IMG/VR virus record: IMGVR_UViG_3300036719_000516
Location: 1 to 40,322 of that record
Reading direction: 5' to 3' (one strand)
Source of the DNA: a virus
Length of the DNA stretch: 40,322 bases
This document shows positions 1 to 40,322 of this stretch, in pieces; within the stretch, counting starts at the first letter, position 1, and the number at the start of each line of letters is the position of its first letter. Both the position numbers and the translations under genes were made by a program. The notes below the pieces were generated by a model. It saw only the letters and a list, made by a program, of their open reading frames with translations, ran no database searches and was not told the DNA's origin.

Positions 1-80
1 AAGCCTGGGGCGCGTCGAGCAAGGCAGACGCCAAGGCGAAGGCCAAGGCCATCTCGGCGCGGAACAAAGGAAAGAAGTAG
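1..80 (+). CDS. 3' end of DUF6321-like small basic protein (partial)
   Basis: This is the last 25 codons of a gene cut by the window edge. The frame starts at base 3 and ends with TAG at 78-80, reading A-W-G-A-S-S-K-A-D followed by a Lys/Ala-rich tail. It is identical to the end of the complete gene at 39805-40110, so it is the same gene seen again across the circular junction rather than a paralogue. The complete copy carries the annotation. Confidence 0.85.
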   Translation, partial: AWGASSKADAKAKAKAISARNKGKK

Positions 81-127
81 TCATGGCCAACGTCAAAATC
101 TCCGCGCTCCCGACCGCTACCGCAGCG
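1..127. repeat. Terminal direct repeat, left copy (127 bp)
   Basis: Bases 1-127 match 40031-40157 exactly. The first mismatch is base 128 (a here, g at 40158). A second nearly identical block follows at about 161-206 versus 40191-40236. The repeat covers the end of the DUF6321-like gene, the 2-base gap and the first 15 codons of the fibre gene. The best reading is overlap of a circular genome map, not a packaged terminal repeat, because the sequences diverge inside a gene. Confidence 0.85.
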
Positions 128-805
128 ACCGGCGTCGATGTCGTTCCGCTGGTGCAGAGCGGGGTGACGAAGAAGCTGTCGGTCACTGCGCTGTTTACCA
201 GCCCGAGCTTTACGACTCCCAGCCTAGGATCGGCCACGGCGCTGACGATCAACCGCGTCACGTTCACGCAGCCCGCTGCCGGGGCCACGCTAACGATTGC
301 CGATGGCAAGACGCTGACGGCCAGCAACTCGATCACGCTCACGGGCACAGACGGTGTTACGGTCACGTTCCCGAGCACGAACGCCACGATGGCCCGTACG
401 GACGCGGCGCAGACGTTCGCCGGCACGCAGACCTTCAGCGGATCGGTGGTTCCGGCCGCAACGCTTGCCGACTCGGTGGGCTACGTCGGCATCCCGGTGA
501 ACTCGCAGTCGGCCGCCTACGGCCTGCTGGCCACCGACGCCGGCAAGAGCATCGTCCACCCGATCACGGACAACAACGCCAGAACGTTCACCATCCCGGA
601 CAACGGCACCGTGCCATTCCCAGTGGGCACCACGATCACGTTCATCAACATGATCAACACGGTGACGATTGCGATCACGACCGACACGATGTACCTCGCT
701 GGAGCAGGCACGACGGGCTCGCGTACGCTCGCGGCCTATGGGATGGCAACGGCGGTGAAGGTCACCTCGACCTCGTGGATCATCAGCGGGAACGGGCTGA
801 CATGA
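83..805 (+). CDS. Tail fibre / virion structural protein
   Basis: This 240-residue protein is rich in Thr, Ala, Gly and Val. Its N-terminal stretch KISALPTATAATG..VVPLVQSG is of the kind found at the start of many phage fibre proteins (KISALPxA...GxDxxPxVQ). Low-complexity TLT/ITLTGTDG runs in the middle suggest a beta-rich fibrous shaft. The C-terminus ends in SWIISGN, like the WYRIS ending of the protein at 36680-37135. Its stop overlaps the start of the next gene (ATGA). A second allele of its N-terminus sits at 40113-40322 with a different body. The receptor is unknown; the role is inferred from composition and location beside other fibres. Confidence 0.7.
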   Translation: MANVKISALPTATAATGVDVVPLVQSGVTKKLSVTALFTSPSFTTPSLGSATALTINRVTFTQPAAGATLTIADGKTLTASNSITLTGTDGVTVTFPSTNATMARTDAAQTFAGTQTFSGSVVPAATLADSVGYVGIPVNSQSAAYGLLATDAGKSIVHPITDNNARTFTIPDNGTVPFPVGTTITFINMINTVTIAITTDTMYLAGAGTTGSRTLAAYGMATAVKVTSTSWIISGNGLT

Positions 806-1680
806 GCGGTGCGGTTCAAGGGCTGATCGGGTCGCTGAAGGCCGCGCTCTCGTCGGTCGAGTACCTCGTCATTGCAGGCGGGGCAGGAGGCGGCGGCGGG
901 GACAACACGAACGGCGGCGGCGGCGCTGGTGGTGCGGGTGGTTTTCGCACTGGCTCTCTGGCAGTGTCTGTTGGCGCGTCGTACACGGTCACTGTCGGGG
1001 CCGGGGGCGCTGGAGGCGCGGCCGGGGCAAACGCTGGCAATCCTGGCAGCGATTCGGTGTTTTCGTCCATCACCAGCACAGGCGGCGGCCGAGGTGGCAC
1101 TTACTCTGGCACTGTGACCGGTGGTAACGGCGGCTCGGGCGGCGGCGGCGGCGGGCGCGCCGCAAATGCTGGCGGCACGGGCACGGCAGGCCAAGGCAAC
1201 AACGGCGGCATCGGCGGCGCAAACGTGAACGGTGCGGGCGGCGGCGGCGGCGGGGCGAGTGCCGTCGGCGGCAATCCGACCGGCGCAAGTTTGGACACGG
1301 GCGGCAACGGCGGCAACGGCACCGCATCGAGCATCACGGGATCGTCCGTAACCTATGCGGGCGGTGGTGGTGGCGGCAGAGGTTCCGCTATAGGCGCGGG
1401 TGGCACAGGCGGCACAGGCGGCGGCGGCGCGTCAACAGCAGGAGTTGGGCAGAACGGCACCCCGAATACCGGAGGTGGCGGCGGCGGTGGCGGCATGATT
1501 ACGTCTACCGGCGGCGCTGGTGGCAACGGAGGCTCGGGCGTAGTCATACTCGCCTATCCGTCATCCTTCCCGGCCATCGCCACCATCCCCGGCAGCCTGA
1601 CCCACACCGTCTCGACCGCCAGCAGGCCCGGATTCCGGGTCTACACGTTCACTGCCGGCACCGGCTTGATCACGATCTGA
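802..1680 (+). CDS. Glycine-rich tail fibre adhesin
   Basis: This 292-residue protein has residues ~20-250 dominated by GG, GGxGG and longer poly-Gly runs, interrupted by short Ser/Thr/Ala/Asn loops. A non-glycine C-terminal cap begins GGSGVVILAYPS and ends FTAGTGLITI. That cap is the common ending of glycine-rich phage fibre proteins, in which Gly-rich strands pack as polyglycine-II helices and the loops touch the receptor. The start ATG at 802 overlaps the previous stop (ATGA) and is preferred to the upstream in-frame ATG at 775. It is probably the receptor-binding tip of the fibre encoded just upstream. The family call is by composition and C-terminal motif. Confidence 0.7.
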   Translation: MSGAVQGLIGSLKAALSSVEYLVIAGGAGGGGGDNTNGGGGAGGAGGFRTGSLAVSVGASYTVTVGAGGAGGAAGANAGNPGSDSVFSSITSTGGGRGGTYSGTVTGGNGGSGGGGGGRAANAGGTGTAGQGNNGGIGGANVNGAGGGGGGASAVGGNPTGASLDTGGNGGNGTASSITGSSVTYAGGGGGGRGSAIGAGGTGGTGGGGASTAGVGQNGTPNTGGGGGGGGMITSTGGAGGNGGSGVVILAYPSSFPAIATIPGSLTHTVSTASRPGFRVYTFTAGTGLITI

Positions 1681-1681
1681 C

Positions 1682-3193
1682 ATGGCCGCAATCCCCATCG
1701 TCGCAGGCATTTACTCGGACGCAGGCCCGGACATCCGCACAGCGTTTCCGGTCAACCTGATGCCCGTTCCAAAGGGCTCAGGGGTATCACAGGAGTACCT
1801 GCGCCCGCACGATGGTGTGGTGAGTTTCGGCGGCTTGGACAACTCCATCGACCGAGGCGGGGTGAACTGGCAAGGTGCCTGCTACCGCGTCATGGGAACG
1901 AAGCTCGTTCTGGCCGCTCCGGATGGCACGATCACTGTGCTGGGCGATGTAGGCGGCCCGACCGCCGAGTACGTCACGTTCGACTACTCGTTCGACCGCC
2001 TGGCAATCGCCAGCGGCGGCCGGCTGTACTACTGGAACGGGACGACACTGACGCAAGTCACCGACCCCGACCTCGGCACGGTGCTTGATGTCGTGTGGGT
2101 CGATGGGTACTTCATGACAACGGACGGCGAGTTTCTGGTGGTCACCGAACTCAGCAACCCGCTTGCCGTCAACCCGCTCAAGTACGGAAGCAGCGAGGTC
2201 GATCCCGACCCAGTGGTCGCGCTGCTGAAGCTGCGCAACGAGATCTACGCGATCAACCGCAACACCATCGAGGTGTTCGACAACGTGGGCGGGGACTTGT
2301 TCCCATTCCAGCGGATCGACGGCGCGCAAATCATGCGCGGCGCGGTGGGCACGCACGCCGTGTGCGTCTTTGGCGACGAGGGCCTCGCGTTCCTCGGCGG
2401 CGGCCGGAACGAGCCGCCAAGCGTCTACCTCGGCGGCAACGCCTCCAGCGCCTCACTGGCCACACAGGACGTTGATCTGCTGCTGCAGACCTACACCGAA
2501 GCGCAACTCGCTACGGTGAAGATGGAGGCCCGTATCGACCGGGCGCACAAGCTGCTCTACGTCCATCTGCCAGACCGCACGCTGGTGTACGACCACGCGG
2601 CCAGCCAGGCGCTGCAGATGCGGATCTGGTTCACACTCACGAGTTCCGTGGCCGAGTTCTCGCAGTACCGCGCGCGCAATCTGGTCTGGGCCTACGACCG
2701 ATGGATCGTGGGCGACACCCAGTTGACCGACACGCTGATCGGAACACTGCTGGCCGAGGACGGATCGGGGCTGGAGGAAGAAACGGACTTGGACACCCTT
2801 GGCGTCGAAGACTTGGCGTATGGGTCACTCGGCTACCTTGACCGCAAGACGAGCTACCAGTGGAACGAGAAAACCCGCTGGGAGTTCTCCACGCCCATCG
2901 TCTACAACGAGTCCAAGGGCGCGATCTTCCATGAGCTCGAGCTCGTGGCGCTGCCGGGGCGCGTGACGGTCGGATCGAACCCGACCATCTCGACCTCGTA
3001 CTCGACCGATGGCCTGTCGTGGAGTCAGGATCGGTTCATCGGGGCCGGCAAGACGGGCGACACCCGCAAGCGTCTCGTGTGGTTCCAGCAGGGCAACATG
3101 GAGTCGATCCGCATGCAGCGCTTCCGGGGCGACTCGGACGCGCACATCTCTTTCCTGCGGCTGGAGGCGCGGCTTGAGCCGCTGAACGTCTGA
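1682..3193 (+). CDS. P22 gp10-like tail hub / packaged DNA stabilisation protein
   Basis: This 503-residue protein follows the P22 gp10 pattern along its whole length. The N-terminus IYSDAGPDIRTAFPVNLMPV matches the 'DYIDYLPVNMLATP' part of gp10. An EYLRPHDGV segment corresponds to GYLRSFPGI. Repeated beta-propeller-like blades follow, then EPPSVYLGG, and the segment LLYVHLPDRTLVYD matches gp10 LLIIHLPRHVLVYD. In P22, gp10 binds gp4 below the portal, stabilises packaged DNA and carries the tailspikes. The length is close to P22 gp10 (about 470). It starts 1 base after the adhesin stop and overlaps the needle-like gene (TGATG). The order gp10-needle-ejection proteins-tailspike mirrors P22. Confidence 0.9.
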   Translation: MAAIPIVAGIYSDAGPDIRTAFPVNLMPVPKGSGVSQEYLRPHDGVVSFGGLDNSIDRGGVNWQGACYRVMGTKLVLAAPDGTITVLGDVGGPTAEYVTFDYSFDRLAIASGGRLYYWNGTTLTQVTDPDLGTVLDVVWVDGYFMTTDGEFLVVTELSNPLAVNPLKYGSSEVDPDPVVALLKLRNEIYAINRNTIEVFDNVGGDLFPFQRIDGAQIMRGAVGTHAVCVFGDEGLAFLGGGRNEPPSVYLGGNASSASLATQDVDLLLQTYTEAQLATVKMEARIDRAHKLLYVHLPDRTLVYDHAASQALQMRIWFTLTSSVAEFSQYRARNLVWAYDRWIVGDTQLTDTLIGTLLAEDGSGLEEETDLDTLGVEDLAYGSLGYLDRKTSYQWNEKTRWEFSTPIVYNESKGAIFHELELVALPGRVTVGSNPTISTSYSTDGLSWSQDRFIGAGKTGDTRKRLVWFQQGNMESIRMQRFRGDSDAHISFLRLEARLEPLNV

Positions 3194-3984
3194 TGGCCAC
3201 GCAGACGCCACCGCTGCGCCTGACACGGGATCAGCTCGCCACGTTCCTGACGGATCAGAAGCAGATCCGCGCCTTCGAGAACCTGTTCTCCATCGTGGAG
3301 GACATTGCGCCCGATGTCGTGCAGCAGGTGCTGCTCGCGGCCGGCAGCGCGCAGGCAGCGGCCACGGACGCGCAGGGACAGGTGCAGAGCGCAGAGCAGG
3401 CGCTGGGCACGATGCTTGCGGCGTGCGAGGCCAAAACTACGCTGGCGCTGCAGCAGGTGCTCGCGCTCAAGCACATCGCTGACTTCGTGGAGACTGCGCC
3501 GCCCCCGCGCGAGTTCAAGCGCTCGCGCTACGGGTCGTTCTACGACACCACGACGCAGACGGCGACCGTGATCAACACGGCCACCGCGATCACGTTCAAC
3601 ACGACCGATCTGTCCCGTGGCGTCACCATCGGCAGCCCGACCTCGCGGGTCTACGTGGACACCGAGGGCATCTACAACTTCCAGACCAGCATCCAGCTCG
3701 ACTCGACGGTCGCCACGGATCAGGAGTTCTACCTCTGGTTCAGGAAGAACGGCGCGGATGTCACGAACTCCGCGAGCCAGGTGCGCGTCAAGGGCAACAA
3801 TGCCGAGGTGTTCCTGGCCCTGAACTATTTCTTCGACCTCAAGGCCGGGGATTACGTCGAACTCATGTTCAGCGTCACCAACCTCGGCGTGCAGCTGCTG
3901 GCCTCTGGCCCCGTGGCCCCTCACCCGGGCATCCCGTCCATCATCCTCACAGTCGCAAACAACATCGGGGGCGTCGAATCATGA
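3193..3984 (+). CDS. Tail needle-like protein with C1q/jelly-roll-type C-terminus
   Basis: This 263-residue protein has an N-terminal segment PLRLTRDQLATFLTDQKQI, an Ala/Gln-rich likely helical or coiled region (~45-95), then a beta-rich C-terminal domain (~110-260). That domain has VDTEGIYNFQTSIQLDS, FYLWFRKNGADV, VRVKGN and LKAGDYVELMFSV, a layout typical of C1q/TNF-like knobs in phage proteins. Its position directly after gp10 is that of the P22 gp26 needle, which plugs the tail and penetrates the outer membrane, so that role is inferred from context. It overlaps its neighbours by 1 and 4 bases. Confidence 0.65.
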   Translation: MATQTPPLRLTRDQLATFLTDQKQIRAFENLFSIVEDIAPDVVQQVLLAAGSAQAAATDAQGQVQSAEQALGTMLAACEAKTTLALQQVLALKHIADFVETAPPPREFKRSRYGSFYDTTTQTATVINTATAITFNTTDLSRGVTIGSPTSRVYVDTEGIYNFQTSIQLDSTVATDQEFYLWFRKNGADVTNSASQVRVKGNNAEVFLALNYFFDLKAGDYVELMFSVTNLGVQLLASGPVAPHPGIPSIILTVANNIGGVES

Positions 3985-4316
3985 CCGTAACCGTTACCGT
4001 GCTCGTGCCTCCCAAGCAGATGGAGGCATCGCAGACCACGCAGTACACCGCCACGAACGTGCGGGCCATCATCGACAAGGCCACCGTGACGAACACGGAC
4101 ACCGTGTCGCGCACGTTCTCGGTGAACATCGTCACGAGCGGCGGGTCTGCCGGGAATGCCAACTTGGTGATCGACACGCGCACCGTGCAGCCCGACGAGA
4201 CGTACCTGTGCCCCGAGCTGGTCGGCCAGGTGCTCGCGCCTGGTGGGTTCATCTCGACCATCGCGAGCAATGCGACCTCGCTCACGCTGCGGGTGTCTGG
4301 ACGCGAGATCACTTGA
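3981..4316 (+). CDS. Small beta-rich virion-associated protein, function unknown
   Basis: This 111-residue protein alternates Thr/Val (MTVTVTVLVPPKQMEASQTT) and includes VRAIIDKATVTNTD and a mid-section TRTVQPDETYLCPELVGQVL, predicted beta-rich. It starts within the stop of the needle-like gene (ATGA) and lies inside the tail operon, so a minor structural or tail-accessory role is likely. I do not recognise an enzymatic motif or a named family. Confidence 0.7.
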   Translation: MTVTVTVLVPPKQMEASQTTQYTATNVRAIIDKATVTNTDTVSRTFSVNIVTSGGSAGNANLVIDTRTVQPDETYLCPELVGQVLAPGGFISTIASNATSLTLRVSGREIT

Positions 4317-4372
4317 GGGGTATGATGGCATCCGCTGAGTCCATCGGCCGCCAGCAGCCACCGGGAGGTGCC

Positions 4373-4816
4373 ATGCTGCGTAAGAATCTTGAGCAAGTGT
4401 TCCGGCTCCCGCCTGCTGCGGTGGAGTGGCTGCTCGCGCTGTACGACTGCATCCAGGTGCTTGACGACGTTGCCGATGGCGACAAGGTGGAGCGCGCAGA
4501 CCTCGACGCGGCGATCTGGAATCTGCTGTTCGCGCTGCCGGCCTCGCCGTTTTTCCAGCAGCACAGCGCCGTCCTGCTGCCGCTGCTCTCGCAGGCGATC
4601 CTCAAGTGGCAGGGCGCAGACGCAGCCGAACGGGCCGGGAGCCCGTCAGCGATGGCCTTCGCTTGGCGCGCCGGGTACTACGACATCGTGCTGTCAGTGG
4701 TCTGCATCTGCCACGGGGCAGCGGCGGCGGTGAAGGCCGCGCCGTTCGTCATGGGGCTGTACGGCGAGAAGTTCGACGCCTATCTCAACGAATTCGATGG
4801 AGGGCGCGATGCCTAA
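4373..4816 (+). CDS. Conserved hypothetical protein in the P22 gp14 position
   Basis: This 147-residue, mostly helical protein begins MLRKNLEQVFRLPPAAVEWL and contains the hydrophobic stretch DIVLSVVCICHGAAAAVKAA. The start at 4373 is chosen because GGGAGG lies 5-6 bases upstream; in-frame ATGs at 4322 and 4325 have a worse-placed site. The gene overlaps the next one by 8 bases. In P22 the gene between the needle (26) and the ejection protein gene 7 is gene 14, a head-assembly-related gene, and this is its positional equivalent. I see no convincing sequence match, so function is inferred from location only. Confidence 0.6.
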   Translation: MLRKNLEQVFRLPPAAVEWLLALYDCIQVLDDVADGDKVERADLDAAIWNLLFALPASPFFQQHSAVLLPLLSQAILKWQGADAAERAGSPSAMAFAWRAGYYDIVLSVVCICHGAAAAVKAAPFVMGLYGEKFDAYLNEFDGGRDA

Positions 4817-5513
4817 TCCAGTCACCGGGCTCGTCGTCGGCGGGTCGAGTCTCCTCAGCGGAGCCATGCAATCCCGCGCTGCGGGTAAAGCCGCAGGCCA
4901 GCAGGCCGACGCCGCGCAGGCAGGAATCGAGGAGCAGCGCCGGCAGTTTGAGGAGATGCAGAAGCTCCTCGCGCCTTACGTCCAGGCCGGCCAGCCCGCG
5001 CTACAGGCGCAGCAGGCAATGCTCGGCCTCGGAGGCGCAGAGGCGCAGCAGCAGGCCATCGCAGGCGTCGAGCAGAGCCCGCTCCTGCAGGCGCTGATGC
5101 GTCAGGGCGAGGAGGCGATGCTGCAGAACGCATCGGCTACGGGCGGTCTGCGAGGCGGGAACCTGCAGGCCGCGCTGGCCCAGTTCCGGCCGCAGATGCT
5201 GCAGGAGGCGCTCGACCAGCAGTATGCGCGCCTCGGCGGGCTCACGGCGCTCGGGCAGCAGTCCGCTGCGGGTGTGGGCGCGGCGGGCATGGAGACGGGG
5301 CGCGGCGTTGCCGGTCTGCTCCAGCAGCAGGGCGCGGCTCGCGCAGGTGGGGCGCTCGGCCGTGCGGCACCGTTTGCCAGCCTGCTCCAGATGCCGGCCC
5401 AGATGTACGGCATGGGCGTGGGCAGCGGACGGATTCCGTTCCCGTCGTTCGGGGGTGCGCCGAGTGGCGGCTCACCGTTCTTCGGCTCTGCTGGCGGCGG
5501 CGGGGTGATGTGA
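4809..5513 (+). CDS. DNA ejection (transfer) protein, gp7-like
   Basis: This 234-residue protein is rich in Ala, Gly and Gln. It begins MPNPVTGLVVGGSSLLSGAM, a hydrophobic Gly-rich start followed by a Gln/Ala coiled segment (AGKAAGQQADAAQAGIEEQ) and a Gly/Pro-rich tail. This layout is typical of small podovirus ejection proteins that leave the virion with the DNA and help form the translocation conduit. The start at 4809 is preferred over the in-frame ATG at 4797 because the GGAGGG between them serves as its ribosome site. It is the first of three ejection-type genes and matches the P22 order 7-20-16. Confidence 0.72.
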   Translation: MPNPVTGLVVGGSSLLSGAMQSRAAGKAAGQQADAAQAGIEEQRRQFEEMQKLLAPYVQAGQPALQAQQAMLGLGGAEAQQQAIAGVEQSPLLQALMRQGEEAMLQNASATGGLRGGNLQAALAQFRPQMLQEALDQQYARLGGLTALGQQSAAGVGAAGMETGRGVAGLLQQQGAARAGGALGRAAPFASLLQMPAQMYGMGVGSGRIPFPSFGGAPSGGSPFFGSAGGGGVM

Positions 5514-7111
5514 TGGCAATCGGCCCGATCAACTACCAGATGCAGGTCGCCACGCCGTTCGAGAGCGTGCTGCAGGGGATGTCTGCAGGCGCGCAGATGG
5601 CAAACATCGAAGCCGCGCGCATGCAACGGGAGGCGCAGGCGGCGGCCCAGCAGCAGGCCATGCAGCAGCAGCAGGCCATGCAGCGGGCACTTGCGGGACT
5701 GATGGCGAACCCGAATCCGACGTTCCGCGATTACCAGAATGTCGCGGTGCTGCTGCCGAAGGATCAGGCGGCGACGCTGATGTCGGGGTGGGACAAGCTC
5801 AGTGCAGAGCAGAAGGGAAACGATCTGTCGTTCGGCGGTCAAGTGCTGTCTGCCGTGAATGCGAGCCCAGAGGTTGCGGTTTCCATGCTGCGCGAGCGGG
5901 CAACAGCAGAGCGCAACCGGGGGCGCGAGGATCAGGCGAAGGCATACGAGACCTGGGCCACGCTGGCCGAACGCGATCCAGACTCGGCCCGTGTGACTAT
6001 CGGCACGCTGGTGGCCCAGCTGCCGGGTGGCGACAAGGTGATCGAGTCTGTCGGCAAGGTTCAGGAACAGCAGCGTCAGACCGCGATGTTCGGGCCTGGG
6101 CTGGCAAAGGCTCGAGCCGATGCGGACAAGGCTGTGGCGGATGCTGTCAAGGCTGGCGTCGACGCGCAGTACGCCCCCGCGCTGGCCGTGGCTGGGCTCG
6201 GCAAGGCGCAGGCAGAGGCCATCAAAGCCGCATCGGATGCCAAGTTTGCCGACCAACTGAACCAAGCCGGCCTGACCGAGCGCAACTGGAACATCCGCGC
6301 CGCGCAGAACCGCATCAGTGTGGAATCGGCTCGGCTTGGGCTGGATCGCGACAAGACGACCGCCGACATCGCGCTGACGCTGGCGCGCGTGGGTGAGATC
6401 GCCAACAGCCTGCCGGATCAGGCGAAGAAGGACATCAACACGGCTGCTGTGGCGTCTGGGACGGCGAAGCAGCAGGCGGTGCAGTTCAATTCGTTGGCTG
6501 ACAAGTTGGCCGCAGAGGGCGGCGGCTTCGGCGTGTTTTCGTCGGCCACGGACTACTTGAAGAAGGCCACCGGCAACCAGGGCTATATGCAGGAACTCCG
6601 TCAGGAGTTCACCCGCCTGCGCAACAGCGCCGCCGTGCAATCGCTGCCTCCCGGACCCGCCACCGACCGCGACATTGCGCTGGTACTCGAGGGTTTCCCG
6701 CCTGCGAACGCGGATTCGCGCACGATGGCCGGATTCTTGCGCGGCATGGCCAAGCTGCAAGACATCAACAGCGCCGTCGAAAACGCCCGCGTGGACTGGC
6801 TGACCAACAATCGCGGATCGCTGGCACGCGCACGCAGCGGATTCCAGGCTGGCGAGTTCACGGCCAGCCCCGGCGAGACGTTCGTCGATCTCACGGCGCG
6901 CATCTCGCAGGACATCTCCAACCGATACGCGGCTGGCGACGGCGGGGCACCTCGGCAGCCTGCGCCGGCCATTCCTGGCGCTCCTGTGCAGCCTGGGCAG
7001 GTTGCCCCTGCGGGGCGTGGTCCGCGACCGGCCCCGCCCGCTTCCCCCTACGGCGGCCTGTCCAATGACGAAATCCTGCGCCGGCTGGCGATGCCGCCCG
7101 GGAGCCGCTGA
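5513..7111 (+). CDS. DNA ejection protein, gp20-like
   Basis: This 532-residue protein has an N-terminal region with a Gln-rich run (about residues 45-60, QQQAMQQQQAMQR), a long Ala/Lys/Asp helical middle (ARADADKAVADAVKAG) and a Pro-rich disordered tail (residues ~485-520). Long helical, Ala-rich proteins between a gp7-like protein and the tailspike in P22-like phages are internal ejection proteins, stored in the head and injected into the cell envelope. The ATG at 5513 overlaps the previous stop (TGATG); a GTG lies one codon upstream. Its own stop overlaps the next start in the same way. No peptidase motif was found. Confidence 0.68.
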   Translation: MAIGPINYQMQVATPFESVLQGMSAGAQMANIEAARMQREAQAAAQQQAMQQQQAMQRALAGLMANPNPTFRDYQNVAVLLPKDQAATLMSGWDKLSAEQKGNDLSFGGQVLSAVNASPEVAVSMLRERATAERNRGREDQAKAYETWATLAERDPDSARVTIGTLVAQLPGGDKVIESVGKVQEQQRQTAMFGPGLAKARADADKAVADAVKAGVDAQYAPALAVAGLGKAQAEAIKAASDAKFADQLNQAGLTERNWNIRAAQNRISVESARLGLDRDKTTADIALTLARVGEIANSLPDQAKKDINTAAVASGTAKQQAVQFNSLADKLAAEGGGFGVFSSATDYLKKATGNQGYMQELRQEFTRLRNSAAVQSLPPGPATDRDIALVLEGFPPANADSRTMAGFLRGMAKLQDINSAVENARVDWLTNNRGSLARARSGFQAGEFTASPGETFVDLTARISQDISNRYAAGDGGAPRQPAPAIPGAPVQPGQVAPAGRGPRPAPPASPYGGLSNDEILRRLAMPPGSR

Positions 7112-9093
7112 TGGACTTCGAACTGCTCCTCGAGGCCGAGCGGCGTGGAATCCTGCCGCCTGACAGGGCCGCGCTGCTTGCCGAGGCGCGTCGGCGTGGC
7201 CTCGTGCCGCAGGCTGCTGGTGCTGCGCCTGCCGCCCCTGCCGTACCGGAGCAGCCATACACCGCACCGCCCGCCGTGCGTCCTGTTGAAACCGGCCCAG
7301 CTCCTTCGCTTGGGCAGCGCATCATCGGTGCAGGCGAGGCCGCGCTTACCGCGATCACGGGGGCCACGGGCGGCACTGCTGGCCTGATCGGCGGCACCGT
7401 TGGCGGGCTGGCGGGGTCAATCCTGTCGGGCCAGTTCGGCACACCGGAGGCTGCGCAGGAAGTCGAGCGCGCTGCGATTGAGCAGGCGCAGCGGTTCACG
7501 TATCAGCCGCGTACTCGAGCGGGGCGCGAGCAGGCCGAGGCGCTAGGTGAGTTCGTCCAGCAGGTTGCGCCGCCTGTGTTGCCGAACATTGCCGCGCCAG
7601 GAATGGCCGTGCAGGCTGTGGGGCAGCAGGTTCCGTTGGCGGCGGCTACGGCTAGGCGTGCCGGTGCGGCGGCGGCTCCCGCTGCTCAGGCTGTGGTGCA
7701 GGCTCCCGTGCGCGCTACTCGAGCGGCTGGCAGGGCTGTGGGGCTGCTGCCGCCTGACGAGGGTTCGCTTGCCGCTGGATCGCAGACCAGTGCGGCCATG
7801 CAGCGCGGGGCGATGGGGGCGTCGGGGGCTACGGTGGGCGGCGAGCGCCAGACTGTGGCCTCAACCATGCCGGTGCCGTTTGAGGGCCGCGCCGGCCTGA
7901 CGGCTGGGCAGGCATCTCGAGATTTCGCGCAACTGCAGTTTGAGCGCGATGCCGCGAAAATCCCAGACCTGGGACAGCCCTTGCGCGAGCGCATGGAAAA
8001 CCAGACGGCGGTGATGATCCAGAACTTTGATGCTCTGATTGATCTGCCGCAGCGCCTCAATACCGACCCGCGTTCGATGGGCATGGCGGTGGATCGCGCG
8101 CTGGTGAACCGTGTCGAGGTGCAGCGCAATCGTATCCGCGATCTGTACCAGCAGGCACGCGAAGCAGGCGCTATGGAGTCTCCGGTCGAGATGGCTCCGC
8201 TGCTCGCCAGCGTGAACGATCTGGCGCGATTCGAGGGCCTGGTGCCAGGCGTGCGCACGATCCGCAACGAGGCCGTGCGACTCGGCGCTCTAGTTCCTGA
8301 TGCTGATGGAAATCTAACGCCAGGGGTCATCACGCTCGACAGCGCCGAGCTGCTGCGCCAGTTCGTGAACGAGGCCACCGACTGGACGAACCGACGCGAG
8401 GCACTGGTCGGCACGCGCATCAAGAACTCCATCGACTCGGCCACAGAAGGCGCAGGCGGCGAAGCGTACCGCAGGGCACGCAGGGCTCGAGCGCAGTTTG
8501 CGGAGGAGTTTGAGAATGTCGGCCTTACGTCCAAGCTGCTTGGCACGAAGCGCGGCACTGACGACCGTCAGGTCGCCTTCGCAGACGTTTTCGACAAGGT
8601 GATCGTCCTGTCGCCTGTCGAGGAGATGAACAAGCTGCGCGGCACGCTGCTGCGTGCTGGCCCAGATGGTCGGCAGGCGTGGAGCGACCTCAAAGGCGCT
8701 GGCGTCCAGTACATCAAGGACGCTGCATTTTCGCCTTCGCAGCGCGATTCGGCGGGCAATCCGTTGTTCATGCCTAACCAGATGGCCAAGATCGTGAGGT
8801 CGCTGGATCAGGACGGCAAACTCGAGGCACTGTACGGCAAGCGCCAAGCACAAGTGCTGCGCGACCTGTCCGAGCTCGGCAACACGATGTTCACCGCACC
8901 GCCTGGGGCGATCAACCACAGCAATACGGCTAGCGCGATGCGAATCGTGCTGGACTCCATAGGAACTGGCGTCGTTACTGGCGTCCCGGCTCCAGCTGTG
9001 ACTGCCTTGCGCGAGGCGGCAAAATACGTCCGTGACCGCAAGACCCGAGCCCGCATCGAAGCCGCCCTGCGCGGGCAGATGACAACCGACTGA
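7111..9093 (+). CDS. DNA ejection protein, gp16-like
   Basis: This 660-residue protein has an N-terminal acidic/hydrophobic start (MDFELLLEAERRGILPPDRA). A Pro/Ala linker follows, then a glycine-rich hydrophobic stretch (residues ~85-110, AALTAITGATGGTAGLIGGT and beyond) that could insert in membrane. The rest is a long helical C-terminal half. It is the third and largest of the consecutive ejection-type genes, directly before the tailspike. In P22, gp16 is the largest ejection protein and acts in DNA passage across the envelope. Assignment rests on size, composition and synteny; a catalytic transglycosylase motif was not seen. Confidence 0.66.
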   Translation: MDFELLLEAERRGILPPDRAALLAEARRRGLVPQAAGAAPAAPAVPEQPYTAPPAVRPVETGPAPSLGQRIIGAGEAALTAITGATGGTAGLIGGTVGGLAGSILSGQFGTPEAAQEVERAAIEQAQRFTYQPRTRAGREQAEALGEFVQQVAPPVLPNIAAPGMAVQAVGQQVPLAAATARRAGAAAAPAAQAVVQAPVRATRAAGRAVGLLPPDEGSLAAGSQTSAAMQRGAMGASGATVGGERQTVASTMPVPFEGRAGLTAGQASRDFAQLQFERDAAKIPDLGQPLRERMENQTAVMIQNFDALIDLPQRLNTDPRSMGMAVDRALVNRVEVQRNRIRDLYQQAREAGAMESPVEMAPLLASVNDLARFEGLVPGVRTIRNEAVRLGALVPDADGNLTPGVITLDSAELLRQFVNEATDWTNRREALVGTRIKNSIDSATEGAGGEAYRRARRARAQFAEEFENVGLTSKLLGTKRGTDDRQVAFADVFDKVIVLSPVEEMNKLRGTLLRAGPDGRQAWSDLKGAGVQYIKDAAFSPSQRDSAGNPLFMPNQMAKIVRSLDQDGKLEALYGKRQAQVLRDLSELGNTMFTAPPGAINHSNTASAMRIVLDSIGTGVVTGVPAPAVTALREAAKYVRDRKTRARIEAALRGQMTTD

Positions 9094-9104
9094 TCGGATC
9101 ACCC

Positions 9105-11492
9105 ATGACCACCCTCTCCATCTCCCCGCCGTTCCCGATCTTCAGCGACCGCGACGGCAGTCCGCTGGAGAACGGGTACGTCTGGGTCGGCACGGCCAAC
9201 GTCAACCCGATCACGAACCCGATTGCCGTCTACTGGGACGCGGCGCTCACGCAGCCCGCCGCATTGCCGGTGCGCACGATCAACGGCTACCCGGCCAACA
9301 ACGGCACGCCTGGGCGGCTGTACGTCAACAGCGATTTCTCGATCACGGTGCAGGACGCCAAGGGCTCGCTGGTCTACAGCGCACTCGCGGCAACTGATCG
9401 TTTCAGCGAGGTCGTCATCAGCGGTGTGGACTCCTCGCAGGTCGCGTTCCTGCAGGCGGGCACCGGGGCTCAGCCGCGCACCGCGCAGGACAAGCTGCGC
9501 GACTTCGTGCATGTCAAGGATTTCGGCGCAGTCGGAGACGGTGTGGCCGACGACACGCTCGCCATTCAGCGAGCCACGACGGCCGCAAAGAACGTCTACT
9601 TCGGAGGCGCGAACAACAGCTACAAGATCAGCGGATCAATCGTCCTGCAAAACGATTCGCATCTGGTCTTCGGTGGCGCGACCGTCACGCAGACGGCATA
9701 CCAGACGCCCATGTGGGATGCTCGCAACACCATCCGTGTGTCGATCCAAGGAGGAAGGTTCATCGGCCTTGCCGAAAGCCCGTTCGTCAACACTCCGACA
9801 TCGCTTGCAATCTGCGTGTGGGCCACTTCGGCGGCCAGGCTGTCGGTGCGCAACAACGTATTCACCGGGTTCTGTTATTCGGCTCTGATGGTTTCCAGCG
9901 GCGGCAACAGCATCGAGTTCATCGAGAACTTCGTCAGTGGCCCAGGCGCGGCAGTGCTGGGCGTGCCGTCAGTCGGCAACCGCAACTGCACGGGCGTCAC
10001 CATCGTCAGCAGCACGGGCGTTGTGGTCAGCAACAACATCATCCGGGACGCCGCGCAGGGCCTAATCATCGGCCAGCAATGCACCGATGTCGTCGTCAGC
10101 GGGAACACCATCCTCAACACGCTGGTCGAGCATGGGATGTACATCGACTCGGGTGTGCGCCGCATCGCCATCGCCAACAACACGGTGACCAACTGCTGCA
10201 GCAACGGCATCAAAGTGCAGTGGTACGACGACATTGCAACAGTGCCGAGCGATGTCACGATTACCGGCAACGTGGTGCAGAACGTCGGCACCGAGCCGAC
10301 AACGAACGGTGACGGCATCGTCTGCCTGAACTCGGTGCAGAACACGGTGGCAACCATCACCGGCATCACCGCAGCCAATCCCGCCGTGTTCACCACGGCA
10401 GCGGCGCACGGCCTAACGGCTGGCGACATCATCACCATCAGCGGTGTTGTCGGCATGGTCGATGGGGCAAGCGCGGTGGGAAACGTCGTCAACGACACCT
10501 TCGTCGTCGCTACGACTCCGCTGTCCACCACGTTCACCGTCAATACGTATGCCGACACGGTGCTGAACACGACCGGGTGGAGCGCGTACACCAGCGACGG
10601 CGCGGTGAAAAAACCGATTTACGGGGTGAACTTCACCATCGTCGGCAATACGGTGCGCACCGTGACGCAAGACGGCATCAGCGTGCGCTACGTCAAAAAC
10701 GGTGTTGTGTCCGACAACATTGTCGATACCGTGTCGCGCATCGGGTTCTCCGGGCTGTACCTGTACAACGTCAACATCGACAACAACAGCATCAGCAACG
10801 TGCAGGAGAACGGCATCTCGGCGTTCGCTCCGCTGAAGCCCACGTTCATCCGAAACAACTCACTCTTCAACTGCGGCGCGGCCGGCATCGACACCAGCGG
10901 TCGAAGCTCGGGCATGCTGATCGACGGCAACGGTGGTTCGTACATCTTGAACAACACCATCGTCGGTGAGTCCACGCAGACGAAGATGTTCTATGGCATC
11001 CAGCTTGCCAGCGGGGACAAGCGGCAGTTCGTCATCGACCACAACGTGATCCAGCGTGCCGAGAGCGCTGGCATCGTGCTGTGGAACGACACACCAAACG
11101 TCTACCCGCTCAAGTCCCTGCTACGCAACATTTCCGAGGCCGCTGCTGGGCCGAATGCGTATAGCGGGCTGGCTACCGCCGTGCCTGGGCTCGGTACGAC
11201 GTGGCGCGATTTCTTTGGTGATGTCGTTCCGGCGTCTGGTACATGGATTCAGGGCGACCGCGTATGGCAGCAAACGCCAGCGGCCAACGGCAATCTCGGC
11301 TGGGTCTGCCTTGTGTCTGGCACGCCTGGAACCTGGGTGCCGTTCGGCGTGGTGCAGCTTTCCAACGCTTACACGGTGACCAACCCCAGCACAGACCGGG
11401 CGCTCAATGTGTCTGCGGACACGACGGCGCAAGTCGCCGCCGTGCTGGGCACGCTGATCGCTGACCTGCAGACGGCTGGAGTGCTGAAGTGA
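9105..11492 (+). CDS. P22-type tailspike: head-binding domain plus right-handed beta-helix
   Basis: This 795-residue protein starts with a P22-like head-binding domain (residues ~3-115: SISPPFPIFSDRDGSPLENG, GYVWVGTANVNP, PGRLYVNSDFSITVQDAKG). The linker and pectate-lyase-3-like start is VKDFGAVGDGVADDTLAIQ (~140-160), and repeated beta-helix rungs follow (VSNNIIRDA, VSGNTILNT, IANNTVTN). A separate beta domain (~415-497) interrupts the helix. The head-binding domain trimerises on the gp10/portal complex and the helix normally binds or cleaves surface polysaccharide; substrate and catalytic residues cannot be assigned. No clear Shine-Dalgarno precedes it. It ends the tail block and overlaps the lysis cassette by 4 bases. 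Confidence 0.9.
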   Translation: MTTLSISPPFPIFSDRDGSPLENGYVWVGTANVNPITNPIAVYWDAALTQPAALPVRTINGYPANNGTPGRLYVNSDFSITVQDAKGSLVYSALAATDRFSEVVISGVDSSQVAFLQAGTGAQPRTAQDKLRDFVHVKDFGAVGDGVADDTLAIQRATTAAKNVYFGGANNSYKISGSIVLQNDSHLVFGGATVTQTAYQTPMWDARNTIRVSIQGGRFIGLAESPFVNTPTSLAICVWATSAARLSVRNNVFTGFCYSALMVSSGGNSIEFIENFVSGPGAAVLGVPSVGNRNCTGVTIVSSTGVVVSNNIIRDAAQGLIIGQQCTDVVVSGNTILNTLVEHGMYIDSGVRRIAIANNTVTNCCSNGIKVQWYDDIATVPSDVTITGNVVQNVGTEPTTNGDGIVCLNSVQNTVATITGITAANPAVFTTAAAHGLTAGDIITISGVVGMVDGASAVGNVVNDTFVVATTPLSTTFTVNTYADTVLNTTGWSAYTSDGAVKKPIYGVNFTIVGNTVRTVTQDGISVRYVKNGVVSDNIVDTVSRIGFSGLYLYNVNIDNNSISNVQENGISAFAPLKPTFIRNNSLFNCGAAGIDTSGRSSGMLIDGNGGSYILNNTIVGESTQTKMFYGIQLASGDKRQFVIDHNVIQRAESAGIVLWNDTPNVYPLKSLLRNISEAAAGPNAYSGLATAVPGLGTTWRDFFGDVVPASGTWIQGDRVWQQTPAANGNLGWVCLVSGTPGTWVPFGVVQLSNAYTVTNPSTDRALNVSADTTAQVAAVLGTLIADLQTAGVLK

Positions 11493-11764
11493 GAGTTCCA
11501 GACTTCCTCACCCGGCTGATGCCTGCCGACAAACTCCTGCACCTGGGCCTGGGCGTCGTGTGGCTCTTCGCCGCCGCAACGAGCTACTGGGTGCTGCTGC
11601 TGTGGGGCGTCGGGCCGTTCCTGGCCTACCACACGACCGTCTTCGGCCTGCTGTACGAGGCCAACCAGGCGATCCGTAAAGAGGGCCAGCCCGAGCTGCT
11701 GGACGCCGTTGCAACCGCTGCGCCTGGCTGGCTGGCGTGGCTCGCCCTGGAGGCCATGAAGTGA
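11489..11764 (+). CDS. Small membrane protein of the lysis cassette
   Basis: This 91-residue protein has two or three hydrophobic segments (LLHLGLGVVWLFAAATSYWV, then VLLLWGVGPFLAYHTTVF, and WLAWLALEAM at the C-terminus) separated by a charged loop (YEANQAIRKEGQPELLD). It overlaps the tailspike stop and the next small gene by 4 bases, and is followed by endolysin and holin. It could be a holin, antiholin or envelope accessory. The family is not recognised, so the role comes from membrane topology and context. Confidence 0.65.
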   Translation: MRVPDFLTRLMPADKLLHLGLGVVWLFAAATSYWVLLLWGVGPFLAYHTTVFGLLYEANQAIRKEGQPELLDAVATAAPGWLAWLALEAMK

Positions 11765-11967
11765 ACGACATTGACCCCGTGAAGTTCGGCCTGTTGATCG
11801 GGCAGGTGCGAGCGCTTGAGTCTCAGGTCGAGGATCTGCAGAAGGACATGAAGGCGCTGCTGGAGCTCGCCAACCAGAGCAAGGGCGGCTTCTGGATGGG
11901 CATGACCATCGCGTCGATCTTCGGCGGCGCGGTGTCGTGGCTGGCTTCGCACATGGGTGGCAAGTGA
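11761..11967 (+). CDS. XhlA-like coiled-coil plus single-TM lysis protein
   Basis: This 68-residue protein initiates at GTG 11761, overlapping the preceding stop (GTGA). It has a short helical, coiled-coil-like N-terminus (QVRALESQVEDLQKDMKALL), a Gly-rich turn and one C-terminal transmembrane helix (GMTIASIFGGAVSWLASHM). This topology matches hemolysin XhlA-type phage proteins, which cooperate with holins and endolysins at the membrane. An in-frame ATG at 11737 lies inside the upstream gene and lacks a ribosome site. Its TGA overlaps the endolysin ATG. Confidence 0.6.
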   Translation: MNDIDPVKFGLLIGQVRALESQVEDLQKDMKALLELANQSKGGFWMGMTIASIFGGAVSWLASHMGGK

Positions 11968-12419
11968 TGACTTTCGCCCTGAGCCAGCGCAGCCTGAACA
12001 ACCTGACAGGCGTGCAGCCGGCGCTGGTCGCTGTGGTCAAGCGGGCCATCCAGATCACGAAGGTGGACTTCGGCGTCATCGAGGGTGTTCGCACGCAGAT
12101 GCGCCAGCAGGAGCTGGTGAACTCAGGCGCATCGCAAACGATGAACTCGCGCCACCTGACCGGCCACGCTGTCGATCTGATGGCCTACATCGGTGACCGG
12201 GCGTCGTGGGAACTCAACCTCTACGACGACATCGCGGACGCCATGAAGGCCGCAGCCATCGAACTCGACACGCCCATCAAGTGGGGCGCGGCCTGGACGG
12301 TGCAGGATATCCGCAAGTGGCACGGCACGATGGCGTCGGCCATGAACAGCTACATTGACGAGCGGCGCAAGGCGGGGCGTCGTCCGTTCATCGACGGCCC
12401 GCATTTCGAGCTACCATGA
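11967..12419 (+). CDS. Endolysin, M15-family peptidoglycan peptidase
   Basis: This 150-residue endolysin carries the VanY/M15 zinc-peptidase signature. S61-R62-H63-L-T-G66-H67-A68-V-D70 supplies metal ligands H63 and D70, and the C-terminal D-G-P-H146-F-E-L supplies the third. The upstream segment FGVIEGVRTQMRQQELVNSG is also typical. Such enzymes cut peptide cross-links (L-Ala-D-Glu or D-Ala-D-Ala type) of host peptidoglycan in the periplasm. No signal peptide is seen, so export should depend on a holin. The start at ATG 11967 overlaps the preceding TGA; the ORF can be extended to 11937 but that codon lies in the upstream gene. Confidence 0.9.
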   Translation: MTFALSQRSLNNLTGVQPALVAVVKRAIQITKVDFGVIEGVRTQMRQQELVNSGASQTMNSRHLTGHAVDLMAYIGDRASWELNLYDDIADAMKAAAIELDTPIKWGAAWTVQDIRKWHGTMASAMNSYIDERRKAGRRPFIDGPHFELP

Positions 12420-12817
12420 ACCCACTGATCATCGGCCCTCTCTTTGAGATGGGCAAGACGCTGCTTGACCGCTTCGTGCCCGACCCCGAGAAGAAGCGCG
12501 AGGCTGAGGCCGAGTTCCTGCGCATGGCGGCCGAGGGTGAACTCAAGCAGGTGATTGCGCAGCTCGAGATCAACGCCCGCGAGGCCACGCACGCCAGCGT
12601 GTTTGTTGCCGGCTGGCGGCCTGCGTTCGGCTGGTGCGGTGCGCTGGGGTTCCTCTACGCCACCATCGGCCAGCCGCTGCTGGCCTGGGGCGCTGCGATC
12701 AAGGGGTGGCCTGCGCCGCCTGCCCTGAACCTCGATCTGCTCTGGGTCGTGATCACCGGGATGCTGGGGATCGGGGGCCTGCGCACGTTTGAGAAGACGA
12801 AGGGTGTGACGAAGTAG
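12416..12817 (+). CDS. Holin, 3TM superfamily (GTA/phage type)
   Basis: This 133-residue protein has a charged amphipathic N-terminal third (FVPDPEKKREAEAEFLRMAA, KQVIAQLEINAREATHASVF). The W-R-P segment VAGWRPAFGWCGALGFLYAT then begins two or three hydrophobic helices, ending in VITGMLGIGGLRTFEKTKG. The D-P-x-K-x-x-E-A-E start, the central GWRP and the final G-x-x-RT-x-EK-x-KG are characteristic of the GTA_holin_3TM family (PF11351). It forms inner-membrane lesions that release the endolysin. It overlaps the endolysin stop (ATGA) and ends 1 base before a convergent gene. Confidence 0.85.
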   Translation: MNPLIIGPLFEMGKTLLDRFVPDPEKKREAEAEFLRMAAEGELKQVIAQLEINAREATHASVFVAGWRPAFGWCGALGFLYATIGQPLLAWGAAIKGWPAPPALNLDLLWVVITGMLGIGGLRTFEKTKGVTK

Positions 12818-12818
12818 G

Positions 12819-13010
12819 CTAGTGCCTCTCCTGCGGCAACCCCCGCAGCAGCTCCCGGTACGCCACCAGCGCGCAGGTCACATCCTGCTGGCTGAAATCG
12901 AGCAGCATCTGCAGGCGCTTGATCTCGGCATCTTGCTCGCGCAGGCGCTGCTGGGCGTCGTAGGCGAAATGCACCAACGACTCTTTGCTCCAACTGTCGA
13001 AGTCGGCCAT
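12819..13010 (-). CDS. Small coiled-coil protein, last gene of the leftward operon
   Basis: This 63-residue protein begins MADFDSWSKESLVHFAYDAQ and continues with a charged helix QQRLREQDAEIKRLQMLLDF, probably a short coiled coil. The start ATG overlaps the stop of the upstream gene (ATGA), as in most of this operon. A longer in-frame extension to 13367 exists but runs antisense to nothing useful and overlaps better genes, so it is not used. Function is unknown. Confidence 0.6.
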   Translation of the reverse strand: MADFDSWSKESLVHFAYDAQQRLREQDAEIKRLQMLLDFSQQDVTCALVAYRELLRGLPQERH

Positions 13011-13192
13011 CACAGGTTCCCCATCACCAGCAGCACCACGATGCACAGGGCGCAGATCGCGGCCACGGCCCGCAGGACATCGGTGGCGATGACCTTGAGC
13101 ATGTCGTGCTCGGGCTCCTCCAGGCCGACTTCGGTGGCCGCTTCGGCCGCCTCTGGGTGGCGACCCTGCTGGTCGCAGCCTTTGGGAATCAT
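13010..13192 (-). CDS. Small single-TM protein
   Basis: This 60-residue protein starts MIPKGCDQQGRHPEAAEAAT and ends with a hydrophobic helix, DVLRAVAAICALCIVVLLVM, followed by GNL. It is an inner-membrane protein with a hydrophilic N-terminal tail. The start at 13192 overlaps the previous stop (ATGA) and is preferred over the in-frame ATG at 13231. It is one of several tiny proteins in the early leftward operon; such proteins often modify the host or act in exclusion, but nothing specific can be said here. Confidence 0.6.
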   Translation of the reverse strand: MIPKGCDQQGRHPEAAEAATEVGLEEPEHDMLKVIATDVLRAVAAICALCIVVLLVMGNL

Positions 13193-13467
13193 GGCGTGAT
13201 CTCCTTGAACAGTTTCGCCTCTGGCCCGCACTGCCCGCCCTCGTCGGAGGCGTCGATGCAGTAGGGTCGCAGGTCAGCGCCGGCGCGAGCAGAGAGCATC
13301 TGCCGCACCAGCGGGTTCGGGTGCTGCGCGCGGTTGCAGCGTAGCACTCCTTCGTTGCCCTCGCCACGCTTGAGGCGCGAGTGCTTGCACGACTCGCACC
13401 TCTCGCGGCGCTGCCACCAGGCCAGCGTGGCGGGGTGAGGGGTCAGGAATCGTTGGTCGAGTTGCAT
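13189..13467 (-). CDS. Cysteine-rich (zinc-ribbon-like) small phage protein
   Basis: This 92-residue protein has C-x2-C (RCESCKHSR), a further Cys (VLRCNRAQH) and a C-terminal YCIDASDEGGQCGPEAKLF. That pattern is shared by many small proteins of proteobacterial phages and probably binds zinc. The start at ATG 13467 overlaps the upstream stop; eight extra in-frame residues would be added by the ATG at 13491. Function is unknown. Confidence 0.7.
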   Translation of the reverse strand: MQLDQRFLTPHPATLAWWQRRERCESCKHSRLKRGEGNEGVLRCNRAQHPNPLVRQMLSARAGADLRPYCIDASDEGGQCGPEAKLFKEITP

Positions 13468-13784
13468 CAGAAGCTCGGATTCTGCTGGCACCAGCAGAGC
13501 TGGCCGCTGGCGTCGTAGCCGACGCCGTGGCAGTCGGGGCAGGGGTTGATGCCGTGGCGGGCGAGGCGGTCGGCGGCTTGGGCGCGGATGGCGGCGGCGA
13601 CATCCCGCCTAGCATCGGCAGCTGCACCGCCTGCAATCGCACACGCCTCCCTCTCGGCTGCGGCGACGAGGGCGGCGAAGCGGGTCAGCGTGGGTGTTAT
13701 CTCCCACTGATCCACCCAGATCATGTCGCGCTTGGTTTCAAAACCAGCTTTGCTGGCGGCTTCGATGATGTCGTCGCGTGTCAT
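13467..13784 (-). CDS. Small phage protein with C-terminal CxxCxG zinc motif
   Basis: This 105-residue protein opens MTRDDIIEAASKAGFETKRD and has the helix TRFAALVAAAEREACAIAG, both typical of a widespread family of small phage accessory proteins. It ends with a DnaJ-like half-finger, NPCPDCHGVGYDASGQLCWC, likely a zinc site. The start at 13784 overlaps the previous stop (ATGA), so the longer 136-codon reading is rejected. Its role is unknown; location suggests an early, non-structural function. Confidence 0.7.
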   Translation of the reverse strand: MTRDDIIEAASKAGFETKRDMIWVDQWEITPTLTRFAALVAAAEREACAIAGGAAADARRDVAAAIRAQAADRLARHGINPCPDCHGVGYDASGQLCWCQQNPSF

Positions 13785-14023
13785 GCTTGCCCCTCCGCTT
13801 TGGCGATGGCGGCGCGGGCAGCTTGGTGCAGCGGATAGATGATGCCGTCGTGGTGCGCGCTGGCGTGGTGGTCCCACAAGTTCACGATGCTGCGCAACGC
13901 CTCCAGCAGTTCGGCATTCACCGCGTGCAACCGGCGCAGTTCGTCATCCGCGTCGCAGTTCCATCGGCCGTCGCGCAATGCAAACGGGGTGTCAGCCAGT
14001 CGATGGGCTTTGGGCTTATCCAT
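13781..14023 (-). CDS. Small hypothetical early protein
   Basis: This 80-residue protein starts MDKPKAHRLADTPFALRDGR and contains a helix LRRLHAVNAELLEALRSIVN followed by a His-rich segment (LWDHHASAHHDG). The start at ATG 14023 is chosen over 14044 because it has the tight junction with the upstream gene that is standard in this operon. It is similar in style to small phage proteins that carry a 'LxxxNxELLEALR' helix. No function is assigned. Confidence 0.62.
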   Translation of the reverse strand: MDKPKAHRLADTPFALRDGRWNCDADDELRRLHAVNAELLEALRSIVNLWDHHASAHHDGIIYPLHQAARAAIAKAEGQA

Positions 14024-14216
14024 TCTCTTTCTCCACCGGCACATCGCGCCAAGTGCCCATCTTCATTTTGAACACATCGCCCGCCGCGTCCTTGCCGTTC
14101 GGGTGTTCCCAGAACTGCTGGAGGATGCGAACGGTGCGGGTCACGGCGTGCGTCGGGTGCTGCTCGTCAATGATCTCTTCGCGCTCCACGAAGCGCAGCT
14201 TGTTGGTCGGGGTCAT
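14016..14216 (-). CDS. Small hypothetical early protein
   Basis: This 66-residue protein begins MTPTNKLRFVEREEIIDEQH and has TRTVRILQQFWEHPNG in the middle. The start at 14216 overlaps the upstream stop by 4 bases; the in-frame extension to 14369 is rejected because it lies inside the neighbouring gene. It is a compact charged protein with an aromatic W-R-D-V-P-V-E end. The family is not recognised with certainty; it resembles small phage proteins describing a 'LRFVER...LQQ(W/F)W' pattern. Confidence 0.62.
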   Translation of the reverse strand: MTPTNKLRFVEREEIIDEQHPTHAVTRTVRILQQFWEHPNGKDAAGDVFKMKMGTWRDVPVEKENG

Positions 14217-14644
14217 GTGTTTCGCTCCTTCAGCGCGGCCTCGATGGCGCGGGCGATCACATACGGGTCGTAGGGCCATGTGTATGCACAGGTTGATTTC
14301 ATCTCCTCCTCCGTCAGCGACTGCCACTCGCGGCGGGGTGGGTGGGTGAAGAGGGGCTCTTCCGTCCATCCCCGCGCTTTTTCATCGTCGGTTAGGATGC
14401 GCTCTGAGACATCCCAGTGATTCCCTTGCCTGTGGATCCACGCCACCGGTTCCTGCTCCTGCTGCTGCGCCAGCGCGGTGCGGAGGGCTTCCTCAAGCTG
14501 AAGCACCGGCACATGCGCGAGAGTCACGGCCTCGCGGGTTGCCTTGTTCACTTTGTTGCCGAACGGCGGCACGGCCATCCATCGGCGCTTGAACTCTTGA
14601 ACATGCGCCAGCGCCTGCTTGGCGGCTTTCTTCAAGTCGCTCAT
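14213..14644 (-). CDS. Ea22/'EQEPVAW'-type early protein
   Basis: This 143-residue protein has an N-terminal helix (MSDLKKAAKQALAHVQEFKR), then ALRTALAQQQEQEPVAWIHR and a C-terminal part with LTDDEKARGWTEEPLFTHPP and DPYVIARAIEAALKERNT. The ALAQ-(Q/E)-EPVAW junction is a signature of many small proteins in Burkholderiales phages. Its first 60 residues are paralogous to the next gene downstream of the operon start (14641-14892). Function is unknown. Confidence 0.72.
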   Translation of the reverse strand: MSDLKKAAKQALAHVQEFKRRWMAVPPFGNKVNKATREAVTLAHVPVLQLEEALRTALAQQQEQEPVAWIHRQGNHWDVSERILTDDEKARGWTEEPLFTHPPRREWQSLTEEEMKSTCAYTWPYDPYVIARAIEAALKERNT

Positions 14645-14892
14645 ACCTCACCCCTGTTACGCATCCAATGCGCCTTGTGTCGCAACGTCTCGCTGCGGTT
14701 GTTTTCAATGGCCTCCGCAATCATGTCGAGGTAGTCGGCCATCAACTCTTTGGTAAGCCAGTGAGGCTCCTGCTCCTGCTCCTGCGCCAGCGCGGCGCGG
14801 AGAGCGTCTTGGGCTTTCAGGACATAGTAGGGTTCGCTTAAACCCTCCAACGCCTCCAGCGCCTGCTGGGCGGCGGCTCTCAGGTCAGTCAT
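14641..14892 (-). CDS. Early protein paralogous to the 14213-14644 product
   Basis: This 83-residue protein begins MTDLRAAAQQALEALEGLSE and contains ALRAALAQEQEQEPHWLTKE, matching the N-terminal half of its downstream neighbour (SDLKKAAKQAL...LRTALAQQQEQEPVAW). The C-terminus differs (LMADYLDMIAEAIENNRSET). A CTCCTG-repeat tract encodes the EQEQE run in both genes, a likely substrate for slippage and recombination. It overlaps both neighbours by 4 bases. Function is unknown. Confidence 0.7.
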   Translation of the reverse strand: MTDLRAAAQQALEALEGLSEPYYVLKAQDALRAALAQEQEQEPHWLTKELMADYLDMIAEAIENNRSETLRHKAHWMRNRGEV

Positions 14893-15083
14893 TCCCCAGC
14901 CTCCTTCAGATAACCCGTCAACCTCTTAATCTTGCTCTCGTAATACCTCACGAGGCCATCCGCATATTCCCTACTGCTCTGCGCGCTCAGCAGGCCGCGC
15001 TTGGCGTCCTCCAGCTCGCGGGCGGCAAGGACCAGGGCGGCGGGTGGTGTGAACCACCCTCGGACGATTTCCAACGCTCTCAT
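14889..15083 (-). CDS. Small helical protein, function unknown
   Basis: This 64-residue protein starts MRALEIVRGWFTPPAALVLA and continues with charged helices (ARELEDAKRGLLSAQSSREY, YYESKIKRLTGYLKEAGE), compatible with a small coiled-coil protein. The start at 15083 overlaps the preceding gene's stop (ATGA), preferred over the in-frame ATG at 15194. It sits in the middle of the leftward operon without recognisable relatives. Confidence 0.6.
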   Translation of the reverse strand: MRALEIVRGWFTPPAALVLAARELEDAKRGLLSAQSSREYADGLVRYYESKIKRLTGYLKEAGE

Positions 15084-15370
15084 GCTCTGCTCTCCTGACT
15101 GTGGCGGCACCTGGCCGCGTATTCCCAGACGCTCGAGCACTGCACGATCTCCGGGTTCTCGGCCTGCACTCGACAGGTCTGCCACTTCGCCCATCTGTTG
15201 CAGGCGCTGGGCTTCACGAATCCGATCACGCGGAGGTTCGACAGATACGTGCGCGCCGATGCCATCTGTACGCCGAGCTCGACGGCGAGCTGCTGCGCGG
15301 TGCAGGGCTCGAGACGCTTGACCGCCTCGAGGGCGTCAAGCATTCGGGGTGTCACGTGCGTGGCGTTCAT
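15080..15370 (-). CDS. Winged-helix-like DNA-binding protein
   Basis: This 96-residue protein opens MNATHVTPRMLDALEAVKRL and has a clear helix-turn-helix core, CTAQQLAVELGVQMASARTY, followed by LSNLRVIGFVKP, which reads as recognition helix and wing (MarR/replication-initiator style). It is a likely phage regulator of early transcription or a replication accessory. The ATG at 15370 overlaps the stop of the hidden small gene at 15367-15504; an alternative ATG at 15397 would add nine residues. Confidence 0.65.
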   Translation of the reverse strand: MNATHVTPRMLDALEAVKRLEPCTAQQLAVELGVQMASARTYLSNLRVIGFVKPSACNRWAKWQTCRVQAENPEIVQCSSVWEYAARCRHSQESRA

Positions 15371-15504
15371 GCTGCGGCCCACGTGAAAATCCACCAAGCC
15401 AGGCCGGTGCCGATGGCGATGGCCAGGGCGATGTCGGCCAGCGGGCGCGGGCGGCTGGCGCGGCGCTGCGCGATGTACGGGTGACGCTGGGAGTGGTCAT
15501 ACAT
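15367..15504 (-). CDS. Very small single-TM protein (45 aa)
   Basis: The reverse strand from 15504 reads MYDHSQRHPYIAQRRASRPR, then a hydrophobic helix PLADIALAIAIGTGLAWWIF ending TWAAA and TGA. The topology is a basic N-terminus followed by one transmembrane segment. It fills the only gap in this part of the operon, and its stop overlaps the next start by ATGA and its start overlaps the upstream gene by 8 bases. That makes it a credible gene despite its size. Function is unknown. Confidence 0.55.
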   Translation of the reverse strand: MYDHSQRHPYIAQRRASRPRPLADIALAIAIGTGLAWWIFTWAAA

Positions 15505-15703
15505 GGCGGTTCCCCTCGTATCGAGTACGCATCTCGTTGAACTCGTCGGCTACGCTGCGCGCAGCATGCTCGGTGCGGCAGTCGGCCACTACGGTAAGGG
15601 CATCGACGCCCGCGATCTGGCGCACGACGAGCCAGCGCTCGCCTACTTTGCGCACGCTGTACGGCCCAGCTTGGGGCTCGGTGGTGATGTCAGATCGGAT
15701 CAT
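15497..15703 (-). CDS. Small hypothetical early protein
   Basis: This 68-residue protein begins MIRSDITTEPQAGPYSVRKV and shows a short beta/helix pattern: WLVVRQIAGVDALTVVADCR, then EHAARSVADEFNEMRTRYEG. GGAGG sits about 6 bases before its ATG on the reverse strand. It overlaps the RecT-like gene stop by 14 bases, suggesting co-expression with the recombination pair. The 'W.VVR......V.DC....AA..VADEFN' shape occurs in small phage proteins of unknown function. Confidence 0.65.
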   Translation of the reverse strand: MIRSDITTEPQAGPYSVRKVGERWLVVRQIAGVDALTVVADCRTEHAARSVADEFNEMRTRYEGNRHV

Positions 15704-16394
15704 CGCTGGCCTCCACGGTCTGAGCGTCGCGGATCTGCTGGGCGCGTTGCTTTGCGGCGTCGGTGATCTCGGCGCGGAGATCGGCCGGCAGCGTGCGGAT
15801 GCGTGGCTTGAGGGCGTTCAGGGCCTCGACTGTCTGCGCGGCGTCGATGGCGGCGAGGAGGTCGGCGGGTTCGGACTCGGGAGCGGCGGGAACGATTTCC
15901 ACGACCTGCTGGCGTGAAGGCGGGGCCATGTCCTGCGCCTCCTCCTCGGTGTACGCACCGACAACCACGCCGGGAAACACCGTGCGGATGCCTTCGCTGA
16001 TGCATCGGGAGCGCAGCATCTGGCGCGGGTATTGCCGCCATGTCGGGTTCTTCGTCAGCCCAGCGCGTTCGGCCATCGCGTATGTCCACTCGATCTCGAC
16101 GCTGCCGCCCTGCGGATGGGTGAACACGCCCGAGACGGCCTGCTCGGTGTATGTGCCCCAGCGCACCGACCCGCCTGCGGCCTGGAAGCGCGCCAGCATG
16201 GCGTCTGCCTTGAGGGCGGGCCTGCCGTTGATGATGTGGAACTCCTGCACCGCCTTGGCCGGGTGCATGCCTTCGGCTTGCGCGATAAGCATAAGGGCCA
16301 TCGCCTGCTCGGGGGTTTTCATGCCGAACAGGCCGGACTTGGCGACGGATGCGGCCATGCGTTCGATTTGGTCTACGGGGACGAGAGCAGTCAT
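15690..16394 (-). CDS. RecT-like single-strand annealing protein
   Basis: This 234-residue protein has segments typical of RecT-family phage annealing proteins: TPEQAMALMLIAQAEGMHPA, FHIINGRPALKADAMLARFQ, RQYPRQMLRSRCISEGIRTV and VVVGAYTEEEAQDM, followed by a polar C-terminal tail. These proteins coat ssDNA made by a partner 5'-3' exonuclease and anneal it to homologous strands. The partner (16492-17154) lies immediately upstream in the same operon, separated by a 97-bp segment with unusual repeats. A GGAG about 10 bases ahead of the ATG supports the start. The family call is from motif recall, without alignment. Confidence 0.72.
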   Translation of the reverse strand: MTALVPVDQIERMAASVAKSGLFGMKTPEQAMALMLIAQAEGMHPAKAVQEFHIINGRPALKADAMLARFQAAGGSVRWGTYTEQAVSGVFTHPQGGSVEIEWTYAMAERAGLTKNPTWRQYPRQMLRSRCISEGIRTVFPGVVVGAYTEEEAQDMAPPSRQQVVEIVPAAPESEPADLLAAIDAAQTVEALNALKPRIRTLPADLRAEITDAAKQRAQQIRDAQTVEASDDPI

Positions 16395-16407
16395 TTATGA
16401 CTCCGGT

Positions 16408-16437
16408 TATGAGCGGATATGCGCCGTTATGCGCCGT
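16408..16437. repeat. Three 10-bp tandem units upstream of the RecT-like gene
   Basis: Two perfect copies of tatgcgccgt (16418-16427 and 16428-16437) follow a 7-of-10 copy at 16408-16417. The 10-base step keeps them on one face of the helix. They lie between the annealing-protein start (16394) and the 34-bp dyad, so they may be protein-binding sites for control of the downstream half of the operon. Confidence 0.5.
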
Positions 16438-16451
16438 GATTTATGGTTTCC

Positions 16452-16485
16452 TTGGCGCTAGTGCCAAATTTGCCTATAGCGCCAA
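16452..16485. promoter_or_regulatory. 34-bp nested dyad element between exonuclease and annealing-protein genes
   Basis: Outer arms ttggcgcta (16452-16460) and tagcgccaa (16477-16485) are perfect inverted repeats. They share the same centre (16468/16469) as an inner palindrome caaatttg (16465-16472), with only the two 4-base spacers unmatched. A second, overlapping TTGGC-N6-GCCAA pair lies at 16452-16467. No T-run follows on either strand, so a binding site or mRNA structure is more likely than an intrinsic terminator. Confidence 0.55.
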
Positions 16486-16491
16486 ACAGGA

Positions 16492-17154
16492 TCAAAACGA
16501 GGTCTTCGCCTGCAGCTTCTGCACGATGGCATCGACCTCGCCGAGGAACGTGATGATCTCGCGTTCCAGGCCCGCGATGTATTCGGGATTACGCTGAACC
16601 CGCTGGACGTACAGCTGCAAGTCTGGTGGTAAACGGGGATCGAACGAGGTGAAGTCGCACCACTCGCGGCCGGTGATCCACATCTGGCCTTGAACCTGGG
16701 CCATGTGTTCCTCGGGCATGCCAGAGAGCCACGTTTCGAGGTGGTTGGCAGAGTTAAAGGGGCACTTGATCTCGATGAGGCCATCGGACGCCGAGCCGGT
16801 GGCAGGGCTGCGCTCGGTGACGAGCCCGTCCGGGCTGCAGCCCACCGCTAGCGTCGGGTGCTGGACGAATCCGACAGCCTCCACGTGCAGGACATGGGCC
16901 TCGACATACGCCTGCAGCGCGGCGGGCTCCTGATCGGTGCCCCATTGCATCGCCATCGTGCGGGCCACGGACGCGGGCTGGCCGGTCAGTCGTTCAATGA
17001 CTTGCTGCCAGAGGTATGTCGTGCGGGCAGCAGTGGGGAGGCCCTTCTGCGTCTTGGCGAGAACGTGCTTCATCTGGGAGGCCGTGACCTTGCCCACGCG
17101 GGCCTGCAGCCAGGCGTCGGTGCGTTGCTCGAGTACGGTGGTGTCGGTGGTCAT
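16492..17154 (-). CDS. YqaJ/lambda-exonuclease-like recombinase nuclease
   Basis: This 220-residue protein shows the YqaJ fold motifs in order: RTDAWLQARVGKVTAS (residues 11-26), MQWGTDQEPAALQAY with E76, VGCSPDGLV with D109, and L-I-E128-I-K130-C-P. The D...E-x-K triad coordinates metal in this PD-(D/E)XK family. It should degrade one strand of dsDNA 5'-3' for Red-like recombination with the RecT-like partner downstream. The start at ATG 17154 overlaps the preceding stop (ATGA); the in-frame extension to 17391 is Arg/His-rich noise from the antisense side and is rejected. Confidence 0.88.
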   Translation of the reverse strand: MTTDTTVLEQRTDAWLQARVGKVTASQMKHVLAKTQKGLPTAARTTYLWQQVIERLTGQPASVARTMAMQWGTDQEPAALQAYVEAHVLHVEAVGFVQHPTLAVGCSPDGLVTERSPATGSASDGLIEIKCPFNSANHLETWLSGMPEEHMAQVQGQMWITGREWCDFTSFDPRLPPDLQLYVQRVQRNPEYIAGLEREIITFLGEVDAIVQKLQAKTSF

Positions 17155-17369
17155 GCGGCCTCCTGGGCGAGAGCGACGGGCGCGGGCATCTCGATGGCGA
17201 GGTCGGCCATCGTCTGGCCGAACAGGGTCAGTTGGTGGCAGTGGCCGTCCTTGTCGGTGATCTCGATCACGCGGCTCCAGTACGGGCCGCTGAACTGGGC
17301 CACGCTCATTTTGGACTCGTGGGCCTTGATGCTTGTGATGTGGTGCATCATCAGATGGGTGGTGGTCAT
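17151..17369 (-). CDS. Small protein upstream of the exonuclease, function unknown
   Basis: This 72-residue protein begins MTTTHLMMHHITSIKAHESK and includes a compact beta pattern, QFSGPYWSRVIEITDKDGHC then HQLTLFGQT. It ends in an Ala-rich tail that overlaps the exonuclease start by 4 bases. Translational coupling suggests an accessory to the recombination pair, though nothing in the sequence proves it. Confidence 0.62.
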   Translation of the reverse strand: MTTTHLMMHHITSIKAHESKMSVAQFSGPYWSRVIEITDKDGHCHQLTLFGQTMADLAIEMPAPVALAQEAA

Positions 17370-17375
17370 GGTGGG

Positions 17376-17798
17376 TTACTCCTCGTCGCAATAGTCACGG
17401 TGGATGTTTGCCTGCTCGATCAGCTCGGCGCTGCGTTCGGTGATCTCGGTGGCGCGGGCGGCCTCGAACCGCTCACGCAGGAACATGCGGGCGAACCCGG
17501 CCTGCCGGTCGGAGCCGGTCATGATGCAGGCCAGCAGCACGGCGGCAGGCGCGTCTTGCAGCTGGGCGTCGGAGATCAGGTGCGTTTCGACCGGCTTGCT
17601 GCTGGCGTCGTCGTTGCAGACGTTGCCCAGCCAGTCCACCACGTTGGCGGCGGTGCTGGCGATCTGCTCGGCGGCGATTTCGTCGGCTTCCCACTGGGCG
17701 AGGCCGTCGTCTTCGATGCCGATTTCGCGGGGGTCGTTGGCGACGATGTGCGCGGGCCACGTGGCGTGGTCGCCGGGGCCGAGGGTGGTGTAGTGCAT
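17376..17798 (-). CDS. First gene of the leftward early operon, function unknown
   Basis: This 140-residue acidic, helical protein starts MHYTTLGPGDHATWPAHIVA. The ATG at 17798 is chosen because AGGAG lies 6-7 bases upstream on the reverse strand, whereas the longer frame to 17951 would run through the control region. The rest is Ala/Glu-rich helix (EADEIAAEQIASTAANVVDW, RMFLRERFEAARATEITERS). Being promoter-proximal, it is probably made early. No family is recognised. Confidence 0.65.
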   Translation of the reverse strand: MHYTTLGPGDHATWPAHIVANDPREIGIEDDGLAQWEADEIAAEQIASTAANVVDWLGNVCNDDASSKPVETHLISDAQLQDAPAAVLLACIMTGSDRQAGFARMFLRERFEAARATEITERSAELIEQANIHRDYCDEE

Positions 17799-17832
17799 GT
17801 GGGCTCCTGTGTGCGTTGCGGTGCCGAGATCA

Positions 17833-17847
17833 TAAACGATCCGTTTA
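17833..17847. promoter_or_regulatory. Perfect 15-bp palindromic operator candidate in divergent control region
   Basis: The sequence taaacg-atc-cgttta is a perfect 6+6 palindrome with a 3-base centre. On the reverse strand it overlaps a reasonable -10 element (TATGAT, 17829-17834) for the leftward operon. It lies between the divergent genes at 17798 (-) and 17950 (+). The likely ligand is the HTH protein encoded at 17950. Only one copy is obvious in the window segment. Confidence 0.5.
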
Positions 17848-17949
17848 CCCGCCCGGGGCAGTATCCGACAGAATCGCAGGGTCTTATCCTCGCAAACCGC
17901 TACGCAGCCTCTTTCCATCCCTATCCACACCATGTTACAGTCGCACCCC

Positions 17950-18180
17950 ATGACGATATCACCCCCACTGGCTCACAGCGTGAGCCACCACGCACTGCAC
18001 CCCGACTCCGAAATCATCGACACCCTCGGCGGCCCGACTGCTCTAGCACGCAGGCTCGGCTACGGCTCGGGCGGCCCGCAGCGGGTGGCGAACTGGAGGA
18101 GGCGGGGCATCCCGGCGCTAGTGAAACTACAGCACGCTGGGGTGTTCCTCACGGTGGCGTTCGTGGGGGGTGCCCGATGA
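17950..18180 (+). CDS. Cro/YdaS-like helix-turn-helix regulator
   Basis: This 76-residue protein has a helix-turn-helix core, SEIIDTLGGPTALARRLGYG, followed by PQRVANWRRRGIPALVKLQH. The G-G-x-x-A-L-A-R-x-L-G...V-x-x-W-x-x-R-G-I-P pattern is typical of Cro/YdaS-type phage regulators. It begins the rightward early block and faces the leftward operon across a palindrome. An ATG at 17932 would add six residues, and neither start has a clear Shine-Dalgarno, so the start is uncertain. It probably represses one or both divergent promoters. Confidence 0.75.
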   Translation: MTISPPLAHSVSHHALHPDSEIIDTLGGPTALARRLGYGSGGPQRVANWRRRGIPALVKLQHAGVFLTVAFVGGAR

Positions 18181-18383
18181 CACCCGGCACCCGCGTGCGC
18201 CTGCCAGATGGCCGCGAGGCGCTCGTCGTCGGCGCGACCGACCTGTCGCTGCATGTGTCGGTCATCGTGCCGCACTGGCCGTTTCCTGCGCCGCCTGAGT
18301 GGGTGTCGCGTGACGCGGTGAAGCGGATGCCGTCGAGGTATCTGAGGGAGACGCCGGAGGATGTGGGGGAGGCGAGGTGGTAG
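18177..18383 (+). CDS. Small protein downstream of the Cro-like gene
   Basis: This 68-residue protein starts MTPGTRVRLPDGREALVVGA with ATGA overlap to the HTH gene. It has a short beta-barrel-like pattern (TRVRLPDGREALVVG, LHVSVIVPHWPF) and a basic end. The large in-frame ORF that extends upstream to 17232 is antisense to the leftward operon and is discarded. Its role is unknown, likely early. Confidence 0.6.
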   Translation: MTPGTRVRLPDGREALVVGATDLSLHVSVIVPHWPFPAPPEWVSRDAVKRMPSRYLRETPEDVGEARW

Positions 18384-18405
18384 AAAACCTGACGAGGAAT
18401 TTCCA

Positions 18406-19710
18406 ATGCTGACGCCGCAATTTCTGTTGCCGTTGCACGACGAGCTGGTCGTTGACAACTTCGCTGGAGGCGGCGGGGCCAGCACCGGCATTGAGCGCGG
18501 CATCGGCAGACCAGTGGACATCGCCATCAATCACGACCCCGAGGCGATTGCCATGCACCAAGCCAACCACCCACAGACGCTGCACCTGTGCGAGAGCGTG
18601 TGGGATGTCAATCCGAGCCAAGTGTGTGCGGGCCGTCCTGTGGGATTGGCGTGGTTCAGTCCGGACTGCAAGCACTTCAGCAAGGCCAAGGGTGGCAAGC
18701 CCGTGGAGAAGAAGATTCGCGGGCTGGCGTGGGTGGCGGTGCGCTGGGCCGCTACCGTGCAACCTCGAGTGATCTGCCTAGAAAACGTCGAGGAGTTCGT
18801 GACCTGGGGGCCGCTGACGCAGGACGGGCGACCCTGCCAGCGCCAGCGGGGGCGCGAGTTCCGGGCGTTTGTGGGGGCACTGCAGCGGCTTGGGTACGCG
18901 GTGGAATGGAAAGAGCTGCGGGCTTGCGACTACGGCACGCCCACCAGTCGGAAGCGGCTCTTTCTAGTGGCTAGGCGTGACAACGAGCAGATTCGGTGGC
19001 CAGAGCCGACGCACGGCCCCGGTCGCAAACATTACCGCGCGGCAGCGGAGTGCATCGACTGGTCGATTCCATGCCCGAGCATCTTTCAGCGCGAGCGCCC
19101 GCTGGCCGAAGCCACGCTGCGCCGCGTGGCCGCAGGGCTGCAGAAGTTCGTAATCGACGCGGCTGAGCCGTTCATCGTGCGGATTGGACACACCGGCCAC
19201 GGCGACAGCGGCAAGACCCGCAGCATCCATGAGCCGCTATCCACCATCACCAGCAAGGCCGAGCATTGCTTGGTGACTGCCTTTCTCGCCAAGCATTACA
19301 CAGGCGTGATCGGCAGCGATCTGCGCGCTCCGCTGGGCACTGTCACCAGCGTGGATCACCACAGCTTGGTGTCCGCGTTCCTGATCGCCTATTACGGCAG
19401 CGAGACGGACGGCGCGAGCCTTGAGGAGCCGATGCGAACGGTTGTCAGCCGCGACCGATTCGGCTTGGTGACCGTCCGTGGCGAGCAGTACCGAATTGCC
19501 GACATTGGCCTGCGGATGCTGCAGCCGCGCGAATTGGCCCGAGCCCAGGGCTTTGCAGACGGCTACCTGCTTGACGCTCCATATCGCGGCAAGCAGCTGC
19601 CCAAGCACGCCCAGGTACGAATGATCGGCAACAGCGTCTGCCCGCCGATGGCAGAGGCTCTAGTGAGAGCCAATTTCGCTCAAAACGCACCGTTGCGGAA
19701 AGCAGCATGA
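18406..19710 (+). CDS. C5-cytosine DNA methyltransferase 1
   Basis: This 434-residue protein shows C5 methyltransferase motifs in order: motif I VVDNFAGGGGASTGIERG (SAM binding), a motif IV variant SPDCKHFSKAKG with the likely catalytic Cys88, motif VI CLENVEEF, motif VIII TSRKRLFLVAR, and the C-terminal motif X MIGNSVCPPMAEALV. The usual PPCQ loop is replaced by S-P-D-C. Between motifs VIII and IX are three ~33-residue repeats around residues 276, 308 and 341 (EPLSTITS, APLGTVTS, EPMRTVVS), part of a large target-recognition region. The start at 18406 has AGGAA upstream. It likely protects phage DNA from restriction. Confidence 0.88.
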   Translation: MLTPQFLLPLHDELVVDNFAGGGGASTGIERGIGRPVDIAINHDPEAIAMHQANHPQTLHLCESVWDVNPSQVCAGRPVGLAWFSPDCKHFSKAKGGKPVEKKIRGLAWVAVRWAATVQPRVICLENVEEFVTWGPLTQDGRPCQRQRGREFRAFVGALQRLGYAVEWKELRACDYGTPTSRKRLFLVARRDNEQIRWPEPTHGPGRKHYRAAAECIDWSIPCPSIFQRERPLAEATLRRVAAGLQKFVIDAAEPFIVRIGHTGHGDSGKTRSIHEPLSTITSKAEHCLVTAFLAKHYTGVIGSDLRAPLGTVTSVDHHSLVSAFLIAYYGSETDGASLEEPMRTVVSRDRFGLVTVRGEQYRIADIGLRMLQPRELARAQGFADGYLLDAPYRGKQLPKHAQVRMIGNSVCPPMAEALVRANFAQNAPLRKAA

Positions 19711-20201
19711 CCCGCCGCCGCGAAACCCTCCGCGAAACCATCGCCCGCAACCAGGCGAGCATGGACCTCTACGCCGCACTCAGTGATCGGCCGCGTGTGG
19801 TGCTGACTGCGCCGCCGCCTCCAAAACCTCGAGCCAAACGCGCACCGAGCACAGACGGCACCGAGGCCGACGTCATGCGCGCAGTGTTCGACCTCCTGCG
19901 GGCGCATCGGCGCGTGGCGTGGTTCATGCGCCTGAACTCTGGCGCAGTGCAGGACGGGGATCGCTACACGGTGTTCTACCGGCTGTACATGCGCGGCCAC
20001 AGCGGCATCACAAAGGGCGCGAGCGATTACCTCGGCCAACTCACCGATGGGCGGCTGTTCCTGCTGGAGTGCAAGCGGCCTGGGGTCAGGCGCGGCACGG
20101 TCGAGCAGGAGATGCTCATCGGCGCGTGTCAGGCCAACGGCGGCGTTGCGGGGATTGTGCAGTCGGTGGAGGATGCCATCGCTGTGTTGGGGGAGGCATG
20201 A
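19707..20201 (+). CDS. VRR-NUC domain nuclease
   Basis: This 164-residue protein has a basic, Pro-rich N-terminus (to ~45) followed by the VRR-NUC fold of the PD-(D/E)XK superfamily: E54 in DGTEADVMRAV, KGASDYLGQLTDGR with D107, and FLLECKRP with E121 and K123. A Gln/Glu helix follows. Such stand-alone phage enzymes cut branched or flapped DNA and often sit near replication genes. It overlaps both methyltransferase genes by 4 bases, forming one translationally coupled unit. Confidence 0.88.
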   Translation: MTRRRETLRETIARNQASMDLYAALSDRPRVVLTAPPPPKPRAKRAPSTDGTEADVMRAVFDLLRAHRRVAWFMRLNSGAVQDGDRYTVFYRLYMRGHSGITKGASDYLGQLTDGRLFLLECKRPGVRRGTVEQEMLIGACQANGGVAGIVQSVEDAIAVLGEA

Positions 20202-21376
20202 ATGAGCTGGCTCTTTTCGCGGGCGCTGGTGGAGGCATACTCGGAGGCCACCTGCTCGGATGGCGAACCATCTGCGCAGTCGAGTGGGAACCCTACGCAG
20301 CTAGCGTACTTGCCGCCCGACAGAATGACGGCCTTCTCCCGCCCTTCCCGATCTGGGATGACGTTCAAACCTTTGACGGACGACCATGGCGCGGCCGTGT
20401 TGACGTCGTATCTGGCGGCTTTCCCTGCCAGGACATCAGCGTTGCAGGCAAAGGCGCCGGCATTGACGGAGCCCGATCAGGCATGTGGACCCACATGGCG
20501 CGTATCGTTGGCGAGGTTCGACCCCGCTACGTCTTCGTGGAAAACAGCCCAGCGCTCCTTACTCGGGGACTCGGACGAGTCCTTGGTGATTTGGCCGCAC
20601 TCGGGTATGACTGCCGATGGACAGTGCTGGGAGCTGCCGACGTTGGAGCGCCGCATCAGCGGGACAGGTTCTGGCTTGTTGCAAGAAACGTGTCCAACTC
20701 CGCGGTGCCATATGACGAGGCCTGTGCGCGTGCGAATGGATGTGGAAAAGGGTCACAAGAGCAACCTCGAGGAGGTTGTGGCGGTGCGTGCAATGTGGCC
20801 GACTCCGAGAGCAAGCGAGACATTCCAGGGCTACGAGACTCTGAACGCATTGAAGGACGGCAATCAATCGTGGATGGGTTCTGGGCGTGGTGCAACCCTG
20901 ACAACAGCGGTGATGGCGCGCAACTTGTGGCCCACGCCAACAGCCAGCCAAGCCAGATCAGAGGGAATGATCTTGCAGATGAGAAATCTAGTGGATGCAG
21001 GCGTTCTAGATCGTGCAGAGGCGGAAGCGATGATCTCGGGGTCACTGACGCCACCGAGAATGGAAAAGTGGCCAACGCCGACAGTCTGCGGGAACTACAA
21101 CCGCAAGGGCGCCAGCCCGACCAGTGGGGACGGACTAGCGACTGCGGTGCTGAAGTGCGCGACGCCCACCGCCAGGGACTGGCAGTCGGGAAAGGCCAGC
21201 CAAGCCACGCACAACAAGAACTCGCGGCCATTGAGCGAGCAGATTGGTGGGAGTTTGAACCCGACGTGGGTCGAGTGGCTGATGGGGTGGCCGCTAGGGT
21301 GGACCGACTTAAAGCCATTGGCAACGGACAGGTTCCGCTCTGCGCCGCAACCGCATGGCGACTCCTGACAGCATGA
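20198..21376 (+). CDS. C5-cytosine DNA methyltransferase 2 (overprinted gene)
   Basis: This 392-residue protein has motif I LALFAGAGGGILGG, motif IV GGFPCQDIS with catalytic Cys77, motif VI VFVENSP, motif VIII APHQRDRFWLVA and a C-terminal motif X LKAIGNGQVPLCAA. The region between motifs VIII and IX (~170-345) is polar, low in hydrophobics and contains repeated V-A-(D/H/N) motifs rather than an obvious compact domain. The ATG overlaps the VRR-NUC stop (ATGA), and GGAGG is only 1 base from it, so translation probably relies on coupling. A second open frame runs through the whole gene (20202-21368). Confidence 0.88.
   Translation: MNELALFAGAGGGILGGHLLGWRTICAVEWEPYAASVLAARQNDGLLPPFPIWDDVQTFDGRPWRGRVDVVSGGFPCQDISVAGKGAGIDGARSGMWTHMARIVGEVRPRYVFVENSPALLTRGLGRVLGDLAALGYDCRWTVLGAADVGAPHQRDRFWLVARNVSNSAVPYDEACARANGCGKGSQEQPRGGCGGACNVADSESKRDIPGLRDSERIEGRQSIVDGFWAWCNPDNSGDGAQLVAHANSQPSQIRGNDLADEKSSGCRRSRSCRGGSDDLGVTDATENGKVANADSLRELQPQGRQPDQWGRTSDCGAEVRDAHRQGLAVGKGQPSHAQQELAAIERADWWEFEPDVGRVADGVAARVDRLKAIGNGQVPLCAATAWRLLTA
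20202..21368 (+). CDS. MSWLFSRALVEAYSEA-type protein overprinted on the methyltransferase
   Basis: A 388-codon frame, +1 relative to the methyltransferase, starts 4 bases after its ATG and ends 8 bases before its stop. It reads MSWLFSRALVEAYSEA, then TSSWKTAQRSLLGDSDES, the repeats CPTP (residue 164), WPTP (199, 243, 290) and CATP (319), and a conserved-looking end SLNPTWVEWLMGWPLGWTDL. I recall proteins with this start, these WPTP repeats and this end annotated in phage genomes. GGAGG at 20192-20196 lies 5 bases from this ATG, the ideal distance. It could instead be an unexpressed shadow of a constrained methyltransferase; function is unknown. Confidence 0.6.
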   Translation: MSWLFSRALVEAYSEATCSDGEPSAQSSGNPTQLAYLPPDRMTAFSRPSRSGMTFKPLTDDHGAAVLTSYLAAFPARTSALQAKAPALTEPDQACGPTWRVSLARFDPATSSWKTAQRSLLGDSDESLVIWPHSGMTADGQCWELPTLERRISGTGSGLLQETCPTPRCHMTRPVRVRMDVEKGHKSNLEEVVAVRAMWPTPRASETFQGYETLNALKDGNQSWMGSGRGATLTTAVMARNLWPTPTASQARSEGMILQMRNLVDAGVLDRAEAEAMISGSLTPPRMEKWPTPTVCGNYNRKGASPTSGDGLATAVLKCATPTARDWQSGKASQATHNKNSRPLSEQIGGSLNPTWVEWLMGWPLGWTDLKPLATDRFRSAPQPHGDS

Positions 21377-21606
21377 GCGACCACCAGCCCGCGCACTCTC
21401 CACGCGACACGTACCGGGCATCGGCGTGCGATGGTAAGGTCAGTTTTTTATCGTTCACTCAGGCCCAGCTCGTCGCCGTGCGCGGCACCAGGCGCGGCAA
21501 GTCTCGGCAGGTGTACCACTGCACTTTCTGCCATCAGTTTCACCTCGGGCGCAGGCCCATCAACCAGCGGCAGCGCCGCAGAGAGACGATAGATGACGAC
21601 GTATGA
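21373..21606 (+). CDS. Small basic Cys-containing protein
   Basis: This 77-residue protein starts MSDHQPAHSPRDTYRASACD and has one C-x2-C (YHCTFCHQFHLGRRP) with nearby His residues, possibly a zinc site, followed by a very basic tail (RRPINQRQRRRETID). The ATG at 21373 overlaps the methyltransferase stop (ATGA). Basic charge and placement suggest nucleic acid binding. Its 3' end overlaps the SSB-like gene by 14 bases. Confidence 0.65.
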   Translation: MSDHQPAHSPRDTYRASACDGKVSFLSFTQAQLVAVRGTRRGKSRQVYHCTFCHQFHLGRRPINQRQRRRETIDDDV

Positions 21607-21973
21607 GAACGCGAATCGCGGCCTTCTGGCCCGCAACGACAAGCAGGGCAACGAATCCAGGCCGGATTACCGGGGCAGCATCAACGTGGCCGGGGTCGAA
21701 TACTGGCTCTCGGCCTGGATTAAGGAGGGACGCGAGGGCACGAAACTCGAGGGGCAGAAGTACATGTCCCTCAGCGTGCAGCCCAAAGACGCCCAGCCGG
21801 CGTATGCGCCTGCTCCGGCTCCTGCGGCAGCGCCAGCACCAACTCCTGCGCGTCGGCCGTCTCAGGCCGAACAGGACGCTAGGGCCATCGCGGAACGCAG
21901 GGCTCGGGAGGCCGCGCCGCGTGCATCAAGCGGTACCGGGTTCGACAGCATGGACGACGATATCCCTTTCTGA
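21593..21973 (+). CDS. SSB-like ssDNA-binding protein with acidic tail
   Basis: This 126-residue protein has a beta-rich N-terminal half (NRGLLARNDKQ, YRGSINVAGVEYWLSAWIKE, KYMSLSVQPKD), a Pro/Ala linker (YAPAPAPAAAPAPTPA) and the tail S-M-D-D-D-I-P-F. An OB-like body, flexible linker and DDDIPF end are the layout of bacterial SSB, whose tail recruits replication and repair proteins. The core resembles DUF736-type phage proteins more than classical SSB. It precedes the primase-helicase and would protect single strands during replication or annealing. Confidence 0.75.
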   Translation: MTTYENANRGLLARNDKQGNESRPDYRGSINVAGVEYWLSAWIKEGREGTKLEGQKYMSLSVQPKDAQPAYAPAPAPAAAPAPTPARRPSQAEQDARAIAERRAREAAPRASSGTGFDSMDDDIPF

Positions 21974-22090
21974 TCGGCGCTATCGCCTACACTCATTCGG
22001 GGCTTGACCGGGCTGATCCCCTGGTGACGCCGCCCGACCCCACGCGAGGGCCGCCCCATCTTTTTCGCGTGTGTTTCGTGGGAACCATCT

Positions 22091-24451
22091 ATGACAGCTT
22101 CAACGGCTGACTACGCCGCCACCTACTGCCGCAAGTACGGCATGCACATCGTGCCGCTGCCACCTCGAGGCAAGCGCCCGGTGTCGGAGAACTGGGGAAA
22201 CGAGTGCATCACCGACCCTGACGCTGCGCGGCGCTATTACCAGCAGCACCCCGACGCCAACATCGGCGCAGCCCTCGGCCCATCTCGCCTGTGCAGTCTG
22301 GACATCGACAACCTCGAGGCCATGCGCATCATCTGCGCAGAGTTCGGCTGGGACATTGACGCGCTGCTGGCGCAGTCTCCGACGATTCAGGGTCAGGCAC
22401 CGAAGATGCGGATGCTGTTCCGCGTGCCCGAGGGCGAGGCGCTGCAGTATCACTCGCTGACCTGGCCGCGCCAGGACGACCAGACCAAGCGGTTCACAGT
22501 TCTCGAGATCCGCGCGGCAGACACCCAGCAGCGGCAGGACGTCCTCCCGCCCAGCATCCACCCCGACACCGGCCAGCCCTACATCTGGCTGACGAAGCCC
22601 AACGGCGCGATTCCGGAGCCGCCAGCGTGGCTGCTGGCAGTCTGGAAAAACTGGGACGCTCTCAAGCCGCAGCTGCAGGGCCTGTGCCCGTGGGCGGTTC
22701 AGCGGCCGACACCGAAGCCTCCGAAAACGCGCCGGCCTGCCAACGATACCACGCCGAGCGTGATCGACGCATACGACCAAGCGCACACCATTGAATCGGC
22801 GTTGACGCGGTACGGGTACCGGCCGCAGGGTAAGCGGTGGCTATCACCGCACTCCAGCACCGGCCTGGCCGGCGTCGTGATCTTCGACGGCAAGGCGTGG
22901 GTACACCACGCAAGCGACCCGCTGTGCAGCGATGAATCTGGGCAGCTCGTGGGGTCGTTCGATCTGTTTCGGTACTACGAGCACGGCGGGGACATCAGCA
23001 AGGCCGTTAAAGGAGCTGCAGAATCGCTCGGGATGAAACTGCCGCCCAGGGCCATTCGGGTAGCCTTGCCGGCACCTCCCCAAGCCACCGAAATCATCGA
23101 CCCCGAAACCGGAGAAGTCGAAGCACTGCCGCCCGAGTTCTCGGACGACTCGCTGGCGCTGGAGTTCGTGGCGCAGTACGGTGCCGGCCTCAGGTGGTCT
23201 CCAGGACTTGGCTGGATGCACGACGATGGCACACACTGGAAGCGAGACGAGCACCTGATTCGGTTCGACCTGGCCCGCAAAACCGCCAGGTCGCAGGCGA
23301 TGCTGGCCGACGCCAAGGTGCGCAAGGCCATCACCAGCGCCAAGACCGTCAACGCGCTAATCTTCCTGGCGCAGTCTGACCCGGCGATCGTGGTGCCAGC
23401 GGCGCAGTGGGACAACGACCCGCTGATGCTCAACACGCCTGCAGGTCTGGTGGATCTGCGCACCGGGAAAATACACCAGCGCAACCGAGACCAGTATCTG
23501 ACGCAGCTGGCGAGGGTATCTCCAGATACTGACCAACCCATCGACAACTGGCTGCGTTTCATATCTCAGGTATTCGCAGACGACGCCGACACAATTGAGT
23601 TTATCCAGCGCATGTGCGGCTATTGCCTCTCGGGAGACAGGCGCGAGCAGAAACTGTTTTTTGCCCACGGCCAAGGAAGCAACGGCAAGTCCACCCTGCT
23701 CGACATTCTTATGTGGATGATGGGCTCTTACGCCCTCAAACTGCCAACCACTGCGCTGATGGCGAGCAGGAACGAGCGGCATCCGACCGAACTTGCCCAG
23801 CTTCACGGCAAGCGCCTAGCTGTCAGCAATGAGCTCGAGGAGGGCAGTTTTTGGGCCGAGGCGCGGATTAAGGAACTCACCGGGGACGAGACGCTAACGG
23901 CTCGGTTCATGCGGCAGGACAACTTCACGTTCACCATGAGCCACAAGCACCTGATCGCTGGCAACCACAAGCCACGGCTCAAGGGCGGCGACCCTGCGAT
24001 GGCCCGTCGCATGGTGCTGGTGCCTTTCCTGCAGTCGTTCCACGGCGCGGCGAAAGACACAAAGCTGCCCGAGAAACTCAAAGCCGAGGCGGCTGGCATC
24101 ATGGCCTGGGTGGTGCAGGGCGCACGGAAGTGGTACGCCGATGGGCTGGCTATCCCGAGCAGCGTGGAGGCTGCCAGCCGGGACTACATGGCCGAGCACG
24201 ATGACATCGCAATGTGGATCGAGGAGTGCTGCAAGCTCGACCCAGGAACGCACGCCAGATCGTCAGACCTCTACGCCTCGTTCCGGCGCTGGAAGCAGGC
24301 GCGAGGCGAGCATGAGCCTTCGCAGACGGTGTGGGGGGAGAAGATGACGTTGGTTCCTGGGCTGCGCAAGGTTAAGATGACCGGCATCATTACGCTGAAG
24401 GGAATCGACTTGAACGCGACAGAGAAGGCCAGGAATCAGGGTTTACCCTAA
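22091..24451 (+). CDS. Primase-polymerase / SF3 helicase replication protein
   Basis: This 786-residue protein has an N-terminal bifunctional primase-polymerase domain (residues ~5-190: PPRGKRPVSENWG, NIGAALGPS, and the catalytic S-L-D71-I-D73-N). A linker with two sub-domains follows, then a D5_N/P4-type superfamily 3 helicase (~430-690) with Walker A GQGSNGKS at ~527, Walker B-like LAVSNELEEGSFW, and sensor motif GNHKPRLKG. A C-terminal winged-helix tail occupies ~705-775. It should initiate and unwind at the phage origin and synthesise primers. The 117-bp gap before it has no convincing promoter. Confidence 0.92.
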   Translation: MTASTADYAATYCRKYGMHIVPLPPRGKRPVSENWGNECITDPDAARRYYQQHPDANIGAALGPSRLCSLDIDNLEAMRIICAEFGWDIDALLAQSPTIQGQAPKMRMLFRVPEGEALQYHSLTWPRQDDQTKRFTVLEIRAADTQQRQDVLPPSIHPDTGQPYIWLTKPNGAIPEPPAWLLAVWKNWDALKPQLQGLCPWAVQRPTPKPPKTRRPANDTTPSVIDAYDQAHTIESALTRYGYRPQGKRWLSPHSSTGLAGVVIFDGKAWVHHASDPLCSDESGQLVGSFDLFRYYEHGGDISKAVKGAAESLGMKLPPRAIRVALPAPPQATEIIDPETGEVEALPPEFSDDSLALEFVAQYGAGLRWSPGLGWMHDDGTHWKRDEHLIRFDLARKTARSQAMLADAKVRKAITSAKTVNALIFLAQSDPAIVVPAAQWDNDPLMLNTPAGLVDLRTGKIHQRNRDQYLTQLARVSPDTDQPIDNWLRFISQVFADDADTIEFIQRMCGYCLSGDRREQKLFFAHGQGSNGKSTLLDILMWMMGSYALKLPTTALMASRNERHPTELAQLHGKRLAVSNELEEGSFWAEARIKELTGDETLTARFMRQDNFTFTMSHKHLIAGNHKPRLKGGDPAMARRMVLVPFLQSFHGAAKDTKLPEKLKAEAAGIMAWVVQGARKWYADGLAIPSSVEAASRDYMAEHDDIAMWIEECCKLDPGTHARSSDLYASFRRWKQARGEHEPSQTVWGEKMTLVPGLRKVKMTGIITLKGIDLNATEKARNQGLP

Positions 24452-24463
24452 GACTTTTGCCGC

Positions 24464-24559
24464 AGGGGAGGGTAGGGGATACTTGTCCGGTTTCATACGT
24501 CACACGCGCACGCGCACGCGATACCCGTGGAATAGGATGACCCTCCCCTACCCTCCCCT
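24464..24559. other. 16-bp inverted repeat flanking an alternating CG/CA tract; origin-like segment
   Basis: A perfect 16-bp inverted repeat, aggggagggtagggga (24464-24479) and its complement (24544-24559), encloses 64 bases. The loop contains 20 bases of strictly alternating pyrimidine-purine (24501-24520), a composition prone to left-handed DNA. The arms are strongly purine/pyrimidine asymmetric. It follows the replication protein and precedes a lower-GC gene. A possible extended -10 (TGATATAGT) lies at 24574-24582. Origin, attachment scar or transcription structure are all possible. Confidence 0.5.
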
Positions 24560-24602
24560 AGTGTCCAGAAATGTGATATAGTGGAGACTTCAAGGAGGCA
24601 TC

Positions 24603-25076
24603 ATGCTGAAACAAGTTTCTCACTGGATAGCCGAGTGCTGCGACACGGGCTCTGTTGCCACGACTAGTGCTGCGGAGTTGTTCGCATCGTTTAGTGCATG
24701 GTCAAAGCGTCAAGACCTCTACCCAGGGACGATCTGCTCATGGGGAACAGCCATGAAAGAGCATCATCAGATCGTCAAGGTGAAGCGAAACGGATTGATG
24801 GCGTACAAAGGGATTGCCATCAAAGGTCGGAAGAGTCAAGAAAACGAGAAAAAACCAGCTTTCGACACATGGCTTAGGATGCAGTTTAGGCGCGATGATC
24901 CAGTTGGCGATCTCGCATCAGATGTCATGGCGGACCCTAGGCTTAAGCGCAAACGATTTGGATACGCATCACTGCTGGATCACTTGATGGGCAGCAGAGC
25001 CTGCCTTGATGCGATTGTTACCTTAAGAGACGCGCACGATGAGTTTAAGCAGATGACGAAGGGATCAAAACCATGA
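24603..25076 (+). CDS. D5-tail winged-helix plus YozE_SAM-like protein
   Basis: This 157-residue protein has residues ~7-73 (WIAECCDTGSVATTSAAELF...VKVKRNGLMAYKGI) that align with residues ~708-775 of the upstream primase-helicase (WIEECCKLDPGTHARSSDLY...VKMTGIITLKGI). This is a detached copy of the helicase's C-terminal winged helix. The rest (FDTWLRMQFRRDDPVGDLAS...YASLLDHL) matches the YozE_SAM-like pattern (PF06855). AAGGAGG lies 5 bases before the ATG. Base composition is visibly more AT-rich than in neighbours, suggesting later acquisition. It may modulate replication initiation. Confidence 0.75.
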   Translation: MLKQVSHWIAECCDTGSVATTSAAELFASFSAWSKRQDLYPGTICSWGTAMKEHHQIVKVKRNGLMAYKGIAIKGRKSQENEKKPAFDTWLRMQFRRDDPVGDLASDVMADPRLKRKRFGYASLLDHLMGSRACLDAIVTLRDAHDEFKQMTKGSKP

Positions 25077-25489
25077 GAACCAAGCCAGGAAGCTTTGACC
25101 GCGCAAAGATAGCAGAGCGCGTCATCCACGGAATGCAGCGCGAGGGCCTGAGCTGCTTCAAGGCTTGCCAGCAGGCCGGCATTGCGCACAGCACGTTTAT
25201 GGGATGGGTTGCGGAAGACGCCGCGCTGGCCGACACATACGCGCGCGCGAGAGAAGACTTGATCGAGAAAATCGCGGCCGACCTGATGGATATATCCGAC
25301 CAAGACCCGGAAATTGTCGATGGCAAAAAGGACTGGGCCGCGATTCAGAAACACAAACTGCAGGTAGATACTCGCAAGTGGCTGTTATCGAAACTCGCCC
25401 CGAAGAAATACGGCGACATGATTAAGCTGGCCGGCCACGACGGCGGCGCGGTGAAAATCATTGCGCAGAATGACGACGAAAAACTCTGA
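25073..25489 (+). CDS. Terminase small subunit
   Basis: This 138-residue protein has an N-terminal helix-turn-helix (GLSCFKACQQAGIAHSTFMG with W following), then YARAREDLIEKIAADLMDIS and VDTRKWLLSKLAPKKYGDMI, the order usual in phage small terminases of the Sf6/P22-related type. It should recognise the pac site and load the large subunit. The ATG overlaps the previous stop, and it is directly followed by the large terminase. A pac site often lies within this gene in headful phages, but none can be located by eye. Confidence 0.88.
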   Translation: MRTKPGSFDRAKIAERVIHGMQREGLSCFKACQQAGIAHSTFMGWVAEDAALADTYARAREDLIEKIAADLMDISDQDPEIVDGKKDWAAIQKHKLQVDTRKWLLSKLAPKKYGDMIKLAGHDGGAVKIIAQNDDEKL

Positions 25490-25498
25490 GCGCTTCTG

Positions 25499-26839
25499 AT
25501 GGCATTCCAGCTAACCGCCCGCCAGCAGGAAGCCCAGCGCATCCTGAGCGGCGACGCCACGCACTTGATGCTGTTCGGAGGCTCGCGCTCGGGCAAGACG
25601 TTCCTGCTGACCCGCAACGTGGTGATGCGGGCGCTGAAGGCCCCGAACTCGAGGCACGCGATCTTCCGGTTCCGCTACAACCACCTGAAAGCCAGCGTCG
25701 TGCTGGACACGTTCCCCAAGGTGATGCGCGCAGCGTTCCCGGGCGTGGCGTGGGACATGCACCAGCAGGACGGCTACGTCAGTCTGCCAGGCGGCTCGCA
25801 GATCTGGTTCGCTGGACTGGACGACAAGGACCGCACCGAGAAGATTCTCGGGCAGGAGTTCGCCACGCTGTACTTCAACGAGTGCAGCCAGATCCCGCTC
25901 TCGAGCATCGACACGGCCCTGACACGCCTGGCGCAGAAGGCCACGCAGGTCATCGAAGGCCGCGAGCCTGTCACGCTCAGGCTGCGGGCCTACTACGACT
26001 GCAACCCGCCGAGCAAGACGCACTGGACGTACCGCAGGTTCGTGGAGAAGCGCGACCCAGACACCCGTCTCGGCCTGCCGCGTCCGGAGGATTACGCCGC
26101 GTTCTCGATCAACCCAGGCGACAACGCTGCGAACCTGTCGCCCGAGTACCTGCGCATGCTCGAGTCCCTGCCGGCCAGGATGCGGGCGCGATTCCTCGAG
26201 GGCCGCTTCGCAGACGCAAACCCGAACGCCCTATTCCCCGAGGAACACATCGACCGATGGCGCGTGCTGGACGGCGTTGTGCCGCAGCTGGTGCGCGTTG
26301 TGGTCGCGGTGGACCCGAGCGGCGCGGACGACGAGGCGAGTGCGGACAACGACGCCATTGGCATCGTGGTGGTCGGCCTAGCCACGGATGGCGCGTGCTA
26401 CCTGCTGGAAGACCTGACGGTCAAGGCTGGCCCTGCGACCTGGGGACGCGTGGCGGCCGAGGCGTTCGACCGGCACAAGGCCGACTGCGTGGTGGCCGAG
26501 ACGAACTACGGCGGGGCGATGGTGCGCCAGGTGATTGAGACTGCCCGCCCGCGCACGCCGTTCAGGCCTGTGACCGCCAGCCGGGGCAAGGTAGTGCGAG
26601 CCGAACCGTTCTCGTCGCTGTACGAGCAGGGCAAGGTACGCCATGTCGGGATGTTCCCGGAGCTCGAGGACGAACTCAGCGGGTTCGCCACGACGGGCTA
26701 CACCGGCTCGCGCAGCCCGAACCGGGCCGACGCGCTGATCTGGGGCCTGGCGGCGCTGTTCCCGGCTGTTACGGGGGCGACGACGAAGAAACCTGACCTC
26801 GCGGGCCTCGTCCTGCCCACCGCCCACCATTGGGGCTGA
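25499..26839 (+). CDS. Terminase large subunit
   Basis: This 446-residue protein has an N-terminal ATPase with Walker A G27-G-S-R-S-G-K-T34, Walker B ATLYFNEC with catalytic E128, and coupling-motif segments (AYYDCNPPSKTHW). The C-terminal RNase H-like nuclease has VVVAVDPSG with D272, then VVAETNYGGAM and RADALIWGL. It pumps and cuts DNA at the portal. The likely headful mechanism, inferred from P22-like neighbours, would give circularly permuted ends, consistent with the repeat at the window ends. It starts 9 bases after the small subunit. Confidence 0.95.
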   Translation: MAFQLTARQQEAQRILSGDATHLMLFGGSRSGKTFLLTRNVVMRALKAPNSRHAIFRFRYNHLKASVVLDTFPKVMRAAFPGVAWDMHQQDGYVSLPGGSQIWFAGLDDKDRTEKILGQEFATLYFNECSQIPLSSIDTALTRLAQKATQVIEGREPVTLRLRAYYDCNPPSKTHWTYRRFVEKRDPDTRLGLPRPEDYAAFSINPGDNAANLSPEYLRMLESLPARMRARFLEGRFADANPNALFPEEHIDRWRVLDGVVPQLVRVVVAVDPSGADDEASADNDAIGIVVVGLATDGACYLLEDLTVKAGPATWGRVAAEAFDRHKADCVVAETNYGGAMVRQVIETARPRTPFRPVTASRGKVVRAEPFSSLYEQGKVRHVGMFPELEDELSGFATTGYTGSRSPNRADALIWGLAALFPAVTGATTKKPDLAGLVLPTAHHWG

Positions 26840-26847
26840 CCGCGCGA

Positions 26848-26876
26848 TAGACACCGAACGCCTCGCGTAGCATAAT
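26848..26876 (+). promoter_or_regulatory. Sigma70-type promoter before the portal gene
   Basis: TAGACA (26848-26853) and CATAAT (26871-26876) are separated by exactly 17 bases; each hexamer matches 5 of 6 consensus bases. It sits in the only gap between terminase and portal, 34 bases ahead of the portal ATG, so it probably boosts late structural transcription. Confidence 0.6.
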
Positions 26877-26909
26877 CCCGCCAGCCGCGCAATACCCGGA
26901 GACCCCGAG

Positions 26910-29276
26910 ATGGCCAGAGAATCGAACGAGCAGAGGCTGTCACGCATCCATCAGGAGGCGATGGCAGAGTTCGACGCCATCCAGAGCGCGCTGCGTGACG
27001 AGCGGCTGCAGTGCCTGCAGGATCGCCGGTTCTACTCCATCGCCGGGGCGCAGTGGGAAGGACCGCTGGGCGCGCAGTTCGAGAACAAGCCGAAACTCGA
27101 GGTGAACAAGATCGCGCTGGCCGTGCAGCGCATCTTCAGCGAGTACCGCGCCAACCGCGTCACCGTGGACTTCGTGTCCAAGGAGGGCAAGGAGTACGAC
27201 AGCCTGGCCGAAACCTGCGACGACCTGTACCGGGCCGACGAGCAGGACAGCGGGGCCGAGGAAGCCTATGACAACGCCTTCGAGGAGGCTGTCGGCGGCG
27301 GTTTCGGTGCGTTCCGGCTGCGAACGGCCTACGAAAACGAGGAGGACGACGAGGACGAGCGCCAGCGCATCCGCATCGAGCCGATCTTCGACGCGGACAG
27401 CAGCGTGTTCTTCGACCTCCAGGCCAAGCGCCAGGATAAGGCCGACGCGAAGCGGTGCTTCGTGCTCACGAGCATGACCCGCGAGGCGTATCGGGCCGAG
27501 TACGGCGACGACCCGGCATCGTGGCCGAAGGAAATCCATCAGTACGAATTCGACTGGCTCACGCCTGACGTCGTGTACGTTGCCGAGTATTTCCGCGTCG
27601 AGATGGTCTCCGAAACCGTGCGCATATTCCGCAGCCTGGACGGCGAGGAGGAGCGCTACCGGGACAGCGAGCTGGACGAGGAGATGCTGGCGCAGCTCGA
27701 GGCAGTCGGTTCTGTCGAGGTTCGACAGAAGCGCATGAAGCGTCAGCGGGTGCGAAAGTATGTCCTGAGCGGCGCGAAGGTGCTCGAGGACTCCGGTTTC
27801 ATCGCCGGCAAGCACATCCCGATCATCCCGGTCTACGGCCGCCGCTGGTTCATCGACAACGTGGAGCGCTGCGCGGGGCATGTCAGGCTGGCCAAGGACG
27901 CCCAGCGCCTGGCGAACATGCAGCGGTCAAAGCTGGCCGAGATCGCCGCGCTCTCGAGCGTCGAGAAGCCCATCCTGACCCCCGAGCAGGTCGCCGGTCA
28001 TCAGGTGATGTGGCAGGACGACAACCTGCGAAATTACCCGTACCTGCTCATCAACCCGATCACAGGCCCGGACGGCAGCGCACAGGCTGCTGGACCGCTG
28101 GCCTACACGAAGTCCCCTCAGATCCCGCCTGCGATGGCTGCGCTACTGCAGATCACCGAGCAGGACATGAAAGACGTCCTCGGGAATCAGGAGCAGGGCG
28201 ACAAGATCGTCGCCAACGTCAGCGGCAAGGCCGTCGAGATGGTCCAGCAGCGGCTGGACATGCAGACGTTCATCTACATGTCGAACTACGCCAAATCCGT
28301 GCGCCGCGCTGGCGAGGTCTGGCTCGGCATGGCCCGCGAGGTGTACGCAGAGCCTGGCCGGAAGATGAAGGGCATCGGCTCGCAGGGCCAGATGTCGAGC
28401 ATCGAACTGATGCGGCCGATGGTGAACGACGAGGGCGAGCTCGAGCACGAGAACGATCTCTCAGAGGCCGAGTTCGATGTCGCCGTTGAGGTCGGCCCGT
28501 CCTCGAGCAGCAAGCGTGCCGCGACGGTGCGCGCCCTCACGCAGATGATGGCCGTGACGCAAGACCCCGAGGCGCAGAAGGTGCTGCAGGCAGCGGCGCT
28601 GATGAATATGGAAGGCGAGGGCCTGAGCGAAATCAGCGAGTTCTTCCGCGCGCAGCTGGTGCAGATGGGCGTGGTGAAGCCGACCGAGGAGGAGGCCGCA
28701 CAGATGGCCCAGGCTGGTTCTCAGCCCGACCCGAACGCGGTGTTTCTGCAGGCTGCGGCAGAGGAAGCGCTCGCCAAGGCCGCGCAGGCCCGTGCAGGCG
28801 TGGTCAAGACCATCGCAGACTCCGAACTCACGCAGGCCAAGACCGTCGAGACGCTGGCCAAGGTGGGCGAGGCAGGCGGAACGCAGCAGGCCGTCGCTGG
28901 CACGGTTCAGTCCGGTGTGCAGCAGGCCACGCCTCAGATCGACGAGAGGACGGCGCTTGAGATTGAGGCGATGCAGCTTGAGAACCAACTGCGCCGCAAC
29001 CGCGTCGAGGCCACCGACGGCCAGATCGAGCAGCTCCGAGCCGAGCGCCAGGCCAACGACAGCATGGTGCAGGCCTCGCAGGCCATGCAGCAGGCTGTTG
29101 CGGGCCTCGGACAGAGCGTGGCCGTGATCGGTGATGCCGTGGGCCGCATGAGCGATGCCGTGGGACAATTCGCGGCAACGAGCAGCCGCAACACCGACAA
29201 GGCCATCGAGGCGATCAGCCGCCCCAAGCGAGTGGTACGCGAGCGCGGACGCATCTCCCGCATCGAGACGGAGTAA
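26910..29276 (+). CDS. P22-like portal protein
   Basis: This 788-residue protein is longer than the P22 portal (725). It aligns by eye with P22 gp1 in several stretches: YNDAFEEAVGGG-type region (here DNAFEEAVGGGFGAFRLRTA), DWLTPDVVYVAEYFRVE, RRVYK-like QRVRKYVLSGAKVLED, and especially AGKHIPIIPVYGRRWFIDN followed by RLAKDAQRLANM (P22: AGEHIPIVPVFG...RLTKDGQRLRNM). A Gln/Ala-rich helical C-terminus (~610-750) would form the portal barrel. It is the dodecameric DNA gate and nucleates head assembly. It follows a promoter and ends 3 bases before the next gene. Confidence 0.93.
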   Translation: MARESNEQRLSRIHQEAMAEFDAIQSALRDERLQCLQDRRFYSIAGAQWEGPLGAQFENKPKLEVNKIALAVQRIFSEYRANRVTVDFVSKEGKEYDSLAETCDDLYRADEQDSGAEEAYDNAFEEAVGGGFGAFRLRTAYENEEDDEDERQRIRIEPIFDADSSVFFDLQAKRQDKADAKRCFVLTSMTREAYRAEYGDDPASWPKEIHQYEFDWLTPDVVYVAEYFRVEMVSETVRIFRSLDGEEERYRDSELDEEMLAQLEAVGSVEVRQKRMKRQRVRKYVLSGAKVLEDSGFIAGKHIPIIPVYGRRWFIDNVERCAGHVRLAKDAQRLANMQRSKLAEIAALSSVEKPILTPEQVAGHQVMWQDDNLRNYPYLLINPITGPDGSAQAAGPLAYTKSPQIPPAMAALLQITEQDMKDVLGNQEQGDKIVANVSGKAVEMVQQRLDMQTFIYMSNYAKSVRRAGEVWLGMAREVYAEPGRKMKGIGSQGQMSSIELMRPMVNDEGELEHENDLSEAEFDVAVEVGPSSSSKRAATVRALTQMMAVTQDPEAQKVLQAAALMNMEGEGLSEISEFFRAQLVQMGVVKPTEEEAAQMAQAGSQPDPNAVFLQAAAEEALAKAAQARAGVVKTIADSELTQAKTVETLAKVGEAGGTQQAVAGTVQSGVQQATPQIDERTALEIEAMQLENQLRRNRVEATDGQIEQLRAERQANDSMVQASQAMQQAVAGLGQSVAVIGDAVGRMSDAVGQFAATSSRNTDKAIEAISRPKRVVRERGRISRIETE

Positions 29277-29279
29277 GCG

Positions 29280-29795
29280 ATGGCCGACAACGTAGGCTAC
29301 ACCCCAGGTTCAGGCGCGACAGTCGCGGCCGACGAGATCGCCGGGGTTCTGCACCAGCGCGTGAAGCTGGGCATCGGTGACGATGGTGTCGCCGTCGATG
29401 TGTCGGCCACGAACCCGCTGCCGATCACGGCGGTAACGCCGCTGGCGGTCACTACGGGCGGCCTGACGGACACCGAACTGCGGGCCGCGCCGCTGGACGT
29501 TGACATCACCGGCATCGACCCGAGCGTGACGCTCACGGTCCACGACGAGGAGAATCACCTCCAACTGTCGCGGATCATCAACGCACTCAGCGCGCCGCAG
29601 GGCTACGACCGCACAATTCAGCGGCAGCGCGTGACGGCGACGCTGGAGTCTGGAACGGTGACGACCGTCACGACCGTCACGACCGTTTCGGCGGTGACGA
29701 ACATCGCCGGCCTCGGCGGCGATCAGCCGCAACTCCTGACGCGCGGCAGCAATCTCTCGGCGTGGCGCGACTGTGTGCGCTCGCTCATCTCCTGA
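29280..29795 (+). CDS. Putative virion protein with Thr/Val repeat
   Basis: This 171-residue protein starts MADNVGYTPGSGATVAADEI, with VLHQRVKLGIGDDGVAVDVS, a pattern common in small structural proteins encoded near capsid genes. A tandem 9-base DNA repeat (29657-29685) produces TVTTVTTVTTVS. It ends with LLTRGSNLSAWRDCVRSLIS. It lies between portal and a large structural protein, so a capsid-decoration or minor head role is probable. No catalytic motif was seen. Confidence 0.68.
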   Translation: MADNVGYTPGSGATVAADEIAGVLHQRVKLGIGDDGVAVDVSATNPLPITAVTPLAVTTGGLTDTELRAAPLDVDITGIDPSVTLTVHDEENHLQLSRIINALSAPQGYDRTIQRQRVTATLESGTVTTVTTVTTVSAVTNIAGLGGDQPQLLTRGSNLSAWRDCVRSLIS

Positions 29796-29804
29796 AGGAC
29801 GATC

Positions 29805-31418
29805 ATGGCGAACAACTTCAAGAAGGTCATTGACCGCCTGCTGTGGGCTCAGGTTGCCCCGTCTCCCAACGCGCACGCTGCGGCGTCTTCGATGTGCGCC
29901 GACATGCGCAGCGACCTCAGCCGCCATCCGTTCGTGCACAACCTCATCAGCGCGGCGATCCTGAACCGGTACAACATCATCACCAAGGCGTGGCAACTAG
30001 CCATCAACCCCGGCCTCGGCGGCACGTTCGGCGCTGGCGCGGCAAGCGTGTTTGCCCCCAGTTTCGCGGCTGTCGGCACCATTGCGGCAGGCGCGACCAC
30101 GACGAGCGTGACGCTCTCAACCGCGCTGCCCACGGCGGTCGGCGTGAACATGTTGGCGAACAGAGGCGGCAGCGGCGACTACGGCTTCAAGCTGCGCATC
30201 ATTGACACGACGGCGGGCAAGACTGAAGAGCGCTTCATCGTCGGCAACACGGCGAGCGCGACCCCAGTCATTACGCTGGACAACGCCTTCACGTTCACGC
30301 CGGCCACGGGCGCGCGGTATGAACTGCTCTCGGGCCGCGTGATGATGCTGTCTGCCGGTGTGCTGGCGGCGACCATCTTCCGTTCGTTTGAGGTGGCGAC
30401 GAACACGCTCGCCTCGCTCACGAACACCAACTTGCCCGCCACCATCGGCACCGACTCGGCGGCGATTGTGCTGGACGAGCAGTACACGCCCTACAACATG
30501 AACCCCGGTGAGGGCATGGTGCTGGGCGCGTTCACCTACGACACGAACATCACGGTACGCAAGGCGTTGGTTGCCACGGCGCGGGCCGCGTCTACGCTGA
30601 CCGGGCAGGCTACGCTTGGGGATGCGGTGGTTGCCGCGAACGAATATAGGAACTTCCAGATCCGCATCGTCCAAGACCTTACGACCCCGGCCGCAGTCGG
30701 CCAGCGGCGCATCATCGCCTCGCACACGGCCGGCCCGTCGCCGGTCTACACGCTGGGCACCGCCTGGGCCACGCAGCCGAGCGCCGATGCCAAGTACGTC
30801 ATCGAGCAGCCGAATCTGCTGCTGCTGCGCTCGACGGCCACGACGACGGTGTACACGTACAACTACACCGACGCGACGATCAACAACGGCACGAACAGCA
30901 TCGCGGCGAACGCCTGGAGCACGACCTACTTCGGCGTGGCTCCTACTGCCAACGCGGCGGGCGGCATATGGGTGCAGAGTTTCGGCATCCAGCCCGATCC
31001 AGCTCGCAATGCGCGGCACTCGTTCTGCTACTTCTTCCGAGGCGGCGCGACCACGCTGGATGTGCTCGACATCTCGGCCAGCATCACCGGAACGTGGACG
31101 GGCGCGATCACCTACGACGGGGGCACAGCAACTATCGGCGCGGGTACTACCGGCGCTTACGCACCATACGGCGGCGAAGGCCGGTTCACCTACATGAACA
31201 TCTACGTCGCATCGGCGGTAAATCAACTGTTCCGCTTCGACGCCAAGAATCGCGTGCTGTCGCCCCACACGCCGACCGACTTTTTGCAGTCAGGTGTGGC
31301 CGCTGTGGGATCGCGCATGGCGGCCTACGCGGCGCTCGACGGCACGGACAAGTACGACGTGATCCTGCTGCAGTCGCACCTGTCTACGGTGTCCCAAGAA
31401 CTCATTGCCCTGGTGTAA
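29805..31418 (+). CDS. Large virion structural protein, function unknown
   Basis: This 537-residue protein is Ala/Thr-rich and beta-prone (TTTSVTLSTALPTAVGV, VITLDNAFTFTPATGARYEL, TTTVYTYNYTDATINNGTNS). The N-terminal helix FKKVIDRLLWAQVAPSPNAH resembles a head-attachment segment. The C-terminal part (RFTYMNIYVASAVNQLFRFD, VLSPHTPTDFLQ) suggests an ordered globular domain. Its position between portal and scaffold implies a decoration or head-spike protein. AGGACG lies before the ATG. P22 has no obvious equivalent here, so this is an addition to the P22-type plan. Confidence 0.72.
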   Translation: MANNFKKVIDRLLWAQVAPSPNAHAAASSMCADMRSDLSRHPFVHNLISAAILNRYNIITKAWQLAINPGLGGTFGAGAASVFAPSFAAVGTIAAGATTTSVTLSTALPTAVGVNMLANRGGSGDYGFKLRIIDTTAGKTEERFIVGNTASATPVITLDNAFTFTPATGARYELLSGRVMMLSAGVLAATIFRSFEVATNTLASLTNTNLPATIGTDSAAIVLDEQYTPYNMNPGEGMVLGAFTYDTNITVRKALVATARAASTLTGQATLGDAVVAANEYRNFQIRIVQDLTTPAAVGQRRIIASHTAGPSPVYTLGTAWATQPSADAKYVIEQPNLLLLRSTATTTVYTYNYTDATINNGTNSIAANAWSTTYFGVAPTANAAGGIWVQSFGIQPDPARNARHSFCYFFRGGATTLDVLDISASITGTWTGAITYDGGTATIGAGTTGAYAPYGGEGRFTYMNIYVASAVNQLFRFDAKNRVLSPHTPTDFLQSGVAAVGSRMAAYAALDGTDKYDVILLQSHLSTVSQELIALV

Positions 31419-31420
31419 CT

Positions 31421-31585
31421 ATGACCATCGCTGACCTCCTGAAGCTGGCCCAGGCTCGGCTGGCGCACCTCAACGGCCAGCACGCCGACGCAACGGCGAT
31501 TGGCGACTCGGCCGCCATCGAGCGGCTGGAAGACGAAATTGCGGAGACGCAGGCCACCATCTCCGCGCTGCGGTCGCTGGGCTAA
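31421..31585 (+). CDS. Small helical protein (54 aa)
   Basis: This 54-residue protein begins MTIADLLKLAQARLAHLNGQ and ends ERLEDEIAETQATISALRSL plus G, so it is nearly all helix and probably a coiled coil. It sits 2 bases after the large structural gene and 3 bases before the next gene, in a tight late operon. The 'ARLAHLNGQHADATAIGD...ERLEDEIAETQATISAL' shape occurs in small phage head-region proteins. No function is assigned. Confidence 0.65.
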   Translation: MTIADLLKLAQARLAHLNGQHADATAIGDSAAIERLEDEIAETQATISALRSLG

Positions 31586-31588
31586 CGC

Positions 31589-32059
31589 ATGTTCCTGACC
31601 CTGCTGCAGTCGCGCGGCGGGCCTGCGCCTGTCACGCCATCGGGCGGCGGCGGGCCGGGTAACGCGGCGCAGGGCAGACGCAGGCGCGGCGAGGGCTGGG
31701 GCCGCGAGCGGGAAATTCTGGAGGCGAGTCTGGCGCGGTTCCGTGCCGAGGCATCGCAGGAACTGCAGGACATCCGCGACGTACTGGACGCCGCACCGCA
31801 GCCGCAGGCCCAGCGCATCGCGCGCAAGCTGACCGACTACACGGGCGAGATTGCCCAAGTCGAGAGTCTGCGCCGGGAGTTGGCGAAGCTGCAGATCGAA
31901 AGCGAGGCCCGCGAGGGGCTGCAGCAGGACTTGGCCGACGCGGTGCAGTCGCTGCGGGAGATTCTGCGGGATGAAGAGGACGCCATCGCGGCAGTCATGG
32001 CGCTCCACGACCACGAGGCTCGGCACCTGCTGGGGATGCTGGGCATCAGTGTGCACTGA
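31589..32059 (+). CDS. Coiled-coil protein upstream of scaffold
   Basis: This 156-residue protein has a Gly/Pro/Arg-rich N-terminus (residues ~10-40, PSGGGGPGNAAQGRRRRGEG) and a long charged helix (~42-130, with EILEASLARFRAEASQELQD and LRRELAKLQIESEAREGLQQ). A final HDHEARHLLGMLGISVH contains several histidines. Lying before the scaffold, it may be an assembly accessory or internal head protein. No known family is recognised. The 59-bp gap after it shows only a GC-rich potential hairpin. Confidence 0.65.
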   Translation: MFLTLLQSRGGPAPVTPSGGGGPGNAAQGRRRRGEGWGREREILEASLARFRAEASQELQDIRDVLDAAPQPQAQRIARKLTDYTGEIAQVESLRRELAKLQIESEAREGLQQDLADAVQSLREILRDEEDAIAAVMALHDHEARHLLGMLGISVH

Positions 32060-32118
32060 ACGGCACCACGCCGAACGGCATCCGCGCGGCCGGTAACGCG
32101 CGAGTAGAGGGAAGACGG

Positions 32119-33036
32119 ATGGGAATCAGAATTGAAGTAACGCAGCCCGATGGCACGCAAGAGGTGCACGACGGGAACGAGGACAACACGCCCGAGGACG
32201 AGGGCGAGCAGGTTGCGGCGGCTCAGGGCGCACCAGACACGCCTGACCCGTCTCCCCAGGCTGATGCCCCTGCAGCCGCCGCACCCGAACCCGACGAGGT
32301 GACGGTCAGCATCGGAGACGATGCCCCGCCAGCCGAGGACGAGGAACGCGCCGCCCCTGAGTGGGTGCGCGACCTGCGCAAGCAGCACCGCGAACTGCAG
32401 AAAAAGGTGCGCGAGTACGAGGCGAAGGAGCAGGCCGCACCGGCCGCACGGCCCACTGTCGGCCCGAAGCCCAAGCTCGAAGACCACGACTACGACACCG
32501 ACCGATACGAGACGGCGCTGGAGTCGTGGTACGCCCAGAAGGCCACGGCTGATAAGGCCGAGCGCGAGGCCCAGCGCCAGGCCGAAGAGGCGCAGAAGGC
32601 GTGGCAGGCCAAGCTCGATGGGTACGGCAAGGCGAAGTCCGACCTGAAGGTGCGCGACTACGACGAGGCCGAGCACACGGTCATGGAGACGCTGAACGTC
32701 ACACAGCAGGGGGTCGTGCTGCAGGGCGCGGAGAACCCCGCGCTCGTCGTCTACGCGCTGGGCAAGAACCCCAAGCGCGCCAAGGAACTCGCGTCGATCA
32801 CCGACCCGGTGAAGTTCGCATTTGCCGTCGCCAAACTGGAGGCACAATTGAAGGTCACCCCCCGCACCAAGCCACCCGCGCCCGAGCGCAGCCTGCCGGC
32901 AGGCACCGCACCCGTCAGCGGCGGGTCAGATACGACGCTGGAGAGGCTGCGCGAGGAGGCGTCCCGCACGGGCGACATGACGAAGGTCGTGGCGTACAAG
33001 CGGCAACTGGCGGCGAAGGCGAGCGCGAGGGCTTGA
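32119..33036 (+). CDS. Scaffolding protein
   Basis: This 305-residue protein has an acidic, Pro/Ala-rich disordered N-terminal third, a charged helical middle (VRDLRKQHRELQKKVREYEA, ATADKAEREAQRQAEEAQKA) and a basic C-terminal end (MTKVVAYKRQLAAKASARA). This composition, size and position directly before the coat gene match P22-type scaffolding (gp8, 303 residues), whose basic C-terminal helix binds coat. It directs procapsid assembly and leaves through the coat lattice. Its stop codon lies within the -35 box of the coat promoter. Confidence 0.85.
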   Translation: MGIRIEVTQPDGTQEVHDGNEDNTPEDEGEQVAAAQGAPDTPDPSPQADAPAAAAPEPDEVTVSIGDDAPPAEDEERAAPEWVRDLRKQHRELQKKVREYEAKEQAAPAARPTVGPKPKLEDHDYDTDRYETALESWYAQKATADKAEREAQRQAEEAQKAWQAKLDGYGKAKSDLKVRDYDEAEHTVMETLNVTQQGVVLQGAENPALVVYALGKNPKRAKELASITDPVKFAFAVAKLEAQLKVTPRTKPPAPERSLPAGTAPVSGGSDTTLERLREEASRTGDMTKVVAYKRQLAAKASARA

Positions 33037-33060
33037 CGAACCCACGGGCCGTGTTATATT
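33033..33060 (+). promoter_or_regulatory. Strong sigma70-type promoter for the coat gene
   Basis: TTGACG (33033-33038) and TATATT (33055-33060), with 16 bases between, each match 5 of 6 consensus bases. The -35 hexamer overlaps the scaffold stop codon. It stands 140 bases before the coat start and is matched by a terminator at 35403, making a separate coat transcription unit that could supply excess coat over scaffold and portal. Confidence 0.65.
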
Positions 33061-33200
33061 CGGCCCAATCGCACCGGGTTTCGCCAGCCCTCAAGTGGCA
33101 GTAGCGACCAGATCACGAGTGGCCGCCCGACTCCGACCGGGTGAGTAAGCAGGCGCGGCAGTAGCCGCAATCGTTCACTCATTCCGATTAGGAGCCACCA
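33061..33200 (+). other. Structured 5' leader of the coat transcript
   Basis: This noncoding segment is conspicuous in a genome with almost no gaps. It contains a perfect small hairpin GCGGC-AGTA-GCCGC (33155-33168) nested in a wider stem formed by tgagt (33142-33146) and actca (33177-33181). The element ggcagtag occurs twice, at about 33096 and 33157. TAGGAG ends 6 bases before the coat ATG. It may stabilise the abundant coat mRNA or tune its translation. Confidence 0.4.
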
Positions 33201-34463
33201 ATGGCCAACGCCTTCTCAAAGGAAGAGCGCGTCGCGTTCGAAGACCTGCTTGCAGGCTTCCAAGACGCCCTCGTACTGTCCCGCAACGTCTCGGTCTACA
33301 ACACGGATCAGACGATGATGGAGCGGACCAACAACGTCATCTGGCGTCCGATGCCCTACATCGCTGTGTCGTACAACGGCACGGACATGACGGGCAATTT
33401 CGACGACTACACCCAGCTCACCGTTCCCGCGACCATCGGCTACCAGAAGTCGGTGCCGTGGATCATGAGCGCGACCGAACTGCGTGATGCGCTGCAAGAG
33501 GGTCGCCTGGGCGATGCCGCCAAGCAGAAGCTCGCCAGCGACATCAACGTCGCCGTGCTGACCGTTGCAGGCCAGCAGGGGACGCTGGCGATCAAGCGTT
33601 CGGCCGCCACTGGCTTCGATGATGTGGCGCTTGTCGAGGCGGTGATGAACGAGACGGGCGTTCCGATGGACAGCCGGTATCTCGCTCTCAGCACCCGCGA
33701 CTACAACGGCATGGCGTCCGATCTGGCGAAGAACACCCGGTCGTTCGGCAACGACATCTCCGACAGCGCGCTGCGTCGGGCGTTCGTGGGCCAGGTCGCC
33801 TCGTTCGAGACGTACAAGCTGGACTACGCCCAGCGCAAGGCTGCTGCGGCGGGTGCTGGCATCCAGATCAACACGACGGCAGCGGGCGGGAACTACTACA
33901 CCCCGAAGGCCACCTCGACCTCGGCCACGGGCGAGACGAGCAACGTGGACAACCGTTTCCAGACGGTGACGGTCAACTCGACCACCAGCATCGCGGTCGG
34001 CGACTCGTTCACGATTGCCAACGTCAACGCCGTGCACATGATCACCAAGGAAGACACGGGCCAGCCCAAGACGTTCCGCGTGATCGCCGTGCCGTCGGCC
34101 ACGACGCTCGTGATCAGCCCCCCGCTGATCCCGGCGCAGGCTGGCGTGGACAGCACCCAGCAGTACGCGAACTGCCGGATCACTTCGACCTCGGCAACCG
34201 CCGCGATCACGTTCCTGAACACGACGGCCTCGTATCTGAACTGCTTCTGGCACAAGGACGCCATCGAGCTTTTGCCGGGTCGCTATGCGGTGCCGACAGA
34301 TGCCGGTGCGGCCGTGATGCGCGCGAGCACGGATCAGGGTATCGAACTGGTCATGACGAAGCAGTACGACATCAACAACATGAAGACCAAGTACCGATTG
34401 GACTGCCTCTTCGGTGTGGTGTGCAAGCAGCCCGAAATGGCTGGCGTGCTGATGTTCAACTGA
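33201..34463 (+). CDS. P22-like major capsid (coat) protein
   Basis: This 420-residue protein is close to P22 gp5 (430). Matching stretches include [18 protein letters not shown] (P22 MQRSSNTIWMPVEQE), the run of coat helix around [20 protein letters not shown], and the insertion-domain region [20 protein letters not shown] against P22 [37 protein letters not shown] corresponds to FWADDAIRIVSQPIPAN. It has the HK97 fold with the P22-type I-domain and forms the icosahedral shell. A strong ribosome site (TAGGAG) precedes it. Confidence 0.93.
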   Translation: [420 protein letters not shown]

Positions 34464-34482
34464 GCCACCAGGAGCAACCGAA

Positions 34483-35385
34483 ATGGCACAGCAAATTGTT
34501 TTCCCCCACGGCGAGGTTCAAGTCTCGCTGACTGCCACCCAGGCAATCGCGGTGCGCACCACGGGTCCGGGCAATCCGGCGTCTGTCTACCGGCAGGCTG
34601 GCTTCCCGAACTACCCGAACTCGTACACCTTGCTCGGCACCGTGTCCGACGAGGAGAAGAGCTTCGGGCCGTTTACGGGCGGCGGCGTGATCAAGATCGA
34701 AGCCGGCCCGAATCAGGTGTTCTACAACGTCGACACGAACCCGATGGGCGCGGTCGTGTTCGACGCACCGATTGGCAACCCGTCGTTCTTCGGCTACTTC
34801 ACGGACTTCGTGGAGTACGACAGCAACACCTGGACGATCACCGAGACGGGCGCGGGCACGGACCTGTCGGGCGACGAGGTGGGAGGCACGCTGGTGCTGA
34901 CCAACGCGGGCACCGACAACGACAAGCACGCCTTGCAGCTCGGCAAGACCAACGGCGAGTGCTTCAAGTTCACGGCTGGCAAGGCGCTGTGGTTCGACGC
35001 TCGGTTCAAGGTGGACAACGTGCTGGCCGACACCATGATCGGCCTGTACGTCACGGACACCGACCCCGAGGGTGGCGTGTCGGATGGCGTGTACTTCCGC
35101 CGCCTGACCACCGCCACCGCGCTGAACCTCGTCATCGAGGCGTCTTCGACCGAGACGGTGGTGACGACCGGCATCGTGATGGCCAACGACACCTACGTGA
35201 ACGTCGGCTTCTACTACGATGGCGCGAAGCTGTTCTACACCCAAAACCGCCAGATCATCGGTGAGGCGACCTCGCTGGCCAACCTGCCGACCGGCGAACT
35301 GCGACTGTCCCTGCTGGTGCAGAACGGCACGGGGGTGGCGCGGTCGATGACGGTGGACTGGGTCGGCGCTCACCAGCAGCGTTGA
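34483..35385 (+). CDS. Virion protein co-transcribed with coat
   Basis: This 300-residue protein is beta-rich throughout. The N-terminal ~95 residues (VFPHGEVQVSLTATQAIAVR, VIKIEAGPNQVFYNV) look like one small beta domain. The remainder (KALWFDARFKVDNVLADTMI, TDTDPEGGVSDGVYFRRL, YVNVGFYYDGAKLFY) resembles a concanavalin-like jelly roll as seen in phage decoration or spike proteins. It shares the coat transcript and is followed by a terminator, suggesting high copy number and a capsid-decoration role. The family is not certain. Confidence 0.72.
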   Translation: MAQQIVFPHGEVQVSLTATQAIAVRTTGPGNPASVYRQAGFPNYPNSYTLLGTVSDEEKSFGPFTGGGVIKIEAGPNQVFYNVDTNPMGAVVFDAPIGNPSFFGYFTDFVEYDSNTWTITETGAGTDLSGDEVGGTLVLTNAGTDNDKHALQLGKTNGECFKFTAGKALWFDARFKVDNVLADTMIGLYVTDTDPEGGVSDGVYFRRLTTATALNLVIEASSTETVVTTGIVMANDTYVNVGFYYDGAKLFYTQNRQIIGEATSLANLPTGELRLSLLVQNGTGVARSMTVDWVGAHQQR

Positions 35386-35402
35386 TCGGGTAACCCAGTG
35401 AC

Positions 35403-35438
35403 ACGCGGGCGGTGGTCTGAGGCTGCCGCCCGCGTTTT
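35403..35438 (+). terminator. Intrinsic terminator after the coat unit
   Basis: The arms acgcgggcgg (35403-35412) and ccgcccgcgt (35426-35435) form a perfect 10-bp GC-rich stem with a 13-base loop, followed by TTTT (35435-35438). It lies 17 bases past the gene at 34483-35385 and is the clearest terminator in the window. Confidence 0.88.
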
Positions 35439-35455
35439 CGTATCAGGAGACTGAG

Positions 35456-35632
35456 ATGCCGATGAAGAAGGGTTACTCGCAGAAATCAATCAGCGAGAAT
35501 ATTTCTATGGAAATGAAGGGCAACAAGCGTCCGCAGAAGCAAGCCGTCGCCATCGCGCTGAACACGGCTCGCACCGCTGCCATGAAGGCTGGCAAGCCGG
35601 GCAAGGCCCCTGCGAAGAAGGGGATGAAGTGA
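35456..35632 (+). CDS. Small basic protein (DUF6496-like)
   Basis: This 58-residue protein begins [20 protein letters not shown] and includes [20 protein letters not shown], with a Lys/Ala/Gly tail. The 'KxxxQAVAIALxxAR' helix is a recurring signature of tiny basic phage proteins near head genes (DUF6496 type), some found in virions. AGGAG is located 6-9 bases upstream of the ATG. It may bind packaged DNA, but this is inferred from charge only. Confidence 0.72.
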
Positions 35633-35793
35633 AGAAGCCTGGATCTCCTGGCCTCTACGCTGCAATCAACGCCAAGCGCGAGCGCATCGCTGCCGGCAGC
35701 GGCGAGAAGATGCGCAAGCCTGGCGCGAAGGGCGCACCGACCGCCGCCGCGTTCCGTGAGTCGGCCAAGACCGCCAAGAAGGGCAAGAAATGA
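35629..35793 (+). CDS. Small basic phage protein (54 aa)
   Basis: The gene starts at GTG 35629 within the previous stop (GTGA) and reads [20 protein letters not shown], then [20 protein letters not shown] and a Lys-rich end. The '[24 protein letters not shown]' pattern is a familiar tiny protein of podovirus-like genomes with unknown role. It overlaps the next gene (ATGA). It is too short for ordinary ORF calling, but the family pattern makes it convincing. Confidence 0.78.
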
Positions 35794-36194
35794 TCCGCGT
35801 CGAACTGCCGACCATCCTCTACAAGCGCGGCGGCACCTGGCCTGGCCCGTTGGACAGGTACGGCAGCGCGACGACGTTCTCGACGCTGGCCTGCGACACG
35901 ATGGAGCAGGTTGAGGCGGCGCTGGCCGATGGCTGGCACCTGAACGTCTGGACGGCCTGCAACCAGGCTGGGCCGTGGGACGAGGAGGTGGTCGAGGCCG
36001 AGGTGGTCGAGGTTGCCCCGGAACCCGAGCCTGCGCCCGCAGACAACGCCCCGCCGACCCGCGCCGAGATGATGCAGCAGGCCGAGCTGCTGGGCCTGAA
36101 GGTCGATCGGCGCTGGAGCGACGAGACGCTGCTGGCGAAGATCAACGCCGCGATGGCGGCTGCCCCGGCACCGGCTGACGACGACCCGATATGA
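35790..36194 (+). CDS. Phage protein with C-terminal HeH/LEM-like helices
   Basis: This 134-residue protein has an N-terminal half ([20 protein letters not shown], then TMEQVEAALADGWHL) that looks like a compact alpha/beta domain. A Glu/Pro/Ala linker (VVEVAPEPEPAPADNAPPT) follows, then a C-terminal helix pair, RAEMMQQAELLGLKVDRRWS plus DETLLAKINAAM, the shape of SAP/HeH-type modules that bind nucleic acid. It is located between small basic proteins and gp4, so it may act at the head-tail vertex. Function is unknown. Confidence 0.68.
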   Translation: MIRVELPTILYKRGGTWPGPLDRYGSATTFSTLACDTMEQVEAALADGWHLNVWTACNQAGPWDEEVVEAEVVEVAPEPEPAPADNAPPTRAEMMQQAELLGLKVDRRWSDETLLAKINAAMAAAPAPADDDPI

Positions 36195-36670
36195 GCAACA
36201 CTAAGAGACAATTCGTGGAGGAAGCCTTTGCCGAACTCGGCATGGCGAACTACACCTTTGACCTCCAGCCGCAGCAGCTCGACACCGCGCTGCGCCGGCT
36301 GGACGCGATGATGGCGACTTGGAACGCCAAGGGCATCCGGCTGGGCTACCCGCTGCCAAGCAGCCCGCAGGACAGCGACCTCGACACCGAGACGCAGGTG
36401 CCCGACAGCGCGAACGAGGCCATCGTGGCGAATCTTGCCATCCGCATCGCGCCGCAGTACGGCAAGACGGTGCAGATCGACACGCGCACGACGGCCAAGC
36501 TCGGATACGACACCCTGCTGGCTCGGGCCACGTTCCCTGCCGAGCAGCAGTTCCCCCGCACGCTGCCGCTGGGCGCAGGGCAGAAGCCGTGGCGCTACGA
36601 CACGCCGTTCATGCCGGGGCCGGTCGATCCGGTGCTGGCTGGGCCGGATGGCCCCATCGAACTCTACTGA
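36191..36670 (+). CDS. P22 gp4-like head completion protein
   Basis: This 159-residue protein follows the P22 gp4 order: a start TKRQFVEEAFAELGMANYTF (gp4 TKGDLVRAALRKLGVASD), LDTALRRLDAMMATWNAKGI (gp4 AVDDLEAMMAEWYQDGI), a loop with DTETQVPDSANEA, NLAIRIAPQYGK (gp4 NLACRIAPDY), and a C-terminal PRTLPLGAGQKPWRYD. The length is close to gp4 (166). It forms the dodecameric ring under the portal that seals the filled head and accepts gp10. In the circular map it precedes the fibre block and then the gp10-like gene. Confidence 0.88.
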   Translation: MSNTKRQFVEEAFAELGMANYTFDLQPQQLDTALRRLDAMMATWNAKGIRLGYPLPSSPQDSDLDTETQVPDSANEAIVANLAIRIAPQYGKTVQIDTRTTAKLGYDTLLARATFPAEQQFPRTLPLGAGQKPWRYDTPFMPGPVDPVLAGPDGPIELY

Positions 36671-36679
36671 GGGCGCACC

Positions 36680-37135
36680 ATGCCGCTGATCAATCAACTA
36701 CCTGTCGTCTCGCAACTCTCGAGCGGCGACCAGATCGCGGTTTACAACACCGCCAACGGCGACGCCAGGCGGTCGAGCCTGAACACGCTGCTGCAGTTCT
36801 TCCAGCAGACGTTCGCCGCGCCGACGATGGCAACGAGCCTGTACGTCCCCACGACGGGCTTCTCGATCTCGCTGCCCACGCCGACCACGCAGGCGCTGTG
36901 GGTGCTGTTGCAGCCCGCTGGCACGCTGGCCACCGGCACGATCACGCTGCCGCTGAACACGGGCGTGGCTGACGGCACCGAGATCCTGCTCACGAGCACG
37001 CAGATCATCACCACACTCACCGTGGCCCTGAACGGCGCGACGGCGGTGTACGGTTCTCCCACGACGCTTGCGGCTGGCGGGTTCGCTCGGCTGCGCTGGT
37101 ACGCCGCGACGAACTCGTGGTATCGCATCTCCTGA
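36680..37135 (+). CDS. Small fibre-like structural protein
   Basis: This 151-residue protein starts INQLPVVSQLSSGDQIAVYN, the usual 'xIxxLPxxxxLxxGDxIxVYN' opening of phage fibre and tail-associated proteins. A beta-rich body follows (TTGFSISLPTPTTQALWVLL, TGTITLPLNTG...), ending in FARLRWYAATNSWYRIS. The start motif and the 'W-x-I-S' ending are shared in outline with the protein at 83-805. It begins the adhesion cassette after gp4. The detailed role is unknown. Confidence 0.68.
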   Translation: MPLINQLPVVSQLSSGDQIAVYNTANGDARRSSLNTLLQFFQQTFAAPTMATSLYVPTTGFSISLPTPTTQALWVLLQPAGTLATGTITLPLNTGVADGTEILLTSTQIITTLTVALNGATAVYGSPTTLAAGGFARLRWYAATNSWYRIS

Positions 37136-37146
37136 CGAGGTAACCC

Positions 37147-37446
37147 ATGTCCGTCCAAGCAGCATTCAACCCGGCCTATGGCACGGGCACCACCGTAGCG
37201 CCTACCAATACCTCGGCATCAAGCACGATTGGTGTGGGCAGCAAGTCGCTGGTGCTCACGAACTTGGGCTCGATCACTGTGTATGTCCGCGTGGGCACAG
37301 GCTCGACCACGGCCACGACCGCCGACTATCCTGTGCTTGCGGCTACGCAGGTGACCGTCAGCAAGGCGCAGGATCAGAACACGGTGGCGTACATCACCGC
37401 GTCTGGTACGGGCTCCATTCACATCATGGCGGGCGAGGGGTACTGA
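37147..37446 (+). CDS. Small beta-rich structural protein
   Basis: This 99-residue, Ser/Thr/Val-rich protein begins MSVQAAFNPAYGTGTTVAPT. Regular alternation follows (SKSLVLTNLGSITVYVRVG, YPVLAATQVTVSKAQDQ, YITASGTGSIHIMAGEGY), typical of a small beta sandwich seen in phage particles. It starts 11 bases after the previous gene, and its stop overlaps the next ATG. It is probably a decoration or fibre-base protein. No enzymatic residues stand out. Confidence 0.65.
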   Translation: MSVQAAFNPAYGTGTTVAPTNTSASSTIGVGSKSLVLTNLGSITVYVRVGTGSTTATTADYPVLAATQVTVSKAQDQNTVAYITASGTGSIHIMAGEGY

Positions 37447-38711
37447 TGTATCCGCTGACGCGCTCAACGAGCCGCGCTAGGTTCTTTGGCGCGGCCCCGT
37501 CGTTGCTGCTCGATTTCCTGTCTGGCTCGCTCGATTCCCGCATCACCTTCACCCGCGCCAGCACGGCCACGTTCTTCAACTCCTCTGGCGTGCTGACCTC
37601 GGCGTCAAACGACGTTGCCCGGTTCGACTACAACCCCAGCACGCTGGCTGCTCGGGGGCTGCTGATTGAGGAGGCGAGGACGAACAGCATCCGCAACAAC
37701 ACGATGCAGGGTGCTGTGGCTGGAAGTCCGGGTACGGCTCCGACGAATTGGGCGCGTGCCGCATCTCCAACCAACGGGATCAGCTCTCAGGTCGTTGGAA
37801 CGGGTACGGAATCCGGCGTCACCTATTTGGACCTTCGGTTTACTGGCACTTGCTCTGCGACATTCGGCTTTTCCGTAGACACAGACACATCATCTGCCGC
37901 AGCCGCAGCCACTGGGCAGGCGTGGACAAGTTCCGTTTATTTGACGCGATCAGCCGGGACAATCGGCAACGCCACGGTTCAAATGGTACTCAATGAGTAC
38001 AGTTCTGTTCCGGCGTTTTTGCGCAATACGTTCTCAAGCTCATTGGTGCCAGCGGCGTCCAATTTGGCAACGCAGCGGGTAACTCAGACCGTTACGGCGG
38101 GGGCGTCAACGGCATTTGTTCAGCAGTCGTTGTCTGTCAACTTCACAAACGGCAGCACCTACGATTTCACCCTCCGCATCGGCCTGCCCCAACTGGAGCA
38201 GGGTGCCTTCGCAACCTCCGTCATCCCCACCACCACCACAGCCCTGACCCGTGCGGCAGATGTGGCGAGCGTGAATACGTTGACGCCTTGGTTTAATGCG
38301 GTGGAGGGGACGTTGTTTGTCGAGGCGTCAAATGCCCAATTAGGTACATCGCTATTTAGTACAGATGACGGTACGGCATCCAATCGCATCGTCACCTATT
38401 TTAATGTGGCAAATAGCCCCGCTTTCCGGGTTGTTTCTGGCGGCGTAGATCAGGCCAACTTCTCGGCTGGAACAATTACACAAAACGCAACATTCAAGTT
38501 GTCTACCGCGTACGCAACAAATGATTTTGCCGCATCTTTGAACGGCGCTGCTGCCGTAACTGATACGTCAGGAACCGTTCCGTCTGGACAAACTACTGCG
38601 CGAATCGGCTCAAATGTCTCCAGTGCTAATTTCATAAACGGCTATCTCCGTAGGGTGTCATTTTTCCCCCGCCGCCTCGCCAACGCCGAACTCCAATCCA
38701 TCACGCTCTGA
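37446..38711 (+). CDS. Head/tail spike fibre with lectin-like domain
   Basis: This 421-residue protein has an N-terminal signature ITFTRASTATFFNSSGVLTS, then RFDYNPSTLAARGLLIEEAR and TN. This is a very common phage fibre motif (R-A-S-x-A-T...RFDY-P-x-T-L...GLLIEEART-N). Two beta-sandwich regions follow; the second, after QLEQGAFATSVIPTTTTALT, resembles a concanavalin/LamG-type sugar-binding module ending in GYLRRVSFFPRRLANAELQ. It likely recognises carbohydrate. Base composition from ~37760 is more AT-rich and uses more varied codons than the early part, suggesting recombination of the receptor-binding half. Confidence 0.78.
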   Translation: MYPLTRSTSRARFFGAAPSLLLDFLSGSLDSRITFTRASTATFFNSSGVLTSASNDVARFDYNPSTLAARGLLIEEARTNSIRNNTMQGAVAGSPGTAPTNWARAASPTNGISSQVVGTGTESGVTYLDLRFTGTCSATFGFSVDTDTSSAAAAATGQAWTSSVYLTRSAGTIGNATVQMVLNEYSSVPAFLRNTFSSSLVPAASNLATQRVTQTVTAGASTAFVQQSLSVNFTNGSTYDFTLRIGLPQLEQGAFATSVIPTTTTALTRAADVASVNTLTPWFNAVEGTLFVEASNAQLGTSLFSTDDGTASNRIVTYFNVANSPAFRVVSGGVDQANFSAGTITQNATFKLSTAYATNDFAASLNGAAAVTDTSGTVPSGQTTARIGSNVSSANFINGYLRRVSFFPRRLANAELQSITL

Positions 38712-38713
38712 CC

Positions 38714-39112
38714 ATGTACCACGACTACCACATTCGTGCGCTGCCTGCTGACTGGCCCAAGCTGATCGGACTGGGTGTCAAGCTCGGCGCACTGACGGTC
38801 AGCGAGGATGTCGTCTCCACCGCCACCCCCGGCTGCTGGGACTTCATCGGCGTGCTGCACAAGCCCACGGGCAACGTCATCACAACGCCCGAAGGCGAGA
38901 CGCCCGAGATGGCCCCGGTGACCGACGACAAGGGCGTGGCCTACTGGCACGCCAACCTGCGCACGACGGTTCACCTTGGCGCTGTGGCGCGTGAGATGGC
39001 GCAGACGGACCGCGACATTGCCAAGGCCATGAAGTCGCTGGGCAAGTTCTTCCTGCTGGACGAGGAGGGCAACCCCCGCGCTCCGAAGCAGCCTGCCCGG
39101 GGGTATGCATGA
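38714..39112 (+). CDS. Conserved phage hypothetical protein
   Basis: This 132-residue protein starts MYHDYHIRALPADWPKLIGL and ends with charged helices (AREMAQTDRDIAKAMKSLGK) and a polar tail. The 'W-D-F-I-G-V-L-H-K-P-T-G' segment and 'YWHANLRT' are familiar from proteins encoded beside fibre genes in podo- and siphoviruses, possibly a tail-fibre assembly factor or adaptor. It starts 2 bases after the spike gene and overlaps the next gene by ATGA. No function is proven. Confidence 0.65.
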   Translation: MYHDYHIRALPADWPKLIGLGVKLGALTVSEDVVSTATPGCWDFIGVLHKPTGNVITTPEGETPEMAPVTDDKGVAYWHANLRTTVHLGAVAREMAQTDRDIAKAMKSLGKFFLLDEEGNPRAPKQPARGYA

Positions 39113-39312
39113 GCATCGCACAAGCACTCCGCGCCTCGCTGCGCTCCAAGACCGTCTGGCTGGGCATCATCACCGCCGTGCTGTCGGTGCTGCAAGGCTT
39201 CGTGTTCAAGCTGCCCCTGTCTCCTGCCGAGCAGGCTATGGTCGGCTCAGGGATCGCGGTCGCCATCGTGGTGCTGCGGGCGATCACCACCCAGCCGTTG
39301 TCGGAGAAGTGA
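39109..39312 (+). CDS. Two-TM holin-like membrane protein
   Basis: This 67-residue protein has a first hydrophobic segment, TVWLGIITAVLSVLQGFVFK, a short loop with LPLSPAEQ, and a second segment, AMVGSGIAVAIVVLRAITTQ. The N-terminus is basic, the usual orientation for a class II-type holin. It lies far from the endolysin, among fibre genes, so it might instead be a spike-associated or exclusion protein. It overlaps both neighbours by short ATGA/TGATG junctions. Confidence 0.62.
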   Translation: MSIAQALRASLRSKTVWLGIITAVLSVLQGFVFKLPLSPAEQAMVGSGIAVAIVVLRAITTQPLSEK

Positions 39313-39812
39313 TGGCGAAGTCGCCTGCAAGGTCTTACAAACTCCCCGGCTGGGTGGGTGTGTGTTCGTCGTGCGGGCGAGATAAAGCGACTACCACTTT
39401 TGGCAAAGGCCGTGCTGGCGAGTGCAATTATTGCGCTAAGGTTCGTTGGAATGCGGATAATGCGTTAAAACTACGTGCACAACGCCTATACGGAAACGCA
39501 CAAAAACGAGCAAAAGAAATGGGTTGGCCGGAACCGGACTTTGGTTCGCGGTGGATTGAGGATAGGATTCGACTAGGTATTTGCGAAGCTACGGGGCTCC
39601 CGTTTGATCTGACGACTCAGATAAACGATACAGTACATGCAAAAAACCCGTGGGTTCCATCAATTGATCGTATTGATAACACAAAACCGTACTTAAAAAC
39701 AAACGTGCAGCTTGTTGTATATATGTACAACGTCTGCAAAGCAGAGTTTACGCATGTGGATGTCGTTAAATTTTGTCGTGCAATAGCCGCAATGGAGGCA
39801 GAAATTGCCTAA
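39312..39812 (+). CDS. HNH-like endonuclease (probable mobile/homing gene)
   Basis: This 166-residue protein has an N-terminal zinc-ribbon-like C-x2-C...C-x2-C (VCSSCGRDK, GECNYCAKVRWN), a basic helix, then an HNH-type core. The core includes LGICEATGLPFD, WVPSIDRIDNTKPYLKTN and VQLVVYMYNVCKAEF, the 'P-S-(I/L)-D-R-I-(D/N)-...-Y...N-(V/I)-(Q)' pattern of phage HNH nucleases. Its DNA is clearly AT-richer than the rest of the genome, a common sign of a recent mobile insertion. The ATG overlaps the previous stop, and its last 8 bases overlap the next gene. Confidence 0.82.
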   Translation: MAKSPARSYKLPGWVGVCSSCGRDKATTTFGKGRAGECNYCAKVRWNADNALKLRAQRLYGNAQKRAKEMGWPEPDFGSRWIEDRIRLGICEATGLPFDLTTQINDTVHAKNPWVPSIDRIDNTKPYLKTNVQLVVYMYNVCKAEFTHVDVVKFCRAIAAMEAEIA

Positions 39813-40110
39813 GCACAAAACAGAGGCTTGGACCCGCAAGGAGGGCAAGAGCCCCACGGGTGGCCTCAACGCCAAGGGCCGCGCCTCCGCACGCGCCGAA
39901 GGCATGAACCTGAAGCCCCCTGTTAAGTCAGGCGACAACCCCCGTCGAGCAAGTTTCCTCGCCCGCATGGGCAACATGCCGGGGCCTGAGCGCAAGGATG
40001 GCGAACCCACGCGGCTGCTGCTGTCTCTGCAAGCCTGGGGCGCGTCGAGCAAGGCAGACGCCAAGGCGAAGGCCAAGGCCATCTCGGCGCGGAACAAAGG
40101 AAAGAAGTAG
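39805..40110 (+). CDS. DUF6321-like small basic protein
   Basis: This 101-residue protein begins at TTG 39805 with GGAGG 6 bases upstream and reads WTRKEGKSPTGGLNAKGRAS, LKPPVKSGDNPRRASFLARM, then an R-K-D-G-E-P-T-R segment followed by LLLSLQAWGASSKADAKAKA. This whole pattern is a well-conserved family of small basic phage proteins (DUF6321). Function is unknown; its charge suggests nucleic acid contact. Its 3' end is repeated at bases 1-80 of the window. Confidence 0.85.
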   Translation: MPKHKTEAWTRKEGKSPTGGLNAKGRASARAEGMNLKPPVKSGDNPRRASFLARMGNMPGPERKDGEPTRLLLSLQAWGASSKADAKAKAKAISARNKGKK

Positions 40111-40157
40111 TCATGGCCAACGTCAAAATCTCCGCGCTCCCGACCGCTACCGCAGCG
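40031..40157. repeat. Terminal direct repeat, right copy (127 bp)
   Basis: This segment is identical to bases 1-127. From 40158 the two copies diverge, converge again at about 40191-40236 (cf. 161-206), and then diverge for the rest of the window. The copy contains the end of the DUF6321-like gene and the first codons of the fibre gene. Confidence 0.85.
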
Positions 40158-40322
40158 GCCGGCGCTGATCTCCTGCCACTTGTGCAGAGTGGGGTGACGA
40201 AGAAGCTGTCGGTCACTGCGCTGTTTACCAGCCCGACGCTGGTCACCCCCGTACTCGGTACGCCGACTTCCGGCACGCTGACCAACGCCACGGGGCTACC
40301 GCTTACTACAGGCGTGACAGGA
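40113..40322 (+). CDS. Tail fibre gene, variant N-terminus (partial)
   Basis: The first 70 codons of a fibre gene are cut by the window end. It shares MANVKISALPTATAA and VQSGVTKKLSVTALFTSP with the gene at 83-805 but differs between these (AGADLLPL versus TGVDVVPL) and after them (TLVTPVLGTPTSGTLTNATG). The latter is itself a recurrent phage fibre motif (TPVLGTPTSGTLTN(A/C)TGLP). It is most likely an alternative allele of the same locus in the sampled phage population, or else a true second fibre gene. Confidence 0.75.
   Translation, partial: MANVKISALPTATAAAGADLLPLVQSGVTKKLSVTALFTSPTLVTPVLGTPTSGTLTNATGLPLTTGVTG

Follow-up and report, generated by a model that had tools for sequence, protein, structure and literature searches.

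The locus studied here lies in a freshwater phage (IMG/VR record IMGVR_UViG_3300036719_000516), of which the whole stretch of 40,322 bases was analysed and is referred to as the window. The genes of the window include DNA methyltransferase genes, a gene for a single-strand binding protein-like product, a replication helicase gene of the Prim-Pol/D5_N/SF3 type, the open reading frame (ORF) 24603-25076, the genes for the small (TerS) and large terminase subunits and a portal gene (Table 1). The ORF has its own Shine-Dalgarno sequence and encodes a separate protein of 157 amino acids with no attached primase or helicase domains, and its stop codon overlaps the start codon of TerS in the motif ATGA. 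Because the domain that resembles the helicase tail is encoded apart from the primase and helicase domains, we call it detached. Elsewhere in the window, two long overlapping ORFs on the plus strand (19919-21376 and 20202-21368) are read in different frames, and each has a match to a DNA methyltransferase family (Pfam C-5 methylase, E = 9e-33; phrog_1008, E = 1e-30). The matched parts overlap at approximately 20388-20698, and this is possibly a true gene overlap.

Table 1. Position of the features between the helicase and terminase genes, in coordinates of the window.
Feature	Position	Strand	Evidence
Prim-Pol + D5_N + SF3-type (DUF5906) replication helicase, 786 aa	22091..24451	+	Pfam Prim-Pol 8e-25, D5_N 1e-21, DUF5906 8e-12
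C-terminal winged-helix tail of the helicase, which the detached copy resembles	24194..24448	+	predicted winged helix
Hairpin of ~97 nt, putative replication origin	24464..24560		inverted repeat, fold z -5.9, conserved in close relatives
Extended -10-like TGATATAGT, possible promoter of the detached-tail gene	24574..24582	+	sequence reading; identical in L011
Shine-Dalgarno AAGGAGG, four bases before the ATG of the detached-tail gene	24592..24598	+	read from sequence
Detached helicase tail + YozE-like protein, 157 aa	24603..25076	+	similarity to helicase tail, Pfam/PHROG profiles, L011 ortholog
Winged-helix domain, residues 5-74, RFX / P4-origin-binding type	24615..24824	+	AlphaFold2 pLDDT 94-97
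YozE_SAM-like domain, residues 88-150	24864..25052	+	Pfam E 8e-4, phrog_8600 E 3.9e-5
Terminase small subunit (TerS)	25073..25489	+	Sf6_terminase E 1e-23

An earlier note, made from the DNA letters alone, had proposed that the N terminus of the protein corresponds to the C terminus of the adjacent helicase, and this was confirmed. With BLASTP, residues 5-85 of the ORF aligned to residues 706-786 of the helicase with 31% identity (E = 1e-10), and the Smith-Waterman score of the ORF against the helicase tail was 109, compared to a maximum of 51 among 2000 shuffles. The shared motifs that the note had listed (WIxECC, LxASF, WGxxM, KVK and KGI) are present. Independent phage profiles agreed with this, as phrog_1829 ('DNA primase', E = 3e-5) placed the segment at the C terminus of DNA primases and phrog_6088 matched with E = 4e-4. 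A full-length ortholog with 64% identity was found in the same slot of a related record (IMGVR_UViG_3300042554_001095, here L011), indicating that the detached-tail gene is real. The dN/dS between the two orthologs was approximately 0.11 (NG86), although with a dS of 2.4, near saturation, the exact ratio is soft. A chance similarity or artefact was ruled out by the E-values, the shuffles, the ortholog and the low dN/dS, and a decaying duplicate by the purifying selection. As judged from these sequence comparisons, the gene is a detached and diverged copy of the C-terminal domain of the helicase. Its own ribosome site and lower GC content had also been noted correctly. The GC content was 50.4%, compared to 62.9% for the helicase gene and 64.3% for the window, and GC3 was 55% versus 79%, indicating that its compositional history or constraints differ from those of the helicase gene.

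In the AlphaFold2 model of the protein, residues 1-75 form a winged helix (pLDDT 94-97). The best structural matches of this domain (VIA) were the DNA-binding domains of RFX1 and RFX5 (PDB 1dp7 and 8zjr; Z 10.1 and 10.0), followed by the C terminus of the ASFV PrimPol (Z 8.4) and the origin-binding domain of phage P4 (PDB 1ka8; Z 8.0 over 73 residues). The helicase tail, which was modelled separately, matched the same four structures with Z scores from 9.7 (RFX5) to 7.7 (1ka8), so that both tails are predicted winged helices of the origin-binding type, in line with the earlier note. The best viral matches in BFVD were C termini of phage primases/helicases and many short stand-alone proteins, and a sequence search of solved structures gave nothing useful. 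RFX proteins are eukaryotic transcription factors and no functional relation to the detached tail is implied; winged-helix likeness alone gives no proof of function. The alpha protein of P4 is likewise a phage primase-helicase with a C-terminal winged helix. However, the P4 domain lies within alpha and P4 has iterons, whereas the window phage has a hairpin and encodes a second copy of the domain separately, joined to a YozE domain.

The wing is the best conserved region of the fold, with 46% identity between detached and helicase copies and 67% among detached copies, whereas helix 3, usually the recognition helix, and its loop share 21% identity between the detached and the helicase tail. As helix 3 has diverged and the wing was kept, the DNA target of the detached tail may overlap that of the helicase without being equal to it, and on this comparison overlapping but non-identical sites are likely. 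Between the window and L011 the identity was 74% for the YozE half, 54% for the detached winged helix and 94% for the helicase tail; the faster evolution of the detached winged helix, together with the divergence of helix 3, again suggests that the targets may differ.

The second domain had been described as YozE_SAM-like, and the profile searches pointed the same way. It resembles the family of B. subtilis YozE (PF06855, YozE_SAM_like or DUF1250), for which the window protein scored 19.9 bits (E = 8e-4), below the gathering cut-off of 25 bits, and the L011 ortholog 29.8 bits (E = 6.8e-7), above it. This part was modelled as all-helical with low confidence (pLDDT 54-86), and in the fold search with this low-confidence half the solved YozE structure was not listed. 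In plasmid proteins of Burkholderia and Xanthomonas the PF06855 domain is also C-terminal, with unrelated N-terminal regions. Only the window phage and L011 were found to join this domain to a helicase tail.

The earlier note had pointed to the segment 24452-24602 as a possible binding site, and rightly so, as a conserved hairpin, probably the origin, lies within it. The outer arms of the hairpin are perfect over 16 bp (24464-24479 and 24544-24559) and the apical part reads CGCGCACGCGCACGCGATACCC; CGCGATACCC at the apex is unique in the record. The predicted fold had an energy of -58.9 kcal/mol for the 121 nt tested (z -5.9), and after GC correction it ranked first among the 2011 windows of 110 nt across the record. 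The second strongest GC-corrected fold (approximately 35341-35510, z -3.8) lies beside an ORF boundary near 35373. The hairpin was kept in the close relatives whatever gene comes next, with or without the detached-tail gene. In the relative L027 the arms have diverged and a comparable hairpin of its own is present (z -5.8). For a covariation count the hairpins of the close relatives were too similar, and that of L027 gave no alignment. Among more distant loci, a strong fold was found 3' of the helicase gene in several, but not in all (L128, z -0.7).

The window phage has the layout of the Sulfolobus plasmid pRN1, in which a stem-loop of approximately 100 nt lies directly after ORF904, a Prim-Pol/SF3/winged-helix gene, and is needed for replication (PMC4234260). 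The authors of that study note a similar stem-loop in phage BIP-1 (PMC4234260), which served us as a control and has a winged-helix tail with no detached copy nearby. Since its position matches that of the stem-loop essential for pRN1 replication, the hairpin is, by analogy, probably the replication origin; the GC skew showed no clear turning point at the hairpin. The copy number of pRN1 is controlled by a small accessory protein (PMC4234260), and for its ORF56, which is cotranscribed with orf904, a role as transcriptional repressor is described. Unlike in the window phage, no copy of the ORF904 tail has been described for pRN1.

Most close relatives (L012-L021) carry helicase, hairpin and terminase with no gene between, indicating that the detached-tail gene is non-essential. 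In the same slot, L027 has only a winged helix (79 amino acids, without YozE), L126 has a YozE-like ORF alone between helicase and TerS (917-1141, 74 amino acids), and L131 has an ORF of 81 amino acids (5421-5666) that is YozE-like by a weak score (E 0.13) and position only. As the winged helix and YozE-like ORFs also occur apart, the fused gene can be read as two small modules. In another lineage, L133 encodes a winged helix with an Arc/CopG-like (ribbon-helix-helix-like) end directly 3' of the helicase gene (2578-2976; phrog_3431, E 7e-5 for the C-terminal end). A second small Arc-like ORF is present at 4022-4222 of L133. In L128, a detached tail winged helix ends an ORF of 143 amino acids on the minus strand (9207-9638), approximately 4 kb from the helicase gene, and there is no hairpin after the helicase. 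In the collections searched, the L133 protein, the YozE-like ORF of L126 and the Burkholderia YozE domain had no relatives beyond themselves, and scans of genome contigs found no prophage or bacterial relatives.

This gene order bears on the possibility that the protein links replication to packaging, in that it would bind the hairpin and, via YozE or co-translation with TerS, recruit or time the terminase. The ATGA overlap and the YozE-like or tail-like genes between helicase and TerS in L011, L027, L126 and L131 are consistent with such a role. However, several TerS types directly follow the hairpin in relatives without the gene, and the detached tail of the Efquatroviruses, described below, is in an operon that is transcribed away from the terminase, which makes this linking role quite improbable.

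In a tree of the winged helices, the detached copies of the window phage, L011 and L027 cluster in a single clade (98/92), whose sister group, moderately supported (84/77), comprises the helicase tails of the same phage group. The tree thus gives no support for a recent duplication of the window helicase itself and points to an older event. The detached copy of Enterococcus phage AUEF3 pairs with the helicase tail of its own phage (98/96), so that at least two separate detachments are required; the L133 and L128 copies had no resolved position.

The AUEF3 protein (AHN83318) and its relatives are early proteins of the Efquatroviruses and, similar to the window protein, are a detached winged helix beside an origin-like region, here with iterons. 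In contrast to the window protein, the AUEF3 protein has an N-terminal extension instead of YozE, and its gene opens its operon, with several kb separating it from the helicase gene. In the Efquatroviruses (L137-L142) the detached-tail gene adjoins a divergent AT-rich region. That of AUEF3 contains six sites with at most one mismatch from ATGAAGAACAC, and ten were found in the whole record compared to 1.4 expected. The repeat type tracked the type of the helicase tail in all six genomes, with TGAAGAACA accompanying AUEF3-like and AAGTGTTAC heks/L1-like helicase tails. This supports the helicase tails as origin binders and, by sequence, hints that the tail sets origin specificity in the Efquatroviruses. 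No repeat was found in these six genomes that tracks the type of the detached tail, and in phiSHEF5 and phiNASRA1 an AUEF3-like helicase tail occurs together with a detached tail of the heks-like type. Both observations weaken the assumption that the detached tail must share the DNA target of the helicase.

The Efquatrovirus arrangement is also relevant to the alternative that the detached tail regulates transcription and takes no part in starting replication. It would then repress or activate a promoter situated between the hairpin and the terminase/structural operon. A repressor would fit with the RFX-type domains and with the L133 version fused to an Arc/CopG-like end. The extended -10-like site directly upstream of the gene is conserved in L011, the window gene heads the terminase operon with the ATGA overlap, and the AUEF3 gene is likewise first in its operon, beside the divergent intergenic region. 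However, most relatives run the same operon without the detached-tail gene, the nearby sites (hairpin, iterons) are origin-like rather than a simple operator, and no sigma-70 site was reported by a promoter scanner in the stretch from the hairpin to the ORF. We regard a purely transcriptional role as unlikely.

In the reading that we prefer, the protein would have its binding site in or close to the origin and from there influence either the loading of the helicase or the promoter of its own gene. We give this about an even chance; the DNA binding and the direction of its effect are what we infer. The earlier note had suggested that the protein may compete with or extend the DNA- or origin-binding tail of the helicase, and its interpretation as a whole is supported in part. 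The hairpin would be the replication origin and be bound by the helicase tail, and the detached tail would use its conserved wing to bind this same hairpin or the DNA beside it. As the detached tail lacks primase and helicase domains, its occupancy of the site would modulate helicase loading, most simply by lowering initiation. In addition, it may repress transcription from its own putative promoter, adjacent to the 3' arm of the hairpin, and the YozE domain may add a further contact, by self-association or with a partner. The overlap with the terminase start suggests late expression in the window phage, and the protein could in this way help to damp initiation once packaging begins. Alternatively, the detached tail could be a positive accessory factor that bends or opens the hairpin and helps to load the helicase instead of blocking it. 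The same structural data, the conserved wing and the purifying selection are consistent with this, but most of the relatives whose hairpin and helicase tail are nearly identical do without the gene, and we consider a loading aid very improbable.

The origin-occupancy reading draws, at the level of sequence and prediction, on the homology, the fold, the purifying selection, the adjacency to the hairpin and the recurrence of the arrangement. The divergence of helix 3, the mixed tail types in the Efquatroviruses, the patchy presence of the gene, the assignment of the origin by analogy and the GC skew speak against it. Truncated forms of initiators or origin binders, for example papillomavirus E8^E2, contain the DNA-binding part without the activity domain and inhibit by competition. 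Such forms are made by splicing or internal starts within one gene, and are not a separate, diverged paralog. The fold is a known origin-binding one, but in the literature searched, mostly openly readable papers, no description of detached helicase tails was found.

Little is known of how Prim-Pol/SF3 phages control replication, and most of their origins have yet to be mapped. The conserved hairpin provides a concrete origin candidate, and the detached, presumed origin-binding domain a concrete candidate for a regulator. The Efquatroviruses offer a culturable system for asking whether origin-binding tails are reused as regulators. As detached tails arose at least twice in unrelated phages, they suggest a little-noticed control of the time at which phage DNA is copied. 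Tentatively, and with less confidence than for the window protein itself, we propose that a regulator of origin occupancy has evolved repeatedly in Prim-Pol/SF3 phages, in the form of a separate detached tail that is encoded next to the origin and stands alone or carries a YozE or ribbon-helix-helix domain. If this is true, detached tails would represent an undescribed class of phage replication control.
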